This document shows positions 1-64,000 of a stretch of DNA of 64,000 nucleotides, in pieces. Source of the DNA: Longitalea luteola (lineage in GTDB: Bacteria > Bacteroidota > Bacteroidia > Chitinophagales > Chitinophagaceae); NCBI RefSeq assembly GCF_017356035.1, contig NZ_JAFIQX010000002.1, positions 620,001 through 684,000 of the forward strand, written 5' to 3'. How positions within the stretch are numbered: position 1 is the first letter of the stretch; each line of letters begins with the position of its first letter. Under the pieces are notes generated by a model. That model did no database searches and was not told the DNA's origin. It was given only the letters and a program-made list of their open reading frames with translations. Position numbers and translations under genes: made by a program.

Positions 1-503
1 GGCATAATCATGGCATAGCCGGTAAACGGGTGTTGTTGCAGTCCCAGTGCTTCCAGTTGCCAGTTATTTTGTTGTTCCCAGTATTCGGTTACCGGGTTTT
101 TGATAGCAACTGACGGTGTTGATTGATTAGGATCATGTTGTTGCAGGTCGTTCACCAGCTTAAAGAATTCATCACGGGCGCTCTGCAGCCGCATTCTGTT
201 CTCATTAGGTAAACAGAGCAGTACCAGTTCACCTTTTTCGACTTTGCGTTTTACATATTTGTAGTGAATACCGTTGAATTCAATTTCGCCATCGTACCGT
301 TCGAAATCAGAAGTAATGTTCTGGTAAGGCATGTTGAGCGGAATGCGAATTTCCAGGAGACTGGCTTCATTGTATTGCTGCCGATCGAGTTGGGCTTCCA
401 GATGGGTATCGGCCCGGTGTTGCAGATAATCGGAGAGCAACCGATATCCAAACCAGTTAAACAGAAAGATGAGAAGCAGCAATATGGCAGCAGCTCGTTT
501 CAT
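1..503 (-). CDS. Hypothetical membrane-anchored protein, 3' end outside window
   Basis: An open frame runs from an ATG at 503 down to the window edge without a stop (167 codons). The N-terminus (MKRAAAILLLLIFLFNWFGY) is one hydrophobic segment that could be a signal anchor or uncleaved signal peptide. The rest is soluble and charged, with motifs such as EIEFNGIHYKYVKRKVEKGE that suggest a beta-rich periplasmic domain. Codon use and amino-acid composition look like a real gene, unlike the opposite-strand frame at 264-581. I do not recognise the family. The carboxy-terminal part lies outside the window, so no function is proposed. Confidence 0.6.
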   Translation of the reverse strand, partial: MKRAAAILLLLIFLFNWFGYRLLSDYLQHRADTHLEAQLDRQQYNEASLLEIRIPLNMPYQNITSDFERYDGEIEFNGIHYKYVKRKVEKGELVLLCLPNENRMRLQSARDEFFKLVNDLQQHDPNQSTPSVAIKNPVTEYWEQQNNWQLEALGLQQHPFTGYAMIM

Positions 504-713
504 CCGTGGTGCAATAGCTTTGAGTTACCACAAAATAAGACAATTCGGACTATGAAAATGCTGTTGATCAAAATAAATTAGCTGGTTTTGGTTATAAATG
601 CCGTTGGCGCCTGTAAAAAGAAGTGCACGCTTACAGTGGCTTTGTAATCAAAAAGCCGGTATTAAATAAAAGGGCCTTTGGAAGTTTGGTTTTACGTACT
701 ATACTTCCGCCAG

Positions 714-750
714 GTTGTGGTTTGGTTGTCGTTTGGTTGTGGTTTGGTTA
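714..750. repeat. GGTTTGGTTGT short tandem repeat
   Basis: The sequence GTGGTTTGGTT occurs twice in this stretch, separated by GTC and a shorter GTTTGGTT copy. It lies in the 600-bp spacer between the hypothetical gene at 1-503 and the fucose operon. It is a short, imperfect tandem array with no spacer structure, so it is not a CRISPR. Nothing suggests coding. Confidence 0.6.
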
Positions 751-893
751 GGTTTACCTTTTCTTTACCCCTTAGGTAACAAAAAGGAAATGAATCGGTA
801 AAGGAAATATCATTCTAACATAAAGACAACCAAAGGAAGAGCAAAAGAACAGGTAACCGCGGGTAATGAAAAGGAGAACCGGGGGTTAAGCGG

Positions 894-1029
894 AGGTAAA
901 GAAAAGCTAAAGAATACCTGAGCAGGAGGTAAAGAAGAGGTAACCAGGGGGTAAAGAAATTATTTTACTGCTGTTGAAAATCAGCCCCTTGTGAAGCAAT
1001 GGGGTAACCAGGAGGTAAAGAAGAGGTAA
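894..1029. repeat. Purine-rich GGTAAAGAA direct repeats
   Basis: The 20-mer AGGAGGTAAAGAAGAGGTAA occurs exactly at 924-943 and 1010-1029. Shorter GGTAAAGAA or GGTAA units occur around 895, 950 and 1004, and an inverted pyrimidine version (TTTACC...TTCTTTACCCC) at about 752-771. The rest of the 504-1051 gap shows no convincing ORF. Confidence 0.65.
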
Positions 1030-1051
1030 ACAATCTGGCTGGCCTGATCAT

Positions 1052-1080
1052 AAAAAAAATGCGCTCCGATCGGAACGCAT
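1052..1080 (-). terminator. Intrinsic terminator of the fucose operon
   Basis: On the minus strand a near-perfect palindrome (ATGCGTTCCGATCGGAGCGCAT, one mismatch in an otherwise self-complementary 22-mer at 1059-1080) is followed directly by eight T residues. It sits 25 bp past the stop of the last gene of the minus-strand operon, exactly where transcription should end. Confidence 0.85.
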
Positions 1081-1104
1081 AACAAAATATTGATAAACTA
1101 TTGC

Positions 1105-1875
1105 TTAGTTGTTCAGCCTGGTAAAGCCGCCATCAATTGGATAATCGCAGCCGGTAATAAAGGAGGCTTCGTTCGAGCAGAGGTACAAAGCCAGGTAGCC
1201 GATCTCTTCGGGTTTGCCCATGCGGCCGATCGGCTGCGTTTTGGACAGTTTATCGAACATCTCGGCTTCTTTGCCCGGATAGTTCTTTGCCAGGAAACCG
1301 TCCACAAACGGGGTATGCACCCGGGCCGGAGAAATACAGTTGCAGCGGATATTGTATTTCAGGTAATCCTTGGCAACGGACAATGTCATGCCCACTACGG
1401 CGCCTTTTGTCATAGAGTATGCGAACCTGTCGGGTATACCCACCAGTGAGGCGATGGAAGCCATATTGATAACAGAGCCGCCATTTTGTTTCATGTGCGG
1501 CAGTACTGCATGCAAACAGTTATAAACACCTTTTACATTCACATTCACCAGCCGGTCGAAGTCGGTTTCGGCTGTTGTTTCTGCCGTGCCGATATGTGCT
1601 ATACCGGCGTTATTGATAAGGATGTCAATGGAACCTTTGGCTGCAATGCCGTCAACGATCTGTTTCACGTCGGCCTGCTTTGATACATCGCATTTGAAGA
1701 ATTGCGCTTTACCGCCTGCTGCTGTAATTTCTTTTACTACGTTGGTAGCGCCCTGTTCGTCCATATCCAGGATATTTACAGCAGCGCCTTGTTTGGCAAA
1801 TACGGTGGCAATGGCTTTTCCTATACCGCTTCCGCCACCGGTGATGATGGCTGTTTTGTTATCGAGTCGAAACAT
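1105..1875 (-). CDS. SDR-family dehydrogenase, probable 2-keto-3-deoxy-L-fuconate dehydrogenase
   Basis: This 256-residue classical short-chain dehydrogenase has a TGGGSGIG cofactor loop (12-19), an acidic residue after beta-2 (D37, predicting NAD), NNAG (88-91) and the S140/Y153/K157 catalytic triad. The ATG at 1875 is preferred over a TTG three codons upstream, because it gives the family-typical N-terminus MFRLDNKTAIITGG. It is the last gene of a minus-strand operon with an L-fucose-type permease, a second SDR, a lactonase, a mutarotase and an FAH hydrolase. In the Xanthomonas-type pathway two SDRs are needed: one oxidises L-fucose, the other 2-keto-3-deoxy-L-fuconate. The family is certain. 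Assignment of this copy to the second step is inference from context. Confidence 0.8.
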   Translation of the reverse strand: MFRLDNKTAIITGGGSGIGKAIATVFAKQGAAVNILDMDEQGATNVVKEITAAGGKAQFFKCDVSKQADVKQIVDGIAAKGSIDILINNAGIAHIGTAETTAETDFDRLVNVNVKGVYNCLHAVLPHMKQNGGSVINMASIASLVGIPDRFAYSMTKGAVVGMTLSVAKDYLKYNIRCNCISPARVHTPFVDGFLAKNYPGKEAEMFDKLSKTQPIGRMGKPEEIGYLALYLCSNEASFITGCDYPIDGGFTRLNN

Positions 1876-1957
1876 AAGTTGCAAGTTACATATTAACGGC
1901 CAAACCTTATGGGAGTGGCCGTTATGATTTATAGTTTTTAATGTTATTTGTACCTTT

Positions 1958-3244
1958 TTATGCCTGCTTTATTTTATACCCCTTCCAGCCAAAGTAGAAT
2001 ATAACGATGAAACAGATCAATGGAATGATATACCCGTTTTGAATGTTATGGGTCATATCGGCAATACCGCCCATGGCAAGTGGTATTAATGCACCGCCTA
2101 CGATAGACATGATGATAAGGCTTGAACCGATTTTGGTGTCGACGCCCAGGCCCTGGATACCCAGTGAGAAGATCGTTGGGAACATGATCGACATAAAGAA
2201 CCCGACGCCGATCAATGCATATACGGTTATCATGCCAGTGCTTACAATAGCGATAGCAGATAATACAATGTTGATAAGGGAATAAATGGCCAGCAGTTTA
2301 TTTGGGCTGATGTATTTCATAAAGAAAGTGCCTGCAAACCGGCCCACCATGAAGGCGATGCCATAACCGAGGCCCAGGTAGTTGGCAGCCATTTTTTCAT
2401 CGATATGGGCAGCCTTTACTGCTATATTGATAAAGAAACTGGTAACACAAACCTGTGCGCCTACGTAAAAGAACTGCGCTACCACCGCCCATATAAGGTG
2501 TTTATGACGGAAAGCATTGGCAAAACTGGATTGTTTACCGCCTTCTGCTTCCTCTTTTATTTCGGGCAGCTTTGTAAATGCAAAGATCAATGCCACTGCC
2601 AGTATGATGAGACCTAAGATCAAATAAGGGCCTTTTACGGTAGCTGCTTCGCCGGCCAGATAGGCATCGAGCGCCTCTGGCGTCATAGCCGCTTTTTGTG
2701 CATCGGTTAAGTTGGTACCCGATAAAATGAATTTGCCGCCGATTATTGGCGCCAGCACCACTGCCAATCCGTTGAATGACTGCGCCAGGTTTAACCGTTG
2801 GGTAGATGATTCTTTGGGTCCCAGCAAGGCTGCGTATGGGTTGGCAGCGGTTTCCAGGAAAGTCAATCCACTGGCTATAATAAACAAAGCGCCCAGGAAC
2901 AGGATATATGCCCGTGTATTGGCTGCCGGTATAAATAACAGGGAGCCAAGTCCAAACAACAGCAGGCCCAATATTATTCCTGATTTATATCCATACTTGC
3001 GCATAATGAACCCTGCAGGCAGGGCCATAACGAAATAAGCAATGAATACGGAAAAGTCAACCAGGGATGATTGCAAAAAGTTTAAGGTAAATGCTTTTCT
3101 CAAATGCGGTATCAGTACCGGGTCGAGGTTGTGCACGAAGCCCCAAAAGAAAAACAGGCTGGTGACAAGAATAAAAGGGAACAAATATCCCTTAACCTGT
3201 TCTGTTTTCAGGGAGGAACTACTGGATGATGATGGTAGGGCCAT
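1958..3244 (-). CDS. fucP: L-fucose:H+ symporter family permease (MFS)
   Basis: This 428-residue major facilitator has about twelve hydrophobic segments and the FucP-like first helix FFFWGFVHNLDPVLIPHL, equivalent to the WGF.ND/N region that carries the proton-coupling acid. The N-terminus is a short Ser-rich cytosolic tail. A mid-protein hydrophilic loop (PEIKEEAEGGKQSS) matches the MFS central loop. It lies between the two SDR genes in the fucose operon (82 bp and 77 bp gaps), consistent with uptake of the free sugar across the inner membrane. Related permeases also take up other hexoses, so the substrate rests on the surrounding enzymes. Confidence 0.88.
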   Translation of the reverse strand: MALPSSSSSSSLKTEQVKGYLFPFILVTSLFFFWGFVHNLDPVLIPHLRKAFTLNFLQSSLVDFSVFIAYFVMALPAGFIMRKYGYKSGIILGLLLFGLGSLLFIPAANTRAYILFLGALFIIASGLTFLETAANPYAALLGPKESSTQRLNLAQSFNGLAVVLAPIIGGKFILSGTNLTDAQKAAMTPEALDAYLAGEAATVKGPYLILGLIILAVALIFAFTKLPEIKEEAEGGKQSSFANAFRHKHLIWAVVAQFFYVGAQVCVTSFFINIAVKAAHIDEKMAANYLGLGYGIAFMVGRFAGTFFMKYISPNKLLAIYSLINIVLSAIAIVSTGMITVYALIGVGFFMSIMFPTIFSLGIQGLGVDTKIGSSLIIMSIVGGALIPLAMGGIADMTHNIQNGYIIPLICFIVIFYFGWKGYKIKQA

Positions 3245-3321
3245 GCAATCGGAAATTTATGATTGTTTGGTTTAGAATATATGGTGAGCCCCCAACTGAA
3301 GGTTCAGGGGCTGATGATCTA

Positions 3322-4104
3322 TCAGGTCAGTGACCGGTCAAGGTGCGTGTAGCCACCATCAACGTAAATGATCTGTCCGGTAGTATGGCTCGAGCGGTCG
3401 CTGAGCAGGAATACCGTCATGTCGGCGATCTCTTCAGAAGTAGTGAATCGTTTTTCGAACGGTATTTTGGAAACGATCTGCGCCAGCTTTTCTTTGGGGT
3501 TAGGCAGCGTATTGATCCAGTTCTCGTACAGCGGCGTCCATACTTCGGCAGGGATCACGGTATTTACCCGGATGGAGTAAGGCAATAATTCAACCGCCCA
3601 TTCGCGGGTCAATGCATTGATAGCGCCTTTTGAAGCGGCATAACCCGATGTGTTGCCCTGGCCGGTATCGGCTACCTTGGAGCCAATATTGATAATATTG
3701 CCCTTTGTTACTTTCAGGTGGGGCAATGCATAATGCGCCAGGTTATAAAAATGGCTCAGGTTCTTTTGCAGCGACTGAAAGAATTTTTCTGGTGAACCGC
3801 TTTCCAAACCAACGCCGTCATTCACGCCTGCATTATTGATGAGGCCGTCGATGCGACCGAATTCTTTCATCGTAAAATCGATTACTTCTTTACAGGCAGC
3901 GGCTTCTGCCAGCTCTACTGCAATATGAGCAGCTTTTCCTTTTGCTTTTATAATTTCATCTACCCTGGCCTGGTTGTCCTCGGCCTTTCTTCCTGCAATT
4001 ACTACAATACCACCTTCAGCAGCGATGGCACTGCTGATGGCAGCACCAATCCCTTTGGCACCTCCGGTTACAATAAATACTTTGTTGGTAAGATGTAAAT
4101 CCAT
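3322..4104 (-). CDS. SDR-family dehydrogenase, probable L-fucose dehydrogenase
   Basis: This 260-residue classical SDR has TGGAKGIG (13-20), an AGRK segment after beta-2 suggesting possible NADP use, NNAG (90-93) and S142/Y155/K159. It probably oxidises L-fucose (or a related aldose such as L-galactose or D-arabinose) to the 1,5-lactone. Its start lies 5 bp after the stop of the upstream lactonase gene, so dehydrogenase and lactonase are translationally adjacent, as expected for consecutive steps. The SDR fold and residues are seen directly. Substrate and pathway order are inferred from the operon. Confidence 0.82.
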   Translation of the reverse strand: MDLHLTNKVFIVTGGAKGIGAAISSAIAAEGGIVVIAGRKAEDNQARVDEIIKAKGKAAHIAVELAEAAACKEVIDFTMKEFGRIDGLINNAGVNDGVGLESGSPEKFFQSLQKNLSHFYNLAHYALPHLKVTKGNIINIGSKVADTGQGNTSGYAASKGAINALTREWAVELLPYSIRVNTVIPAEVWTPLYENWINTLPNPKEKLAQIVSKIPFEKRFTTSEEIADMTVFLLSDRSSHTTGQIIYVDGGYTHLDRSLT

Positions 4105-4109
4105 GTTAG

Positions 4110-5003
4110 TTATAAATTATAGAATTGAACGGCATTGATGCCAAATACTTTTTCCCTGTCTTCCGGTGAAAAGTTCTCCATGTATTTCTCCAGCAAACTT
4201 TTCCATTGTATATAAATGCCGCTGAGCAACATTACCGGCCAGTCGCTGCCGAATAATAACCGGTTCGGGCCAAATGCTTCAAACACTACATCGAGGTACG
4301 GATAAAAATCAGCCGCACTCCATTCTTTCCAGTTCGCTTCTGTGAACAGGCCCGACAGTTTGCAGCACACATTCGGGAACCGGGCTATTTCATTCATCTG
4401 CCTTTTCCATTCATCGATGTTCTTGTGACGGATGTCGGGTTTGGCGCAATGATCGATCACAAATGGTTGATCGGGGAATGCCCGCACAAAATCAATGGCC
4501 GGTTGCAGCTGGTGATGGAAGATGAGAATATCGTACCGGTAGTTGTATGCCTGTAAAGCGGCAACGCCCCGGCGGAAATTTGGCCTGGCCAGAAAATCGA
4601 GGGGCTCGCCCTGTACCACATGGCGATAGCCTTTGATGATGGGATACTGTGAAAAATATTGCAGGCGTTCCCGGATGTTATCGGCCTGCAGGTCGATCCA
4701 GCCAACGACGCCTTTGATAATCGGATGCGTTTTGGCCAGTTCAACCAGGAAATGGGTTTCCATTTCTGTTTGCGTAGCCTGTACTGCTACTACGCCGTCA
4801 ATATTATTTCTTTTAACAACCATCGACAGGTGTTCGGGCAGATAATCCTGCTGTAAGGTCTTCATGGATTTATCTATCCAGTCGTAGGTTTTCCTGTCGT
4901 ATTTCCAGAAGTGAACGTGTGAGTCGATCACAGCGCCCCCCTCCCGGCCTCCCCCGGATGGGGAAGAGTCGGCATCATCAAAATAATTTTTTATCATTTT
5001 CAT
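4110..5003 (-). CDS. Amidohydrolase_2 family L-fuconolactonase
   Basis: This 297-residue metal-dependent TIM-barrel hydrolase of the COG3618 type has HVH (29-31) near the N-terminus, VIDHCAKPD in the middle and LLFGSDWPV near the C-terminus. It should open L-fucono-1,5-lactone to L-fuconate. The family normally starts a few residues before IDSHVHFW. Here about 23 extra residues precede it, of which SSPSGGGREGG are encoded by a GC-rich intergenic-type repeat at 4932-4972. Translation might also start at a GTG (about 4932) right before IDSHVHFW. The gene lies between the mutarotase and the fucose dehydrogenase. Confidence 0.82.
   Translation of the reverse strand: MKMIKNYFDDADSSPSGGGREGGAVIDSHVHFWKYDRKTYDWIDKSMKTLQQDYLPEHLSMVVKRNNIDGVVAVQATQTEMETHFLVELAKTHPIIKGVVGWIDLQADNIRERLQYFSQYPIIKGYRHVVQGEPLDFLARPNFRRGVAALQAYNYRYDILIFHHQLQPAIDFVRAFPDQPFVIDHCAKPDIRHKNIDEWKRQMNEIARFPNVCCKLSGLFTEANWKEWSAADFYPYLDVVFEAFGPNRLLFGSDWPVMLLSGIYIQWKSLLEKYMENFSPEDREKVFGINAVQFYNL
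4932..4972. repeat. GC-rich palindromic repeat inside a coding start
   Basis: The stretch CCCTCCCGGCCTCCCCCGG and its flanks resemble the second copy at 5064-5097 (CTCCCCCTCCGGAGGAGGGG) about 100 bp away. It is read in frame as SSPSGGGREGG at the N-terminus of the lactonase. The two copies are diverged, so this is a degenerate member of the repeat. Confidence 0.5.
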
Positions 5004-5060
5004 ATACGCAAGGCATATAGTGTTATCAATTTTTGAAGCTCCCCATTAATTAGGGTGTGG

Positions 5061-5420
5061 CTAGGCTCCCCCTCCGGAGGAGGGGGTTTGGGGGAGGCTA
5101 AAGATCTTTTCCATCAATACCCATTTTTCACCTGGTTTGGCCCAGGGAAGTGCCTGCTGGAATTTCCACATCAGCGTTTCCCATTCCTGTACTTTAGGAT
5201 TGGCGGCATCGGCCTTTGCTTTTTCTGCAAAAGAGAACTGGTCATTGGCCTCAATGATCATGAACAGCCGGTTGCCCGTGCGATAGATATCCAGCACATG
5301 AATGCCAGACGATCGAATGCTTTCTACGATCTCGGGCCAGACTTCATTATGATGGCGCTCGTATTCTGCAATTAATGCTGGATCATCTTTGAGATCCAGG
5401 GCAAGACAATACCTTTTCAT
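5061..5420 (-). CDS. L-rhamnose mutarotase family protein, probable L-fucose mutarotase
   Basis: From the ATG at 5420 the product has 119 residues starting MKRYCLALDLKDDPALIAEY, typical of the RhaM/PF05336 family, with the conserved E..HHNEVWPEI segment and a W-rich C-terminal part (WKFQQALPWAKPGEKWVLMEKIF). A longer frame to 5489 adds a basic, non-conserved leader that reads through AACCATAAACC repeats and is probably not translated. The enzyme should interconvert sugar anomers to feed the dehydrogenase. The last dozen residues come from a GC-rich repeat and are not family-like, so the native stop has probably been lost. Confidence 0.8.
   Translation of the reverse strand: MKRYCLALDLKDDPALIAEYERHHNEVWPEIVESIRSSGIHVLDIYRTGNRLFMIIEANDQFSFAEKAKADAANPKVQEWETLMWKFQQALPWAKPGEKWVLMEKIFSLPQTPSSGGGA
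5064..5097. repeat. GC-rich palindromic repeat at the mutarotase 3' end
   Basis: CTCCCCCTCCGGAGGAGGGG is centred on a self-complementary CCTCCGGAGG and followed by TTTGGGGGAGGC. It covers the last codons of the mutarotase gene, read in minus-strand frame as LPQTPSSGGGA before the TAG stop. Such elements are usually intergenic. Here it has replaced or extended the native C-terminus. Confidence 0.6.
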
Positions 5421-5432
5421 GTTTCTGGTTTT

Positions 5433-5452
5433 TGGTTTATGGTTTATGGTTG
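5433..5452. repeat. TGGTTTA tandem repeat (inverted partner at 5555-5588)
   Basis: TGGTTTATGGTTTATGGTTG lies just upstream of the mutarotase ATG. A related array in opposite orientation (AACCATAAACTATAAAC) lies at 5555-5588. Together they frame the 165-bp spacer between the mutarotase and FAH hydrolase genes. No gene is seen between them. Confidence 0.6.
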
Positions 5453-5554
5453 TTCCATTTCGGGCTGGCTGTATGTTTTTCGACCTCATTAATTGGTAAA
5501 ACGATTCGAAAGAATTCAGTCTGCTGCAATTTGTAAGGGACTAAGAATTTAAAG

Positions 5555-5588
5555 AACCACAAACCATAAACTATAAACAATAAACTAT
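5555..5588. repeat. AACCATAAAC-type tandem repeat
   Basis: Imperfect repeats of the unit ACCATAAAC/ACTATAAAC run through the last bases of the FAH gene's spacer and into its stop region. They are inverted relative to the array at 5433-5452. Confidence 0.55.
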
Positions 5589-6442
5589 TTATATGCTACA
5601 GCTACCTGTTTGCTGGAGCCTAAACCATCGATACCCAACTCAACAATATCCCCTGGCTTTAAATACACAGGTTCAGGTTTTTGGCCCAATCCAACGCCGG
5701 CAGGTGTACCGGTGCTGATAATATCGCCCGGGAGCAGGGTCATGAACTGGCTGAGGTACGATATGAGGAAAGGAATTTTATATATAAGGTTGCCTGAATT
5801 GCCGTCCTGCATCTTTTTACCGTTCACATTCAGCCACAGCCGTACGTTGTTGATATCGGCAATCTCATCTTTGGTTACCAGCCACGGACCCAGCGGTGCA
5901 AACGTATCGCAGCTTTTACCTTTCACCCACTGGCCATTACGCTCCAACTGAAAAGCACGTTCGCTGTAATCGTTGTGCAGCATATAACCAGCAATGTAAT
6001 CATTGGCATCTTTTTCTTCTACATAAGAAGCTTTTTTACCGATCACCACGGCCAGCTCCACTTCCCAATCGGTTTTGGTACTGTTCTTAGGGATCACCAG
6101 CTGATCGTTGGGGCCGCATATCGCCGTAGTGGACTTAAAGAACACCACCGGCTCGGTAGGCACGGCCATGTTACTTTCTTTGGCGTGGTCAATATAGTTT
6201 AAGCCAATGCAAACGATCTTTGAAGGACGGGCCAAAGGAGCACCCAAACGTTCACCAGGATCTACTGCCGGACAAGTTGACTGGTTTGTTTTCAACCACG
6301 CGGCTAAACGGGTTATACCATCATTTGTAAAAAATTGCTCGGTATAGTCTTCGCCAAAAGCGCTGGTGTCAATTCTTTTTCCATCGGGTAATTCAATACC
6401 AGGCTTTTCCTGTCCTGATTTTCCAAAACGTATAAGCTTCAT
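5585..6442 (-). CDS. FAH-family hydrolase, probable 2,4-diketo-3-deoxy-L-fuconate hydrolase
   Basis: This 285-residue fumarylacetoacetate-hydrolase fold protein has the family core KIVCIGLNYIDHAKE (75-89), the metal-binding EVE pair (E127, E129) and a third acid in NDYSER (D158), plus the C-terminal GDIISTGTPAGVG turn. In the non-phosphorylating fucose route this family cleaves 2,4-diketo-3-deoxy-L-fuconate to pyruvate and L-lactate. It is the first gene of the minus-strand operon and follows the promoter at 6468-6498. Ureidoglycolate-lyase-like or other acylpyruvase activity is possible on sequence alone. Operon context favours fucose. Confidence 0.82.
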   Translation of the reverse strand: MKLIRFGKSGQEKPGIELPDGKRIDTSAFGEDYTEQFFTNDGITRLAAWLKTNQSTCPAVDPGERLGAPLARPSKIVCIGLNYIDHAKESNMAVPTEPVVFFKSTTAICGPNDQLVIPKNSTKTDWEVELAVVIGKKASYVEEKDANDYIAGYMLHNDYSERAFQLERNGQWVKGKSCDTFAPLGPWLVTKDEIADINNVRLWLNVNGKKMQDGNSGNLIYKIPFLISYLSQFMTLLPGDIISTGTPAGVGLGQKPEPVYLKPGDIVELGIDGLGSSKQVAVAYK

Positions 6443-6467
6443 TTTACCAGTATAATTTTTTGTTGGC

Positions 6468-6498
6468 CGAAACTATTTCATTTTCACTGCAAACCAAA
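6468..6498 (-). promoter_or_regulatory. Predicted promoter of the fucose operon
   Basis: On the minus strand TTTG (6495-6498) and TAGTTTCG (6468-6475) are separated by 19 bp. This matches the Bacteroidota primary-sigma architecture TTTG-N19..21-TAnnTTTG with one mismatch. It would give a leader of about 20 nt before the ATG at 6442. Confidence 0.45.
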
Positions 6499-6588
6499 CG
6501 AAAAATTCCGGAATCGTTCCCGGAACTTTTGCATTTCGTTATCTGTTTTATGCAGGAAAAGGCTGGTTGATGGGAAGTACAGCATAAT

Positions 6589-6604
6589 GCTAACGGGCAT
6601 TAGC
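6589..6604. promoter_or_regulatory. Inverted repeat in the divergent fucose/icmF intergenic region
   Basis: GCTAA-N6-TTAGC is overlapped by AATGC-N6-GCATT. It is about 90 bp upstream of the predicted fucose promoter and 33-48 bp upstream of icmF, so it could be an operator for either gene. A possible -7 element (TAACTTTA) for icmF follows at about 6615. Confidence 0.3.
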
Positions 6605-6636
6605 TTTTTTGACCTAACTTTAGGGCCGATTTTGAA

Positions 6637-9600
6637 ATGCTTGTAAATATGAGTTATACGCCAGTTAATAAAGTAAGGATAGTTACGGCTGCTTCCCTGT
6701 TTGATGGTCATGATGCAGCTATTAATATTATGCGGCGCATTCTACAATCGAAAGGGGCCGAGATCATTCATTTGGGTCATAACCGGTCAGTAGCGGAGAT
6801 CGTTGAATGTGCCATTGAAGAAGATGCCCAGGGCATTGCCGTTACCAGCTACCAGGGAGGGCATGTTGAATTCTTTAAATACATGAAAGACCTGCTGGAT
6901 GAGAACGGTTGTGGGCATATTAAGATATTCGGCGGTGGCGGCGGCACCATTCTGCCCCAGGAGATCAATGAGCTGCATAATTATGGTATCACCCGTATTT
7001 ATAGTCCCGACGATGGCCGGCGACTGGGTTTGGAAGGGATGATTGAGGAGGTGATACAGCAATGTGATTTTTCTGTCAATGGCGACCCCACCCATTTTAA
7101 AAATGGATTAAAACTGGGTGAGTGGAAAGATATCAGAAAGATCTCCCGCGCTATTTCCAATGCGGAAAATAATGTGAATGGCAAGGGCGCAAAACCGGCT
7201 GCCAGTTCCAAAGCCGGCCTTCCCGTATTAGGCATTACCGGCACCGGCGGCGCCGGAAAATCATCTGTTACCGATGAGATCGTACGGCGCTACCTCAATG
7301 CATTTCCCGAAAAGACCATTGCTGTTATCTCTGTTGATCCTTCCAAAAAGAAAACAGGTGGCGCTTTGCTGGGCGACCGCATTCGCATGAACAGCATTCA
7401 CTCGCCCCGGGCATATATGCGCTCACTGGCTACCCGTGACAGCGATGTGGCATTAAGTGAACATGTGCAGGACGCGATCGATGTATGTAAAGAAGCTGCA
7501 TTCGACCTGATCATCCTGGAATCGGCGGGGGTCGGACAAAGCGATGTTAGCATCCTCGACTATTGCGATGTGAGCCTGTATGTGATGACGCCAGAATACG
7601 GCGCTGCCTCACAGCTCGAAAAGATCAACATGCTCGACTATGCCGATGTGATCGCTATAAACAAATTCGATAAAAGTGGTGCGCTGGATGCCTTGCATGA
7701 TGTCAGGAAGCAGTTTAAACGCAGCCATGGCTTATGGACGGCCAAAGATGATGAACTGCCCGTGATCGGTACCATTGCCGCCCAATTCAATGACACCGGT
7801 ATCAATGAGCTGTTTGAAAAACTGATGGTCACCATCAAAACAAAAACAGGTGTTGAATTCGGAAAGGTGGAAGTGCATGCCCATCTTAATGATACCACTA
7901 CCAAATCGCAGATCATTCCACCCAAACGCGTGCGCTACCTGTCAGAGATCGCAGAGAACAACCGGGTGTATGATTCATGGGTGCAGGAACAATGCGCCCT
8001 AGCTTCGCAGCTGTACCAGGTGCACGGTACCGTGAAGGCGGGATGTTCTTTATCAGCAGCGGCCCTTGATGAATTGATCGCCATCGAAAAGAACCTGCGG
8101 GAGAAATTACATCCCGAATGCAGAAAACTCATTGAACAGTGGCCTGCATTGTCTGCTAAATACAAAGCCGACTTCTTTGAATACCAGGTGCGCGATAAGG
8201 TGTTCAAACAACCTATGAGCACGCGATCACTTAGTGGCACCCGGATACCCAGGGTGGTATTGCCTAAATACAACGACTGGGGCGATATTTTAAGATGGCA
8301 GTTGCAGGAAAACCTTCCCGGCGAATATCCCTTTACGGCAGGCGTTTTCCCGTTAAAGCGCGAAGGCGAAGACCCAACAAGGATGTTTGCCGGTGAAGGC
8401 GGTCCGGAACGCACCAATAAACGCTTTCACTATGTATCGCTCGATCAGCCTGCGCGGCGATTGTCTACTGCCTTCGACAGTGTAACCCTGTATGGTGAAG
8501 ACCCCGCTCACCGGCCTGATATTTATGGCAAGGTGGGAAACAGCGGTGTAAGCGTTGCAACGGTGGATGATGCAAAAAAATTATACAGCGGCTTTGACCT
8601 CTGCGATCCCAAGACTTCTGTGAGCATGACCATTAATGGTCCGGCCCCCATTATACTGGCGTTCTTTATGAATGCAGCTATTGATCAGCAATGCGAAAAA
8701 TGGATCGAAGCGAATGGTGTATGGTCAATGGTGAATGATAAAATAGCAGCCAAATTTAAACATTTACCCAGGCCTGCCTATTATAATCCGGCTGCACCCG
8801 AGCGGCTGCCCGATGGCAATGATGGATTGGGTTTGAAGTTATTAGGTGTATCGGGTGAAGAAGTATTACCGGCAGGGATCTACGAGAAAATTAAGGCAGA
8901 AGCCCTGTCCCAGGTGCGTGGTACGGTGCAGGCAGATATCCTGAAAGAAGACCAGGCGCAGAATACCTGTATCTTCAGCACCGAATTCGCCCTCAAATTG
9001 ATGGGCGATGTGCAGGAATATTTTATACAACAGAAGGTTCGCAACTTTTACAGTGTGAGCATCAGCGGCTATCATATTGCCGAAGCTGGCGCCAACCCCA
9101 TTACCCAGCTGGCATTTACGCTGGCGAATGGCTTTACGTATGTGGAATATTACCTGAGCAGGGGCATGCATATTGATGAGTTTGCACCGAACCTTTCATT
9201 CTTCTTCAGCAATGGCATGGATGCAGAGTACAGCGTGATTGGCCGCGTGGCGCGGCGCATCTGGTCAAAGGCCATGAAGTACAAATACAAAGGCAATGAC
9301 CGCAGCCAGAAACTGAAATATCATATTCAAACTTCAGGGCGCAGCTTACATGCACAGGAAATTGATTTCAATGACATCAGAACCACCCTGCAGGCCTTAT
9401 ACGCTATTTACGACAACTGTAACAGTTTGCATACAAATGCCTACGATGAAGCCATAACAACACCGACAGAAGAAAGTGTTCGTCGCGCTATGGCCATACA
9501 GCTGATCATCAACCGTGAACTGGGCAGCGCCAAAACGGAAAATTTTATCCAGGGCTCATTTTTAATTGAAGAATTGACCGACCTGGTGGAAGAAGCCGTG

Positions 9601-10017
9601 CTGGCAGAGTTCGACCGTATTACAGAGCGCGGCGGAGTGCTCGGCGCCATGGAGCGGATGTATCAACGTAACAAGATCCAGGAAGAAAGTTTATATTACG
9701 AAAGCCTCAAGCACAGTGGTGAATTACCCATCATAGGGGTGAATGCTTTCCTGAATAAGAAAGGAAGTCCCACCGTTTTGCCAGGCGAAGTAATTCGCAG
9801 TACTACGGAAGAAAAAGAACAACAGATCCAGAACCTGCACGCATTCTGGAAACGGAATGAAAGCAGGTCGGCGGAGATGTTGAACCGGTTAAAGAAAGTG
9901 GCCATCAACAATGGAAATATTTTTGAGGAGTTGATGGAAACCGTTAAGTATTGTTCCCTGGGGCAAATAACCCATGCCTTGTTTGAAGTAGGTGGACAGT
10001 ACCGCAGAAACATGTAA
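6637..10017 (+). CDS. icmF: Fused isobutyryl-CoA mutase / G-protein chaperone (IcmF)
   Basis: This 1126-residue single-chain acyl-CoA mutase has three parts in order. First is a B12-binding domain with the DGH signature (23-25). Second is a MeaB-like GTPase with Walker [10 protein letters not shown] (202-210), [24 protein letters not shown] and NKFD. Third is a C-terminal TIM-barrel mutase (from about 560) with [12 protein letters not shown] and [16 protein letters not shown]. It uses adenosylcobalamin to interconvert isobutyryl-CoA and n-butyryl-CoA, and some members act on pivalyl- or isovaleryl-CoA. The G domain protects and loads the cofactor. The length is normal for IcmF. ATGs at 6637 and 6649 are both possible starts. 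It is transcribed alone, divergent from the fucose operon. Confidence 0.93.
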
Positions 10018-10077
10018 GTATCGGAATATAATCTAGTTATTGTTCAGCGCAGAAAGCCAGGCAGAACGTTCAGGAGG

Positions 10078-10860
10078 TTATACTTTCTGGCACTTCTTCC
10101 TGGTTTTCTTCTTTGCAGGTTTGACTGGTTTGCCATAAAGCACCTGGCAATTCTCACAATAGAAGGTGCGCCGGTTGGTTTTGCCCAGGGTCTTTTTAAT
10201 GGCGGGAATATTACATCGCGGACAGGTCTTTTTGGTATGGATGAGCCAATGCTTTTTCAGCACAAATGCTTTTTTCCATTCCAGGAAGTCGTAACTGTAA
10301 TTACAGGCTTCCCTGATCAGTTCGGTAAGCTTGCGCGGCGGAAGGGCGCCAACGGCGTTCTCAGGATGAACGCGGATCCGGAACAATACTTCATTTTTAA
10401 TAATGTTGCCAACGCCTGCAAAAATGTTTTGATCGAGTAAGGCATCTACGACCAGTTGATCAGGTTGGGCTTTTAATTTCTTTTTTGCTTTTTTTTCATC
10501 CCAGCTTTCATTGAGCACGTCACCGCTCCAGTCATATACTTCCTCAGGGTCTGCATCCAGTTCCCTGATGGCACAGGCATACAGGTACAGGTCGCCGTTA
10601 CTAAAGTGCAGGTGAAGCCGGGGTACTTTTTTCGTTTCTTCGTTAATGCTGTAAGAACCAAAAAGGAGAAAGTGCACGCGCAGGGTTTTCTTAGGCAAAC
10701 AGATCAGGAAATGTTTGCCCCAGCTTTTGAAGTCGGTTACTTTCTGGTTTACGAGGGCTTCTTTATCGATTTTACTATTGCCGGTTGCAGACAGGATCTT
10801 TTTCCCTACAAAAGACTGTACGGCTTCTTTGAGAATGACAATGCTGGGCCCTTCAGGCAT
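10078..10860 (-). CDS. Fpg/Nei family DNA glycosylase (endonuclease VIII-like)
   Basis: This 260-residue base-excision repair glycosylase/AP lyase has the catalytic PEGPSI N-terminus (P2, E3), an H2TH DNA-binding segment LLDQNIFAGVGNIIKNEVLF (141-160) and a C-terminal zinc finger with C213/C216 and C235/C238. The tail is Lys-rich and unstructured, likely non-specific DNA binding. The start with PEG and the Nei-like core favour oxidised-pyrimidine removal, but Fpg-like specificity cannot be excluded. It is a monocistronic minus-strand gene between icmF and a small membrane protein. Confidence 0.9.
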   Translation of the reverse strand: MPEGPSIVILKEAVQSFVGKKILSATGNSKIDKEALVNQKVTDFKSWGKHFLICLPKKTLRVHFLLFGSYSINEETKKVPRLHLHFSNGDLYLYACAIRELDADPEEVYDWSGDVLNESWDEKKAKKKLKAQPDQLVVDALLDQNIFAGVGNIIKNEVLFRIRVHPENAVGALPPRKLTELIREACNYSYDFLEWKKAFVLKKHWLIHTKKTCPRCNIPAIKKTLGKTNRRTFYCENCQVLYGKPVKPAKKKTRKKCQKV

Positions 10861-10936
10861 ACTGATCGACTATTTATTACAGAATGTTTAACAGTAGAAA
10901 AAGAAGTGGTAGCTGTGTACCCAATTCCACAATCTG

Positions 10937-11131
10937 TTATGTTGCCTTGTCGCGGGTATTGCGGATAAGACCAATACCGGCAAAGAAAAAAATAGCGCCT
11001 AAAACACCATATAGAATGATTTGCTTAATGTTATGTGTATTGGCGCCACCGTTCATAAAGTTAACGCCCGCCAGTATAAGTCCCACAATACCAAGCAGTG
11101 CAAGGACCATCCCTAAGACTCTTTTTTCCAT
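10937..11131 (-). CDS. DUF3185-like small membrane protein
   Basis: This 64-residue protein has two hydrophobic helices (about 5-25 and 37-57) joined by a short polar loop NGGANTHN. It matches the pattern of the DUF3185 family (MEKRVLGMVLALLGIVGLIL...). No catalytic residues are visible. It is probably an inner-membrane protein of unknown role. It is unlinked to the flanking glycosylase, and the start is the only ATG available. Confidence 0.7.
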   Translation of the reverse strand: MEKRVLGMVLALLGIVGLILAGVNFMNGGANTHNIKQIILYGVLGAIFFFAGIGLIRNTRDKAT

Positions 11132-11281
11132 ATAAATGTTTTATTGTTAATATGGCAAAGGGTGTGCCCGGGAGGGCTGGGTGTACATTATTGATTTACA
11201 TGTCCAAATTCCATTATATTTGCCATTATATAATTTTATCTGCTGGACCATGCTCCGCAAACACCTAAATACCATTTCATC

Positions 11282-12535
11282 TTGCGCTTTACAGAATTCG
11301 GTTTTCACCCTGATCTATTAGAAGGCATAGAAGCCTCCAATTACGAGAATGCTACTCCGGTACAGGAGCAGGTAATACCACCCATCCTGGCTGGAAAAGA
11401 TATTATAGCCTCTGCACAAACCGGTACCGGAAAAACGGCCGCTTTTCTGCTGCCCCTTATCCATCGCCTGCTCAGCCACCGCATTGAAGGGCAGGTGGGT
11501 GCGCTGGTGATTGTGCCTACCCGTGAGTTGGCGATACAAATTGCCCAACACCTGGAAGGACTTGCGTACTTTACCAATCTCAGTTCAATTGCCGTGTACG
11601 GCGGAAATGATGGAAGTAATTTTGTGGCCGAGAAAAAGGCGCTGCAAACCGGTACCGACATTGTTATTTGCACACCCGGCCGCATGATCGCCCACCTGAA
11701 CATGGGATATGTACAATTTAAACAATTACAGTTCCTGGTGCTGGATGAAGCCGACCGTATGCTCGATATGGGCTTTTCAGATGATATCAATAAGATCATA
11801 GCAGCCCTGCCTGCCAAACGGCAAACCTTGTTGTTTTCGGCTACCATGCCCGAAAAGATCAGGCAACTGGCAAGGAAGATCCTCACCAATCCGGCTGAGA
11901 TCAATATTGCCATTTCAAAGCCGCCGGAAAAGATCGTGCAGAAAGCCTTTATAGTGTATGAACCGCAAAAACTACCGCTGTTAAAGGATATCCTCAAAAA
12001 TGTTCCGTTCAAAAGCGCCCTTGTCTTTTGCAGCCGCAAGCAAAGTGTAAAATCATTGGTGCGTGAATTGCAACGGGCCCGTTTTCAGATCGCCGAAATA
12101 CACAGCGACCTTGAACAGGCGCAACGGGAAGACGTTTTGAATGGATTTACCAGCGGACGTATACCCATACTGGTGGCAACCGATATCTTGAGCCGTGGTA
12201 TCGACATCGATACCATCGACCTGGTCATTAATTACGACGTGCCACGCGATGCAGAAGATTATGTACACCGCATCGGCCGTACGGCCAGGGCCGAAGCAGA
12301 CGGTATGGCCTTCACCCTCGTAAGCCAGGCGGAACAGAATAAATTCGCCATCATTGAAAAACTGATCGGCAAGGAAGTAGAAAAGGCGGCGGTGCCGGAG
12401 GAGTTCGGCAGCACACCTGAGTATAAACCGCAGCTTCGCCAAAAAAATAATGGCGGTGGAAAAAGAAGGTATTATAATCATGGTAAACCGCAGGGCAACT
12501 CAAATAAGGGAAGGCCAAGGGGGAATAAAGCGTAA
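11282..12535 (+). CDS. DEAD-box ATP-dependent RNA helicase, RhlE-like
   Basis: This 417-residue DEAD-box helicase has a Q motif (TPVQEQVIPP), Walker A AQTGTGKT (45-52), PTRELA, TPGR, VLDEADRML, SAT, and C-terminal ILSRGIDID and HRIGRTARA motifs. A basic Gly/Asn-rich tail follows and is likely to bind RNA. It should remodel rRNA or mRNA duplexes. The start is a TTG at 11282: an in-frame stop lies at 11231-11233 and there is no in-frame ATG between it and the conserved TEFGFHPDLL segment. The stop is 13 bp from the convergent DUF763 stop. Confidence 0.92.
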   Translation: MRFTEFGFHPDLLEGIEASNYENATPVQEQVIPPILAGKDIIASAQTGTGKTAAFLLPLIHRLLSHRIEGQVGALVIVPTRELAIQIAQHLEGLAYFTNLSSIAVYGGNDGSNFVAEKKALQTGTDIVICTPGRMIAHLNMGYVQFKQLQFLVLDEADRMLDMGFSDDINKIIAALPAKRQTLLFSATMPEKIRQLARKILTNPAEINIAISKPPEKIVQKAFIVYEPQKLPLLKDILKNVPFKSALVFCSRKQSVKSLVRELQRARFQIAEIHSDLEQAQREDVLNGFTSGRIPILVATDILSRGIDIDTIDLVINYDVPRDAEDYVHRIGRTARAEADGMAFTLVSQAEQNKFAIIEKLIGKEVEKAAVPEEFGSTPEYKPQLRQKNNGGGKRRYYNHGKPQGNSNKGRPRGNKA

Positions 12536-12548
12536 AGGTAGAGTGCTC

Positions 12549-13766
12549 TTAAAACAACCTCAACTGCACACCCTTCGACGCCTTTCTCGTTGGTGGTTGT
12601 GCTTTGCCCATTACCGTTCTGCCGCCATAACGCCATGACTCGTTACGTTCCTTTTCAATGAGCTGCTCGAAATTATCGTTGGGGATGAAATTCTCTTCTG
12701 CTTTTTGCGCCAGTTCCGTCAATTTCTTTATAGCCTGCAGTTTATCGCTTTGGCCGATCTTCGCTTTCTGTACAGCAGTGTGTAATGTATGAATGGTTTC
12801 ATCGTATACTTTGGTGGGAACAGGGAACGGATGTCCGTCCTTACCACCATGTGCAAACGCAAACCGGGCCGGGTCTTTGAACCGGGTATTCGTTCCATGA
12901 ACGACTTCGCTTACCAGCGCCAGTGATTGCAGCGTGCGGGGCCCCATACCTTCCAGCAATAATAATTCTTCAAAATCAGCCGGACTTTTTTCATGCGTTA
13001 ACCACAACATGGCGCCCAGTCTTTTCAGGTCAACATCCTTCGCGCGCACATCGTGGTGGGCTGGTAGTACAAGTTGTTGTATTTCTGATAAGAGTTCGTT
13101 GGGCGATTCTTTGGATAAGGTCAATATGCCTGAACGGGCAGGCGCTGCTTCTTTATCGACCAGGTTGAGAATACTGGATGATTGCAAACCACAGATGGCC
13201 GTGTGCGGTTCATTGACGAATGACTGCAACTGCTGGGAGTGCCAGTGATAACGCCGCGCCGTGCCGGTGTTGTCATTCATCCCCTGTTGTATCACTGCCC
13301 ATTGTCCTTCATTACTCACAATAAAGTTATGCAGGTATAATTGAAAACCATCCTGGATGGCGGTGTTATCGACTTTGGCGCTCAGCTTGCTGGCGTGAAC
13401 CAGTTGCCGCGCATCGAGGCCGGTCTGTTCACCAATGGCCATTAACTCATTGGGCACCTGGCGGGAATGTTTGCCTTTTCCGCCACAGATATAAATACCC
13501 AGTTCTTTTGCATGCGGATTGATGGCCTTCTTTAATGCACCTAATACTGAAGTGGTAATGCCTGAAGAATGCCAGTCCATACCCATTACAGCGCCGAGGC
13601 TTTGGAACCACCAGGGGTCGCTCATTCGCCTGATCCAGTCGGCTTTTCCGTATTCCATGAGCACTACCTCCGTGATGGCCAGGCCGAGTTTGGCCATACG
13701 TTCAGCCAGCCATGGCGGAACGGCGCCATAGTGCAAAGGGAGATCAGCAGTGCCTGAGCGTTTCAT
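12549..13766 (-). CDS. DUF763 family protein with C-terminal clamp-like motif
   Basis: This 405-residue protein matches DUF763 (MKRSGTADLPLHYGAVPPWL start; YICGGKGKHSRQ; HAGKDGHPFPV). A LLLEGMGPRTLQSLALVSEVVHG stretch resembles a helix-hairpin-helix DNA-binding element. The biochemical function is unknown. The last five residues, QLRLF (401-405), match the beta-clamp-binding consensus QL[SD]LF closely, and they are preceded by a flexible basic/Pro segment. Its promoter overlaps an operator-like palindrome similar to that of umuD at 23.8 kb. I infer a DNA-repair or replication-associated role. The family call is firm and the role speculative. Confidence 0.85.
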   Translation of the reverse strand: MKRSGTADLPLHYGAVPPWLAERMAKLGLAITEVVLMEYGKADWIRRMSDPWWFQSLGAVMGMDWHSSGITTSVLGALKKAINPHAKELGIYICGGKGKHSRQVPNELMAIGEQTGLDARQLVHASKLSAKVDNTAIQDGFQLYLHNFIVSNEGQWAVIQQGMNDNTGTARRYHWHSQQLQSFVNEPHTAICGLQSSSILNLVDKEAAPARSGILTLSKESPNELLSEIQQLVLPAHHDVRAKDVDLKRLGAMLWLTHEKSPADFEELLLLEGMGPRTLQSLALVSEVVHGTNTRFKDPARFAFAHGGKDGHPFPVPTKVYDETIHTLHTAVQKAKIGQSDKLQAIKKLTELAQKAEENFIPNDNFEQLIEKERNESWRYGGRTVMGKAQPPTRKASKGVQLRLF

Positions 13767-13768
13767 AA

Positions 13769-13807
13769 TGCTAACAAAGTTAGTAAATAAAAAGGCATAA
13801 AGGCAAA
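13769..13807 (-). promoter_or_regulatory. DUF763 promoter with overlapping operator-like palindrome
   Basis: On the minus strand TTTG (13804-13807), 21 bp and TAACTTTG (13775-13782) form a full-consensus Bacteroidota promoter. The leader to the ATG at 13766 is very short. A palindrome TACTAAC-TTT-GTTAGCA (13769-13785, one mismatch) covers the -7 element, as expected for a repressor site. It has the same half-site and 3-bp gap as the perfect palindrome upstream of umuD. Confidence 0.6.
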
Positions 13808-14427
13808 AAGGGGCTTGGGGACAAGCGCAGGGGAGTGACCAGCCCGGTCACTCCTTGCCATACTTATTTTTCTATGCCTGTGGATCAGAGGGGCCTCATC
13901 TTTTTTCCGGTTTGGGTTTTCATCTGGTTACAACGACGATCACAAGGCCTGCTGGCAATCGCCTGCAACCAACAAGGATATTATGCTACCGGGGCTCCCT
14001 GGCAATGGGATCTGTTATCCCTGATCTCCTGCGCTCTGTTAATGAACAAGCTGTGGTGTTCGAACTAACGATACTCAAAACTAACAGGTAGTCTTTTATG
14101 TTATGCATCCATGTGTGTGAACTGCGGATTTATGCATGTGAAACCAAACTTTCGGGGTGGTGAAATGCAGGAGATAAAATAAACATATAATGAAGAAGAC
14201 TCTGCAACAAACATGCTCATGTAAAGATCAGTGATGCAAACAAACAATTGTAAGTAATGGGAGGGATAAACGATTTTTTGCTTTAATGATGAAACATTTA
14301 TTATTCTACCTGATAAATAGAAAAATATTACAACAACAAATTATAACGTTGCTATGTTATAACGCAACCGTTAATAGTAATTATTTACCGTTTGTGTAGA
14401 CGGTAGCAACATACTGTAACACACAAA
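13808..14427. other. Intergenic stretch without a convincing gene
   Basis: This spacer between DUF763 and the TonB receptor holds a hairpin GGAGTGACC-agccc-GGTCACTCC (13832-13854) without a clear T-tract. Short plus-strand frames at 13835-14091 have no recognisable features. An AT-rich part with TATAACGTTGC...GTTATAACGCAAC repeats lies at about 14340-14370. These could be upstream control elements of the receptor gene. Nothing else was seen. Confidence 0.5.
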
Positions 14428-14435
14428 TACTTTTG
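14428..14435 (+). promoter_or_regulatory. -7 element of the TonB receptor gene
   Basis: TACTTTTG matches TAnnTTTG perfectly and would place transcription start about 20 nt before the ATG at 14462. No good -33 TTTG is seen at the usual spacing, so an activator may be needed. Confidence 0.5.
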
Positions 14436-14461
14436 CCGACTAAACTGCAAATATTTTATTC

Positions 14462-16936
14462 ATGAAAAAGTTGATTTTGTTAGCATTGCCTATGTTGTTT
14501 TGTGCAGCTATGACCAAAGCACAACAGGTTACAGGTAATGTTAAAGATGATCAGGGAAAGGCCTTATCGGGAGCAACTGTAGCACTTAAGAAAATAAAAG
14601 ACTCAGCATTGGTGAAACTGGCTGCTACGAATACAGCAGGTCAATATTCATTTACCGGAATTACTGCGGGAACTTATTTTGTAGCTGTATCCTACACTGG
14701 TCATATTGCAAAAAATTCAAGAGCGTTTGATGTAAGTGGCACTGCTGATGTTACAGCACCGGATGTGGCGCTCACCAAAGCTGCCGGTCAGCTGAAAGAA
14801 GTGGTTGTAGCCGCCCGCAAACCCATGGTTGAAGTGAAGGCCGATAAAACCATTTTAAATGTAGAAGGAACTATTAATTCAGTAGGCCAGGATGCCCTGG
14901 AACTGTTGCGCAAAGCACCCGGCGTAGTAGTTGATAAAGACGATAACCTTACGTTAAGCGGTAAAAGCGGAGTTCAGGTATATATAGACGGGCGCCCGAC
15001 ACCGCTGACCGGAAAAGACCTGTCGGATTATCTCAAAACACTGCAGTCTTCATCCGTTGAAGCCATCGAGATCATAACCAACCCTTCAGCCAAATACGAA
15101 GCAGCCGGTAATGCCGGGATCATCAATATCAGGCTGAAAAAGAATAAGTCGTTTGGAACCAATGGCTCGGTAAATGCGGGTTACAACCAGGGTATTACAC
15201 CAAAATACAACGGCGGCATTTCATTGAACCACCGCAATAAGAATGTTAACCTGTTTGGTAATTACAGCTATAGTGACAATACCAATGAGAACAATATCAA
15301 TTTACGCCGTGAGGTTCTGGATACGTTGTTCGATCAAAGGTCAAAGTTGAATATCGACAACAGGAGCCACAATTTCAAGGCAGGTATGGATTATTTCATT
15401 AATAAGAGAAGTACAATAGGCATTATGGCCAACGGTTCTTTCTCTGACATGGACCTTAATAACTATAGCCGTACCGATATCTCTTATATGCCAACGAAAC
15501 AGCTCGACAGGATCCTGGTGGCCGATAATACAAATAAGAATATTAAGAATAACATTAATGGCAACCTGAATTACCGGTATGCCGATTCTTCCGGTCATGA
15601 GCTGAATATAGATGCAGACTATGGCGCTTACCGCAATAAAAGCGATCAGTTTCAGCCTAACTTCTACTCTGATCCGAATGATAACCCTACCTACAACCGG
15701 ATATATCACATGTATGCGCCAACAGATATAGATATATACAGCGCTAAAGTGGATTATGAACAGAATTTCAAAAAAGGACGTTTGGGCCTGGGCGGTAAAA
15801 TATCTTTTGTTGAAAGCAGCAATGATTTTGACCGGTACGATGTAGATGATATTATTTTAAGGAACGAAACACTGGATACTTCGCGTAGTAATAACTTCCT
15901 TTATAAGGAGAACATCAATGCAGGGTATATCAATTACAACAGGCAGTTCAAAGGGTTTATGATCCAGGCTGGTGTGCGGGTTGAGCATACGCATGCCACC
16001 GGCCGTTCCCAGGGGTTTGCCTGGAATGGGACTGAGTATGTTGAATACGATTCAACGTTTACCCGCGATTATACGAATGTGTTTCCAAGTGCAGCCATTA
16101 CGTTCAATAAAAACCCGATGAACCAGTTCAGCTTTACGTTCAGCCGGCGTATCGACAGGCCTAACTACCAAAACCTGAATCCTTTTGAATTCAAGCTCGA
16201 TGAGTATACTTACCAAAAAGGAAATACCGAACTAAGGCCGCAGTACACCAATAGCTTTGGTATCACCCATACCTATAAATACCGCTTGAATACTACCTTG
16301 AACTATAGCCATGTAAAAGATATCTTCTCGCAACTGGTTGATGTGACTGAAAAATCAAAATCTTTCGTCACCCAGAAAAACCTGGCAACGCAGGATATCG
16401 TGAGCCTGAATATCAGCTATCCGTTCCAGTATAAATGGTATAGCATCTTTGGTAACCTGAATGCTTACTATTCACATTACAAGGCTGATCTGGGCGTTGA
16501 CCGTAAAGTTGACCTCGATGTGTATGCCTTTACCTTCTTTGCACAACAAACCTTCCGCTTGGGCAAAGGCTGGACGGGTGAAATGAGCGGTTTTTATTCT
16601 TCTCCCTCCATCTGGCAGGGAACGATCAAGAGCAGTAAGATCTGGAGTATAGATGGTGGAATATCAAAAACTGTGTTAAAGGGCAATGGAACAGTTAAAG
16701 CATCTGTAAGCGATCTTTTCAGAACCCTGAAATGGAGAGGAACGAGCGATTTTGCCGGTCAGCATACATTGGCCAGCGGTAATTTTGAAAGCCGCCAGTT
16801 GAAACTGAACTTCACTTACCGCTTTGGTAACAGTCAGGTGAAAGCGGCCCGTCAACGCAAGACCAGCCTGGAAGAAGAAAACAAACGTGCAGCCGATGGT
16901 CAGGGTGGTGGAATAGGCGGTGGAAGTCCGAAATAA
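14462..16936 (+). CDS. TonB-dependent receptor, outer membrane beta-barrel family
   Basis: This 824-residue protein starts with a signal peptide (MKKLILLALPMLFCAAMTKA). A carboxypeptidase-regulatory-like Ig domain follows (about 22-110, VTGNVKDDQGKALSGATV), then a plug with the VVVAARKP and IEIITNPSAKYEAAGNAGIINI motifs, and an OMP_b-brl_3-type barrel rich in aromatic/Asn beta strands. It would import a TonB-energised ligand across the outer membrane. No SusD partner is adjacent, so a glycan substrate is not indicated and peptides or metal complexes are possible. The C-terminal tail after the barrel is charged and Gly-rich (GGGIGGGSPK). It is monocistronic with its own terminator. Confidence 0.9.
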   Translation: MKKLILLALPMLFCAAMTKAQQVTGNVKDDQGKALSGATVALKKIKDSALVKLAATNTAGQYSFTGITAGTYFVAVSYTGHIAKNSRAFDVSGTADVTAPDVALTKAAGQLKEVVVAARKPMVEVKADKTILNVEGTINSVGQDALELLRKAPGVVVDKDDNLTLSGKSGVQVYIDGRPTPLTGKDLSDYLKTLQSSSVEAIEIITNPSAKYEAAGNAGIINIRLKKNKSFGTNGSVNAGYNQGITPKYNGGISLNHRNKNVNLFGNYSYSDNTNENNINLRREVLDTLFDQRSKLNIDNRSHNFKAGMDYFINKRSTIGIMANGSFSDMDLNNYSRTDISYMPTKQLDRILVADNTNKNIKNNINGNLNYRYADSSGHELNIDADYGAYRNKSDQFQPNFYSDPNDNPTYNRIYHMYAPTDIDIYSAKVDYEQNFKKGRLGLGGKISFVESSNDFDRYDVDDIILRNETLDTSRSNNFLYKENINAGYINYNRQFKGFMIQAGVRVEHTHATGRSQGFAWNGTEYVEYDSTFTRDYTNVFPSAAITFNKNPMNQFSFTFSRRIDRPNYQNLNPFEFKLDEYTYQKGNTELRPQYTNSFGITHTYKYRLNTTLNYSHVKDIFSQLVDVTEKSKSFVTQKNLATQDIVSLNISYPFQYKWYSIFGNLNAYYSHYKADLGVDRKVDLDVYAFTFFAQQTFRLGKGWTGEMSGFYSSPSIWQGTIKSSKIWSIDGGISKTVLKGNGTVKASVSDLFRTLKWRGTSDFAGQHTLASGNFESRQLKLNFTYRFGNSQVKAARQRKTSLEEENKRAADGQGGGIGGGSPK

Positions 16937-16955
16937 GTGTAGCTTCAATAATAAG

Positions 16956-16988
16956 AAAATCCTTCCCACACCGGGGAGGATTTTTTTT
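16956..16988 (+). terminator. Intrinsic terminator of the TonB receptor gene
   Basis: AAAATCCTTCCC and GGGGAGGATTTT form a stem with one mismatch around an ACACC loop, followed by eight T residues. It starts 20 bp past the stop codon at 16936. Confidence 0.85.
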
Positions 16989-17039
16989 GCTTATCAATTC
17001 TTCCCTACTTTGCAGGCATTGTAAATAAAACCGTTCACT

Positions 17040-17870
17040 ATGCGTGTATTTGCAGGTTCATTGTTATTTGCACTAACAATTTCAGCATTCGTATTCAGTT
17101 GTGCGCATAATCCCTACGCCAAAACCAATAAGCTATATAAGAAGCAGGCAAAACAATATGCCAAAAACCTGCGGCCCTTTCCCAACAGACTCTATCTTGA
17201 TTCAGCCATCATGCCGGCATATGTGGCAGCTACTACCAACTTCGATCTGCGCCGGCCGAATTTTGTGATCATCCACCATACGGCCCAGAACTCCTGTGAG
17301 CAGACGCTGAAAACGTTTACACTGCAACGTACAAAGGTAAGCGCACATTATGTTATATGTAAAGATGGCACCATACATCATATGCTGAACGATTACCTGC
17401 GCGCCTGGCAGGCGGGTGTAAGCAGGTGGGGCAACTTTTCTGATATCAACAGCAGCAGCATTGGTATCGAACTGGATAATAATGGAAGCGAACCATTCCC
17501 CGAATCACAGATCACGAGTTTGATAAAGTTGTTGGATACATTGAAGAAAAGCTATTCCATTCCAACGGCCAATTTTATTGGTCATGCAGATATAGCACCC
17601 GGCAGGAAAGTAGACCCGAGCGCTTATTTTCCCTGGTATACACTGGCACAACGTGGTTTTGGGTTATGGTACGATACCACAGCAGTAGTAGTACCGGAAT
17701 ACTTTAATGCGACCCAGGCATTGCGCATCATTGGTTATAATGTTACCGATACCCTGGCGGCCATCCGCTCCTTTAAATTGCATTTTGTTCCGCAGGATAC
17801 GCTGCTGATACGGTCTTTAACCAACGATGATAGAAAGATCTTATATGACCTGTCGCGCAGGTATCAATAA
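17040..17870 (+). CDS. N-acetylmuramoyl-L-alanine amidase lipoprotein (Amidase_2)
   Basis: This 276-residue protein has a lipoprotein signal ending in FVFSC (lipidated C21). The AmpD-like amidase core has FVIIHHTAQ (H79/H80), AHYVICKDGTIHHML, and GHADIAPGRKVDP (H182, K190, D192), giving the zinc ligands and catalytic Lys/Asp region. It probably cleaves the amide between MurNAc and the stem peptide in the periplasm, in cell-wall turnover or recycling. The C-terminal 70 residues (after WYTLAQRGFGLWY) resemble the AmpD C-terminal helix bundle. Its stop directly abuts the stop of the convergent sulfatase gene, with no spacer. Confidence 0.88.
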   Translation: MRVFAGSLLFALTISAFVFSCAHNPYAKTNKLYKKQAKQYAKNLRPFPNRLYLDSAIMPAYVAATTNFDLRRPNFVIIHHTAQNSCEQTLKTFTLQRTKVSAHYVICKDGTIHHMLNDYLRAWQAGVSRWGNFSDINSSSIGIELDNNGSEPFPESQITSLIKLLDTLKKSYSIPTANFIGHADIAPGRKVDPSAYFPWYTLAQRGFGLWYDTTAVVVPEYFNATQALRIIGYNVTDTLAAIRSFKLHFVPQDTLLIRSLTNDDRKILYDLSRRYQ

Positions 17871-19415
17871 TTAATTTAATTCACCGGCCGGTTCATGATC
17901 ATCGTACTCATCCCGTAATTTTTGCAATTCTTTTTTTAACCGGTTCACCAGCGACTGGTGTTTGGCAGAACGGATCAGGTTCTTTTGTTCCCGGGGGTCT
18001 GTATGCAGGTCGTACAATTCCCATTCGTTTACTGTATAAAAATAGATCAGTTTATACCGGTCGCCTCTTATGCCCAGGTGCGGTAATACGGTATGATCCT
18101 GCGGATATTCGTAATAATGATAATATAGATAAGGGCGTTTGAGATCGGGTTTTTTACCGGTGATCACCGGTACCAGGCTTTTGCCCTGCATCGCTGCCGG
18201 GATCGGCGTTCCTGTTATATGCAGGATGGTAGGTGCAAAATCAATATTCTGCGCCAGCATAGTACTGGTAGTGGCCGGCCTGATCTGTTGGGGCCAGCGC
18301 ATCAGGAGTGGGGTTTGCATACTTACATCGTACATGAACCGTTTGTCGAACCAACCGTTTTCGCCCAGGTAAAATCCCTGGTCACTGGTGTATATAACAG
18401 CGGTGTTCTTCGTGAGGCCCGATCCATCGAGGTAATTCAGCAGCCTGCCCACATTCTCATCAATGGAAGCCACACAGGCGAGGTAGTCCTGCATATACCA
18501 TTGGTATTTCAGTTTTAACAACTCATTGCCCCGCGGGCGCAACTGTTGTAATTGTTTGCCCCGTTCGGCATAGATGGTCTTGATCCGGCTGCGGTCGGGT
18601 TCGGGTATCCGGTTCATCATAGCGTGGTAGTAGGCAATTTCTCCCTCGTCAGGCTGATTGTCTGCATCGCCCTGTAAATAAGCCGGATCAACTTTGAGGT
18701 CGCTGCATAATTTCATATTACGCAGGATACTCATGGTTTGAATATGCCAGGCGCTGCCGCGACCGGCGGTATCAGTATACAAAGTAGCAGGCTCGGGAAA
18801 TGTTTTCTTATGGTATTGCTCCAAAAATTTCAAGGATGGGTTGAAATTGCGGTGAGGCGCTTTGTAGTGTAACAATAATACAAATGGCTTGCTGTTATTG
18901 CGTTGCCTGAGCCACGTTATGGCCTCATTGGTGGTTACATCCGTCGCATAACCATTCAGGGTAATGGTATCGCCCTGCATATTAATAAAGCGTGGATCAA
19001 AATAAAGACCCTGACCAGGTAATATTTTCCAGTAATCGAAACCAGCAGGGTAAGAGTGCAAATGCCATTTACCGATCACTGCCGTTTCATAACCGGCCTG
19101 TTGTAAGATCTTGGGCATGGTCAACTGGCTGCTGTCGAACCGCGTATAATTATCTCTTACCCCGTTTTTATGGGAATGCTGTCCGGTTAGTAAGGTAGCC
19201 CGGGCCGGACTGCAAATAGAGTTACCCACAAAACAGCGGGTAAACCGGATACCTTCCTGCGCTATCCGATCCAGTGAAGGCGTTTGCAGCAGGCTTTTAT
19301 CATAAGCGCTTATTGCCTGCGCATCATGATCATCGCTCATGATATATAAGACATTGGGACGCTGGGCGAAGCCATGAAAGGACAACAGCATGCAGATCAA
19401 TGATAGTAATTTCAT
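17871..19415 (-). CDS. Secreted type I (FGly) sulfatase
   Basis: This 514-residue sulfatase has a signal peptide (cleavage after HGFA), metal-binding DD (28-29), and the active-site motif CSPAR (C68-R72) whose Cys is converted to formylglycine. GKWHLHSYPAGFDYW, YTSDQGFYLGENGWFDKR and the C-terminal WELYDLHTDPREQKN follow. It hydrolyses sulfate esters in the periplasm or outside, probably from sulfated glycans. No anaerobic maturase or polysaccharide-utilisation locus is adjacent. The substrate cannot be told. The gene is single and convergent with the amidase. Confidence 0.9.
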   Translation of the reverse strand: MKLLSLICMLLSFHGFAQRPNVLYIMSDDHDAQAISAYDKSLLQTPSLDRIAQEGIRFTRCFVGNSICSPARATLLTGQHSHKNGVRDNYTRFDSSQLTMPKILQQAGYETAVIGKWHLHSYPAGFDYWKILPGQGLYFDPRFINMQGDTITLNGYATDVTTNEAITWLRQRNNSKPFVLLLHYKAPHRNFNPSLKFLEQYHKKTFPEPATLYTDTAGRGSAWHIQTMSILRNMKLCSDLKVDPAYLQGDADNQPDEGEIAYYHAMMNRIPEPDRSRIKTIYAERGKQLQQLRPRGNELLKLKYQWYMQDYLACVASIDENVGRLLNYLDGSGLTKNTAVIYTSDQGFYLGENGWFDKRFMYDVSMQTPLLMRWPQQIRPATTSTMLAQNIDFAPTILHITGTPIPAAMQGKSLVPVITGKKPDLKRPYLYYHYYEYPQDHTVLPHLGIRGDRYKLIYFYTVNEWELYDLHTDPREQKNLIRSAKHQSLVNRLKKELQKLRDEYDDHEPAGELN

Positions 19416-19556
19416 AAGCAGCTATTTAAACAAACGCGCACCCTAATGCGGAACGCACAAATACACTATTTGCGTCAAGCGTTCGTCATTTAGCGTTTAG
19501 CGTATTCTTATGAAGTTACTACGATTGTAAGCTATAACCGGGAATTTTAAAAGGAA

Positions 19557-19769
19557 TTATTGCAGTTCCTCACAAAAATAACCCGCCCGCTGCAGGGTCG
19601 CTTCCACGGAACGTGGACTCAATTCATTGGATTCAATACGGAGGATCCTGTCTCTATCATCCAGGTCAACATTCCACTTTGCAATTCCCCGCAGGTTATT
19701 GATATGTGGTGTTACAGCGGTGATCTGCTTTTTAAATCGAAGATTGGTTTTAAAAACAAGCACTTCCAT
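19557..19769 (-). CDS. Small HMA-like domain protein
   Basis: This 70-residue protein (MEVLVFKTNLRFKKQI...) has the beta-alpha-beta-beta-alpha-beta pattern of the heavy-metal-associated domain, with NVDLDDRDRILRIES as the central strands. It lacks the CxxC metal site, so metal binding is unlikely and it may be a protein-interaction module. It is the last gene of a minus-strand operon after a membrane protein and an ECF sigma factor, with an 11-bp gap. Confidence 0.65.
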   Translation of the reverse strand: MEVLVFKTNLRFKKQITAVTPHINNLRGIAKWNVDLDDRDRILRIESNELSPRSVEATLQRAGYFCEELQ

Positions 19770-19780
19770 AACGTATAGGT

Positions 19781-20158
19781 TTACTTATTCTCATCCGGTT
19801 GTTCAGTAGCTGAGCTTCTGTCATAAAACCGGCCCCAGCCGCCGCAACGGCTCTTCCATTCGTTTTTGAACTTTTGTTTTTCTTCAGGCGTCATGTGCTC
19901 CCATTTTTCCATCATATTTTGCCGGAAGCGGTTTTTGAACTGCTCTTTCTTATGGTGAAAGCCACCAAAACCACTGAACAATATTTTTGATAATACCAGT
20001 ATTCCCAATGCCTGCCAGAAGGTAATGGTTTTTACACCCAGTACTTCGGGTAATATGGCATTCCAGATGCTCATTATTATAAAGCTGAACAACATGACAA
20101 AAGCTGTACAGAATACCAGGATCATAACAGCTTTGCCAAACCAGAATCTTCGTTTCAT
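19781..20158 (-). CDS. Hypothetical membrane protein in ECF sigma operon
   Basis: This 125-residue protein has two N-terminal hydrophobic helices (about 8-32 and 45-63). A basic, charged cytosolic tail follows (HHKKEQFKNRFRQNMMEKWEHMTPEEKQKF), with a Spy/CpxP-like M-TPEEK turn, and ends in a polar segment. I do not recognise a named family. It lies 12 bp after the sigma factor gene, so it is a candidate anti-sigma or sensor partner. That role is inference only, as no zinc-binding anti-sigma motif is seen. Confidence 0.65.
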   Translation of the reverse strand: MKRRFWFGKAVMILVFCTAFVMLFSFIIMSIWNAILPEVLGVKTITFWQALGILVLSKILFSGFGGFHHKKEQFKNRFRQNMMEKWEHMTPEEKQKFKNEWKSRCGGWGRFYDRSSATEQPDENK

Positions 20159-20170
20159 GTTACACGTTGT

Positions 20171-20752
20171 TTAATAATTTAATAATTCTTCTTTCAACGC
20201 ACTCAGCCGGCTGCGCAGGTGTAAAACTGCGTAGCGTTTGCGGCTCAGCAGCGTATTCACCGTTTCGCCGGTTTGTTCGGCAATTTCCTTAAATGGTACT
20301 CCTTCCAGTTCATTCAATATAAAAACCTGCTTTTGTTCTGCTGGTAATTCATTCAGCGCATTGTTCAATTCCTCCCAGAAAAGATTTCGCAGGTAGTCTT
20401 TTTCCGGGTTGTCGCTGGCATCGAACAAAAATTCACTCCAGTTAAGTCCGCTTTCCTCGCCTTCTTCTTCACCAAACAGGTCTTCCAGCGCCTCGGGACG
20501 TTTTTTTCGTTGCCGGTCGATGATCTTATTCCTGGCTACTGTAAACAGCCAGGCAGTCATTTGCTCAATAGGCTGCGTGTTACCAATAAACTGGTAAAAC
20601 ACATCCTGCAAGATGTCTTCTGCATCGGCCTCATTATTTACCCGTTTGCGGATAAAGCCCATGAGGCGTTTGCTATAGTCGGTAATGACCTGCGTAATAT
20701 TGCGTTTCCTGTCTGCCGTCATGCCGGGTGCTATCGTCAGCGTCTCCTTCAT
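20171..20752 (-). CDS. ECF-type RNA polymerase sigma factor
   Basis: This 193-residue sigma-70 family ECF factor has region 2 with DAEDILQDVFYQFI (about 43-56) and TAWLFTVARNKIIDRQRKKR, an acidic linker (GEEEGEESG), and region 4 with LPAEQKQVFILNELEGVPFKEIAEQTGETVNTLLSRKRYA. It heads a three-gene minus-strand operon with the small membrane protein and the HMA-like protein. It probably directs transcription of a stress or surface regulon and may be held inactive by its neighbour. Its targets are not visible here. Confidence 0.9.
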   Translation of the reverse strand: MKETLTIAPGMTADRKRNITQVITDYSKRLMGFIRKRVNNEADAEDILQDVFYQFIGNTQPIEQMTAWLFTVARNKIIDRQRKKRPEALEDLFGEEEGEESGLNWSEFLFDASDNPEKDYLRNLFWEELNNALNELPAEQKQVFILNELEGVPFKEIAEQTGETVNTLLSRKRYAVLHLRSRLSALKEELLNY

Positions 20753-20859
20753 GTATTATACCTGGGTGAGACGACCAGCGGATAGTTATATTTTAAAGAT
20801 GAAGCAAAAAGTTGAAAAGTTGATTAGTTCACAGGTTGACCAGGCAAAAAATGCTCTCA

Positions 20860-20895
20860 ACTCGTTAACTTGTAAACTGGTTAACTCGTTAACTT
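20860..20895. repeat. ACTCGTTAACTT direct repeat pair
   Basis: ACTCGTTAACTT occurs at 20860-20871 and 20884-20895, with TGTAAACTGGTT between. This GTTAAC-rich element lies directly upstream of the DUF72 gene. It may be a simple repeat or a control site. Confidence 0.5.
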
Positions 20896-20903
20896 AACTG
20901 AAT

Positions 20904-21836
20904 ATGAAGTTTGGAAAACTGCCTGAAAGTGAACTAAATACAGTAGATTTTGCTTTGCCGCCCGAGCCTCCAGGCAATCAAAAGGTATTAGGCGGGATTA
21001 AAAAAGACCCGGTAAAAATTCATATTGGCTGCCCGCTATGGGGGGTACCAGGGTGGATCGGAAAAATTTATCCCGCGAAGGCCCGGGAAAAAGATTTTCT
21101 GGCCAATTATGTACAGCATTTCAATGGCATTGAGTTGAATGCCACGCATTATAAAATATACGATGAATCCGCCATTGCCAAATGGGCTGATAAAGCCAAT
21201 GGCCGTGATTTTATATTCTGTCCCAAGCTGTTCCAGGGAGTTACCCACCAGGGCGGCCTGCGGGGTAAGGAAGGCATGCTCACGGAATTTTTGCGTGGAA
21301 TAAAAGCGTTCAAAGAACATTTAGGGCCGGTGTTCATGCAGTTGAGTGATTCATTTGGACCGAACCGTAAAGAAGAGCTGTTCAGTTTTTTAAGATCATT
21401 GCCGAAAGAGGTAACCTTTTTTCTGGAGCTGCGTCATCCTGACTGGTTTGCACAGGACGCTGTGCGCAAGGAGTTATTCAATACGTTGTATCTGCTCAAA
21501 ACAGGCGCTGTTATAACCGATACGGCTGGCAGAAGGGATTGTGCACATATGCACCTCACCATTCCCAAAGCATTCGTTCGTTTTGTGGCCAACAGCCTGC
21601 ACCCCACCGACCATCCGCGGCTGGATGCATGGATAGCCCGCATCGTAACCTGGATAGAACAGGGTTTGCAGGAACTCTATTTTTTTGTGCATATGGACGA
21701 TGAGCTGTATTCACCGGAACTGATCACTTACTTAACCGATAAGCTGAATGCCGCTTGTGGCTTACAGTTACCGCAACCGCATTTTATTGCGGCAGAAGGC
21801 CAGGCAGCCGGGTCGCAGATAACTTTTTTTGATTAA
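20904..21836 (+). CDS. DUF72 family protein with C-terminal clamp-like motif
   Basis: This 310-residue DUF72 (COG1801, YecE-like) protein has a TIM-barrel-like fold. Typical segments are IHIGCPLWGVPGWIGKIYP, FNGIELNATHYKIY, FIFCPKLFQGVTHQ, FMQLSDSFGPNR and FLELRHPDWF, with a His-containing VITDTAGRRDCAHMHL. The activity is unknown. It ends QITFF-D (305-309), a plausible beta-clamp-binding pentapeptide after a flexible AEGQAAGS linker. It precedes the convergent umuC gene and belongs to the DNA-damage-type island. The fold assignment is firm and the clamp contact is inference. Confidence 0.85.
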   Translation: MKFGKLPESELNTVDFALPPEPPGNQKVLGGIKKDPVKIHIGCPLWGVPGWIGKIYPAKAREKDFLANYVQHFNGIELNATHYKIYDESAIAKWADKANGRDFIFCPKLFQGVTHQGGLRGKEGMLTEFLRGIKAFKEHLGPVFMQLSDSFGPNRKEELFSFLRSLPKEVTFFLELRHPDWFAQDAVRKELFNTLYLLKTGAVITDTAGRRDCAHMHLTIPKAFVRFVANSLHPTDHPRLDAWIARIVTWIEQGLQELYFFVHMDDELYSPELITYLTDKLNAACGLQLPQPHFIAAEGQAAGSQITFFD

Positions 21837-21887
21837 GGTGTGCCAAACTTTCAAAGTGCGGCCACCTCGAGCCTGTTGTCTGTTGAT

Positions 21888-23171
21888 TCAGCTTACTTCG
21901 TACAATTCTTCCCAACGGGTGGTATATCGCTTGCTGCGTAACTCCTGGCGCATTTTCCAGTTACGGGCTAATCCGGAAGCCGCAAACTTCAACACGTCAT
22001 CGCGCATACTAAAATTGATATTATCCATCATATCCATCAGGAGGCGTTGGTATTTCTGCGGGCCGGGCGTAAACAGATTTCCCTGGATAGAAGCGTCGGG
22101 CTCGAGTCCGGCCAGCATAACGCCCGCCTTTTTATACACTTTTCCCTGTTCATATAAAGATTCAACCAGTTGCACCGCCGGTTTAATTAACTCCGGTGTA
22201 CTGCTGGTAGCCGCCGGCAGGGTAACATGTGAGCTAACAGTAGCGCCCCGCCTGAAGCTTACTTCATAGTTCTGTTCGCGCGGAACAATGAATACACTGA
22301 TCACTTTAGCAGCGCTATGTTGCCGGCGCAGCTTTTCGGCTGCCCTAGAAGTATAGGTGGCGATCGCTTCTTTAATATCATTGAGATCGGTAACCGGTTG
22401 ACCGAACATGCGGGTGGTGGCGATCATCTTTTTATTAACGAGCGGCTTTTCCATTTCCCGCGATGGCAGGCCATTCAATTCCCTGATCAACCGGGCGCCA
22501 ACAATTCCGCCCAGGTTGGTATAGGCCCATTCTTCGGGCATGGCGCTTAATTCCCATGCGCTGGTAATGCCGAGATCGATCAGTTTTTTTTCATACGCCC
22601 AGCCAACACCCCATACATTGTTAACCCTGGTCTGTTTCATGGCGATCACCTGTTCTTCCCGGGTAGCCAGCACTTTTACACACCGGGTGGCCTCTTTGTT
22701 TTTCTTGGCCAGGTAATTGGCCAGTTTGGCCAGTGTTTTTGTAGGCGCCACGCCGATAGATACGGATATGCCGGTCCATTGTTCAACGGTTTTACGGATG
22801 TTCATGGCTGTATCATAAAGAGCTTCCAAAGGCACATGGCCGAGGTCTATAAAAGCTTCGTCAACAGAATACACTTCTACTTTACTGGCATCGCCCAGCA
22901 AATGCCGGAGGGTTTCCATTACCCGCCAGCTCATATCGCCATATAAATTGTAGTTGGAAGAAAAAGCGGAAATGTTATGTTGCTGGATCAGCGGTTTGGC
23001 CTCAAAATAAGGTACGGCCATACCCACGCCGGCAGCTTTCGCCTCGTCGCTTCTGGAAACGATACAACCATCGTTATTGCTTAAAACCACTACTGGTTTA
23101 TGCTGCAGATCGGGCCTGAACAGCCGTTCACAGGAGCAGTAGAAACTGTTGCAATCAACAATTGCTTTCAT
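21888..23171 (-). CDS. umuC: Y-family DNA polymerase V catalytic subunit (UmuC)
   Basis: This translesion DNA polymerase has 427 residues from the ATG at 23171. A TTG six codons upstream is less likely. The palm has the metal-binding D6 (IVDCNSFYCSCERLF) and VYSVDEAFIDL (D104, E105). The steric-gate region, SIGVAPTKTLAKLANYLAKK, helix-hairpin-helix NNVWGVGWAYEKKL and little-finger domain follow. QGNLF (363-367) sits where E. coli UmuC has its clamp motif QLNLF. The gene is downstream of umuD on the same strand with a 152-bp gap containing a GC-rich hairpin. It is full length and should copy damaged DNA with low fidelity. Confidence 0.93.
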   Translation of the reverse strand: MKAIVDCNSFYCSCERLFRPDLQHKPVVVLSNNDGCIVSRSDEAKAAGVGMAVPYFEAKPLIQQHNISAFSSNYNLYGDMSWRVMETLRHLLGDASKVEVYSVDEAFIDLGHVPLEALYDTAMNIRKTVEQWTGISVSIGVAPTKTLAKLANYLAKKNKEATRCVKVLATREEQVIAMKQTRVNNVWGVGWAYEKKLIDLGITSAWELSAMPEEWAYTNLGGIVGARLIRELNGLPSREMEKPLVNKKMIATTRMFGQPVTDLNDIKEAIATYTSRAAEKLRRQHSAAKVISVFIVPREQNYEVSFRRGATVSSHVTLPAATSSTPELIKPAVQLVESLYEQGKVYKKAGVMLAGLEPDASIQGNLFTPGPQKYQRLLMDMMDNINFSMRDDVLKFAASGLARNWKMRQELRSKRYTTRWEELYEVS

Positions 23172-23224
23172 AACAAGTGTTTTTTCCAATTCTTAAAGTA
23201 CCATAGAAATGCGTTTCGGATTTG

Positions 23225-23259
23225 GAGCCCCGACTGTCCTGCCCGGGACGCCGGGGCTC
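23225..23259. repeat. GC-rich hairpin between umuD and umuC
   Basis: GAGCCCCG and CGGGGCTC form a perfect 8-bp stem around an internal GTCC...GGGAC stem. No T-tract follows on either strand. It could attenuate umuC relative to umuD, stabilise an mRNA end, or be a mobile REP-like palindrome. Confidence 0.55.
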
Positions 23260-23323
23260 AATAACAATAGGATGGCTTAATGGAATGGTTTAATCAGTTT
23301 ATGCTTGAATAACAGCGAAGTTT

Positions 23324-23758
23324 TTACAAGGAATGAATGCTGTAGGTAACAACACCCCAGATACCCAGGGAATCACAGGATGCATCTACTTCAATGGTTG
23401 CATGTTTTGGCGATTCGGCGAGTAGTCTCACTTTGTTGAAAGTTTTTTCGAGCCGCCGGATCAGCATTTCCCCATTGAGTGATGCAACTACCACCTTACC
23501 GCTTTCAGCTTTCAAGCTGCGGTCTACTATTATGGTATCACCATCATAGATACCCGCGCCCGTCATGGCATCGCCGCGGATCCGCATGAAGAATGTAGCC
23601 GGTTTATTGTGGATCAATTGTTCATTCAGATCAATGCCCCGTTCCATATAATCATCAGCCGCAGCGCCAAAGCCCGTAGCATCGGCGGTTTTAACATCCT
23701 GTTGCGAGAACTTTTTGGTTCCCCGGTACGATGTTTCATTAAAATATTCCCCCTCCAT
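23324..23758 (-). CDS. umuD: UmuD-like S24 protein lacking the catalytic Ser and Lys
   Basis: From the ATG at 23758 the product has 144 residues aligning end to end with E. coli UmuD: AADDYMERGIDLNEQLI, ATFFMRIRGDAMTGAGIYDGD, IIVDRS, GEMLIRRL and GVVTYSI. The nucleophile position of GDSM is Ala (A64, codon GCC), and the catalytic Lys97 equivalent is Arg (R101), so self-cleavage should be impossible. The cleavage-site region TG-F (28-30) is still recognisable. A longer frame to 23857 runs through the operator and is unlikely. It sits upstream of umuC and downstream of a TACTAAA palindrome. It may act as an uncleavable accessory subunit. Confidence 0.85.
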   Translation of the reverse strand: MEGEYFNETSYRGTKKFSQQDVKTADATGFGAAADDYMERGIDLNEQLIHNKPATFFMRIRGDAMTGAGIYDGDTIIVDRSLKAESGKVVVASLNGEMLIRRLEKTFNKVRLLAESPKHATIEVDASCDSLGIWGVVTYSIHSL

Positions 23759-23776
23759 ATAATTTAATTTTTGATG

Positions 23777-23806
23777 TACTAAATTATTTAGTAAATTTAT
23801 ACTAAA
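23777..23806. promoter_or_regulatory. Operator-like TACTAAA palindromes between umuD and the 2H genes
   Basis: TACTAAA-TTA-TTTAGTA (23777-23793) is a perfect palindrome with a 3-bp gap. A third half-site TACTAAA (23800-23806) forms a second inverted pair with the middle one. It lies 19 bp upstream of the umuD ATG and 26 bp upstream of the divergent 2H gene, so one regulator could control both. The same architecture overlaps the DUF763 promoter. Confidence 0.65.
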
Positions 23807-23831
23807 TTTATGATCCAATAAAAAATGTTTT

Positions 23832-24443
23832 ATGAATACCAGGTTAGCTAAAAACACGCCTTTTGACTGGAATAGCAGCAGTCACCGCGAGTACCGGTTG
23901 GTCATTTATCCCGATGCTCCTGTGTACGAAAAGATTATGGCGGAGAAACAGCGGTTCCTGACGAATTATGGTGTAGAAACGGCAAACTCCTTTCCGTATA
24001 TAAAGGTGGCGGGTTTTTATGCAGGAGAAGGTATGGAGGAAACATTGATCCGCTGGATCCAGCGGATCTGCAGTCAGTTTAGCAGTTTTGACATAACACT
24101 TAATAATTATAGCGGCTTTCCGCAACACAGCATATACCTGCGTATTCAGCATCCGCAGGCGTTACAGCAACTGGCCACCCAATTGAAAACGCTCGACGGT
24201 CATGTACAGGCCATGGCAGCGAATAGCTTTGAGCGTATCCCGAATATAGTCCTGGCCAATGAACTGCCTGAGCCGGTTTATCAGCAGGCAATGCCCGTGT
24301 ATTCCCGCAAAACATTCAGGGCCCGCTTCATGGCAACTGAACTGGTGTTATTAGGCCGTGACCATCCGTATGCTACCAGCAAAACTATAACTGTGTTCCG
24401 CTTTTTACCAGCTAACCATAAATCCTACAGCGAAGTGGCCTGA
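23832..24443 (+). CDS. 2H phosphoesterase (2'-5' RNA ligase-like) protein, degenerate
   Basis: This 203-residue protein is related to its downstream neighbour and to 2'-5' RNA ligase/2H phosphoesterases. The second motif is HSIYLRI (in GFPQHSIYLRI). At the first motif position it has PYIKVAGF where the paralogue has PHIALVRF, so one of the two catalytic His residues is Tyr. It may therefore bind rather than cleave cyclic phosphate or nucleotide ligands. It is divergent from umuD across the operator and starts a plus-strand run of 2H, 2H and radical SAM genes. It lacks the C-terminal Q-x-x-L-F motif. Confidence 0.75.
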   Translation: MNTRLAKNTPFDWNSSSHREYRLVIYPDAPVYEKIMAEKQRFLTNYGVETANSFPYIKVAGFYAGEGMEETLIRWIQRICSQFSSFDITLNNYSGFPQHSIYLRIQHPQALQQLATQLKTLDGHVQAMAANSFERIPNIVLANELPEPVYQQAMPVYSRKTFRARFMATELVLLGRDHPYATSKTITVFRFLPANHKSYSEVA

Positions 24444-24469
24444 TCATTATTCAATCCAAAAATTAAGTT

Positions 24470-25081
24470 ATGAAAATCAATATTCAGTCTATACCCGGTT
24501 GCAGGATCAACGAATACATGTTGATATTGAATCCGCATGAAGAATTGAGGAACAAGATCGCTAAAGTGAGAACTGAATTTAGTGAAAAGTATAAAAATAC
24601 GGCTGCCCTGATCAGTAAGCCGCATATTGCGCTGGTACGGTTTACGCAACTTGAAATGATGGAAGAGCGGATCATAAACCGGCTGAACGTGATAGGCATG
24701 GGATTTCAGCCATTTAAGGTATCATTAAAAGATTACGGAAGTTTTCCTTCGCATACCCTTTTCATTAATGTTACCACCAAGGTCCCTGTTAATAACCTGG
24801 TTCGAGAAATCCGCGCCGATCAACGGCTTATGAAACTGGATAATGAGCACAAGCCGCATTTTATTGATGAGCCTTATGTAGTGATCGGCCGCAAGCTATT
24901 ACCCTGGCAATATGAAAAAGGCTGGCTTGAATATTCACACCGCCAGTTTACCGGTTCTTTTATCGCCGATAATATGTTATTGCTGAAACGCCGGTTGGGC
25001 GACAGATCATGGCAAATAGCAAAACGTTTTGATTTTATGAATTTACCCGTTACGACAAAACAAGGGGAGTTATTTGTATAG
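24470..25081 (+). CDS. 2H phosphoesterase (2'-5' RNA ligase-like) protein
   Basis: This 203-residue paralogue of the preceding gene (26-bp gap) keeps both His motifs: PHIALVRF and SHTLFINV. In neither is the third position the usual Thr/Ser, so activity is uncertain. HKPHFIDEPYVVIGRKL near the C-terminus is typical of this subfamily. It ends QGELF-V (198-202), a pentapeptide like the QGNLF clamp motif of the nearby UmuC. Members of this superfamily act on 2',3'-cyclic phosphates or 2'-5' bonds. Its place between UmuD and an SPL-like enzyme suggests a role in nucleic-acid damage. Confidence 0.8.
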   Translation: MKINIQSIPGCRINEYMLILNPHEELRNKIAKVRTEFSEKYKNTAALISKPHIALVRFTQLEMMEERIINRLNVIGMGFQPFKVSLKDYGSFPSHTLFINVTTKVPVNNLVREIRADQRLMKLDNEHKPHFIDEPYVVIGRKLLPWQYEKGWLEYSHRQFTGSFIADNMLLLKRRLGDRSWQIAKRFDFMNLPVTTKQGELFV

Positions 25082-25128
25082 TCCATGCTTGAAGTGGTGT
25101 TGTTTCAGTCTTTCAAAAAAATGACCAC

Positions 25129-25155
25129 CTCCTGACCCGCATTGGCGGGCAGGAG
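25129..25155. repeat. GC-rich REP-like palindrome
   Basis: CTCCTG-a-CCCGC-attg-GCGGG-CAGGAG is a perfect 11-bp stem with one bulged base and a 4-nt loop, in the gap between the 2H gene and the radical SAM gene. No T-tract follows, so it is more likely a REP-like element or mRNA stabiliser than a terminator. Confidence 0.55.
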
Positions 25156-25228
25156 CGTCGTACGGGCATTTGAAGCGAACATCACCCGTGAAGTGAGTGT
25201 GAATATGGGTAAAAGTTAAAATACAGCA

Positions 25229-26338
25229 ATGAAAGAGATAAAACAGGACAGCTACCGGATTGCGCCGCGAAAGATGCAGGAAAATGAACAATACAAAAAA
25301 GGCCGCGGCGCCCAGCTGAATACCAGGAATCGTTTTTTGAAAGACCAGCATGTGCAGGAGCATGTGGAGGGTATCGATGACTGGTCGGAAAAGCAGGAAC
25401 CCACTCAATACATTGAACAGGAAGCCAAAACCTTGGTGAATAAAGTAACCAGTCCAGATGTAGGCATGTGGTATAGCATGAACCCCTATACAGGCTGTGA
25501 GCATGGCTGCATATATTGTTATGCCCGCAATACCCATGAGTATTGGGGTTATAGTGCAGGTCTTGATTTTGAAAGAAAGATCATTGTAAAGACCAATGCA
25601 TCGCAGTTGCTGCGTAAATTCCTGATGAATCCCAAATGGGAATGTGTTCCTATCAGTTTAAGCGGAAATACCGACTGTTATCAGCCGGCCGAACAAAAAT
25701 ACCGGTTGACCAGGTCTTTACTGGAAGTGTGCAGGGAATTTAACCAGCCGGTAGGTATTATCAGTAAAAATGGCGGCATGGTGCGGGATCTAGACGTTTT
25801 AAAAGAAATGGCCAGAAAGAAACTGGTTTCCGTACTGGTCACCATCACCTCATTGAATGAAGATCTGCGACGGGTAATGGAGCCACGAACCACTACGGCA
25901 ATGCAGCGATTGAAGCTGATCCAGGAATTGAGCCAGGAAGGTATCCCCGTGGGTGTGATGATGGGTCCCATGATACCCGGCCTCAATGAGCATGAGATGC
26001 AAAGGATCATGAAAGCGGCCAAAGAGCACGGAGCCAGATCTACTGCATATACTTTCGTCAGGCTGAACGGTTCTGTTAAGTTATTATTCCACGACTGGCT
26101 CTATAAAAATTTTCCCGACCGGGCCGATAAAGTATGGCACATGATAGAGCAAAGCCATAATGGCCAGGTGAATGATTCTCGATGGGGCGTACGTATGCGT
26201 GGCGAAGGCGATATTGCTGAGATCATAGCACAGCAATATCGCAAATACGGTAAACTATATGGCATGAACACGGAAGAGCTGGATGTGGATACCTCCAGCT
26301 TCAGACGTCCAGGTGTTCAGGGCAGGTTATTTGATTAA
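25229..26338 (+). CDS. PA0069-family radical SAM protein (spore-photoproduct-lyase-like)
   Basis: This 369-residue radical SAM enzyme has the cluster motif C-x3-C-x2-C in GCEHGCIYCYA (about 89-99), preceded by SMNPYTGC. The SPL/PA0069-type features are SLSGNTDCYQPAE, VGIISKNGG, VTITSLNEDLRRVMEPR and GPMIPGLNEHE. The family is related to spore photoproduct lyase, but its substrate is unknown to me. Photolesion or other base-damage reversal is plausible. It ends QGRLF-D (364-368), resembling a beta-clamp-binding motif. It follows the two 2H genes on the same strand and overlaps the stop of a convergent small gene by 4 bp. Confidence 0.88.
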   Translation: MKEIKQDSYRIAPRKMQENEQYKKGRGAQLNTRNRFLKDQHVQEHVEGIDDWSEKQEPTQYIEQEAKTLVNKVTSPDVGMWYSMNPYTGCEHGCIYCYARNTHEYWGYSAGLDFERKIIVKTNASQLLRKFLMNPKWECVPISLSGNTDCYQPAEQKYRLTRSLLEVCREFNQPVGIISKNGGMVRDLDVLKEMARKKLVSVLVTITSLNEDLRRVMEPRTTTAMQRLKLIQELSQEGIPVGVMMGPMIPGLNEHEMQRIMKAAKEHGARSTAYTFVRLNGSVKLLFHDWLYKNFPDRADKVWHMIEQSHNGQVNDSRWGVRMRGEGDIAEIIAQQYRKYGKLYGMNTEELDVDTSSFRRPGVQGRLFD

Positions 26339-26610
26339 GGATTAATAGAAGCCTGCGTCCTTTTATTGGTAATAATGTTTTGCAGTACTTCTTTGGTGCG
26401 CACAATGTTTTTGCAAAGGCTTGCAATTTCGCGCGCATTCTCCAGTAGATTAAGTTGAGCAAGGGACTGTTCCAGTTCCTGAATTTTTCCTCTGTAATAA
26501 TATTCCATTACTTCCACTGAATCGGCCATTATCATTTGAAAAGATTCGGGGGCAATGTCCTTATCGGACGCATGATTAGAATTGCTTTTGAAGGAGTGTT
26601 GCTGTCTCAT
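26335..26610 (-). CDS. Small hypothetical coiled-coil protein
   Basis: This 91-residue protein is rich in Glu, Gln and Leu (YYRGKIQELEQSLAQLNLLENAREIASLCKNIVRTKEVLQ), predicting a helical hairpin or coiled coil over residues 38-80. No signal peptide or membrane segment is seen, and I do not recognise a family. Its stop overlaps the stop of the convergent radical SAM gene by 4 bp. Composition and length suggest a real gene, but nothing shows its role. Confidence 0.5.
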   Translation of the reverse strand: MRQQHSFKSNSNHASDKDIAPESFQMIMADSVEVMEYYYRGKIQELEQSLAQLNLLENAREIASLCKNIVRTKEVLQNIITNKRTQASINP

Positions 26611-26798
26611 GACATTAGAATTAAAAGTTATAAATGGTCAATTGGGCCGAATGCTTCTCTATCGTGACTGGTTTCTCTACTGTTACCTGGAGGGGTGATC
26701 GTTGAGCCAAAGTTGCTATTTATTGCCTTGACAGGCAAGCGTTAAAGTACCAAAATATACAGGTAGTAGCCATAGTTAAATTAAGTAGTTCTACGGAT

Positions 26799-26827
26799 TT
26801 TGGCACAGGCATTAACGAATACCTTTA
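26799..26827 (+). promoter_or_regulatory. Predicted promoter of the lipoprotein / two-component operon
   Basis: TTTG (26799-26802), 17 bp and TACCTTTA (26820-26827, one mismatch to TAnnTTTG) lie 28 bp upstream of the ATG at 26855. Spacing is at the short end of the usual range. Confidence 0.35.
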
Positions 26828-26854
26828 GCCACCCGTTTAACCAAAATTTTATTT

Positions 26855-27370
26855 ATGGCAACCAACCTTAAAAACGCTCTATTCATTAACCCTTATGTAC
26901 TGTTGTTCTTTGCATGCGCCATGTTCATCGGTTCCTGTAAAAATGAAGAACCAGGAAAAGACCTGGTATGCATCAGCGTTCCGGAAGACACGTCTGCGCT
27001 GGGCAGAAAAAATCATTTTATTCCGGTGATGAGCATCGACATTTATGAGAAGGATTTCAGAAATACCCGCGACAGCCTTAAAAGATCGTTTCCTGACCTG
27101 TTCATACCGGATAGCGAAACATTCAACAAAGCTTCCATCGTTGAATTCTTTCAAAACCCGAAGGTGGTAGGGCTCAAGTTCTATTATGGAATTAAACCCG
27201 GTCCTGAAAAGAAAAAAGCATTGCGAATAATGATAGTAGGTGTTGATTCAGCAGGTAATAACGTATACATTAGAGATAAAAAAGGCGCCCTTGCAGCACA
27301 GGCTGGTGGTGAGAATGGCGGTTTGGAATATGGCCAGTGTAACCCGCCCTGTGATGGCCTGGAGCCATAG
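26855..27370 (+). CDS. Hypothetical lipoprotein
   Basis: This 171-residue protein has an N-terminal hydrophobic segment ending in the lipobox MFIGSC, followed by KNEEPGKD, so it is probably a lipoprotein. The mature part is polar, with a C-terminal Gly-rich stretch and CNPPC. No domain is recognised. It lies 46 bp upstream of a 7-TM protein and a kinase/regulator pair and may be the ligand-binding or accessory part of that signalling unit, which is inference from position. Confidence 0.65.
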   Translation: MATNLKNALFINPYVLLFFACAMFIGSCKNEEPGKDLVCISVPEDTSALGRKNHFIPVMSIDIYEKDFRNTRDSLKRSFPDLFIPDSETFNKASIVEFFQNPKVVGLKFYYGIKPGPEKKKALRIMIVGVDSAGNNVYIRDKKGALAAQAGGENGGLEYGQCNPPCDGLEP

Positions 27371-27416
27371 TGGAATGGTTTTCGAAATTAAATGACTGAG
27401 ATTTTTTTGTCAAACA

Positions 27417-28085
27417 ATGGATGCTACTACCGTACGATTTATTTTAAGTTTAAGCATCGGTATTGCTGTAATAATCGGGATAGTAAGATTTCGAAGGATA
27501 GATCCGTCTTACTATCCCTTCATTTTTGATGCTATTGCAGCTTTGGTTATTGAGATAATACACCGGATCCTGATGGAAACCGGGCACCCCAAGTTGTTCA
27601 CTGTCTTGCTGAATACTTTTTCCTATCTGGATTTCTTCTTCTTTACATGGCTGTTTCACAACTGGGGGCTGTTTAACAGGAAGAAGTCGACCTTCATTAC
27701 GATCGCCGGTATATTCTTTATAATATGGGTTGTAACCAATGTGATATTTACAGGCTTTGTGAAGGATAATTTGTATTTTTTCATCGTATATTCATTTGCG
27801 CTGATCTTCTTCAGTGTAAGTACATTCAACAAAATGGTGGTTCATGAGCGCTCCAGTATTTATAAGAACCCGAAATTCTGGATTTGTTTAGGCGTTATAA
27901 TTTTTTATTCGTTCTTTGTAGTATGGTCATCGACCGGCATCTCATTATTCATGCACAATACCAGCAGGGAATTCAGACGCGGATTACAGGCTATAAATGT
28001 ATATTCAAATTTATTGGTTAATCTTTTGTATGCAGTAGCAGTTATATGGATACCCAGGAAAAAGAACTTTACCAGTCTCTTTTGA
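27417..28085 (+). CDS. Seven-helix membrane protein upstream of histidine kinase
   Basis: This 222-residue protein has about seven hydrophobic helices (roughly 6-24, 33-51, 60-84, 94-113, 116-135, 153-172, 193-212) and short loops, with a basic C-terminus (WIPRKKNFTSLF). No family is recognised. Its end overlaps the start of the histidine kinase by 40 bp in another frame, so the two are translationally coupled. I infer a split sensor: this protein as the membrane sensing unit and the next gene as the kinase. Confidence 0.7.
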   Translation: MDATTVRFILSLSIGIAVIIGIVRFRRIDPSYYPFIFDAIAALVIEIIHRILMETGHPKLFTVLLNTFSYLDFFFFTWLFHNWGLFNRKKSTFITIAGIFFIIWVVTNVIFTGFVKDNLYFFIVYSFALIFFSVSTFNKMVVHERSSIYKNPKFWICLGVIIFYSFFVVWSSTGISLFMHNTSREFRRGLQAINVYSNLLVNLLYAVAVIWIPRKKNFTSLF

Positions 28086-28792
28086 TAGTAGTAGGTGTAG
28101 TGGGTATAACCTTACTTTATTTTATTATAACCATTATACGCTATCAGCGCCGCAGCCTGAAACTGCACAAGGAAAAGATACAGGCTGAAATTGATACATT
28201 GGAGAAAGAGCGCCGGCGTATAGCGTCTGATCTGCATGATGAACTGGGTCCCCTCCTGTCTGCCGTTAAACTTCAGATCAACAGCCTCAATACTACCGAC
28301 CCTGACGATGAGGAAATGATCCGCAAATCGAGCACTCATCTCGATAGCATCATTCGGAAATTGCGCGAGATCTCGAATAACCTCATGCCCAATACGCTGG
28401 TGCGCAAAGGGCTTCAAAAGGCCATTACCGAATTTATTGAGAATAACCGCGATACCTATGGATTAGAAATAAGGTTTATATGTGAGCAGGACATCCACCT
28501 GAACCAGCATAAGGAGATCAACATTTACCGCATCATACAGGAAATTCTTCACAATACCATAAAACACGCCCAGGCCTCCCTGTTGATTATTAAAATGGTA
28601 ACAGAGGGCAACCGTCTTTTGCTGATGACGGCCGATAATGGGAAAGGTTTTGATTATTTTGCCAAAGTAAAAGACAATCCGGGCCTCGGACTTCGTAACT
28701 TGCAGAGCAGGACCGAGGTAATGGGGGGTGAGCTTACCTGTCAGTCTGAGCCGGGAAAAGGCACCACCTATACGATTGAAATTCCACTTTGA
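28046..28792 (+). CDS. NarL/DesK-type sensor histidine kinase without sensor domain
   Basis: This 248-residue HisKA_3 kinase has one N-terminal membrane helix (about 12-33), a coiled-coil linker, the phosphoacceptor motif ASDLHDELGP (His about 70), and an HATPase_c domain with EILHNTIKHA, DNGKGFD and GLGLRNLQSR. No periplasmic or PAS sensor is present. It overlaps the upstream 7-TM gene and is followed 18 bp later by a LuxR-type response regulator, its probable partner. Confidence 0.9.
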   Translation: MDTQEKELYQSLLIVVGVVGITLLYFIITIIRYQRRSLKLHKEKIQAEIDTLEKERRRIASDLHDELGPLLSAVKLQINSLNTTDPDDEEMIRKSSTHLDSIIRKLREISNNLMPNTLVRKGLQKAITEFIENNRDTYGLEIRFICEQDIHLNQHKEINIYRIIQEILHNTIKHAQASLLIIKMVTEGNRLLLMTADNGKGFDYFAKVKDNPGLGLRNLQSRTEVMGGELTCQSEPGKGTTYTIEIPL

Positions 28793-28810
28793 CCAGAACC
28801 AGGTGTTTAT

Positions 28811-29482
28811 ATGAAAACATTGGGCAATATAAAGGTTGCTATTGCCGACGATCATGAGATTTTTCGCGACGGATTACGGGCAATGTTGCAGAAGCAACAG
28901 GATATTCTATTGGTGGCTGAAGCAGCCAATGGAAAAGAATTGATAGAACAGGTAATATCACAGGAGCCTGATATTGTGATCAGTGACGTAAAGATGCCTG
29001 TTATGGACGGGGCTGCCGCCACCCGGCATCTTACCGAAAACTACCCCCACGTAGGTATAATCGCATTGACCATGTTCGATGAGGAAGATCTGATCATCGA
29101 TATGCTGGAAGCCGGGGCCCGCGGCTACCTGTTGAAAAATGCAGACAAGAATGAGATCATAGAAGCCATCAAGTCGGTATACCAGCAACAACCCTATTAT
29201 TGCCGACACACTTCGAACAAGCTGGCCCAGATGGTAGCCAAAAGTAAGTTCAACCCCTATAAGCAAAAACAGAAGCCCGAGTTCAATGAACGGGAGATCG
29301 ATATCATTGCCGATATATGTAATGGGCTCACCAGCAAACAAATTGCCGAAAAGATCTTTCTGAGTGTACGTACCGTGGAAGGATTGCGGTTAAAGATCAT
29401 GGAGAAAATGGAAGTGAAAAATACCGCCGGTATTATCATCTATGCCATAAAGAACAATTTGTATAAACCGGGCAACATATAA
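28811..29482 (+). CDS. LuxR/NarL-family response regulator
   Basis: This 223-residue regulator has a receiver domain with the acidic pair DD (13-14), phosphoacceptor D in VISDVKMP (about D58), the T in ALTMF and a K in YLLKNADK. A C-terminal LuxR helix-turn-helix follows (FNEREIDIIADICNGLTSKQIAEKIFLSVRTVEGLRLKIMEKM). It is probably phosphorylated by the kinase encoded just upstream. The target genes are unknown. The small transcription unit starting 130 bp downstream is a natural candidate. Confidence 0.92.
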   Translation: MKTLGNIKVAIADDHEIFRDGLRAMLQKQQDILLVAEAANGKELIEQVISQEPDIVISDVKMPVMDGAAATRHLTENYPHVGIIALTMFDEEDLIIDMLEAGARGYLLKNADKNEIIEAIKSVYQQQPYYCRHTSNKLAQMVAKSKFNPYKQKQKPEFNEREIDIIADICNGLTSKQIAEKIFLSVRTVEGLRLKIMEKMEVKNTAGIIIYAIKNNLYKPGNI

Positions 29483-29609
29483 GCCTTTGCCAGAGAAAAG
29501 CCGCATTGACTACCGCATCATTGTCTTCAATTAATCCTGATGTATAACCGAAAACAGGTGCACGCAATCAGCGCGTGAAAAAATATTTTTAAAAAAACTT
29601 TCCAAATTA

Positions 29610-29642
29610 TTTGGTGTAATTGAAAAAATATTAACACCTTTG
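29610..29642 (+). promoter_or_regulatory. Promoter of small gene at 29662
   Basis: TTTG (29610-29613), 21 bp and CACCTTTG (29635-29642) match the Bacteroidota promoter with one mismatch in the -7 element. It would give a leader of about 13 nt to the ATG at 29662. An A/T-rich tract upstream (about 29580-29605) resembles an UP element. Confidence 0.55.
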
Positions 29643-29661
29643 CATAAACAAATCAACAAAC

Positions 29662-29754
29662 ATGAATCGCAAACATTTAAACATAGAGGCACAATACGGT
29701 TGGAGTCCGATTGGTGACTTTACTGTTTGCGGGGCGTGTTACGCTGAAGAATAA
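29662..29754 (+). CDS. Small 30-residue peptide gene, unknown
   Basis: A complete ORF (ATG to TAA, 30 codons) lies between a good promoter and a strong terminator, forming a self-contained transcript of about 160 nt. The peptide starts MNRKHLNIEAQ, has a middle part YGWSPIGDFTV, and ends with a Cys pair (VCGACYAEE). The polar N-terminus and compact Cys/Gly/aromatic C-terminus recall secreted or modified peptide precursors, but no modification enzymes are adjacent. It may instead be a leader peptide or part of a non-coding RNA. It lies just after the two-component system genes. Confidence 0.4.
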   Translation: MNRKHLNIEAQYGWSPIGDFTVCGACYAEE

Positions 29755-29784
29755 GTTGAATAAACGAATTCAATATAACACAGG

Positions 29785-29813
29785 CCCCGCAAGGAATTGC
29801 GGGGTTTTTTATT
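29785..29813 (+). terminator. Intrinsic terminator after the 30-residue peptide gene
   Basis: CCCCGC-aaggaatt-GCGGGG followed by TTTTTTATTT is a strong 6-bp GC stem with T-tract, 30 bp past the ORF stop. Confidence 0.85.
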
Positions 29814-29896
29814 TGGCCGCTGTTTAAAAAAATTAACAGACCAGTGGTGTCATGCCCATTTTTACTAACAACATTTAAATAAGTATAAAAGAATTG

Positions 29897-30043
29897 ATGC
29901 CGATACCGATGCAGAACATACGACGAATGAAGTTAGATAGTTCAAGGCTACAGTGGAATACGTGTGCGAACGCGAAAGGAGTTGTGTGTTTTGACGGCAG
30001 CAGAAAAGAGAAGCATATACGAATACGACCAGGTTGTGTTTAA
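29897..30043 (+). CDS. Possible 48-residue small protein
   Basis: The ORF runs ATG to TAA ahead of a strong terminator at 30077-30108. The product is basic with three Cys residues (WNTCANAKGVVCFDGSRKE ... PGC) and no membrane segment. No promoter of the TAnnTTTG type was found directly upstream. The region could alternatively encode a non-coding RNA of about 200 nt ending at the terminator. Low confidence as a protein. Confidence 0.25.
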   Translation: MPIPMQNIRRMKLDSSRLQWNTCANAKGVVCFDGSRKEKHIRIRPGCV

Positions 30044-30076
30044 ACGAAACTGTAATAAACAGGCATCGAATAAATG

Positions 30077-30108
30077 GCCCGGTCGACAAAAACGACCGGG
30101 CTTTTTTA
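30077..30108 (+). terminator. Intrinsic terminator
   Basis: GCCCGGTCG-acaaaaa-CGACCGGGC is a perfect 9-bp stem followed by TTTTTTATT. It ends the transcript covering the possible small ORF at 29897. Confidence 0.88.
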
Positions 30109-30171
30109 TTCTATCGCAGTGCCCGGCTGCTTAATAACATAAACTTCAACAATGAAGAAAAAGGAAGGTAG

Positions 30172-30315
30172 ATGATGAAATTATTAATGAGTGTATTTGT
30201 GATCAGGTTCATTGCTGCTTTATTCGACAACAAAGTGAAAGCGAACAGAAAGAACAGGCAAAAGCAGGAAGATCCAATAGAAGCACGGCACCCGGCAGCA
30301 TTTCAGATCAGATAA
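30172..30315 (+). CDS. Possible 47-residue small protein
   Basis: The ORF starts with two ATGs in a row (30172, 30175). It encodes a short hydrophobic N-terminus (MKLLMSVFVIRFIAALF) followed by a strongly basic, polar tail. This fits a small single-pass membrane protein. No homologue is recognised, and no promoter or terminator specific to it was found. An overlapping short frame (MKKKEGR) precedes it. Confidence 0.3.
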   Translation: MMKLLMSVFVIRFIAALFDNKVKANRKNRQKQEDPIEARHPAAFQIR

Positions 30316-30354
30316 AAGTGATTAAAGATACGAGTTCAAAAAGGAGGGAAATAA

Positions 30355-30405
30355 GCGTCCGCCGGCAGGCTTCGCTTCGCTGAGCCGCAAAGGCGTAGCG
30401 GATGC
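30355..30405. repeat. Imperfect GC-rich inverted repeat
   Basis: GCGTCCGC (30355-30362) pairs with GCGGATGC (30398-30405) with one G-T pair, enclosing CTTCGCTTCGCTGAGCC-type sequence. It has no T-tract and looks like a mobile intergenic palindrome. Confidence 0.4.
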
Positions 30406-30443
30406 TTTTCCAAAAAACATTCATTGACCATTAAACCTGACTA

Positions 30444-30481
30444 TTGGTCTTTCGAACCAGGTGGATGAGTTCGAGCCTCAT
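30444..30481 (+). other. tRNA-like anticodon and T arms (partial)
   Basis: TTGGT-CTTTCGA-ACCAG forms a 5-bp stem (one T-G pair) with a 7-nt loop that reads like an anticodon loop (C, T, anticodon TTC, G, A). After a 4-nt GTGG, ATGAG-TTCGAGC-CTCAT gives a perfect 5-bp T-arm with a canonical TTCGAGC loop. A matching D-arm and acceptor stem are not found upstream, and no CCA follows. It is therefore a tRNA fragment, a pseudogene or a tRNA-mimic RNA. It lies about 100 bp upstream of the RtcB-containing cluster. Confidence 0.45.
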
Positions 30482-30584
30482 ACAGACTACTAAATAAACG
30501 GTTATGCGTACTCGTGTAATGAAATAGTTAGTGAATCTTTCTTGTTACAGGAATCATGCATTTATTAACTATTTAAGGAAAAAT

Positions 30585-31658
30585 ATGGACAATTTATTTA
30601 CGCAGAAGGCCATCAATGCCAATAATGTATTTGATGACCGCTTTCTGGATGTGAAAATATTATACCTGTACTATTATAACCGGTTGCCAAGTTTGAGTTA
30701 CATAGGTCAGATCGACGGCGAAAAACTGTTCAACGCGTTAAAGGTAAAGTACGAAGTGCGGATTAAGAACATACATAAGTTTCGCTGGTATAAAAGAAAA
30801 GACCGGCAATATCAGTTCGGTAGAACGGTAATTGTTTTTGAAGAGAATTGCCTGATTGAGATCACAACGAATTATTGTGATATTCTGCATGATGGCTTAT
30901 GCCCTGAGTTGGTGACAGCTATAACTGAATTAGCTGCCCAATACAAAGAACGGCAAAGACGTCAGCCGCTTGAGATCAATTTGATCGCACAAAGCAGCGA
31001 CGGGCTTGAGTTAAAGCCAATGGAGATCAAACGGACAAAACTTGACCTGGATCTTTTCTATGAAGACGACTTTAAAGAAACGGATGAGATCATCAGGCAA
31101 CGGCTCAATAAGAAGAATGATAAAGGAATTGTGTTGCTGCACGGGTTGCCAGGTACCGGAAAAACAACCTATCTGCGCTACCTGATAGGAAAGATAAAGA
31201 AACGGGTTTTGTTCCTTTCGCCTACAGTAGCAGGCAACCTGATGAACCCTGAGTTTATTGAATTGCTCATTGATAATCCCAATACGGTGGTGATTATTGA
31301 AGATGCAGAGAATATAATCATGGATCGCAAACATAATTCCGGTTCAGCGGTATCGAACCTGCTGAATATCTCTGACGGTTTACTGGCTGATTTTCTGAAT
31401 GTACAACTCATATGCACCTTCAATAATTCGCTCACGCTGGTAGATAGCGCCCTGATGCGAAAAGGAAGGTTGATAGCAAAATATGAGTTTGGAAAATTAA
31501 GTGTGGCTAAAGCGCAACGGTTAAGTGAACATCTTGGATTTAAAACCAAAGTAAATACACCAATGACCATTGCAGACATAGCTAACCCACATGAAAAAGA
31601 ACAGCCGGGGGGCAGGGTAGAAGTGATTGGTTTCAGACGCAATTTGATTGAAAACTAA
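30585..31658 (+). CDS. AAA+ ATPase in RtcB cluster
   Basis: From the ATG at 30585 the product has 357 residues. A GTG-started extension to 30531 is less likely. The N-terminal 150 residues are an unrecognised domain. A C-terminal AAA+ module follows with Walker A GLPGTGKT (187-194), Walker B TVVIIEDAE (234-242) and a sensor-type CTFNNSL with a downstream arginine (RKGR), in BCS1-like order. The DxxE-type Walker B predicts ATP hydrolysis. It heads a plus-strand run with the YkuK-like gene 23 bp later, then the slipin remnant, the DinB-like gene and RtcB. It may remodel a substrate for the RNA repair proteins. The role is inferred from context. Confidence 0.82.
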   Translation: MDNLFTQKAINANNVFDDRFLDVKILYLYYYNRLPSLSYIGQIDGEKLFNALKVKYEVRIKNIHKFRWYKRKDRQYQFGRTVIVFEENCLIEITTNYCDILHDGLCPELVTAITELAAQYKERQRRQPLEINLIAQSSDGLELKPMEIKRTKLDLDLFYEDDFKETDEIIRQRLNKKNDKGIVLLHGLPGTGKTTYLRYLIGKIKKRVLFLSPTVAGNLMNPEFIELLIDNPNTVVIIEDAENIIMDRKHNSGSAVSNLLNISDGLLADFLNVQLICTFNNSLTLVDSALMRKGRLIAKYEFGKLSVAKAQRLSEHLGFKTKVNTPMTIADIANPHEKEQPGGRVEVIGFRRNLIEN

Positions 31659-31681
31659 AATACACAGAATGGAGGTAAGTC

Positions 31682-32164
31682 ATGGAGCAGCATCGTTGGA
31701 GGCGGCTGGATGGTACTAAGATCAAAAGACCCATTGAAGATGAAGTAAGGACCGTACTGGTTCGTGAAAAAGAGATGGGGCATACACTGAAAGTGTGTAT
31801 TGGTACCGATAGCCAGGTTAAGGGAAAAGAAACAGAATTTGCAACGGTAATTGTGTTCATCCGTAAAGGGAAAGGTGGTTTCATGTACATCCACAACGAA
31901 ACCAGCCAGCTAAAGATGAACATTAAACAACGTATGCTGATGGAGGTTTCGAAAAGTATTGAGATAGCGTACGCGTTATGTGGCCTGTTTACTATTTATA
32001 ATGTAGACATGGAGGTGCATGCCGACATCAATACCAACCACAACTTTAAAAGTAATGATGCGTTGAAGGAAGCCATGGGTTATATCATGGGAATGGGATT
32101 CGAGTTCAAAGCGAAACCCTATGCTTTTGCCAGCTCATCCTGTGCCAATAAAGTGGTTCAATGA
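31682..32164 (+). CDS. YkuK/DUF458 family RNase H-like protein
   Basis: This 160-residue protein belongs to the DUF458/YkuK group with a predicted RNase H fold. CIGTDSQVKGKETEFATVIVF is the first acidic strand, MEVSKSIEIAYAL a helix, and VEVHADINTNHNFKSND the later acidic segment. The carboxylates (D in GTDSQ, D in HADIN) could form a metal site, but activity is unproven. It lies 23 bp after the AAA+ gene and directly before the truncated slipin. Confidence 0.78.
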   Translation: MEQHRWRRLDGTKIKRPIEDEVRTVLVREKEMGHTLKVCIGTDSQVKGKETEFATVIVFIRKGKGGFMYIHNETSQLKMNIKQRMLMEVSKSIEIAYALCGLFTIYNVDMEVHADINTNHNFKSNDALKEAMGYIMGMGFEFKAKPYAFASSSCANKVVQ

Positions 32165-32214
32165 AATGCTTATCCGGGGATCCCGGTCTTTGGATACGTT
32201 TAAAATAATTATAG

Positions 32215-32775
32215 GCGGAGATCAACGGTCAGGAAATCCTGACCAAAGATAAGGCCGCGCTGCGGATCAATGCCTGGGCACAGTACAGGGTAACCGATAT
32301 TGAAAAGGCCATGTTGCAGAACAAGGACTTCAGTTACCAGCTGTACATGGTGTTTCAGCTCGCCCTGCGGGAGTATGTGGGTACACTGCCATTTGATGAA
32401 CTGTTGGAGAAGAAAGAAAGTATTACGCCCTTTATTCTGGAAGCTGTAAAGGCAAGCACAGAAGCACTGGGTGTGGAAGTGAGTGGTTTTGGTATTCGTG
32501 ATATTATTCTGCCCGGCGATGTGAAGGAGATCATGAACCAGGTGTTGATAGCCGAAAAGAAAGCCCAGGCCAACATCATCATGCGGCGTGAAGAAACAGC
32601 CAGCACCCGCAGCCTGTTGAATACTGCCAGGCTGATGGAAGAAAATGCGATGCTGTGGAAATTGAAGGAAATGGAATATGTTGAAAAGATCGCTGACAAG
32701 ATCAGTAATATCAGTGTGAATGGCAACGGTGTACTGATTGATCAGCTGAAGCAGATCCTTGTGTCCCAGAAATGA
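32215..32775 (+). pseudogene. 5'-truncated slipin (SPFH/Band 7) remnant
   Basis: The frame encodes the C-terminal part of a bacterial slipin: EINGQEILTKDKAALRINAW, YRVTDIEKAMLQNKDF, LALREYVGTLPFDELLEKKE and a helical tail ending ILVSQK. Homology starts abruptly at about 32217 after an in-frame TAG at 32212. The usual N-terminal membrane and SPFH segments are missing, leaving no good start before the ATG at 32311. A product from 32311 (154 residues) could still be made, but would lack the membrane anchor. The remnant lies between the YkuK-like and DinB-like genes. Slipins are common neighbours of rtcB, so an intact ancestor probably belonged to this cluster. Confidence 0.75.
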
Positions 32776-32854
32776 CCAGGCTTTGATAAGCGCCGAAATA
32801 TAAACTGTACATAGAAGTGTACGATGGATCATCAGTTGTATAGCCTTGAGAAGT

Positions 32855-32890
32855 AAAGCAGTCCCCGGTTGGCGGGGCTGCTTTTATTTC
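32855..32890 (+). terminator. Intrinsic terminator after the slipin remnant
   Basis: AAAGCAG-t-CCCC and GGGG-CTGCTTT form an 11-bp stem with one bulge and a 7-nt loop, followed by TATTTCC. It separates the AAA+/YkuK/slipin part from the DinB/RtcB part. Confidence 0.75.
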
Positions 32891-32932
32891 CATTCGCTTA
32901 AGCTGTAATAAGAAACCGTAAAGCTATAACGT

Positions 32933-33499
32933 ATGATGACAGAAGTGATCAATAGAATTGAAACAGAGTTGAACCAAACCTTTGATGAATTATTCAAATG
33001 GTTTAACATCGATAATGAGCTATTACAATATGCGCCGGACAATAAGGGATGGAGCATTCATAAAATACTGGAACATATTTCGTTAACGAACCATTATTTG
33101 TTAATGTTGATCAGTAAGGGAACCAGAAAAGCATTGGAAAGATCAAAGAAAGAAGATTTTTCAGGCATGTTGATCGACTATGACCTTGACTGGGAAAGAT
33201 TAAAGGTGATAGGCCAGCAGAGATCGTTTGCATGGAGCCGGCGGGGTCACATGGAGCCCCGCGGCAGAATGCCGGTTGCCGAGATCCGGCACGAGCTGGA
33301 ACGACAATTGAAGCAATGCTATGGGTTACTGTTAACATTACAGCAAGGTGAAGGCGTGTTGCATAAAACTATGATGAGCGTAAATAATTTGGGTAAGATG
33401 GACGTTTATCATTTCATCTACTTTTTAATTCAACACGCCAAACGGCATATAACACAAATGGAGCGTGTTGAAATTGAGTTTAATCTCGGCGTGAGCTAA
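32933..33499 (+). CDS. DinB-superfamily protein
   Basis: This 188-residue four-helix-bundle protein of the DinB/YfiT type has the metal-ligand His pattern in WSIHKILEHISLTNHYLL and HAKRHITQMERV. Many members are metal-dependent transferases for thiol compounds, and the function of this one is unknown. It lies 11 bp upstream of rtcB and is probably co-transcribed with it. No signal peptide is seen. Confidence 0.75.
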   Translation: MMTEVINRIETELNQTFDELFKWFNIDNELLQYAPDNKGWSIHKILEHISLTNHYLLMLISKGTRKALERSKKEDFSGMLIDYDLDWERLKVIGQQRSFAWSRRGHMEPRGRMPVAEIRHELERQLKQCYGLLLTLQQGEGVLHKTMMSVNNLGKMDVYHFIYFLIQHAKRHITQMERVEIEFNLGVS

Positions 33500-33510
33500 T
33501 AAAACAAACT

Positions 33511-34974
33511 ATGGCGAAATTAAAAATAACAGGAAAAGAGTTGCGGGCAATAGGTTATCCCGAAGGACCGGTGATAAGCATTGCTATGAACGTAATGGAA
33601 AAGAACTATAAGCATGAGAAAAAGGAGGATGTGATGGAGTTATTGAAAAAGATCTTAAGTGCTCCTGTGGAGTATGAAAATGATGCAGTGCTGGGCCTGA
33701 TAGCCCAACAACTGATACCTAAAAAATCAGCAGAACCCGGAGAAGAAATTGCTTTGAATGATACAGGGATCCCATTCAATATATTCGGAGGTGAATTTAT
33801 TGAAGAAGGGGCTATGCATCAAATGAAACAGGCAGCCCGTTTGCCTATTAGCGTGGCGGGGGCATTAATGCCCGATGCACATGCCGGCTACGGATTACCG
33901 ATTGGGGGCGTACTGGCGACAGAAAATGCGGTAATACCTTATGGTGTAGGCGTAGATATTGGTTGCCGGATGTGTTTGAGTGTTTTTCCCATCAATCCAA
34001 AAGAATTGGTGCGGCGGGAACATTTCTTTACACGCGAGCTCAATGAAGCAACCCTTTTTGGAAGCGGCGCTGTTTTTGAAGACGCTGCCGATCATGAAGT
34101 GATGGAACGGAAAGAATTTGATGAGCTGCCTTTGCTGAAAGGACTGCAAACAAGAGCCTGGAAACAATTAGGTTCGAGCGGATCAGGAAACCATTTCGCT
34201 GAATTCGGATTGGTTGAAGTAACAGAGAAAGATGTTATACTGGGTATCGATGCAGGGTTGTACATCGGATTGTTAACGCATTCCGGGTCAAGAGCATTGG
34301 GCGCGAATATCGCGAATCACTATACCAGGATCGCAAGAGAAAAAAGACGGTTACCCGGTGATGCCGCCAACCTGGCCTGGCTGCAATTAGATGAACCGGA
34401 AGGGATAGAATACTGGATGGCCATGAACCTGGCTGGTGATTATGCATCTGCCTGCCATCATGTTATTCATAATAAAATTGCAAAAGCGATAGGCGAAAGT
34501 CCTATCACTATGGTTGAAAATCACCACAATTTTGCATGGAAGGAAATGATGGTGGATAATGATGGAAAAGTAAAGGAACTGATCGTTCATCGTAAAGGCG
34601 CAACGCCCGCCGGAAAAGATGTATTGGGGATCATTCCCGGATCAATGACCGCTCCTGGCTTTATTGTAAAAGGAAAGGGACAGCCAGCTTCTGTTTCTTC
34701 CGCATCACATGGCGCAGGAAGAAAAATGAGCCGAACCAAAGCATTGAATTCGATTACGCATAAAGAATTGAAAGAGCAGCTGCAGCGTTCGGGCGTAAAA
34801 TTGCTGGGTGGCGGCCTCGATGAAGCGCCGCACGCTTACAAGGATATTGAAGTAGTGATGAAAAGCCAGTCGGCGCTGGTTGATATCGTAGGTAAGTTCT
34901 CGCCCAAAATTGTAAAAATGGATGGAACTGAACCAAAGAAATGGAAAGTAAAGAACCAATTGGACGGTGAATAA
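33511..34974 (+). CDS. rtcB: RNA-splicing ligase RtcB
   Basis: This 487-residue RtcB ligase joins 2',3'-cyclic-phosphate (3'-phosphate) and 5'-OH RNA ends using GTP and Mn2+. Motifs seen are PDAHAGYGLPIGG (121-133), GVGVDIGCRM (145-154, metal-binding D and C), GSSGSGNHF, LLTHSGSRALG, ENHHNFAW and SASHGAGRKMSR, whose His is the guanylylated residue. The length is normal. Context with a YkuK-like protein, AAA+ ATPase, slipin remnant and tRNA-like sequence suggests RNA repair, although archease is not present in the window. Confidence 0.95.
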   Translation: MAKLKITGKELRAIGYPEGPVISIAMNVMEKNYKHEKKEDVMELLKKILSAPVEYENDAVLGLIAQQLIPKKSAEPGEEIALNDTGIPFNIFGGEFIEEGAMHQMKQAARLPISVAGALMPDAHAGYGLPIGGVLATENAVIPYGVGVDIGCRMCLSVFPINPKELVRREHFFTRELNEATLFGSGAVFEDAADHEVMERKEFDELPLLKGLQTRAWKQLGSSGSGNHFAEFGLVEVTEKDVILGIDAGLYIGLLTHSGSRALGANIANHYTRIAREKRRLPGDAANLAWLQLDEPEGIEYWMAMNLAGDYASACHHVIHNKIAKAIGESPITMVENHHNFAWKEMMVDNDGKVKELIVHRKGATPAGKDVLGIIPGSMTAPGFIVKGKGQPASVSSASHGAGRKMSRTKALNSITHKELKEQLQRSGVKLLGGGLDEAPHAYKDIEVVMKSQSALVDIVGKFSPKIVKMDGTEPKKWKVKNQLDGE

Positions 34975-34980
34975 TGATAG

Positions 34981-35018
34981 ATGTCCGTCCCTGTTAAAAC
35001 GGGACGGCATTGTCATTT
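34981..35018. terminator. Likely bidirectional terminator between rtcB and a phosphoesterase
   Basis: ATG-t-CCGTCCC and GGGACGG-CAT form a stem around TGTTAAAAC, with T-rich sequence on the plus-strand side. It lies between the stops of the convergent genes rtcB (34974) and the phosphoesterase (35027). Confidence 0.55.
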
Positions 35019-35026
35019 TATAACCA

Positions 35027-36127
35027 TTAAGTAGTTGATATTTTTTCGAACACATAGGAAAGCGGGCTTTGCTCCAAAATGATCCGGCGAGATTGCCCGT
35101 TTTCTTCTTCCCATTTTACCAGCCTGATACTATCCCCCTCAATTTCTATTCCTGTAATATCGCCGTCGGCAAAACAACAGCATCCGCTATTGAAGTAGGA
35201 AGGGATCACCATCGTTTTATGAAATTGCTTGCCGGCATATTCGACCTTTCTTTTTTCCAGCTCCGCCGTTATACTTTCAACTGCCGCTTTATCATCCAGC
35301 TTTCTGGCTTTTTCCAGTTGTTTGTTCAGCCTTTCTATATGGTCGAGTGAAGCAAAAACCGGTTTATGCGTGTGGCCGGAAATGAACAGCAGGTCTTTTT
35401 GGGTGGCGCTCCATTCATACATCATGATGTTGTGTTTATCAACCAGCTCAAAAGAGTCGGATGTTGAATTAATGCTGATCTCAAGAAAGCGTTGCAATGG
35501 CGTCCAGATGGCAGCAACGAACCAGGTGCTGAAAGCATTGCCATCGCTCCGCTGATCGCCCTGGTGGCCATGTGTACATAGAATTGAATACGTCCGGTTA
35601 TTATAGGTAGTTGTAAGTAACAATCCCTCATACACCGCCAGCTGATCGCCAAATACTGGTTTCAGATAACGGTTGCGCGGTATGTCAAATTTCCATTGCA
35701 GGTCGTGGTTGCCGAATATGCGGTAATAACGGTGCTGTTGTAAAAAGCGTAACTCAGCCTGAAAGCCCGCTTTGTTCTTTTCCATCACAGTCTCAGGTTT
35801 GTTCTCCCATAACTCTTCACAGTCCCCAAGGTTGATGAGATGGAATCCGTTGTTGTAATAATAGTCAAGGGCATTCAGGTAATTCTTTTCCGCCAGTTTG
35901 AAATCATCTGCCAGATCACCGGCTCCTTTATGTTCATCGGAAAGAATAACGAATTTGCCGCTGGAAAGGTCGAACGGAATGATAATGCCACAGCTTTTTT
36001 TATTCCTAATGTTTTGTAGAAGCGCTGTTAAAGAGGCAAAGATCTTATCTTTTCGCGGCGAGGCTGAAAACCGTTCAGCCAGCCAGGTAACAGGTCTCTT
36101 TAACAAACGTTGCAACAACTTTTTCAT
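35027..36127 (-). CDS. Calcineurin-like metallophosphoesterase
   Basis: This 366-residue phosphoesterase shows the five family blocks: VILSDEHKG, LINLGDCEELW, RIFGNHDLQW, CTHGHQGD and ISGHTHKPVF. Together they supply a di-metal centre. An N-terminal basic segment precedes the catalytic domain. There is a charged helix (DHIERLNKQLEKARKLDDKAAVE) before the last part, which continues YFNSGCCCFADGDITGIEI. The substrate is unknown and may be a nucleotide, phospholipid or lipid-A intermediate. It is monocistronic and convergent with rtcB. Confidence 0.87.
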   Translation of the reverse strand: MKKLLQRLLKRPVTWLAERFSASPRKDKIFASLTALLQNIRNKKSCGIIIPFDLSSGKFVILSDEHKGAGDLADDFKLAEKNYLNALDYYYNNGFHLINLGDCEELWENKPETVMEKNKAGFQAELRFLQQHRYYRIFGNHDLQWKFDIPRNRYLKPVFGDQLAVYEGLLLTTTYNNRTYSILCTHGHQGDQRSDGNAFSTWFVAAIWTPLQRFLEISINSTSDSFELVDKHNIMMYEWSATQKDLLFISGHTHKPVFASLDHIERLNKQLEKARKLDDKAAVESITAELEKRKVEYAGKQFHKTMVIPSYFNSGCCCFADGDITGIEIEGDSIRLVKWEEENGQSRRIILEQSPLSYVFEKISTT

Positions 36128-36333
36128 GCCGAAAATCAGGTTTTTTTCAATTCCCTGAAATGTATTACTTTAGTAAGATAGCAAATCACAGTAAATTAAA
36201 GATCAAACGGGTTGATTGTTTACGCAGGTTTAATCGTAAGTAAACCTGGTCCTCTCCTGAATCCTGCCCTGCTATTTCAAACAGGCAGTTCTTACCAAAT
36301 GCAGTATTGCCTGTGAACAAAACACATGCAGCA

Positions 36334-36867
36334 ATGAAACAACTTTCGTTTGCAACTCCCACCAATTTACAACGCTGGTTTTGGGTATTGTTGGCCATTA
36401 ATTGCTTTTTTATAATCGCCTCTAAATGGTATATGCAGCCTTTGGCGACGGATGAAATCGTTCGGTTTGAGCTTGCCAAGGAGCTTTCCGTTGCAGAAAG
36501 GGTTATTCAGGAATGGGAAACCCACGGCAAACTGAAGCATGCCATCATTGGCATTTATATTGATTTTCTGTTTATACTCTTATATACTTCAGGTTTATCG
36601 GTTGCCTGTGTTTATTTCGGCCGGTTAAGCGGTCATGAAATATTGATGCGTACCGGTAAATTCTTTACCTATCTGTTAATAGTTGCTGGTATTTGTGATG
36701 TTATTGAGAATATTGCCATGCTGAAAAGTCTGCAGGGAACAGCTACGCGCTGGTCGGTCTTGCTGGCTTATGATATGGCCACCACAAAGTTTTCCATAGT
36801 GATCCTGTCTGCGCTGTTCATGGCGGTTTGCCTGGTGTTCAGGTTGCTAAGGAAAATAGTTCTATAG
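36334..36867 (+). CDS. Hypothetical four-helix membrane protein
   Basis: This 177-residue protein starts from the ATG at 36334, which is preferred over an upstream TTG at 36307. It has hydrophobic helices around residues 15-32, 68-92, 103-125 and 148-168. An amphipathic segment (ATDEIVRFELAKELSVAERVIQEWETHGKLKHA) lies between the first two. No family name can be given. It lies convergent to the acyltransferase gene at 36880 with a 12-bp gap. Confidence 0.6.
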   Translation: MKQLSFATPTNLQRWFWVLLAINCFFIIASKWYMQPLATDEIVRFELAKELSVAERVIQEWETHGKLKHAIIGIYIDFLFILLYTSGLSVACVYFGRLSGHEILMRTGKFFTYLLIVAGICDVIENIAMLKSLQGTATRWSVLLAYDMATTKFSIVILSALFMAVCLVFRLLRKIVL

Positions 36868-36879
36868 AATATTGTTATA

Positions 36880-38058
36880 CTACACTTTGATATAGATCTT
36901 CTTCTTGTCCATAAAGTACACGATCATCCAGTAAAAGGCAATCATACAAATGGCGTAGAGTAAGGAACCGTTTTTCAGGTTGGGAGAAATGGGTTTGCAA
37001 ATATGTTGGTAGAACCAGGGCAGTGCACTGGTATATACTTTTTTGCCTTCTTCATCAATATGATCAACCCAGCGAAACAGGGCAATGACCCGGGGTAAAA
37101 ATCCGCTGAGGAAAAATATGAACAGGGCATTTTTGCCAAACACATCAAAAAAGCGGCTCCAGGCACCTTTCGCTTCTTTAAATTCGATCAGGAAGATACA
37201 TAATGAAAGGACCAGTATGGCCAGCCCGGTCGTATGCAACACGTAGGAGCTTGTCCATATTTTCTTGTTGATCGGAAAAACCATATCCCAGGCATAACCG
37301 GTAAAGATCAATAAGCAGCCGGCTACGAATAAATGAGAAAGCATATCGAAATTCTTTCCCTTCTGTTGAATATAATAGCCTACGAAATAGCCAAAGATCA
37401 CCTGCACAATGGAAGTGATGGTACTGGTGATTCCTTCAGGATCGAATGCTACTCCTTCACCATGATACATGTGGGGGGCACCCAGGATGTCTTTATCCAC
37501 CTGCACGCCGAAGTATCCGTTCAGGCTGTAAGGATCGGCGGGGTTGCCTAAAAATAAACACAGCATCCAGTAAGCGAGTAACAATACAAAGGCAGCGACA
37601 AAAGCGCCTCTTATTTTAAAGAAATAGATGATCAGCGAGGCGAATAAATAACTCAGGGCAATACGTTGCAACACTCCCATGATACGGATGCCGATAATAT
37701 TATTGTTTGCATCTGCATATTCCCAGGCTTTGAAAACAAGCTGCTCATTGTTCCAGCGCACGAAAGGCGACCAGTTCAGAAAAAAACCAATGAGGAAGAT
37801 AAGCAGGGAGCGGGTGATCACTTTTTTAAGAAAGGCGGCCGTTCCCGCCGCTTCGAGCCGGGGCATAACGAAAGCCAGGGCATTGCCGACAGCAAATAAG
37901 AAGAAAGGAAAAACCAGGTCGGTAGGCGTGCAGCCATGCCATGGTGCATGGGCCAACGGTGCATACAGGTTCGACCAGCTTCCGGGGTTATTTACCAGGA
38001 TCATAAAAGCAACCGTAGCGCCCCGGAAAACATCAAGGGAATAGAAGCGTTTTTGCAA
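36880..38058 (-). CDS. DUF5009/HGSNAT-like membrane acyltransferase
   Basis: This is a membrane protein with about ten to eleven helices and the family N-terminus FYSLDVFRGATVAFMILVNNPGSW, followed by HAPWHGCTPTDLVFPFFLFAVG. The invariant His/Asp in that second stretch is typical of heparan-alpha-glucosaminide N-acetyltransferase-like proteins (NagX type). It probably moves an acetyl group across the inner membrane to a periplasmic sugar. No in-frame ATG exists. The TTG at 38058 gives the conserved MQKRFYSLD start, and an upstream TTG at 38106 is less likely. Confidence 0.75.
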   Translation of the reverse strand: MQKRFYSLDVFRGATVAFMILVNNPGSWSNLYAPLAHAPWHGCTPTDLVFPFFLFAVGNALAFVMPRLEAAGTAAFLKKVITRSLLIFLIGFFLNWSPFVRWNNEQLVFKAWEYADANNNIIGIRIMGVLQRIALSYLFASLIIYFFKIRGAFVAAFVLLLAYWMLCLFLGNPADPYSLNGYFGVQVDKDILGAPHMYHGEGVAFDPEGITSTITSIVQVIFGYFVGYYIQQKGKNFDMLSHLFVAGCLLIFTGYAWDMVFPINKKIWTSSYVLHTTGLAILVLSLCIFLIEFKEAKGAWSRFFDVFGKNALFIFFLSGFLPRVIALFRWVDHIDEEGKKVYTSALPWFYQHICKPISPNLKNGSLLYAICMIAFYWMIVYFMDKKKIYIKV

Positions 38059-38534
38059 GGAATTACATTTAAGAGGAAAGATAAGGAACCTGTAAACAGT
38101 AAACAACAGCCAGCAAGCAAAGCCGGCAATTCAGTAGCTGTAACGGGTTTGCGGCTTTTTACGAACAGGCGATAGCTTTTACACAATTACAATATTTGAT
38201 AATTCGCGGGCGTTTTTGGCATCAAAATACAGGTAAACAAGCCTGTAAACAAGCTTTTGATACCAATGAAGAAGTCCCTTTGCATACCGGGCTGATTGGA
38301 TGGATGCAGGGCGGCTAGAATCGATTTATTAGGTTAATAAATAATACCTGGTTTTGCGGCGTGCGAAAAGCTGTTTATTGAAATGATTATTTACCTTGCG
38401 GCATTTGCTGGCGAGTACGGTAAAAATATAGGATTCCCCTCTTTAATGTGTTTTTTCGATTATTGATAAATGGTTGGGACTGAGAAAAGGGCATTTTTAA
38501 TTGAAAAATAAGAGTTTAAGATTTTATGCACATG
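38059..38534. other. Intergenic region upstream of the polysaccharide operon
   Basis: No gene was found. It holds a long imperfect hairpin at 38218-38264: GGCATCAAAA pairs with TTTTGATACC, with an inner ACAGG...CCTGT stem and the repeat AGGTAAACAAG/CTGTAAACAAG. The rest is AT-rich and without clear elements. Confidence 0.5.
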
Positions 38535-38564
38535 TTTATACACATTAAAAAACACCTATATTTG
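38535..38564 (+). promoter_or_regulatory. Promoter of the polysaccharide operon
   Basis: TATATTTG (38557-38564) is a perfect TAnnTTTG. A TTTA (38535-38538), one base off TTTG, lies 18 bp upstream. Transcription would start near 38571, leaving a leader of about 355 nt before the NusG-like gene, which is long for this group and points to leader control. Confidence 0.6.
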
Positions 38565-38598
38565 CACCCGTTCAGGTAGCATTTACAGGCTTTTGCCA

Positions 38599-38650
38599 AT
38601 GGAAGTACCGAATGGTTAAAACTTCCATGCTTTAGAATAAAAACATGGAA
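38599..38650 (+). promoter_or_regulatory. Competing hairpins in the leader RNA
   Basis: Three segments share complementarity: ATGGAAGT (38599-38606), ACTTCCATG (38621-38629) and CATGGAA (38644-38650). The middle one can pair with the first (8 bp) or with the third (7 bp). The third contains the ATG of the leader ORF at 38645, so the second pairing would hide that start. This is a switch-like layout inferred from complementarity only. Confidence 0.5.
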
Positions 38651-38710
38651 AGAATTCCTGTGGACGAGCTAATTGTTACACTAAATATATTCAATAGTGG
38701 AAGGGTATAA
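38645..38710 (+). CDS. 21-residue leader peptide of the polysaccharide operon
   Basis: This ORF of 21 codons plus stop (starts MERIPVDELIV, ends FNSGRV) lies in the leader between the promoter and a strong terminator. Its TAA stop (38708-38710) lies inside the ascending arm of the terminator hairpin, so ribosome position could affect hairpin formation. No run of a single regulatory codon stands out. A very short frame (MEVPNG) precedes it at about 38599. Confidence 0.4.
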   Translation: MERIPVDELIVTLNIFNSGRV

Positions 38711-38753
38711 GGAGTACTTCATTGAAGTGGCTCACTTATGCCCTTTTATTTTT
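38701..38753 (+). terminator. Attenuator-like intrinsic terminator in the leader
   Basis: GGGTATAAG (38703-38711) pairs with CTTATGCCC (38735-38743). Inside are GAG/CTC and ACTTC-att-GAAGT stems, giving about 17 paired positions with small bulges. TTTTATTTTTG follows. It lies 174 bp before the NusG-like gene, with no complete ordinary gene in front, so it probably acts as an attenuator that must be bypassed. Confidence 0.75.
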
Positions 38754-38926
38754 GTGCCCTTTGGTAAGCGAACTTGGCTTAAGTAGTTTTTAGTCAATCA
38801 GTTACAGAAAAAGTGCTGGGACTGACGAGGCGAAGCTATGCCCGGTTTTAACCGGAAATTTTTCAGGGTTCTTGTGAATATTACAGTTGAAATGTCGTTT
38901 TGTTAAACCTGGTCTTTTAATATTTT

Positions 38927-39433
38927 ATGCCTGCAACATCTAAAAAATGGTTTGCTGTTTATACCCGGCCCCGCTGGGAAAAGAAGGTGCATAAGCTATT
39001 GGAAGAAAAAGGAATTGAAAGTTATTGCCCGCTCAACAAAGTGCATCGCAAATGGAGCGATCGCATTAAGCTGATTGATGAGCCCCTGTTTAAATCCTAT
39101 GTATTTGTGAAGGTGAATGAAGAAGAAAAAACGCCTGTTCGTATGACGAACGGGGTGGTGAACTTCATTTACTGGTTGGGCAAACCGGCAATCATTAAGG
39201 AAAAAGAAATCCTGACGATCAAGAAATTTCTGAATGACCATCATGATGTAGAGGTGCGTTCTTTAGACATCAAAGCCGGAAATAAAGTAATGGTGCAGGG
39301 CGGCATATTAATGGGTAAGGAAGGCACCATAAAAAAAGTACTGCACAAAAAAGTTGAAGTCGTTATAGAAAGTATAGGATTTGTTCTTTCAGCCTATATT
39401 GATAAATCAAAAATTGTAGTTCTTGACAAATAA
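38927..39433 (+). CDS. NusG-like (UpxY-type) antiterminator
   Basis: This 168-residue specialised NusG paralogue has an NGN domain (KWFAVYTRPRWEKKVHKLLEEKGIESYCPL ... DEPLFKSYVFVKV) and a C-terminal KOW domain (AGNKVMVQGGILMGKEGTIKKV). In Bacteroides, such proteins encoded first in capsule operons promote read-through of their own operon. Here it is the first structural gene after an attenuator-like leader and before the polysaccharide genes, matching that role. The leader presumably provides the recruitment site. Confidence 0.9.
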   Translation: MPATSKKWFAVYTRPRWEKKVHKLLEEKGIESYCPLNKVHRKWSDRIKLIDEPLFKSYVFVKVNEEEKTPVRMTNGVVNFIYWLGKPAIIKEKEILTIKKFLNDHHDVEVRSLDIKAGNKVMVQGGILMGKEGTIKKVLHKKVEVVIESIGFVLSAYIDKSKIVVLDK

Positions 39434-39457
39434 GCGATGCGTTAGGAATTCAATTGT

Positions 39458-40468
39458 ATGAAGAAAATACGGTTTGCCATTATAGGTTGTGGAAGAATTG
39501 CTCAACGACATGCTGCACATATTACCAACAGAGGGGTACTCGCGGCAGTTTGTGACGTAGTAAAGGAAAGGGCCGATGAGCTGGCACGGCAATATGATGC
39601 AACTGCGTATTACACGATAGAAGAACTGTTGAAAAGGGAGGCCGGATTAGATGTAGTCTCAGTTTGTTCGCCAAACGGGTTGCATGCAGAACATAGTATA
39701 AAGGCGTTAGAGGCGGGATCGCATGTGTTATGTGAAAAGCCAATGGCCTTACGCGTTGCGGATTGTGAATCTATGATCAAAGCTGCAGACAAAGCCGGTA
39801 AACGTTTGTTCATTATAAAACAGAACCGGTATAACCCACCGGTGGAAGCTGTGAAAAGAGTCTTGGATGAAGGAAGGCTTGGAAAGATTTATAGTGTACA
39901 GCTGAATTGTTTCTGGAATCGTGGTGCAGATTATTATGCCAACTCCTGGAAAGGCAGTTTGAAAATGGATGGCGGAACGCTTTTCACGCAATTCAGTCAT
40001 TTTATTGATCTCTTGTATTGGATGTTGGGCGATATAATTCAGGTGCGGTCGATGATGCACAATTATGCGCACCAGGGGATCATCGAGTTTGAAGATACCG
40101 GGGCCGTGCTGTTGCAATTTGCCAATGGTGCCATGGGCACGATCAATTATACGGTGAACAGCTACGGGAAAAATATGGAAGGCTCACTGACCATTTTCGG
40201 CGAGAAAGGCACGGTGAAGATTGGCGGTCAATATTTAAATGAACTGGAGTATCAGCATATCCAGGATTATAAAATAGAAAACTTACCGGTAGGTAATATT
40301 GCCAATCAATATGGTACATACCAGGGTTCTATGAGTAATCACGATAAGGTGTATGATAATCTTCTGGATGTGCTGCATAACAACGGATCCATGACTACCA
40401 GCGCATGGGATGGGCTAAAAACGGTTTCCATAATTGAAAAAATTTACAGCACTGCTGTTCATATATGA
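39458..40468 (+). CDS. Gfo/Idh/MocA oxidoreductase, WlbA/WbpB-like
   Basis: This 336-residue NAD-dependent sugar oxidoreductase has the Rossmann motif IGCGRIAQRHAAHI near the N-terminus and the CEKPMAL segment (about 93-99) with the conserved Lys. A C-terminal substrate domain includes GGTLFTQFSHFIDLLYWMLG. It resembles enzymes that oxidise UDP-GlcNAcA at C3 on the way to diacetamido-uronic acids. Its stop overlaps the start of the acetyltransferase gene by 4 bp (ATGA), suggesting consecutive steps. The exact substrate is inference. Confidence 0.85.
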   Translation: MKKIRFAIIGCGRIAQRHAAHITNRGVLAAVCDVVKERADELARQYDATAYYTIEELLKREAGLDVVSVCSPNGLHAEHSIKALEAGSHVLCEKPMALRVADCESMIKAADKAGKRLFIIKQNRYNPPVEAVKRVLDEGRLGKIYSVQLNCFWNRGADYYANSWKGSLKMDGGTLFTQFSHFIDLLYWMLGDIIQVRSMMHNYAHQGIIEFEDTGAVLLQFANGAMGTINYTVNSYGKNMEGSLTIFGEKGTVKIGGQYLNELEYQHIQDYKIENLPVGNIANQYGTYQGSMSNHDKVYDNLLDVLHNNGSMTTSAWDGLKTVSIIEKIYSTAVHI

Positions 40469-40926
40469 ACCAACCTACTTTATTGACATCGCAAATAAGG
40501 GATGTTGTTTTCGGGAAAGATGTGAAAGTGGTGCAACCGGTTAACCTGTATGACTGCAGCATAGGCGACAATTGCTTTATTGGACCTTTTGTTGAAATAC
40601 AATCCAATGCAATTGTCGGGAACCGTACCCGGGTGCAATCGCACAGTTTTATTTGTGACGGAGTAACCATTGGCGAAGACTGTTTTATTGGTCATGGAGT
40701 GATGTTTATTAATGATGTGTTTTCGGGTGGAGGACCTGCGGGAGACAGGAATGCGTGGAAGAAGACTATTATAGGGAATGGGGTTTCAATAGGATCCAAT
40801 GCTACGCTGTTACCGGTTTCGATTTGTGATGGAGTTGTGATCGGGGCCGGAGCGGTGGTGACAAAAGATATACAAGAAAAAGGTATTTATGCCGGTAACC
40901 CTGCGAGGTTGCTTCGGCGTTTGTAA
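40465..40926 (+). CDS. Left-handed beta-helix N-acetyltransferase, WlbB/WbpD-like
   Basis: This 153-residue hexapeptide-repeat protein contains successive I-G-x-x-x-x turns (SIGDNCFIGPFVEIQSNAIVGN; TIGEDCFIGHGVMFIND; VSIGSNATLLP) and ends GNPARLLRRL. The length and the GHGVMFINDVF segment match sugar N-acetyltransferases of the WbpD/WlbB type. With the overlapping oxidoreductase gene it probably makes a 3-acetamido sugar. It needs an aminotransferase, for which the one at 50232 is the only candidate here. Confidence 0.83.
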   Translation: MNQPTLLTSQIRDVVFGKDVKVVQPVNLYDCSIGDNCFIGPFVEIQSNAIVGNRTRVQSHSFICDGVTIGEDCFIGHGVMFINDVFSGGGPAGDRNAWKKTIIGNGVSIGSNATLLPVSICDGVVIGAGAVVTKDIQEKGIYAGNPARLLRRL

Positions 40927-40984
40927 AGTTTTCTGTTCTTGCTCGTAAGGAATTTTAATAACCAGTCATTAATACTCTATCAAT

Positions 40985-41773
40985 ATGTTGCAACTGCCCG
41001 TATCACGTTTCATACAGGCTTGTATTTTCATAGTAGTTGTATTGTTCATGGGTTCATGCACGAGTACTAAAAAAGCCAGGGAAGAGCTGAAGTACCTCGA
41101 TGGAAACCTTAATATTCCGCCTAACCTGGAAGTGCCCGCTAAAGAGATAGCCATTCAGAAAGGAGATCTGTTAAGCATTTATGTGTATAGTGACAATCCG
41201 GAAGCAACGGCCATCTTTAACCAGCAGGTTACAAAAACCGGCGGCGGTGTTCCCGGGTACCTGGTTGACCAGCAAGGTAATATCCGCTTTCAAACGTTAG
41301 GTGAGCTGCATGTAGAAGGATTAACCAAAAAGCAGCTTATGGATACAATGGATGCAAAGTTGAAAGTGTATCTCACAAATCCATATACGGATATACGATT
41401 CCTGAATTTCCATGTAAATGTGCTGGGCGAAGTGAACAAACCGGGTCCCTATTCCATTCCCGAAGAAAAGCTTACCATTCTTGAACTGATTGGGTTGGCA
41501 GGAGATCTTACTTTGTATGGAAGGAGAGACAATATCCTTGTGATACGGGAAAAAGAAGGGAAAAGAGAGTTTGGTTATATTAATTTGAAAGACCCCAAAA
41601 TATTTCAGTCGCCCTATTTTAACCTGCAACAGAATGATGTGGTTATGGTTCAGGCAAACAAAAGGAAACAAACAGGAACAGAACAGCAGCTAGTTCGCAA
41701 CCTTACTATCCTGTCTGCAATAGCCAGCATTGTGTCTGTCGCTGCTCTTGTATATAATGTCTTCAGGGAGTAA
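40985..41773 (+). CDS. Wza-like polysaccharide export lipoprotein
   Basis: This 262-residue outer-membrane polysaccharide export protein has a lipoprotein signal ending FMGSC. The Poly_export domain has IQKGDLLSIYVYSDNPEAT, followed by SLBB-like segments (VLGEVNKPGPYSIPEEKLTILELIGLAGDLT). A C-terminal hydrophobic helix (LTILSAIASIVSVAALVYNV) may span the outer membrane, as in Wza. It forms the exit channel for exopolysaccharide and is paired with the Wzc-like gene 52 bp downstream. Confidence 0.9.
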   Translation: MLQLPVSRFIQACIFIVVVLFMGSCTSTKKAREELKYLDGNLNIPPNLEVPAKEIAIQKGDLLSIYVYSDNPEATAIFNQQVTKTGGGVPGYLVDQQGNIRFQTLGELHVEGLTKKQLMDTMDAKLKVYLTNPYTDIRFLNFHVNVLGEVNKPGPYSIPEEKLTILELIGLAGDLTLYGRRDNILVIREKEGKREFGYINLKDPKIFQSPYFNLQQNDVVMVQANKRKQTGTEQQLVRNLTILSAIASIVSVAALVYNVFRE

Positions 41774-41825
41774 GTACGGAATTTTAAAAAAGTTCAAAGG
41801 TAACTTTCATTATTAAACACCTGCA

Positions 41826-44201
41826 ATGAACACACCGGAAAACCAAAGTGTAAAAATATCGGTAAAGGATTTTTTGATGCGCTATGTGCGCTACCTGCCA
41901 TTATTGATTATTTCTGTGGGCATTGCGCTCATAGTGGCATATGTGTATATACGTTATTCAACACCCTTGTATAGCGCACGGGCAACGATGCTTATAAAAA
42001 CAGATAAATCATCTGGTGCGTCCGATAAGGATTTTGATGAGGTTTATTTTACAGGTGGCCGTGGTAATGTAACTAATGAGATAGAGATTCTTAAATCTCT
42101 AACATTGGCAAAAAGAGTTGCTGCTTCACTTGGCCTGCAAAAAAAATATTATGTAAAGGGTAATATTAAAACTACATTGAATTATCCCGCGGGGCCTGTT
42201 TCTCTTCAAATTGTACACCTCGCAGATTCGTTAACACCAGTTAGTTTCAATATTAATATCTTAAACGATCAGGAATTCCACTTCGCCAATGCAGCTGAAA
42301 AGAAGTACCGGTTTGGCCAGCCTTTTCAACAGGGGGCAGGTACTTTTATAATTGTAAAAAATGATAGTCTTTTTAAGGACCTTCAATATAAAGAGCACAT
42401 TATTAGCTGGCAGCCGCTGGAAAGTGCAGCCTTTGATGTATTGGGCGGGTTAGGCGTTGCGGCTATTAAAGATCAATCCAATATTTTATCGTTAACTTAT
42501 TTGAGCAGTCATCCGCTACTGGCAAAAGATATATTAAACCAGTTGATGGAAGAGTACAGTAAGCAAAATATCGAGGATAAAAATCAAACTGCCGCCCGCA
42601 CAGTTTCATTTGTAAATGAGCGGTTGAACCTCATCACCCGCGAATTGGGAGATGTTGAAAAGGATCTGCAACAGTATAAACGACGCAACCAGGTTGTAAA
42701 CCTCGACGCCCAATCTGAATTGTATCTTAATAAAGAATCTGAAACAGAAAAAGATCTTTCTGAACTTGAAGTTCAACAGCATATCATCGGTTACCTGCAG
42801 GAGTATCTGACAAATCAAAAGAACCAGTTTGTGGTTGTTCCTGCTCTGGGAATCGAGGATGTGACCTTGCAGACCTCGCTTGAGCAGTATAATGAGTTAC
42901 AACTGAAGCGGGAATCATTGCTAAAAACCACTACAGCCCAAAACCCTTCAGTTAAATTGGCGGAAGGACAGCTGGAAAAACTCAGGGCCGATATAGCCGA
43001 AAATCTGAAAAATCTAAAAGCGACAGGAGAATTAAAAATTAATGCCTTAAGGCAAAAAAATCAGCTATATAATTCCCGAATTGGCACTGTTCCAATTAAA
43101 GAAAAGGAATTATTGGAGATCACCAGGCAACAGGGAATTAAACAGAACCTTTATTTGTACCTTTTACAGAAGCGGGAAGAAACCGCTATTTCGCTGGCGG
43201 CTACTGTTTCCAATTCACAGGTAGTAGATGCAGCAATAGGAAGTAATACGCCAGTGTTACCAAATCCCAAGAATGTAAAAATGTTAGCTGTTTTTCTGGG
43301 ATTGCTGATCCCTGTCGGCTTCATTTACATCAGGGAGTTATTGAATGATAAAATAAGCGGCCGCCCGGATATCACAAAAATCACGGATGCCCCCATTTTT
43401 GGCGAGATAGGTCATTCGGATGATAAGGCTGCTTTATTGGTTCGTAATAATAAAAGGGATGTTGTAACTGAACAATTCCGGATGATACGTTCCAATATTC
43501 AGTACATGGTAGGTAATAACAGCCATCCGGTAATATTGGTAACTAGTACGTTCAGTGGCGAAGGCAAATCGTTTATCAGTGTGAATACAGGTGCTGTAAT
43601 GGCGCTCGCGGGTAAAAAAACAGTTGTACTTGAAATGGATATCCGGAAACCGAAAATTACCAAGAATCTGGAATTGTCGCGCAGCAAAGGTATCAGCAAT
43701 TTTCTTGTATCCGACATTCCTGTAGAATCGCTGCCTCAGCCTGTGCCTGGAATTGATAACTTGTATGTGATTCCTTGTGGACCAATTCCACCTAATCCAT
43801 CCGAAATTCTTTTGAATGAAAAGATAGTGGAATTGTTTAAATATGTAAAACAGACGTTTGATGTAGTCATTGTTGATACAGCTCCGGTAGGTCTTGTGAG
43901 CGATGCCTTTACGCTCAGCCAATATGCTGACAGTACGTTATACATCGTGCGTATGGGTTATACACTGAAAAAGCAGGTGCATTTTATCGACGAATTGTAC
44001 CGTAATAACAAACTGCCCAGGATTGGCTTATTGGTAAATGATATCAAAACCTCGTCGCACTATTACAGTTATGGTAATTATGGAGGTTATGGATATGGAT
44101 ATGGCTACGGACATAGTAATGGGTATTATGAACAGAGTAGTAATGGGTCGGGTAAGGTAAAAAAATTCTTTAACAGAATGTTTCGGTCTTCAAAAGGATA
44201 A
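41826..44201 (+). CDS. Wzc-like tyrosine autokinase / chain-length regulator
   Basis: This 791-residue PCP-2a protein has an N-terminal Wzz domain with a first membrane helix (about 20-40), a long periplasmic coiled-coil part and a second helix (about 485-503, VKMLAVFLGLLIPVGFIYI). The cytosolic BY-kinase domain has Walker A SGEGKSFISVN, A' LEMDIRKPKI and B VVIVDTAPVG. It ends with a Tyr/Gly-rich cluster (HYYSYGNYGGYGYGYG), the autophosphorylation tail. It should control polymer length and export with the Wza-like protein. Confidence 0.92.
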   Translation: MNTPENQSVKISVKDFLMRYVRYLPLLIISVGIALIVAYVYIRYSTPLYSARATMLIKTDKSSGASDKDFDEVYFTGGRGNVTNEIEILKSLTLAKRVAASLGLQKKYYVKGNIKTTLNYPAGPVSLQIVHLADSLTPVSFNINILNDQEFHFANAAEKKYRFGQPFQQGAGTFIIVKNDSLFKDLQYKEHIISWQPLESAAFDVLGGLGVAAIKDQSNILSLTYLSSHPLLAKDILNQLMEEYSKQNIEDKNQTAARTVSFVNERLNLITRELGDVEKDLQQYKRRNQVVNLDAQSELYLNKESETEKDLSELEVQQHIIGYLQEYLTNQKNQFVVVPALGIEDVTLQTSLEQYNELQLKRESLLKTTTAQNPSVKLAEGQLEKLRADIAENLKNLKATGELKINALRQKNQLYNSRIGTVPIKEKELLEITRQQGIKQNLYLYLLQKREETAISLAATVSNSQVVDAAIGSNTPVLPNPKNVKMLAVFLGLLIPVGFIYIRELLNDKISGRPDITKITDAPIFGEIGHSDDKAALLVRNNKRDVVTEQFRMIRSNIQYMVGNNSHPVILVTSTFSGEGKSFISVNTGAVMALAGKKTVVLEMDIRKPKITKNLELSRSKGISNFLVSDIPVESLPQPVPGIDNLYVIPCGPIPPNPSEILLNEKIVELFKYVKQTFDVVIVDTAPVGLVSDAFTLSQYADSTLYIVRMGYTLKKQVHFIDELYRNNKLPRIGLLVNDIKTSSHYYSYGNYGGYGYGYGYGHSNGYYEQSSNGSGKVKKFFNRMFRSSKG

Positions 44202-44270
44202 AGGAGATCGAGTAGTAAATTGAATTATTAGGAAAGGATGCAGCGCATTTTTTAAAGCTTTACAAAACAG

Positions 44271-45161
44271 ATGGAATTGACCACAAAGCAGATTAATATT
44301 AAAGAGAACGGGCATAAGGAGAAGCAGCACTGGGACCTGGAAATAAAGCCACATACCAACATCTTTAATCTTCACCTGAAAGATGTATGGAATTACAGGG
44401 ATCTTTTAATATTGTTGGTTCGGCGCGATTTCATATCGTTTTATAAGCAAACGATTTTTGGGCCTTTATGGTTTTTTATACAACCGATCTTCACAACGAT
44501 CATTTATACGTTAATATTTTCGAGGTTGGCGGGTATAAGTACAGAGGACGCTCCTGCCCCCTTGTTTTACCTCACAGGCACAGTGGCATGGAATTATTTT
44601 GCGGAATGTCTTACAAAGACAAGCACTGTTTTCAGGGATAATGCCAATATTTTTGGGAAAGTATATTTCCCAAGGCTTATTATGCCGTTGAGCATCGTCA
44701 TGTCTAATCTCGTTAAGTTTGGCGTACAATTGTTACTTTTCATACTCGTAATGGTATGGTATATTATCAAAGGCGAAAACGTGCATCCCAATGAATACTT
44801 ACTGCTTTTCCCGGTAATTGTATTGCTGCTGGCGTTGCAAGGGTTAGGGTTTGGCTTGATAGTTACCGCCCTTACGACTAAATATCGGGATCTTGCTTTT
44901 CTAATAACTTTTGGCATTCAGCTGGCCATGTACGCCACTCCTGTTATTTACCCATTGTCTGCTGCTCCACAACAATTTAAAGAAATTATAGCTTTGAACC
45001 CGTTAAGTGGTTTAATTGAGGCTTTTCGCTATGGTTTTTTGGGTACCGGTCATTTTTATCCGGGTTATTTCTATTATAGTGTTTGCTTTTCTATAATAGT
45101 GGTTTTAGCAGGATTAATAATTTTCAATAAAACAGAGAAAAACTTTGTCGATACTGTCTAG
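44271..45161 (+). CDS. wzm: Polysaccharide ABC transporter permease (Wzm-like)
   Basis: This 296-residue ABC-2 type membrane protein has six helices after a polar N-terminus and the typical LVRRDFISFYKQTIFGPLWFFIQPIFTTIIY segment and FRYGFLG near the end. Such permeases flip lipid-linked polysaccharide across the inner membrane. The ATPase gene follows 14 bp downstream. The presence of a Wzm/Wzt pair next to Wza/Wzc is typical of ABC-dependent capsule or O-antigen export rather than the Wzx/Wzy route. Confidence 0.9.
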   Translation: MELTTKQINIKENGHKEKQHWDLEIKPHTNIFNLHLKDVWNYRDLLILLVRRDFISFYKQTIFGPLWFFIQPIFTTIIYTLIFSRLAGISTEDAPAPLFYLTGTVAWNYFAECLTKTSTVFRDNANIFGKVYFPRLIMPLSIVMSNLVKFGVQLLLFILVMVWYIIKGENVHPNEYLLLFPVIVLLLALQGLGFGLIVTALTTKYRDLAFLITFGIQLAMYATPVIYPLSAAPQQFKEIIALNPLSGLIEAFRYGFLGTGHFYPGYFYYSVCFSIIVVLAGLIIFNKTEKNFVDTV

Positions 45162-45175
45162 ATAGCAATGTAAGC

Positions 45176-46456
45176 ATGGAAAAAGCAATCAAAATAGAGA
45201 AACTATCCAAAGCATATCAACTGGGCGAATTTTCAACCGGAACCTTATCAAGAGACATTGAACGGTGGTGGGCGTTATTGCGGGGAAAGGAGGATCCTTT
45301 TTTGAAGATCGGAGAAGTTAATGAGCGAACCAAAGGTGGTAACAGCAATATTGTTTGGAGCCTGAAAGACATCAATTTTGAGATAGAGCGGGGATCAGCC
45401 GTGGGTATCATTGGCCGAAATGGTGCTGGCAAAAGCACTTTGTTAAAGATCCTGAGCCGTGTAACTACACCCACTACAGGCGTTGTAAAAATAAAAGGCC
45501 GTATTGCCAGTTTGCTCGAAGTAGGCACCGGCTTTCATCCTGAGCTTACAGGCAGAGAGAACATTTTTCTGAATGGAGCGATATTGGGTATGCGCAAGCA
45601 GGAAATAAAAAGAAAGTTTGATGAGATTGTTGATTTTGCCGGTGTTGAAAGGTATATTGATACCCCGGTAAAAAGATATTCATCCGGAATGTATGTTCGG
45701 CTGGCATTTGGTGTAGCAGCCCACCTGGAGTCGGAAATTCTTATTGTTGACGAAGTGCTGGCAGTAGGAGATTCTGAATTTCAGAAAAAATGCCTTGGGA
45801 AAATGAAAGATGTGAGTAATAAAGACGGACGTACCGTTTTGTTTGTAAGTCATAACATGGCTGCAATTAAACAGTTATGCAGTCATGGCATACTGTTAAA
45901 AAACGGTCAGTTGCAATTAAATGGCGATGTGGCTAATATAGTAGAAGAATATCTGAATTCCGGTATCACATCAATCCGTGAATCTTCCTGGACAAACGAA
46001 GATGCTCCCGGTAATGACAAGATCAGTATTAGAAAAATTGCAGCTTATGCTAAAGGAAAAACGACAACAGATCCTATTAAATCTAATGAAGATATAATAG
46101 TAGAGCTGCAATTCGAAAATAAAATGAAAAATGTAGACCTCGATGTGACCTGGGATATTTTTGATGCGGAAGCAGCTCATGTATGCCATGTGGGCACGCT
46201 CGTAGGAAATGGGGACAAAGTGAACCAGGGCACATTCAAAGTACAGTTCCAAATACCGAAAAACCTGTTAAATACTACGCGTTATTATTTCAACATTACG
46301 TTCGGCATAAATCAGCGGTATGTTGCATTTAAATATGATAACATTTTAAGTTTAGATATTGAGGATGGTTTAAGCCGGCAGGGCGCCAGCTTTCATAAAT
46401 ATCCTGGTATTATACATCCAAAATTTGAATGGTCTGTACAACAAATATTTAACTAA
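45176..46456 (+). CDS. wzt: Polysaccharide ABC transporter ATPase with carbohydrate-binding domain (Wzt-like)
   Basis: This 426-residue protein has an ABC ATPase with Walker A GRNGAGKST, signature YSSGMYVRLAF, Walker B ILIVDEVLAVGD and H-loop FVSHNM in its first 250 residues. A C-terminal Wzt_C-like beta-sandwich domain (about 280-426) is the kind that recognises a terminal modification of the chain. The partner permease is directly upstream. An O-chain cap, such as methyl or phosphate, might be sensed here; the methyltransferases downstream are candidate capping enzymes. Confidence 0.92.
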   Translation: MEKAIKIEKLSKAYQLGEFSTGTLSRDIERWWALLRGKEDPFLKIGEVNERTKGGNSNIVWSLKDINFEIERGSAVGIIGRNGAGKSTLLKILSRVTTPTTGVVKIKGRIASLLEVGTGFHPELTGRENIFLNGAILGMRKQEIKRKFDEIVDFAGVERYIDTPVKRYSSGMYVRLAFGVAAHLESEILIVDEVLAVGDSEFQKKCLGKMKDVSNKDGRTVLFVSHNMAAIKQLCSHGILLKNGQLQLNGDVANIVEEYLNSGITSIRESSWTNEDAPGNDKISIRKIAAYAKGKTTTDPIKSNEDIIVELQFENKMKNVDLDVTWDIFDAEAAHVCHVGTLVGNGDKVNQGTFKVQFQIPKNLLNTTRYYFNITFGINQRYVAFKYDNILSLDIEDGLSRQGASFHKYPGIIHPKFEWSVQQIFN

Positions 46457-46468
46457 CAACCTGCTTTC

Positions 46469-46900
46469 ATGGATGAACTGCGTTTTGAACAGGAGCCTCA
46501 CCTCGTATCTTTAAAATCAATAGGGGATCCGTCTATTGGCTACATTACCATATCTGAAATACAAAAGGATATACCTTTTGAAATTAAACGAGTCTACTGG
46601 ACCTATTATACACCTCAAAATGTAAAAAGGGGATATCACGCGCATAAAAAGTTGCGACAGATCATATTTGCAGTCAGTGGCAATATTCGATTTACGGTAG
46701 AGTGCCAGGACGGAAAAAAACATGTGTTTGTTCTTGATCAACCCCATGTTGGATTGTACCTGCCGCCGTATACCTGGCGCGAAATACAGTTCTCACATAA
46801 TGCAGTGTTGCTTTGTCTTGCATCTGAATGGTTCGAAGAATCCGATTACATTAGAGAGTATAATATTTTTAAGAATGAAGCTTGTAATAACACGATATAG
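46469..46900 (+). CDS. Sugar 3,4-ketoisomerase (FdtA/QdtA-like)
   Basis: This 143-residue cupin of the WxcM/FdtA family has IKRVYWTYYTPQNVKRGYHAHKKLRQIIFAVSG and GLYLPPYTWREIQFS, supplying the active-site His pair in the GYHAHK motif. It converts dTDP-4-keto-6-deoxyglucose to the 3-keto isomer, which a DegT aminotransferase then turns into a 3-amino-3,6-dideoxyhexose. Its end overlaps the downstream FemAB-like gene by 26 bp. Whether it makes the galacto or gluco isomer cannot be told. Confidence 0.88.
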   Translation: MDELRFEQEPHLVSLKSIGDPSIGYITISEIQKDIPFEIKRVYWTYYTPQNVKRGYHAHKKLRQIIFAVSGNIRFTVECQDGKKHVFVLDQPHVGLYLPPYTWREIQFSHNAVLLCLASEWFEESDYIREYNIFKNEACNNTI

Positions 46901-47849
46901 TGATGAGCATGCGCCAGCCTGGAACGAACTGGTTGAAAATTCTATCAATGGAACGTTTTTACACAGTAGACAGTTCTTTGATCATAATCCTTTGAATAAG
47001 CAGGATGACTGTTCCTTCCTTTTTTTCAAGAAAAACAAAGTAGCTGCGGTAATTCCCTGTTCTCTTTATGAAAGAGAAGGTAAACGGATATTGCATTCGC
47101 ATATGCGTTCGACATACGGAGGGTTTGTAATCAATGAAGAGATAGGGATGGAGGAGGCTGTGGAAATGGTAGACAAGCTTGTAACAGAAGCAAGAGCACA
47201 GGGAGTGCAGGAAATCATTATTCGTAACCCCTTTCGTATTTTTCACCGGAAGCTTTGCGACGAAATAGATTATGCTTTGTGGTATCATGGTTTTACTATT
47301 AAATCGCGAGAACTCGAAACGGCTGTTCGTTTGGGTGGTTATGAGCAGGTTCAATCTTTGTATGACGATTCAACAAAGCGCAGCGTAAAAAAAAGCCGCC
47401 AGAATGTTTCAGTTCAATTAAGTGAGGATTTTAAATCTTATTGGACTGTGCTGGAACAAAATCTCTTAAAAAAGCATAACACAAAACCTACTCATTCTTA
47501 TAACGACTTTGTTGTATTGCTCAATAAAGTTGGTCATGACAAAATAAAACTGTTTGCAGCTTTTAAAGATTCGAATCTCATAGCTGGTATTATTGTTTTT
47601 GTAACCAATAACATGGTATTGCACGCCCAATATATTGCATCTGATGAATTATACCAGGAGTTCAGGCCATTAAATGCCGTTATAGATGAAATTATACAAT
47701 GGGGTTGTAACCACGGATATACATTTTTAAATCTGGGAACATCCAATACGGATGGAGGGCGAACGATTAATGGCGGCCTTTTCAGGTTTAAAGAAGGGTT
47801 CGGCGGGCGCAATACGTTAAGAGAAACTATGCACCTGATTTTAAAATAA
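46875..47849 (+). CDS. FemAB/GNAT-like acyltransferase
   Basis: From the ATG at 46875 the product has 324 residues starting MKLVITRYSDEHAPAWNELVENS. A longer frame to 46722 overlaps the ketoisomerase and is not family-like. Two GNAT-like halves are seen, the second with FLNLGTSNTDGGRTINGGLFRFKEGFGG, typical of FemAB-like proteins in polysaccharide clusters. It may add an amino-acid or acyl group to the sugar made by the FdtA/FdtB steps. The donor is unknown. Confidence 0.75.
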   Translation: MKLVITRYSDEHAPAWNELVENSINGTFLHSRQFFDHNPLNKQDDCSFLFFKKNKVAAVIPCSLYEREGKRILHSHMRSTYGGFVINEEIGMEEAVEMVDKLVTEARAQGVQEIIIRNPFRIFHRKLCDEIDYALWYHGFTIKSRELETAVRLGGYEQVQSLYDDSTKRSVKKSRQNVSVQLSEDFKSYWTVLEQNLLKKHNTKPTHSYNDFVVLLNKVGHDKIKLFAAFKDSNLIAGIIVFVTNNMVLHAQYIASDELYQEFRPLNAVIDEIIQWGCNHGYTFLNLGTSNTDGGRTINGGLFRFKEGFGGRNTLRETMHLILK

Positions 47850-47853
47850 ATGT

Positions 47854-48624
47854 ATGAGTCAACAGTCCGATTTTGAGCGGTTTAAAAATTTATCGTTTGA
47901 AGATTTTAAAAAGCTGGCCACGGAAGATTCGTTATCAAAATATCAAAAAATAGGTTTTCCCGATAGTTATAGAAAAGACAAGGAAGACGCTATATTTTTA
48001 GATATTGTGCATAAGCTGAATATTGAACCGGATAAGGATAATGAGCAAGGCATATTATTAGATATTGGTCCAGGCTGCAGTGAGTTGCCATTTATGATAT
48101 TGAATCTTTGTCAGAAAGCGAATTTAAAGGCTTTACTGGTTGACTCTCAGGAAATGTTAGATCATCTTCCTTCTGAAAAATATATTGAAAAATACCCGGG
48201 ATATTTCCCAGACGATGTTCCGGCTTTGGTAAACGAGTATCAGAATAAGGTGAAATATATCATAGGATACAGCATTTTTCATTACGTATTTTATAATACC
48301 TGCATCTTTAAGTTTCTTGATGTAGCGGTATCCTTGTTAAAACCTGGCGGCAAATTATTGATTGGAGATATTCCTAACATATCAAAACGGAAACGTTTCT
48401 TTTCAACTGAAACCGGGATAGCTTATCACAAAGCGTTTACCAACACTGATACTTTACCGGAAGTTAAACATCTGCAACCTGAACCCACTCATATCGATGA
48501 TGGCGTGCTAATGGGTATTATTCAGCGTTATAGGGGATTTGGATTTGAAGCTTACTTATTGCCACAACCTGACACTTTGCCAATGTATAACCGGCGCGAA
48601 GACCTGCTGATTCAAAAAATCTAA
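47854..48624 (+). CDS. Class I SAM-dependent methyltransferase-like protein
   Basis: This 256-residue protein has a Rossmann-type motif I (ILLDIGPGCSELPFMIL), ALLVDSQEML after beta-2, and SLLKPGGKLLIGDIP, typical of class I methyltransferases. The N-terminal 60 residues are a helical extension. The target is unknown but probably a sugar or lipid-linked intermediate of this operon. It is packed 4 bp after the previous gene and 5 bp before the next. Confidence 0.8.
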   Translation: MSQQSDFERFKNLSFEDFKKLATEDSLSKYQKIGFPDSYRKDKEDAIFLDIVHKLNIEPDKDNEQGILLDIGPGCSELPFMILNLCQKANLKALLVDSQEMLDHLPSEKYIEKYPGYFPDDVPALVNEYQNKVKYIIGYSIFHYVFYNTCIFKFLDVAVSLLKPGGKLLIGDIPNISKRKRFFSTETGIAYHKAFTNTDTLPEVKHLQPEPTHIDDGVLMGIIQRYRGFGFEAYLLPQPDTLPMYNRREDLLIQKI

Positions 48625-48629
48625 AAAAT

Positions 48630-49310
48630 ATGAATAAAACAAAGAAACTAATCTTGTTTGGCGATAGTGCGTTTGCTGAAATAGCGTATGAGTATTTTAC
48701 CTATGATTCCGAATATGAAGTAGTGGCATTTACAGTGAGCAGAGAGTTTTTGAAAAAAGAAACATTGTTTGATCTGCCGGTAGTTGCCTTCGAAGAGGTA
48801 GAACACAAATATCCACCTACCGAGCATGCCATGCATATAGCCCTTGTTTATAATAATATGAACAGGAACAGGATACAGTTTTATAATGAATCAAAGCAAA
48901 AAGGTTATACGCTTGCCAGTTATATAAGTAGCAGGAGTTTTGTATGGAGGAATGTGGAAATAGGTGATAATTGTTTCATTTTTGAAGATAATACCATACA
49001 GCCGTTTGTGAAAATTGGAAATGATAATGTTTTCTGGAGCGGTAACCATATTGGTCATCATTCCGTAATCGGTTCTCATAATTTTATTTCCTCGCATGTA
49101 GTTGTTTCTGGATTCTGCACTATCGGCAATGCCAATTTTATGGGCGTAAATTCGACCATGGGCAATAACCTTTCCATTGGAAATGATTGCCTTATTGGTT
49201 CCGCGGTTCATATAGTGCGACCTGTAAAAGATGGAGCTCTTATGAAAGGCACTCCAAATTATGCTGACGAGAAATCTACTTATGAAAGATTTGGAATTGC
49301 TAAATTATGA
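48630..49310 (+). CDS. PglD/NeuD-like sugar acetyltransferase
   Basis: This 226-residue protein has an N-terminal nucleotide-sugar-binding Rossmann-like domain (KKLILFGDSAFAEIAYEYF) and a C-terminal left-handed beta-helix (VEIGDNCFIFEDNTIQPFVKIGNDNVFWSGNHIGHHSVIGSHNFISSH). GNHIGHHSVIG holds the likely catalytic His. PglD-type enzymes N-acetylate UDP- or dTDP-amino sugars, so this could acetylate the 3-amino sugar made with the FdtA and FdtB homologues. It overlaps the next gene by 4 bp. Confidence 0.85.
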   Translation: MNKTKKLILFGDSAFAEIAYEYFTYDSEYEVVAFTVSREFLKKETLFDLPVVAFEEVEHKYPPTEHAMHIALVYNNMNRNRIQFYNESKQKGYTLASYISSRSFVWRNVEIGDNCFIFEDNTIQPFVKIGNDNVFWSGNHIGHHSVIGSHNFISSHVVVSGFCTIGNANFMGVNSTMGNNLSIGNDCLIGSAVHIVRPVKDGALMKGTPNYADEKSTYERFGIAKL

Positions 49311-50239
49311 AGTGGAAAAAACTAGGCTTGGTTTATGCCCCGGAAAAGAATCTTTGGTGGAATCAGCTCTATGCAATCCTTCCAACTCCTTTTTATCTTA
49401 AGGACCAGGGAATAATCAGAGTATATTTCGCTACCACATGTGCAGAAAGGTATGGAAGGATTACTTATGTGGATGTAGATGCCAATAATCCCACTGAAAT
49501 CGTTAATAATCCTCACGAGTTTATAATTGACATCGGTCAGCCCGGTGCTTTTGATGATTGTGGTGTTAATGTATCGTCAGTAATTGAGTACAATGACAAC
49601 ATATATCTTTATTACGCAGGCTACCAACGCCATAGCCGAACTCCATATTCTATCCTCAGCGGTTTAGCTATCGGTGATGATCACCATCTTTTTAAACGTT
49701 ATTCATCAGTACCGGTTCTTGAAAGAACAGACACCGAGTTGGACTTGCGATCTGCACCAACTGTCATTTATGAAGACGGGAAATTTAAGATGTGGTATGT
49801 TGCCGGCATGGGATGGAAGCATGTGGAAGGAGAGGTGCATAAAAATAAGTTCATGCCCGTTTATCAGTTAAAATACGGCGAGTCGGAAGATGGAAAGAAG
49901 TGGAATGTTGAAAGTGAACCCGTATTTAAACTGGAAAAAGATGAATTCGGTTTTGGAAGACCCTTTATTTATAAAAAGGCGGACAACATATATCAGTTAT
50001 ATTATTCAATAAGAAGAAGCTCGAGGTCGTATCGGATCGGATTTGCGGAATCGGAAGATGGAAGATTGTGGACCAGGAAAGACAACGAGATAGGGATAGA
50101 TGTATCTTCTTCCGGTTGGGATGCCGAAATGATCTGTTATCCTGCTGTAATTAGCGCACAAGGCAAAACGTATATGTTTTACAACGGAAATAATAATGGG
50201 GAAACAGGCTTTGGTGTTGCAGAATTGATAAATGAATAA
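49307..50239 (+). CDS. Five-bladed beta-propeller, GH43/GH130-like protein of unknown role
   Basis: This 310-residue cytosolic protein has repeated beta-propeller blades ([62 protein letters not shown]). It resembles glycosidase-like propellers such as GH43/GH32/GH130 relatives. No signal peptide is seen, which is unusual for a secreted glycosidase and suggests a role in biosynthesis. It overlaps both neighbours (4 and 8 bp), between the PglD-like and aminotransferase genes, so it belongs to the same sugar module. Its reaction is unknown. Confidence 0.75.
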
Positions 50240-51344
50240 TAAAATGATACCTTTTCTTGATTTAAAGAAAGTTAATCTCAGGCATCAACAGGCATTTGAG
50301 TCAAACCTTCGTGATATATTGGAAAAAGGCTGGTTTATTCTCGGTAGCAAAGTAGAAGAATTCGAAAAAGCGTTTGCTTTATATTGCGGAACCAGACATT
50401 GCATTGGAGTGGCTAATGGTTTGGACGCATTGATCCTTATTTTCGAAGCCTATAAGGAATTGGGCCTTATTAAAGCCGGGGATGAAATATTGGTTCCGGC
50501 AAATACTTATATTGCCTCGATACTGGCAATCTCAAAGGCAGGTCTAGTACCAGTACTTGTGGAGCCTGAAGAAACTACCTGCCTTATCGATCCGCTTTTA
50601 ATAGAAAAGAGCATTACCAGTAAAACAAAAGCTATATTACCAGTGCACCTGTATGGGCAGCTGTGTGAGATGGATGCTATCAATAGCATTGCGCAACAGC
50701 ATAATTTATTGGTAGTTGAAGATTCGGCTCAATCTCATGGGGCAATCTATAAGGGCAAACGATCTGGTAGTTTAGGGAATGCAAGCGGGTTTAGTTTTTA
50801 TCCTGGTAAAAACCTGGGGGCTTTAGGCGATGGTGGTGCAATAACTACCAATGATGATGCCTTGGCCAATACTATAAAAGCATTACGCAATTACGGTTCA
50901 CATAAAAAGTATGAAAACTTATTTCAGGGTGTGAATAGCCGGCTTGATGAGCTGCAAGCTGCTTTTTTGCTGGAAAAACTGTCTATGCTTGATGATGACA
51001 ACAAAGTACGCCAACAAATTGCTGCCCGTTATTTAAAAGAAATAACGAATCCGAAAGTGGTTTTACCCACGGTTAATGATCCGGACCAACATGTCTGGCA
51101 TTTATTTACAGTACGAACAGAAAACCGGGATGCTTTTCAGGATTATCTTACAAAAAATAATGTACAAACTGTAATACATTATCCGATTCCGCCGCACAAG
51201 CAAAAAGCATATCAAAATTATTGGATAGGTAAATCATTTCCTTTATCGGAAAAAATACATAGGAATATTATTTCATTGCCAATATCTCCAGTGATAACTA
51301 ACATGGAGGTTGAACAAGTCATTGAGATCGTTAATAGTTATTGA
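50232..51344 (+). CDS. DegT/DnrJ/EryC1 sugar aminotransferase (FdtB/WlbC-like)
   Basis: This 370-residue PLP-dependent aminotransferase starts [11 protein letters not shown] after a short leader. It has [22 protein letters not shown] (PLP phosphate and Asp), and [14 protein letters not shown] with the Schiff-base Lys, and [14 protein letters not shown]. It is the only sugar aminotransferase in the window. It could work with the FdtA-like ketoisomerase to make dTDP-3-amino sugars, or with the WlbA-like oxidoreductase. The FdtB-type fit is better because it lies close to FdtA and PglD. Confidence 0.88.
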
Positions 51345-51352
51345 TTCGTAGT

Positions 51353-52321
51353 ATGGATCTAAAACCATGGCCTCTTGTTACAGTTGGAACCCTTTCTTAC
51401 AATACGGGAAAATATGTCGTTGAAGCTTTAGAATGTGTTAAACGCCAACAATACCCGAACATACAGCATATTATCATTGACGATTGTTCAAGCGACAATT
51501 CGGCGCAGTTAATTGAAGATTGGATCAAACAGAACAATTATCCATGCCTGTTTATCAAAAGGCCGGTTAATAAGGGTGTACATGCGGGGTTAATGGATAT
51601 AATGGCAGCGGCTACCGGCAAATACCTGGTAATGATATCAGATGATCTTTGGACGGATGATAAATTGCTAAAGCAGGTACAGGCATTTGAGGAATTGGAT
51701 AGCTCATATGCAATGGTATATGGAGATACCCAAATGATAGATAAAGATGGTAATGTGCTCATACCTTCCATGTTTAAGCATTATCGTGGCGCTGATTTTT
51801 TACCTCCTTCGGGTAATATTTTTCAGGAGGTAGTGCGTGATTTCTATTTTTTTATCCAGGCAGCTACCATTTCATTAGAGCATTTCAAAGCAATTAATTA
51901 TACGTTTGATAAGGAGATCATTTCTGAAGATTGGGATTGGCAACTGGCACTTGCGCGCAGGTTTAATATTTTAGGGTTAAATCGCATTTTTTCAAGCTAC
52001 CGGTTTTTGGCCACTTCTGTTGGAAGAACTAATTGGACTGATGAAAAAATGCATAAGGTTTGGCAGTCGCATGGTAAAATGCTATTAAAGCATTATAACC
52101 ATTCTGAAAACAGTATAAAAGATAAAGAGATAATTTTTCAAAGAATTTGGAGAGTTTATAACGAATTGTGTGGAATGCCCAGGTTTACAAAAAAACAAAA
52201 AATTCGTTTTTTGTTGCATTTGATAAAAGTAACCCGCAAATTGAAGTTATTAATTGTGCTGGCGAGCATTATCATCTTTTCAAAAGAGTCATTAGCACGC
52301 CGGATAACGCAATTAGCCTGA
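51353..52321 (+). CDS. Family 2 glycosyltransferase
   Basis: From the ATG at 51353 the product has 322 residues with a GT-A fold: PLVTVGTLSYNTGKYVVEALECVKRQ, IIIDDCSSDNS, and an SDD motif in MISDDLWTD. DWDWQLALARRF fits the acceptor region. A TTG at 51341 would add four residues. It overlaps the aminotransferase stop or follows it closely. It should transfer one sugar of the repeat unit on the cytosolic side. Confidence 0.88.
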   Translation: MDLKPWPLVTVGTLSYNTGKYVVEALECVKRQQYPNIQHIIIDDCSSDNSAQLIEDWIKQNNYPCLFIKRPVNKGVHAGLMDIMAAATGKYLVMISDDLWTDDKLLKQVQAFEELDSSYAMVYGDTQMIDKDGNVLIPSMFKHYRGADFLPPSGNIFQEVVRDFYFFIQAATISLEHFKAINYTFDKEIISEDWDWQLALARRFNILGLNRIFSSYRFLATSVGRTNWTDEKMHKVWQSHGKMLLKHYNHSENSIKDKEIIFQRIWRVYNELCGMPRFTKKQKIRFLLHLIKVTRKLKLLIVLASIIIFSKESLARRITQLA

Positions 52322-52368
52322 CGGAACTGTACGTAAAACATTTAGATTAATTTGATCTACTATATAGT

Positions 52369-53127
52369 ATGAAAAAGATCATAAAAGGATTTGTTAATTT
52401 CTTTGGCGTTGACATAGTTAGATTTAATAGAAATTCTAAGCAGCCTGAAAAGTTACACGGAAATGATGAGATCGATTATTTTTCTGAAGCCAGAAAATTT
52501 GAATGGTTAAAGAAGTATAATTTTAAAACAATTATTGATGTTGGTGCAAACGAAGGCCAGTTTACACGAAAAATATCAATAGTTTTTCCCGACGCTGAAA
52601 TTCATTGTTTTGAGCCGTTGCAGGAAGACTTCAATAAATTGAAGTATAATTTTCAAGACAGTTCCAAAATAAAGATTTACAATTTCGGGCTGGGAGATAC
52701 AAATGAAGAAAAGAATATTTATAGAAATGAGTATTCACCCTCTTCATCATTGCTGGAAATGTTGGAACTGCATAAATCTAATTTTCAATACGCAGTAAAA
52801 GCGGAGCCTGAAAAAGTTTCTATTCGGATTTTTGATGAAGTATTTAAAGGTGATCTTGCCAGGCCGCTTTTAGTTAAAGTAGATGTTCAGGGTTATGAAA
52901 TGCATGTATTAAATGGGGGGCCGAAGATTATGGAACAGGCGGATGTTTGTATAATTGAAACCAGCTTTTACCCATTATATAACGGCCAACCGCTTTTTGG
53001 TGAAATTTATAACTACTTTATTCAGCGGGGCTATGAATATGTCGGAAGTATTGATCAGCTAACAGCTCCAACGGATAATAAAATACTTCAGGCTGACGCT
53101 GTTTTTGTAAGACAAAAGGTCGATTGA
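52369..53127 (+). CDS. FkbM family methyltransferase
   Basis: This 252-residue SAM methyltransferase has TIIDVGANEGQFTRKIS (motif I), IHCFEPLQEDFNKLK, VKVDVQGYEMHVLNGG and CIIETSFYPLYNGQPLF, all typical of FkbM. Such enzymes O-methylate sugar hydroxyls of surface polysaccharides. It could place a capping methyl group of the kind recognised by Wzt C-terminal domains, which is inference. Confidence 0.88.
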   Translation: MKKIIKGFVNFFGVDIVRFNRNSKQPEKLHGNDEIDYFSEARKFEWLKKYNFKTIIDVGANEGQFTRKISIVFPDAEIHCFEPLQEDFNKLKYNFQDSSKIKIYNFGLGDTNEEKNIYRNEYSPSSSLLEMLELHKSNFQYAVKAEPEKVSIRIFDEVFKGDLARPLLVKVDVQGYEMHVLNGGPKIMEQADVCIIETSFYPLYNGQPLFGEIYNYFIQRGYEYVGSIDQLTAPTDNKILQADAVFVRQKVD

Positions 53128-53167
53128 GCTTAGACCATAACAAAATGATTTTAACCGCATAATCTAC

Positions 53168-53995
53168 GTGCTTAAGACGCCCTTTTTCAGTATAATTATT
53201 CCAACATTTAATTCAGCAGCTACGGTTCGTGAAGCGCTCGATAGCGTTTTGATGCAAACCTTTGCTGAATTTGAAGTATTGGTAATTGATGGGATCTCGA
53301 ATGACGGCACCCTACAGATCCTTAAAGAATATCAGATAAAAGATAGCCGCATCCGATTTATCTCTGAGCAGGATAAAGGAACTTATGATGCCATGAATAA
53401 AGGAATCAGGTTGTCTAAAGGCGACTGGTTATACTTTCTTGGAAGCGATGATGCGTTATTTTCAAACGATACTTTATCTCAGGTATTTCAGAAAGCGAAA
53501 GAAACCGATAGTGCTGTAATTTACGGTAATGTAAAGCTCGACGGTGATACTGGATGGGCCAGGCATAACGAGATTTATGCAGGAGAATTTAATTTGAGAA
53601 AACTACTTTCACAAAACATATGTCATCAGGCTATTTTTTATCAGCGGAAGGTGTTCAAGGAAATTGGACTTTATAACGATCGGTATAAAATATGTGCTGA
53701 CTGGGATTTTAATTTACGTTGCTTTTCCAGGTATAAATTCGCTTATCTCAACATAATTGTTGCACATTATTATGGCGGAGGAAAAAGCAGTGTAACTGAA
53801 GACACGATTTTTTCAAAAGACAGGATTTACAATATTGCTGCCTACTTTAAGAATACACTTTACTTTAATGAGTTTGTACAATTCAGGACTTATTTTAGAA
53901 GGATGATCTTTCAGAAGAATGTCCCATTAAGTTTAGGAGTCAGAATAAGACTTTTATTTTTTTCGATCATTTTAAAACTTCAAAAAGAACGATAA
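53168..53995 (+). CDS. Family 2 glycosyltransferase
   Basis: This 275-residue GT-A enzyme has FFSIIIPTFNSAATVREALDSVLMQT, LVIDGISNDGT, the DKGTYDAMNKGI acceptor-loop segment, and LGSDDALF for the metal-binding DD. It starts at GTG 53168. An in-frame ATG at 53144 is followed at once by a stop and cannot be used. It is typical of WcaA/EpsE-like transferases. Confidence 0.87.
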   Translation: MLKTPFFSIIIPTFNSAATVREALDSVLMQTFAEFEVLVIDGISNDGTLQILKEYQIKDSRIRFISEQDKGTYDAMNKGIRLSKGDWLYFLGSDDALFSNDTLSQVFQKAKETDSAVIYGNVKLDGDTGWARHNEIYAGEFNLRKLLSQNICHQAIFYQRKVFKEIGLYNDRYKICADWDFNLRCFSRYKFAYLNIIVAHYYGGGKSSVTEDTIFSKDRIYNIAAYFKNTLYFNEFVQFRTYFRRMIFQKNVPLSLGVRIRLLFFSIILKLQKER

Positions 53996-53999
53996 GGGG

Positions 54000-55025
54000 A
54001 TGGTTTTTTTTACTATTTGTTCCAATAATTACCTGGCCCAGGCACTACTACTGGGAAATTCATTAAAGACGCATTATCCCGAACATCAATTTTTGATCTT
54101 TCTTGTTGATGTAAAAGATAAAAAGGTAGATTATGATGCCATGCCCTTTGAAGTATTGCCGCTGAACTTATTGGAGCCTGGCTTACATACACTTGTTCAT
54201 AAATACAATATTATTGAATTGAACACCTGCGTCAAACCACGGGTTATCGAATACCTGTTCATGGAACGCGGATTTTGCAAAGCAGTATATTTTGATCCGG
54301 ATATCAAAGTGTATGGCCGGTTAAATGAAATGGAGATCGCGCTTGAGAGTAACAATATTGTACTTACGCCACACATTTATACACCTATTCCGCTAGATGG
54401 AAAGCAACCCGGTGAGAACAATTTTTTAAATTATGGCATTTACAATCTTGGCTTTATTGCCGTGGTAAAAACTGATGAAACCCTACGTTTTTTGAACTGG
54501 TGGAAAGAACGTACGTATGAACAGGGATATTCTCGTGTTGACGAAGGCATATTTGTGGATCAGTTATATATAAATCTAGTTCCGATTTTCTTTGATAAAG
54601 TTTATGTGTTGCAGCACCGGGGATATAATATGGCCCCATGGAATTTGCATGAACGGTATCTGCAACAGAAAGGAAATAAGCATATTGTAAACGATAAAGA
54701 TGAATTAAGGTTTTTTCATTTCAGTTCTTTCAGGTTACATTCAAATGAGTTACCTCTTCATTATTACAATCGTTTTCAACTGAAAGACAGGCCAGATCTT
54801 CATTCCTTGTACAAAGAATATGATAAAGAATTAGAAGAAGCAGGGTATCAATTCTTTTCCAAGATTCCATGTGCATATGTCATTGAACGAGAGGAACACA
54901 TTTTGAAGATAAAAAAAGAGGAGTGGAGCCGGAAGTCATGGCTTAAGAAGATTCCACTAACTATAATAAAAATGTTGCCGAAAAAATTAAAAAACAGGCT
55001 TTCCGTCAGCCTGATCAATAATTGA
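54000..55025 (+). CDS. GT8-like glycosyltransferase
   Basis: This 341-residue protein begins VFFTICSNNYLAQALLLGNSLKTHYPEHQF. It has a DxD-type site in AVYFDPDIKVYG and DEGIFVDQLYINLVPIFF, the pattern of GT8/GT-A retaining transferases. The C-terminus is basic and may touch the membrane (SWLKKIPLTIIKMLPKKLKN). It lies 4 bp after the previous gene and overlaps the next frame. The sugar donor is unknown. Confidence 0.78.
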   Translation: MVFFTICSNNYLAQALLLGNSLKTHYPEHQFLIFLVDVKDKKVDYDAMPFEVLPLNLLEPGLHTLVHKYNIIELNTCVKPRVIEYLFMERGFCKAVYFDPDIKVYGRLNEMEIALESNNIVLTPHIYTPIPLDGKQPGENNFLNYGIYNLGFIAVVKTDETLRFLNWWKERTYEQGYSRVDEGIFVDQLYINLVPIFFDKVYVLQHRGYNMAPWNLHERYLQQKGNKHIVNDKDELRFFHFSSFRLHSNELPLHYYNRFQLKDRPDLHSLYKEYDKELEEAGYQFFSKIPCAYVIEREEHILKIKKEEWSRKSWLKKIPLTIIKMLPKKLKNRLSVSLINN

Positions 55026-55033
55026 TTGAATTT

Positions 55034-55873
55034 ATGTATCCCAGGATCACCGTTATCACACCTTCCTATAACCAGGCCCAATATCTTGAAAAAACTATTT
55101 TATCTGTAATTCAGCAGAATTATCCGAATCTTGAATATATTATTATAGATGGGGGCAGTAAGGATGATAGTCCTGCAATTATAAAAAAATACGAAAAACA
55201 TTTAGCTTATTGGGTAAGTGAGTCAGATAAAGGTCAAAGTGATGCCTTAAATAAGGGACTTAAAAGGGCAACCGGGGATATCGTCGCCTGGTTAAACAGC
55301 GACGACTGGTATGAAGCTGGCACACTGGAATTAGTAGCGAAAGCATGGAATAAGCAGCCCTTTGACGTTTTGCATGGCGATGCGGTTTTTTTTTATGAGG
55401 GCAATGAAGAACGCAATTACCGGAATCACTACGGAGGCAACTGTACATTAGACAGATTACTAAAGTACTGGAGTTGTGACCGGGATTGTAATCCACCCCA
55501 ACCTTCTGTATTTATCAAAAAGCAGGTTTTTGACACTATAGGTTCACTAAATGAGCAGTATAATCTGGCAATGGATTATGATTTGTGGTTACGAATTGCG
55601 CGTGCCGGCTATACATTTACATACATCCCTGAAGTTTTATCTTATTATCGTTTTCATGGCAATTCGAAGTCAGGTCTGCAGGGGGATTTTAAGCATTTTC
55701 ATAAAGAGTGGCACCAGGTTTTTTTAAAGAATATTAAACAGGTGCCATTGTCTAAAAGACTGTTTTATTATTGGGATTATTCAGGGTTCTACTATAACTA
55801 TGGAATAAGAAGCTTACCAAAACGGGTAACGCATCTGCTAACTAAAGGCCCCATCTTACAAGCAAAATACTAG
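55034..55873 (+). CDS. Family 2 glycosyltransferase
   Basis: This 279-residue enzyme starts at ATG 55034. A TTG at 55022 overlapping the previous stop is possible. It has RITVITPSYNQAQYLEKTILSVIQQNYPN, YIIIDGGSKDDS, ESDKGQSDALNKGLKRATGDIVAWLNSDDWY (metal-binding DD) and MDYDLWLRIARAGYTF. It closely matches the WcaA-type family. Confidence 0.88.
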   Translation: MYPRITVITPSYNQAQYLEKTILSVIQQNYPNLEYIIIDGGSKDDSPAIIKKYEKHLAYWVSESDKGQSDALNKGLKRATGDIVAWLNSDDWYEAGTLELVAKAWNKQPFDVLHGDAVFFYEGNEERNYRNHYGGNCTLDRLLKYWSCDRDCNPPQPSVFIKKQVFDTIGSLNEQYNLAMDYDLWLRIARAGYTFTYIPEVLSYYRFHGNSKSGLQGDFKHFHKEWHQVFLKNIKQVPLSKRLFYYWDYSGFYYNYGIRSLPKRVTHLLTKGPILQAKY

Positions 55874-55956
55874 ATACATGACTGGTTTATTCCGGCTCAT
55901 TTGGTATAGTCGGTAATATGGCGCTGGTTCATGTGATTGTATTTTATTAATCAATT

Positions 55957-56976
55957 ATGCATCCTAAATACAGGATTAGTATTATAATCAACAATTATAA
56001 TTACGGTTGTTTTGTGAAACAGGCCATTGAAAGTGCTTTGCAGCAAACTGTTCCGGTGCATGAAGTAATTGTTGTGGATGATGGCTCAACAGACAATTCG
56101 CTTTCTGTAATAAATCAGTATAAAGAACAGGTTATTGTAGTTCCTAAGGCCAATGGAGGCCAGGCATCTGCATTCAATGCAGGTTTTCAAGCTTCATCCG
56201 GCGATTGGATATGGTTTGTAGATGCAGACGACTGGCTTAAAGAAGACGCAGTTGAAAGGGCTTCTTTACACATGCGGGATAAAATTGCCAAAATTCATAG
56301 CTCATTGCATGCAGTTGATGAAGCCGGAAAGATGTTGGGTTATAAAGTGCCCTCAAATGCGCTGTCTGACGGACATGTAATAACTGAAATAGCAGAAAAC
56401 GGCGGTTACAGCTGGCCTCCTACCAGCGGTAACATATTCCCCAGATGGGTGCTTGATCAATGTATGCCGATGCCTGAGGAGGAATATCGCTTATGCGCTG
56501 ACCTTTATTTGTGTAGTTATGCAGCCATGCCTGGAAAAGTAACAGCTGTAACAGAACCGCTTGGTTTTTACAGGATACATGCGAACAATCGCTTTCATGG
56601 ATTTCGACTTGATTCGACGTGGCTATACAATCAGGCAAATAATATTCTTACAACAGCACAACTGACGGAAGAACTATTTATTAAATATTCTGGTGATAAG
56701 GTATTTAAATATCCGTATAGCCGACGAAATATAGAAATGTTAATGATTGCAGACCGTTTTTCTGATAAGAAGCCTGCCAGGCGCCTTTCCGTAAAGGAAC
56801 TGCATAACAACTGGTGGCGGTCCAAGGAAATTCAAAAAGCGGCTGGCAAAACAAAATATGTAGCTGTACTTTTCTGGCTCATTATAGCTTACGCACCAAA
56901 GCCTTTGGCGAAATATGTGATACTAAGAGGTATTCGCAAGGGTAAAAAGGTTATGGCTGAACACAAAACAGCGTAA
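55957..56976 (+). CDS. Family 2 glycosyltransferase
   Basis: This 339-residue GT-A enzyme has RISIIINNYNYGCFVKQAIESALQQT, VIVVDDGSTDNSL, NGGQASAFNAGFQASSGDWIWFVDADDW (DAD motif) and a C-terminal helical part with basic residues. It is one of several adjacent GT2 genes that probably build the repeat unit in turn. Confidence 0.88.
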   Translation: MHPKYRISIIINNYNYGCFVKQAIESALQQTVPVHEVIVVDDGSTDNSLSVINQYKEQVIVVPKANGGQASAFNAGFQASSGDWIWFVDADDWLKEDAVERASLHMRDKIAKIHSSLHAVDEAGKMLGYKVPSNALSDGHVITEIAENGGYSWPPTSGNIFPRWVLDQCMPMPEEEYRLCADLYLCSYAAMPGKVTAVTEPLGFYRIHANNRFHGFRLDSTWLYNQANNILTTAQLTEELFIKYSGDKVFKYPYSRRNIEMLMIADRFSDKKPARRLSVKELHNNWWRSKEIQKAAGKTKYVAVLFWLIIAYAPKPLAKYVILRGIRKGKKVMAEHKTA

Positions 56977-57001
56977 CCGATTAATTATTTAAGACCAGTA
57001 C

Positions 57002-58012
57002 ATGGCAGCAATATCTGTTATCATTCCTTCTTATAACCGGGCAACGATCGTAGGGGAAACCATCGAGAATATGCTCAGTCAATCGTTACCGCCGGATGAA
57101 ATTATTGTGGTAGACGATGGCTCTACAGATAATTCTGTAGAGGTGGTTGCTTCATTTGGCGACAAAGTGAAGTTGATCCGTCAGACTAACCAGGGACCGG
57201 GCGCTGCACGAAATGCAGGTTTGAAAGCAGCGAAAGGGCAGTTCATTCAATTTATGGATAGTGATGATCTGGCAAGTCGCAATAAGCTGGAAATTCAATT
57301 CAATGCGCTGAATAAGACAGGAGCTGATTTTGCCTACAGTCCGTGGGTACATTGCCTGATTAAAAACAAAACGATTCAGTTTACCGACGCAGTTTTACAG
57401 GCAGACCCCGTACCGGCAACCAGGCCCATGCTGGAATGGTTCTTAGCCGGATGGTCACTTGTTTTTCAAAACTGTTTATTCAGAAGGTCTATTCTTGATA
57501 AAGCCGGCATATACCGCACTGACCTCATGCCATCAGAAGACAGTGAATATTTTGTACGTATTCTGCTGGCGGGTGCACAACCGGTACATACGCCAGGCTG
57601 CATTGTTTTTTATCGAGAGCACGATCTGCATAAAATAACTGCATCCGGTACCAGTGAAAAGCATCGGGCCGACGATTGGACTAATTTTTTAACAATTACC
57701 GGCGATCAGTTGCAGGACCATCTGAAAGGTATAAAGTCTGCCACAAGAATTGCGCTGGCAGCATCTGTACAACAACATCTTGATTTTTGCGCAAAAAGAA
57801 ATTTGAAGGGACTACCTTCAAACCATCCATATATTCAGCTTTTATCGCAAACTAATAAGACTTTGATCAAAGCCTGGATTCTTTATAAAAAGATACGTCG
57901 TAAAATGAAGGGTTCTCCGGACAATCATGTTGCATTTGGTGCACGTACTTCAGGCGAGGCTTACACAAAGTTAGTTACTGAAATGGGCTACCAATATGTT
58001 TCGGGCCGTTAA
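57002..58012 (+). CDS. Family 2 glycosyltransferase
   Basis: This 336-residue enzyme has ISVIIPSYNRATIVGETIENMLSQS, IIVVDDGSTDNSVEVV, NQGPGAARNAGLKAAKGQFIQFMDSDDLAS and SEDSEYFVRILLAGAQPVHTPG. A short spacer separates it from the previous GT2 gene. The C-terminus is basic. Donor and acceptor are unknown. Confidence 0.88.
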   Translation: MAAISVIIPSYNRATIVGETIENMLSQSLPPDEIIVVDDGSTDNSVEVVASFGDKVKLIRQTNQGPGAARNAGLKAAKGQFIQFMDSDDLASRNKLEIQFNALNKTGADFAYSPWVHCLIKNKTIQFTDAVLQADPVPATRPMLEWFLAGWSLVFQNCLFRRSILDKAGIYRTDLMPSEDSEYFVRILLAGAQPVHTPGCIVFYREHDLHKITASGTSEKHRADDWTNFLTITGDQLQDHLKGIKSATRIALAASVQQHLDFCAKRNLKGLPSNHPYIQLLSQTNKTLIKAWILYKKIRRKMKGSPDNHVAFGARTSGEAYTKLVTEMGYQYVSGR

Positions 58013-58038
58013 AATGGAAAGCAGATATAACGTTCAAT

Positions 58039-58569
58039 ATGGATTTTTTACCATTAAAGATTGAAGGCAGCGGTTTATTTATCGACCGGGTATTTCGAGA
58101 TGTGCGTGGAGCATTTGAAGTATTTTGGGAACTTGACGAGATTGAAAAAGCTGGCATTTCCTTTAAGCCCGTCAGTTCACACCATTCATATAATACCTTA
58201 AGGGGCACATTACGCGGAATGCACTATCAGATACAACCACACGGGCAGGCCAAACTGGTGAGCTGTATCAGCGGCGCTGTATATGATGTTATGGTTGATC
58301 TTCGTCCTGGTTCACCTACTTACCTTTCCTGGGAGGCAGTTGAATTACCGGCAGGCTGTGGCAAATCCATTTATATACCTGCCGGTTGTGCACATGGGTT
58401 TGTAACATTGCAGGACAATACAACCATTGGATATCTGATTGAAGGTATTTATAAACCTGAGGCTGCAGGCACCCTGCGATGGAACGACCCGGCGGTAGGA
58501 ATTAATTGGCCCATTCAGGAACCTATACTTTCTGACCGCGACCGAAACGCGCCTGATCTAAAGCTATGA
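58039..58569 (+). CDS. dTDP-4-keto-6-deoxysugar 3,5-epimerase (RfbC/RmlC-like)
   Basis: This 176-residue cupin has FIDRVFRDVRGAFEVFWE, SHHSYNTLRGTLRGMHYQIQPHGQAKLVSCISGAVYDVMVDLRPGSPTY, and PAGCAHGFVTLQDNTTIGYLIEGIY, with the catalytic His in RGMHYQ and the Asp in VMVDLR. It may make dTDP-4-keto-L-rhamnose or a 3- or 5-epimerised branched sugar with the two following genes. It overlaps the NAD-dependent epimerase gene by 4 bp. RmlA and RmlB are not in the window. Confidence 0.9.
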   Translation: MDFLPLKIEGSGLFIDRVFRDVRGAFEVFWELDEIEKAGISFKPVSSHHSYNTLRGTLRGMHYQIQPHGQAKLVSCISGAVYDVMVDLRPGSPTYLSWEAVELPAGCGKSIYIPAGCAHGFVTLQDNTTIGYLIEGIYKPEAAGTLRWNDPAVGINWPIQEPILSDRDRNAPDLKL

Positions 58570-59480
58570 TGCGAATACTTGTAACAGGGGCCAGTGGGTT
58601 TGTTGGTAAGGCGACTGTAAACGCTTTATCAAAACGTGATGGCATTGAAATACACGCCGTATATAACAGGCGTCAGCCGGAAGCTGTTGGAAATGTTACC
58701 TGGCATAAGGCTGACATTTTGAACAAGGAAGAAGCAGAGACGTTAATTGCCAATATCTGTCCGTCCCACCTACTTCATCTTGCCTGGTGTGCCGAGCATG
58801 GTACTTATTGGAAAGATCATACAAACCTTACCTGGTTATCGGCCAGTATCAATATTGCACAACACTTTATTAAATATGGAGGAAAGCGTTGCCTGGTTCT
58901 TGGTACAAGCGCCGAATATGACTGGGCAGGCTCAGAACCTTTAAATGAATTTACCACGCCACTGATCCCGTTGGGATTATATGGCGGCAGTAAATTAGGA
59001 CTCTATTGGGCTTTAAAGCGCTATTTTGAGCAGGAATCGATATCATGGATTTGGACCCGCCTATTCAATCCATTCGGGCCCGGCGAGGATCCGCGCAGAT
59101 TGATACCTAAAACATGTTTGCGATTGTTGCGTGGCGAACACATTAGTTTTGATGCCGGGTTGTCCCGACGTGACTTTTTATTCGTTGATGATGTAGGATC
59201 TGCGTTAGTGCATGCTTTGTTAAGCGAAGCCGTTGGGCCGGTCAATATTGCCAGTGGTAATCCTGTTTCAATACGAGATGTGATCTCTCAGATAGCGTAT
59301 CAGTACGATTGCAGTGACCTTGTGACTTTTGATGGACCTGATACCGCAAATGAGAAAATCGACGTTGTGATAGCTGATATAACAAGATTACAAAAAGAAT
59401 GTAACTGGCATCCTGAAAAGAACTTTCAGGAAAGATTAAAGGAAACCTGTGAATGGTGGAAAATAAATAAAAGCAAATAA
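58566..59480 (+). CDS. NAD-dependent epimerase/dehydratase or 4-ketoreductase
   Basis: This 304-residue extended SDR has RILVTGASGFVGKATV, LGTSAEYDW, and YGGSKLGLYWALKRYF (Y-x3-K catalytic pair), with WTRLFNPFGPGEDPRRLIP. It may reduce the 4-keto group of a dTDP sugar after epimerisation and methylation. It lies between the RfbC-like gene and the C-methyltransferase, which suggests they act on one sugar. The exact reaction is not known. Confidence 0.83.
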   Translation: MMRILVTGASGFVGKATVNALSKRDGIEIHAVYNRRQPEAVGNVTWHKADILNKEEAETLIANICPSHLLHLAWCAEHGTYWKDHTNLTWLSASINIAQHFIKYGGKRCLVLGTSAEYDWAGSEPLNEFTTPLIPLGLYGGSKLGLYWALKRYFEQESISWIWTRLFNPFGPGEDPRRLIPKTCLRLLRGEHISFDAGLSRRDFLFVDDVGSALVHALLSEAVGPVNIASGNPVSIRDVISQIAYQYDCSDLVTFDGPDTANEKIDVVIADITRLQKECNWHPEKNFQERLKETCEWWKINKSK

Positions 59481-59487
59481 AGAAAAT

Positions 59488-60717
59488 ATGAAGAATACCA
59501 AATGCATGAACTGCGGTTCTGCATCATTGAAACGGTTCATTGATTTGGGGGATCAACCTAACGGTAATCATTTTCCCGCAGAATCTGAAAAAGACCGAGA
59601 ATTAAAATTTCCTTTTGCCATGCTGGTATGTACTGATTGCTGGCAAGTGCAACTCGAGGAGTTCCCCTCCATGGAGTTTATGTTTTCAAACCATCCATAC
59701 ATCACAGGTGTGAACATGCCTGTGGTTTCCCATTTTAAAACCATGGTTGAACGCACGGTGTTCAGGTATGGCATTGAAAAAAATTCGTTGGTAATTGACA
59801 TTGGCGCCAATGATGGCACTCTGCTAAGTATCTTCCGTGAAAAAGGGATGCGTGTGCTGGGTGTTGACCCCGGCAGTAAAACCGGAAAGCTGTGCCGGGC
59901 AAACGGCATTACAGTTTGCGAAACTTTCTGGAACAGTAAGACAGCAGAAGCAATTAAGCATTTAAATATACAACCGGATCTTATTACTGCTACGGCGGTA
60001 TTCTATCATGTGCCCGATCTGCATGATTTTATAAAAGGCTTGCGCAGCGTAATGACTGAAAAAACGGTGTTCCTTACACAATGCGTTTATATGAAAGATG
60101 TGCTCGAGAAATTTGAGTTCGATCATTTTTATCACGAGCACACCATGATGCATGCTATTACTCCTTTGAAGCGGGCTTTTGAACAACATGGCATGCGCTT
60201 ATTGGATGTAGACTATTATGATGTTCATGGCGGTTCGTTTGTTTTGGGCGTAGGTTTGGAGAACTGTATACATCCAACTTCGCCCACTGTTGCGGAAGCC
60301 ATTAAGGCAGAGGAAAAGTTTGGCTTGAACAGGATGGACACCTATATCAACTTTACAAAACAGGTAGAAGCAAACCGCGATGATCTTGTAAACCTGTTAC
60401 GTGTACTTAAAAAGCAGCGCAAGAAAGTATATGCATTGGGCGCTCCTTTGAAAGGAAGCACTTTATTGAATTATTGTAACATTGGTCCCGACCTTGTAGA
60501 ATTGGCAACGGAAGTGAACCAGTTTAAAATCGGAAAACTCACTCCAGGCACACATATTCCAATAGTGGAAGAAAGTTCTGTAATGGTACAACCCGATTAT
60601 TATCTTTTATTGTCATGGAACTTTTTGGATTTCTTCCGCCAGAAATATGCAAGCTATTTAAAAGCCGGTGGAAAGTTCATTGTTCCGCATCCGCGTGTTC
60701 ACATTATTGAAAATTAA
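59488..60717 (+). CDS. Sugar C-methyltransferase (Methyltransf_13/14 type)
   Basis: This 409-residue protein has an N-terminal zinc-binding segment (CMNCGSASL ... VCTDCWQVQL). The SAM methyltransferase domain has SLVIDIGANDGTLLSIF and VLGVDPG, then EFDHFYHEHTMMHAITPL with the catalytic Tyr/His region. The C-terminal domain has VYALGAPLKGSTLLNYC. This three-part layout is that of TcaB9/TylC3-like enzymes that methylate carbon 3 of a dTDP-4-keto sugar. With the RfbC-like and SDR genes it points to a branched deoxyhexose. Confidence 0.88.
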   Translation: MKNTKCMNCGSASLKRFIDLGDQPNGNHFPAESEKDRELKFPFAMLVCTDCWQVQLEEFPSMEFMFSNHPYITGVNMPVVSHFKTMVERTVFRYGIEKNSLVIDIGANDGTLLSIFREKGMRVLGVDPGSKTGKLCRANGITVCETFWNSKTAEAIKHLNIQPDLITATAVFYHVPDLHDFIKGLRSVMTEKTVFLTQCVYMKDVLEKFEFDHFYHEHTMMHAITPLKRAFEQHGMRLLDVDYYDVHGGSFVLGVGLENCIHPTSPTVAEAIKAEEKFGLNRMDTYINFTKQVEANRDDLVNLLRVLKKQRKKVYALGAPLKGSTLLNYCNIGPDLVELATEVNQFKIGKLTPGTHIPIVEESSVMVQPDYYLLLSWNFLDFFRQKYASYLKAGGKFIVPHPRVHIIEN

Positions 60718-60737
60718 ACCGGAGGGAGGGAAAGCAG

Positions 60738-62006
60738 ATGCCGATGGAGACGGACTCATTACGGGAGAGCTCTCAACAGGATTCCATTTCTTTAAAAGGG
60801 AAGCGGTTGCTGATTTGTGAGGAGGGGCTTTTAGATTACAAGGGTCATTTTTATAGCTGGATAAAAGCAATACGCGCTATTCATCTGGAAGCTGGTGCTG
60901 AAGTATTGGTAGCCAGTAACCTGCATGTAGATAAGAACATTCAGGCAGAGTTCAATGCCATTCCAACTTATAGCCGCAATAACTGGTCGGGTATTTATGA
61001 TCATAAGCAGGCGTGGCGACGATATTTTTCAGTATTTGCTCACAACTTCAGGGTGTGGCGTGAAACGAGAAAATTGCTTCGTAAAACCGGCCCTGTAGAT
61101 TGCATTTTGCTCCCTGCCGTGCGAATTCATAATTTGATGGCATGGCGTAAACTTTGCGGAGAGCGCCTTGGCCGTGACTTCGGGCGGCTTGTACTTTTTC
61201 AGTTAACAAGTGAGGCGATCTATGATGAATCATATACCCGTTTTCATTTTAAAAGAACAGCCAATCTGATAAAATTTGTGTTGCGCGGGTTTAGAAAACA
61301 AGTGGCAGCCGGTAAGGTGATCCTTGCAGGGGATAGCCATATAACCTGTAATGAATATCAGACGCTTTCCGGTGTACCATTCCGGGTTTTCCCAAGCCCG
61401 GTTGCAGGACTGCAAGCTGCCAACCCGCTGAGCACTTCTGCCAGTAAATCAGACATCCCTACGTTTGTGATCCTCGGAGTATCTTTTATAGATAAAGGCA
61501 TTGATCTTTTACAGGAAGCTATAATACAGCTGTTAAAGAATAACCCTGATTTAGAAGCACGATTTGTCATTCAATGGGCAACCCCAACGATCGACTATAA
61601 TGGACAGCCTGTACCAATAAAAGATGAATTGCGAAATGCAGCACAGGTAACATTAATAGAACGGGTGCTAAATGAAGAGGAATACCGGTCATATTTGCAA
61701 AGCGCCCATTTTGTTGTTTTGCCTTATCGCCGAAAAGTTTACTTCAACAGGCTTTCAGGTGTTGCAGTTGAAGCTGCGTGTGCAGGTATTCCCATGATAG
61801 TAACCGAAAATACGTGGCTGGAATGGGCTATGAAGGAATTCGGAGCTGGTGTTACAGTCCGTGATGGCGATGCAAAGGATCTTGCTGATAAGATCAAGTT
61901 ATGTATTCAGGAAAGGCTGGCATTGCAAACTAAGGCCTTGCAAAGGCGAAATATTGCAATGGAAAAGAACTCATCCATATTTTACCTTAAAAGGGTATGG
62001 GAATAA
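60738..62006 (+). CDS. Family 4-type glycosyltransferase
   Basis: This 422-residue GT-B protein has a Rossmann-like N-terminal half ([20 protein letters not shown]) and a C-terminal half with [43 protein letters not shown], and [24 protein letters not shown] (E-x7-E-like donor site). It probably adds a sugar from a nucleotide donor. Its end precedes the small acyltransferase gene by 34 bp. Confidence 0.83.
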
Positions 62007-62040
62007 CGAAGTATTCTATTTAAAAACTTATTTAAAACGT

Positions 62041-62577
62041 ATGAATCTTCGTCTTTTTGCCGGCTCAGTACTTTCTTATGCATATAACAATTGGATAGGG
62101 CGTTTTCCTTCACGGTTTCTGAGAAAACGTTTTTTGAGCTTTTATCTTGGAAGGTTAGGCGGCTCCTCTGTACAATTGGGTTGCAGATTTCTTAATGGAC
62201 GCAAGGTTTTTTTAGGGGATCGTAATGTTATCAATTTTGGATGTCTTTTTGATGGGCGACATTATGAAATCAGAATAGGTAATGACGTATCTATAGGTCC
62301 GGAAGCTTCCATTCTTACTTTAGGTCATGATCCACAATCTACCAGTTTTGCTGACCAGGGAGGTACGGTAATAATAGGAGACCATGTATGGATCGCCTAT
62401 CGGGCAATAATTCTGCCCGGCGTTACTATAGGCGAAGGAGCTGTAATTGCGGCCGGTGCAGTAGTAACAAAGAATGTTGAGCCATATTCCATTGTAGCTG
62501 GTTCGCCTGCCCGAAAGGTAGGCGAGCGCAATAAGAACCTTCAGTATCAGCTTAACTTTGATCCTTTTCTTATTTAA
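62041..62577 (+). CDS. Hexapeptide-repeat O-acetyltransferase (WcaF-like)
   Basis: This 178-residue protein starts from the ATG at 62041. A longer overlapping frame to 61849 lies within the glycosyltransferase gene and is rejected. It has beta-helix repeats ([72 protein letters not shown]). It is typical of CoA-dependent O-acetyltransferases that decorate polysaccharide. The position of the His in TLGHDPQS fits the active site. Confidence 0.85.
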
Positions 62578-62623
62578 TCTCTTTACTATCTAAAACAGGG
62601 AGTGGAAACCCATTAGTATACCC

Positions 62624-63445
62624 ATGAGTGCAATTAAATCTTCCATGCAATCATTATCCAATGCCTTTCGACATGGCGTTGGCCTGAAAAATATTTATAC
62701 GGCTTTTCTTTGCTCTGCTTTGATGCGCATGGGCGATTATCGGCGTGGGTTAAGAGCAGCTTGCATCAGAGCTATCTCACGTTTTGCAGTAGGAGGTCAA
62801 ATTCCACTGCGAATCAAAATCCAAAAGAAAGTGGTTACGTTTCATATGAGGAAAGGGAATATAGCTGATTACCTGATTGCCGGTGAAATGGTACAGGGCG
62901 AATATCAGCTGCCTACAACGCTTCCCTCAAGACCAACAGCTATTGTCGATGGCGGCGCGAATATTGGCATGTTCTCCTTAATAAGTCATTCTTATTTTCC
63001 TGAACTGCCAGTTATCTGTTATGAACCAGATAAAGAAAATCTGGTACAGCTGAATAAAAATTTACAGTTTAATGGAATTAAAGCGAAAGTAATAGGGAAG
63101 GCACTCTGGTCAGAAGAAGAAACGCTTTATTATCATCCATCATTGTCGTATGCTGGTAAGGTAAGTCGAGAGCCATCGCCTTATCCCATGGAATGTTGCA
63201 AACCTGAGGTGCCAGCAGGATGCTGGTTGAAACTGGATATAGAAGGAGCGGAATATGAAGTGCTTCCTGTGGTGCTTGCCAATGATTCCCGCCCTCTTTT
63301 GATTAGCCTGGAAATTCATTATTTTTCTGAACGAGGGCAAAGTATCATAGACCTTTTGCAGGCTTATAACTATAAGATTTATGGAAATTATTCACCTGAT
63401 GATGCCTGCGTAAACATTACGGCAGTTGCTTCTGGCATAGCTTAA
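62624..63445 (+). CDS. FkbM family methyltransferase
   Basis: This 273-residue protein has an N-terminal helical part, then TAIVDGGANIGMFSLIS (motif I), VICYEPDKENLVQLNKN, WLKLDIEGAEYEVLPVVL and LLISLEIHYFSE. It is a second FkbM-type methyltransferase of the operon, only weakly similar to the one at 52369. It probably O-methylates a different sugar position. Confidence 0.83.
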   Translation: MSAIKSSMQSLSNAFRHGVGLKNIYTAFLCSALMRMGDYRRGLRAACIRAISRFAVGGQIPLRIKIQKKVVTFHMRKGNIADYLIAGEMVQGEYQLPTTLPSRPTAIVDGGANIGMFSLISHSYFPELPVICYEPDKENLVQLNKNLQFNGIKAKVIGKALWSEEETLYYHPSLSYAGKVSREPSPYPMECCKPEVPAGCWLKLDIEGAEYEVLPVVLANDSRPLLISLEIHYFSERGQSIIDLLQAYNYKIYGNYSPDDACVNITAVASGIA

Positions 63446-63450
63446 TTATT

Positions 63451-64000
63451 ATGGATACCGTTAAAAAACCACTGATTATTATCTTTTGTCCGGTTAGTAA
63501 TGGAGGTCTTGCGGAGCATGTATATTATCAGGCAAAAAGTTGTTGTCAGTTAGGTCACAGTGTTGTATGTTTGGTTCCGCCACGGTTTCTTGGCGATCGC
63601 CCAATACCTTTTCCGGTAAAACGCATTTTATATGAGAGCTCGCCTTCAGCGCAGATGCCTTCGTTTATCAGGAAGCTCTTATTTGTGTGGGCATTTTTAA
63701 TGAATTACTTAACGCTATCTATACAAATACTGCGCAACCGCCCGAAAGTTGTGTTACTGGATTCATATCGTGAATATTTTGCTCCGCTATGGGCTTGGGC
63801 TATCCGAAAAGCTATGCGTGTCAGTAACTCAATTTGCGTCGCCAATTTGCATGATCCGGTAAGGAATTACCAGGTAGGCCCGGCCTGGTGGCATCAGTGG
63901 TCTGTAAAATGTGGTTACTCGTTTATTCATGTTGGCCTGGTGCATTCTCCTCCTCCACCTGAAGCCAACTTGCCCGCTCATATACAAATAATTGAGGTGC
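63451..64000 (+). CDS. Glycosyltransferase (GT-B type), 3' end outside window
   Basis: The frame starts at ATG 63451 and continues without a stop to the window edge (183 codons). The N-terminal part resembles family 4 glycosyltransferases: PLIIIFCPVSNGGLAEHVYYQAKSC (GG loop), LGHSVVCLVPP, and VVLLDSYREYFAPLWAWAIRK. ICVANLHDPVRN fits the acceptor-side cleft. It belongs to the operon, since it begins 5 bp after the previous stop. Confidence 0.7.
   Translation, partial: MDTVKKPLIIIFCPVSNGGLAEHVYYQAKSCCQLGHSVVCLVPPRFLGDRPIPFPVKRILYESSPSAQMPSFIRKLLFVWAFLMNYLTLSIQILRNRPKVVLLDSYREYFAPLWAWAIRKAMRVSNSICVANLHDPVRNYQVGPAWWHQWSVKCGYSFIHVGLVHSPPPPEANLPAHIQIIEV

Follow-up and report, generated by a model that had tools for sequence, protein, structure and literature searches.

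A 64,000-nucleotide stretch of Longitalea luteola DNA (the window) encodes four proteins of different families that end in a short sequence resembling the motif by which proteins bind the sliding clamp, and a similar sequence lies within UmuC, the catalytic subunit of Pol V. Are these proteins clamp clients and, if so, do they form one system or does each come to the clamp by itself? Translation placed all five motifs (DUF763, DUF72, second 2H, radical SAM and UmuC) where a first-pass annotation had put them (Table 1). The reading we prefer, with a probability of about 0.78 and argued from sequence, is that these are repair enzymes induced in the SOS response, each of which docks on the beta-clamp by itself via a C-terminal linear motif.

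Table 1 Features of the locus (window coordinates)
Feature	Position	Strand	Evidence
DUF763 protein, 405 aa	12549..13766	-	PF05559, 458.7 bits vs gathering 35.5
DUF763 C-terminal clamp-type motif QLRLF, at very end	12552..12566	-	translation; 31/32 Bacteroidota homologues
SOS box CTAA-N5-TTAG, 17-bp palindrome, 2 bases ahead of DUF763 ATG	13769..13785	.	perfect TRCTAAMNNNKTTAGYA site
DUF72 (YecE-type) protein, 310 aa; without SOS box	20904..21836	+	PF01904, 149.3 bits vs 25.3
DUF72 C-terminal motif QITFF, then D	21816..21830	+	translation; 18/30 Bacteroidota homologues
UmuC (Pol V catalytic subunit)	21888..23189	-	IMS, IMS_C, DUF4113
UmuC internal clamp motif QGNLF	22071..22085	-	translation; QGNLF or QANMF in 7/7 relatives read
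UmuD (S24 peptidase), ATG start 23758 preferred over GTG 23857	23324..23758	-	PF00717 and NF007621 above cut-off; translation
SOS box CTAA-N5-TTAG, divergent umuD/2H promoter	23777..23793	.	second perfect TRCTAAMNNNKTTAGYA site
First 2H-type protein, 203 aa, without clamp motif	23832..24443	+	PF13563, 38.9 bits vs 27
Second 2H-type protein, 203 aa	24470..25081	+	PF13563, 35.9 bits vs 27
Second 2H C-terminal motif QGELF, then V	25061..25075	+	translation; 7/27 genomes
PA0069-family radical SAM protein, 369 aa	25229..26338	+	NF033668, 477.2 bits vs curated cut-off 360
Radical SAM C-terminal motif QGRLF, then D	26318..26332	+	translation; Q 128/133, L 128/133, two phyla

Motifs and their conservation

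Simple gene calling yielded 58 genes of at least 100 aa in the window, and exactly four of these (DUF763, DUF72, second 2H and radical SAM) matched the strict pattern Q..[LF]F.{0,2}$. The background, 853 proteins from 53 Bacteroidota loci plus the window minus the seven cluster families, held a single match, an endonuclease V. Four C-terminal matches are improbable by chance, as had been claimed: P(≥4 of 58) is ~8e-7 at the background rate of 1/853, a value to be taken as a guide only because the pattern was picked after the data were seen. The looser pattern Q..[LMI][FL].{0,7}$ was matched by 10/853 background proteins and three window genes, the DUF72 QITFF sequence failing it. A DNA-level pattern for such C-terminal motifs, run over the whole genome (284 matches vs 202 in the reversed control), was set aside because coding and non-coding matches were mixed. 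Conservation within the families is stronger evidence than the window count.

In the radical SAM family the tail is nearly invariant across an alignment of Bacteroidota and Pseudomonadota proteins (Q and L each in 128/133), and the linker ahead of it is variable (0.7-1 bit per column). Among 71 Bacteroidota places matched, 67 were read, with four weak ones left out; the alignment holds 63 Bacteroidota proteins and omits four distant ones (L249-L252), of which L251 ends EQFDLFG. All four Actinomycetota relatives end in QESLF, QLTLL, QLRLL or QEPLF. Such genes are common, being found at E 0.001 in 76/200 Pseudomonadota and 67/148 Bacteroidota genomes drawn. The window protein carries a CxxxCxxC cluster-binding motif by sequence reading, and among PHROGs families it matches 'DNA repair photolyase' (E 1.3e-9).

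The DUF763 tail motif is present in 31/32 Bacteroidota homologues vs 0/16 others, counts that omit L095 (split and cut) and L311 (the same gene as L092). Selection on the radical SAM and DUF763 motifs is therefore supported by the alignments. AlphaFold2, given 34 sequences, modelled DUF763 poorly (mean pLDDT 59.1), the tail (residues 376-405) falling below 50 within a wholly poor model; Foldseek matched this model to no PDB entry below E 0.001 and a profile search found no PDB relative. The open-access literature gave only a domain census for DUF763, in the text available, subscription papers lying outside the search.

Conservation of the motif was patchy in the other two families. Penta- or hexapeptide forms end 18/30 Bacteroidota DUF72 homologues (the best 30 loci of 65 genomes; in Pseudomonadota 30 of 46 places were sampled), and the 2H motif was found in 7/27 genomes (27 complete out of 28 best-per-genome loci). 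A catalytic 2H phosphoesterase has two H-x-[ST]-x motifs. By sequence reading the second 2H protein carries HIAL and HTLF and the first has HSIY with the first His missing, so neither has the catalytic pair; both belong to the PF13563 fold family. The UmuC assignment stands on domains, its score against the NCBIfam UmuC model (360.8 bits) being under the cut-off of 431; its QGNLF comprises residues 363-367 if the ORF, which opens with TTG, is numbered from its ATG at codon 7.

SOS proteins are often rapidly degraded, and a hydrophobic C-terminus could act as a degron. Hence the conserved tail might be a degron or, instead of the beta-clamp, bind a protease adaptor, SSB, RecA or UmuD, which would suit SOS-induced carriers and the location of the motif at or a few residues from the C-terminus in most copies: among motif-bearing PA0069 proteins, 33/57 from Bacteroidota and 53/68 from Pseudomonadota have no residue after it. 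We consider this unlikely. The Q and the spacing are those of the published clamp consensus, including the rarer hexapeptides QLxLGL and QLxLPGL and tolerated substitutions, as given in the available text of PMC11139829, and UmuC and the MutS of this lineage (QLSIF in 13/13) bear the motif internally, as do some PA0069 copies in which it lies 10-24 residues before the end. Three window motifs (QGELF, QGRLF and QGNLF) have Gly as their second residue, which lowers affinity according to the same text (PMC11139829). No Q..[LMI][FL] was found in the ORF after imuA, the presumed ImuB.

Regulation and gene order

CTAA-N5-TTAG is an experimentally bound Bacteroidetes SOS box (PMC8565304, as far as the text was available). 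The 7.3-Mb genome contains only two perfect TRCTAAMNNNKTTAGYA sites, one before DUF763 and the other between umuD and the first 2H gene, 18 bases before the former and 38 before the latter. The umuD/2H box is kept in relatives, and the DUF763 box recurs at this position in Niastella, in Longitalea and in some Pedobacter species; over the family, however, a box precedes only 9/31 DUF763 genes, a count that also omits L089 and L094, and upstream of DUF763 in 14 Pseudomonadota loci no LexA-type box was found. In the 7.3-Mb genome, ImuA-like, DnaE-type and S24 genes have relaxed operator sites ahead of them. Over six genomes such sites numbered 37 vs 21 in the reversed control and therefore many outside the genome itself may be chance. 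An XRE-S24 repressor gene with its own box was found in genomes G007 and G080 (by Pfam) and G002 (by reading of the N-terminus). Scans for sigma-70 promoters and terminators did no better than shuffles, and a further candidate box, GGA-N5-TCC, was rejected for want of excess.

The radical SAM gene of the window has no SOS box of its own, and only 6/63 of its Bacteroidota relatives have one in their own promoter, vs a LexA-type box in front of 57/70 PA0069 genes in Pseudomonadota. It lies 147 bp beyond the second 2H gene, so that co-transcription is not certain. DUF72 was rejected as an SOS gene (box in 0/30 promoters). As it has a clamp-type tail and no SOS box, it is at most a separate clamp client.

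The first-pass annotation proposed a single clamp-tethered machine of Pol V, radical SAM, 2H, DUF763 and DUF72 proteins. Of that proposal, selection on the radical SAM and DUF763 motifs, the fit to the consensus and membership of a DNA-damage response with Pol V survive; the single machine itself is improbable. It accords with the SOS boxes that the genes share and with three other Chitinophagaceae genera (L196-L198) in which UmuC, UmuD, 2H and radical SAM genes adjoin. The families are nevertheless mostly found apart: 16/20 Bacteroidota 20-kb stretches around the radical SAM gene lack a UmuC, UmuD or 2H homologue, and at DUF763 loci outside the Niastella/Longitalea group the stretch retrieved contains not one of the six remaining genes. 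The radical SAM protein retains its motif in Pseudomonadota and Bacteroidota with the genes dispersed, contrary to the idea that the motif is kept only where they cluster. DUF72 lacks SOS regulation and its motif is patchy, as is the 2H motif, the DUF763 tail is specific to Bacteroidota, and all of the motifs would compete for one groove. The genes are tied more by common regulation than by position, regulation being the better link.

An origin of the motifs by chance, or as leftovers of common ancestry, deserves very little weight: the motif is short, its pattern was chosen post hoc and QITFF on its own is a weak match, but the background rate and the near-invariance of the tails beside variable linkers oppose it, and for radical SAM and DUF763 it is already refuted. 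A phage-defence reading was dropped because PADLOC gave no match and PHROGs, the photolyase hit apart, returned only families of unknown function; neither DUF763 nor the radical SAM protein had relatives on viral contigs, and plasmid matches came from selected records only.

A clamp-docking explanation and known systems

Independent docking on the clamp, the explanation we favor, is built on the observed motif, its conservation, the SOS boxes and the gene order. The window would hold some of the SOS-regulon genes of a Longitalea/Niastella-like bacterium in the Chitinophagaceae, in which DNA damage would free the CTAA-N5-TTAG boxes of a Bacteroidetes LexA-like (XRE-S24) repressor that we infer this genome to encode. 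The DUF763, UmuDC and 2H genes would then be expressed, probably together with the downstream radical SAM gene. Each carrier, by an internal motif in UmuC and by a C-terminal one after a variable linker in the radical SAM, DUF763 and second 2H proteins, is predicted to dock in the DnaN groove that polymerases and MutS use, and docking would bring putative lesion-processing enzymes to the forks or gaps at which Pol V acts. Retention of the tag across distant bacteria in some of these enzymes suggests a role at the replication machinery.

The closest parallels are the C-terminal motifs of Pol II (QLGLF), Pol IV (QLVLGL) and Pol III alpha (QVELEFD), as listed in the available text of PMC11139829. 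The penta- or hexapeptide is the same, often at a flexible C-terminus and sometimes with a trailing Asp, but those clients are polymerases of measured binding, whereas radical SAM, DUF763, 2H and DUF72 are known here from their sequences. Members of the Bacteroidetes SOS regulon, which has a non-canonical LexA, include splB (COG1533), umuDC, imuA-imuB-dnaE2 and the UDG pair COG1573-COG4277 (PMC8565304, available text). The box and lineage are those of our locus, but the main text of that paper mentions neither DUF763, DUF72 nor 'clamp'. SOS-linked relatives of the radical SAM protein are named SplB in the literature and share its superfamily, but the window protein is of the PA0069 family and at E 0.001 matched none of the NCBIfam models for spore photoproduct lyase. 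PolB2 mutasomes likewise include a damage-polymerase accessory protein with a clamp motif and have DUF72 genes enriched nearby, but the polymerase is another one and, in the available text, a radical SAM or DUF763 part is absent (PMC11791011). Our open-access search returned no paper joining the beta clamp or sliding clamp with radical SAM, subscription papers being outside it, and the titles and abstracts found stated no function for PA0069/Rv2578c.

For the common, SOS-regulated PA0069-type proteins the nearly invariant hook may thus point to a site of action, testable by altering two or three residues, and if the reading is true clamp clients extend to radical SAM repair chemistry; the tail motif would likewise give DUF763 its first functional handle. 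More tentatively, at somewhat less than even odds, there may be a clamp-coupled lesion-processing programme. SOS-induced radical SAM and uncharacterised enzymes (PA0069/Rv2578c, UDG-linked TIGR03916, Bacteroidota DUF763, some DUF72 and endonuclease V) would be loaded on the clamp by C-terminal hooks and reverse or excise lesions there in competition with translesion polymerases. Within Bacteroidota, DUF763 would have gained this hook and, in certain lineages, the SOS box too. TIGR03916, the second SOS-linked radical SAM family, also ends in the motif (30 of the 40 over-cut-off genomes read, the cut L436 being left out of the count).

Clamp-like tails in the window

All five sequences that the first-pass annotation had likened to the binding motif of the beta clamp (DnaN) are present in the window, and the observation of clamp-like tails was confirmed and strengthened. 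The C-terminal pattern Q..[LF]F followed by 0-2 residues ends exactly four of the 58 called window genes versus 1/853 other proteins (53 Bacteroidota loci plus the window), an excess over chance as had been claimed. The sole strict background match is itself a repair enzyme, endonuclease V. A looser pattern, Q..[LMI][FL] followed by 0-7 residues, matched 10/853 background proteins. MutS of relatives, the positive control, carried QLSIF in 13/13 cases, and UmuC had a clamp motif in 7/7. According to PMC11139829, the Q and the last hydrophobic pair of the motif are most important and Gly at position 2 weakens clamp binding without abolishing it; known clients include proteins with the motif at the C-terminus, some of them with an Asp after it.

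Coordinates of the features discussed (L numbers are compared loci)
Feature	Position	Remark
Gene run: DUF72, UmuC, UmuD, two 2H-type, PA0069-family radical SAM	window, 20.9-26.3 kb	DUF763 about 7 kb away, other genes between
UmuD ORF as listed	window, 23324-23857	GTG start, upstream of SOS box
UmuD start, likelier than the GTG	window, 23758	ATG
G+C-rich inverted repeat	window, 25100-25150	between second 2H and radical SAM genes; without T run; may affect their co-transcription
Endonuclease V, Flavobacterium sp. NRK1	L077:12914-13618	ends QGELF; about 1.7 kb from DUF763
umuD to DUF72, Niastella yeongjuensis	L065:3238-3562	UmuC not found here, its place in other Niastella loci
alkB and DUF763, Rhodopseudomonas plasmid	L191:7387-9257	DUF763 after alkB, one-base overlap; a further repair link
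DUF3072 protein (72 aa), L. luteola C4	L382:3043-3258	relaxed SOS box 2 bases before start

Conservation of the tails by family

The PA0069 radical SAM family was represented by 70 over-cut-off proteins from 200 Pseudomonadota genomes and 63 proteins from 148 Bacteroidota genomes (67 when four distant relatives are counted). Q..[LMI][FL] lay within the last 12 residues of 61/70 and 55/67 of these, respectively, the latter including one match among the distant relatives. With Q..[LMI][FLIW] within the last 35 residues the counts were 68/70 and 57/63, and the six Bacteroidota misses include the tails GGTLSLF, QLKLGL and QQELGL. In a MAFFT alignment (n=133), Q and the fourth-position L each occurred in 128 proteins, the second position was mostly L, M or G, the third was any residue and the last was F in 103, L in 22 and W in 3 of 130. 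The Q and L columns carry about 4 bits each, on a par with the strongest of the final 45 positions, and the preceding linker columns 0.7-1 bit. About 20 columns before the motif, in the linker region, the alignment shows another conserved pair, L-x4-F (L 110/133, F 126/133). All four Actinomycetota relatives had the tail (QESLF, QLTLL, QLRLL, QEPLF) and a Gemmatimonadota copy ends QLSLGI; among seven other radical SAM relatives, six had no similar tail and one (locus L320) ends EQLGF. In TIGR03916, the UDG-linked radical SAM family, tails were of the QLxLF or QLxLPGL type (L410, L411-L440): of 29 proteins, 15 had the pentapeptide, 10 the hexapeptide and four ended QLTLW or QLV[LI]PGIFS. The L. 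luteola genome gave no TIGR03916 match.

Conservation by family alignment, which the annotation had made its touchstone, held for PA0069 and for DUF763 within Bacteroidota (31/32). It failed for DUF763 elsewhere (0/16; rhizobia, other Pseudomonadota, a Dehalococcoidia bin and a haloarchaeon), and judged from these tails the DUF763 motif looks like a Bacteroidota addition. Conservation was partial for 2H (7/27) and for Bacteroidota DUF72 (18/30). The latter comprised 10 pentapeptide and 8 hexapeptide forms (backgrounds 12 and 6 of 853), e.g. QGDLGL, comparable to QLVLGL of Pol IV (PMC11139829); the DUF72 motif occurred in 5/5 of the Niastella group and 8/30 Pseudomonadota.

SOS boxes

The upstream regions of umuD/2H and DUF763 share a 17-bp palindrome. 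Perfect matches to TRCTAAMNNNKTTAGYA occur twice in the 7.3-Mb L. luteola genome, both times in the window, and among 356 loci perfect sites were found only before DUF763, in umuD/2H promoters, and before a 2H-radical SAM pair (L199) and a radical SAM gene (L205). CTAA-N5-TTAG is a published SOS box with gel shifts, and Chitinophagaceae are named; the SOS genes given are splB, umuDC and imuA-imuB-dnaE2, and the main text makes no mention of DUF763, DUF72 or the clamp (PMC8565304).

Bacteroidota promoters with the box numbered 9/31 for DUF763 versus 5/1212 control 300-mers, and 6/63 for radical SAM versus 17/2044. DUF72 promoters had none (0/30 versus 13/1002), and the proposal that DUF72 belongs to one system was not upheld. 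Pseudomonadota radical SAM promoters carried GTTC-N7-GTTC in 39/70 (control 14/2279) and CTGT-N8-ACAG in 18/70 (control 0/2279), with one or the other in 57/70.

The relaxed form TRCTAA-N5-TTAGYA gave 6 sites in the L. luteola genome versus 1 in the reversed control, preceding DUF763, umuD/2H, ImuA-like (scoring below the ImuA model cut-off), DnaE-type polymerase, S24 protein and DUF3072 genes. Over six genomes it gave 37 versus 21, so many sites in the other five may be chance. Genes adjoining the latter include Y-family polymerases, XRE-S24 repressors, a DnaQ/GIY-YIG nuclease, an Fpg/Nei-like protein, UvrA (identified from its N-terminus only), and PA0069 and TIGR03916 radical SAM proteins (the TIGR03916 gene in genome G002), together with genes lacking a repair link. 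In two genomes (L401, L406) boxes lie 11 and 5 bases before 934- and 945-aa proteins with alike N-termini, not obviously repair genes. In genome G033 (L385, L386, L388, L389) several boxes flank short repeated genes of alike sequence, perhaps a mobile element, with a resolvase-like ORF near one.

Gene order and proposed roles

Three further Chitinophagaceae genera (L196-L198) keep the UmuC, UmuD, 2H and radical SAM genes together, and a fourth (L199) keeps the 2H-radical SAM pair, with 2H the only one of the three partners found (E 1e-5). At that threshold no UmuC, UmuD or 2H homologue lay in 16/20 of the Bacteroidota radical SAM neighbourhoods (20 kb each); the radical SAM motif is independent of the cluster, contrary to the idea that motifs persist only where the genes cluster. 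DUF763 of the window shares 96% identity with its Longitalea arenae counterpart, which places the genome near Longitalea and Niastella, in the Chitinophagaceae.

The core of the earlier proposal, clamp recruitment in a DNA-damage setting, stands as a strong prediction: SOS induction would supply the motif-bearing proteins, which the clamp would gather at forks and gaps alongside Pol V. We are less sure of individual functions. The radical SAM protein, SplB-like by superfamily only, may act on lesions by reversing or modifying them. A helix-hairpin-helix, to which 13/34 members gave a sub-threshold Pfam match, may let DUF763 bind DNA. By sequence reading neither 2H copy has the canonical catalytic motifs, so both may be accessory. 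PMC11791011 describes DUF72 proteins as TIM barrels structurally related to UV-damage endonuclease.
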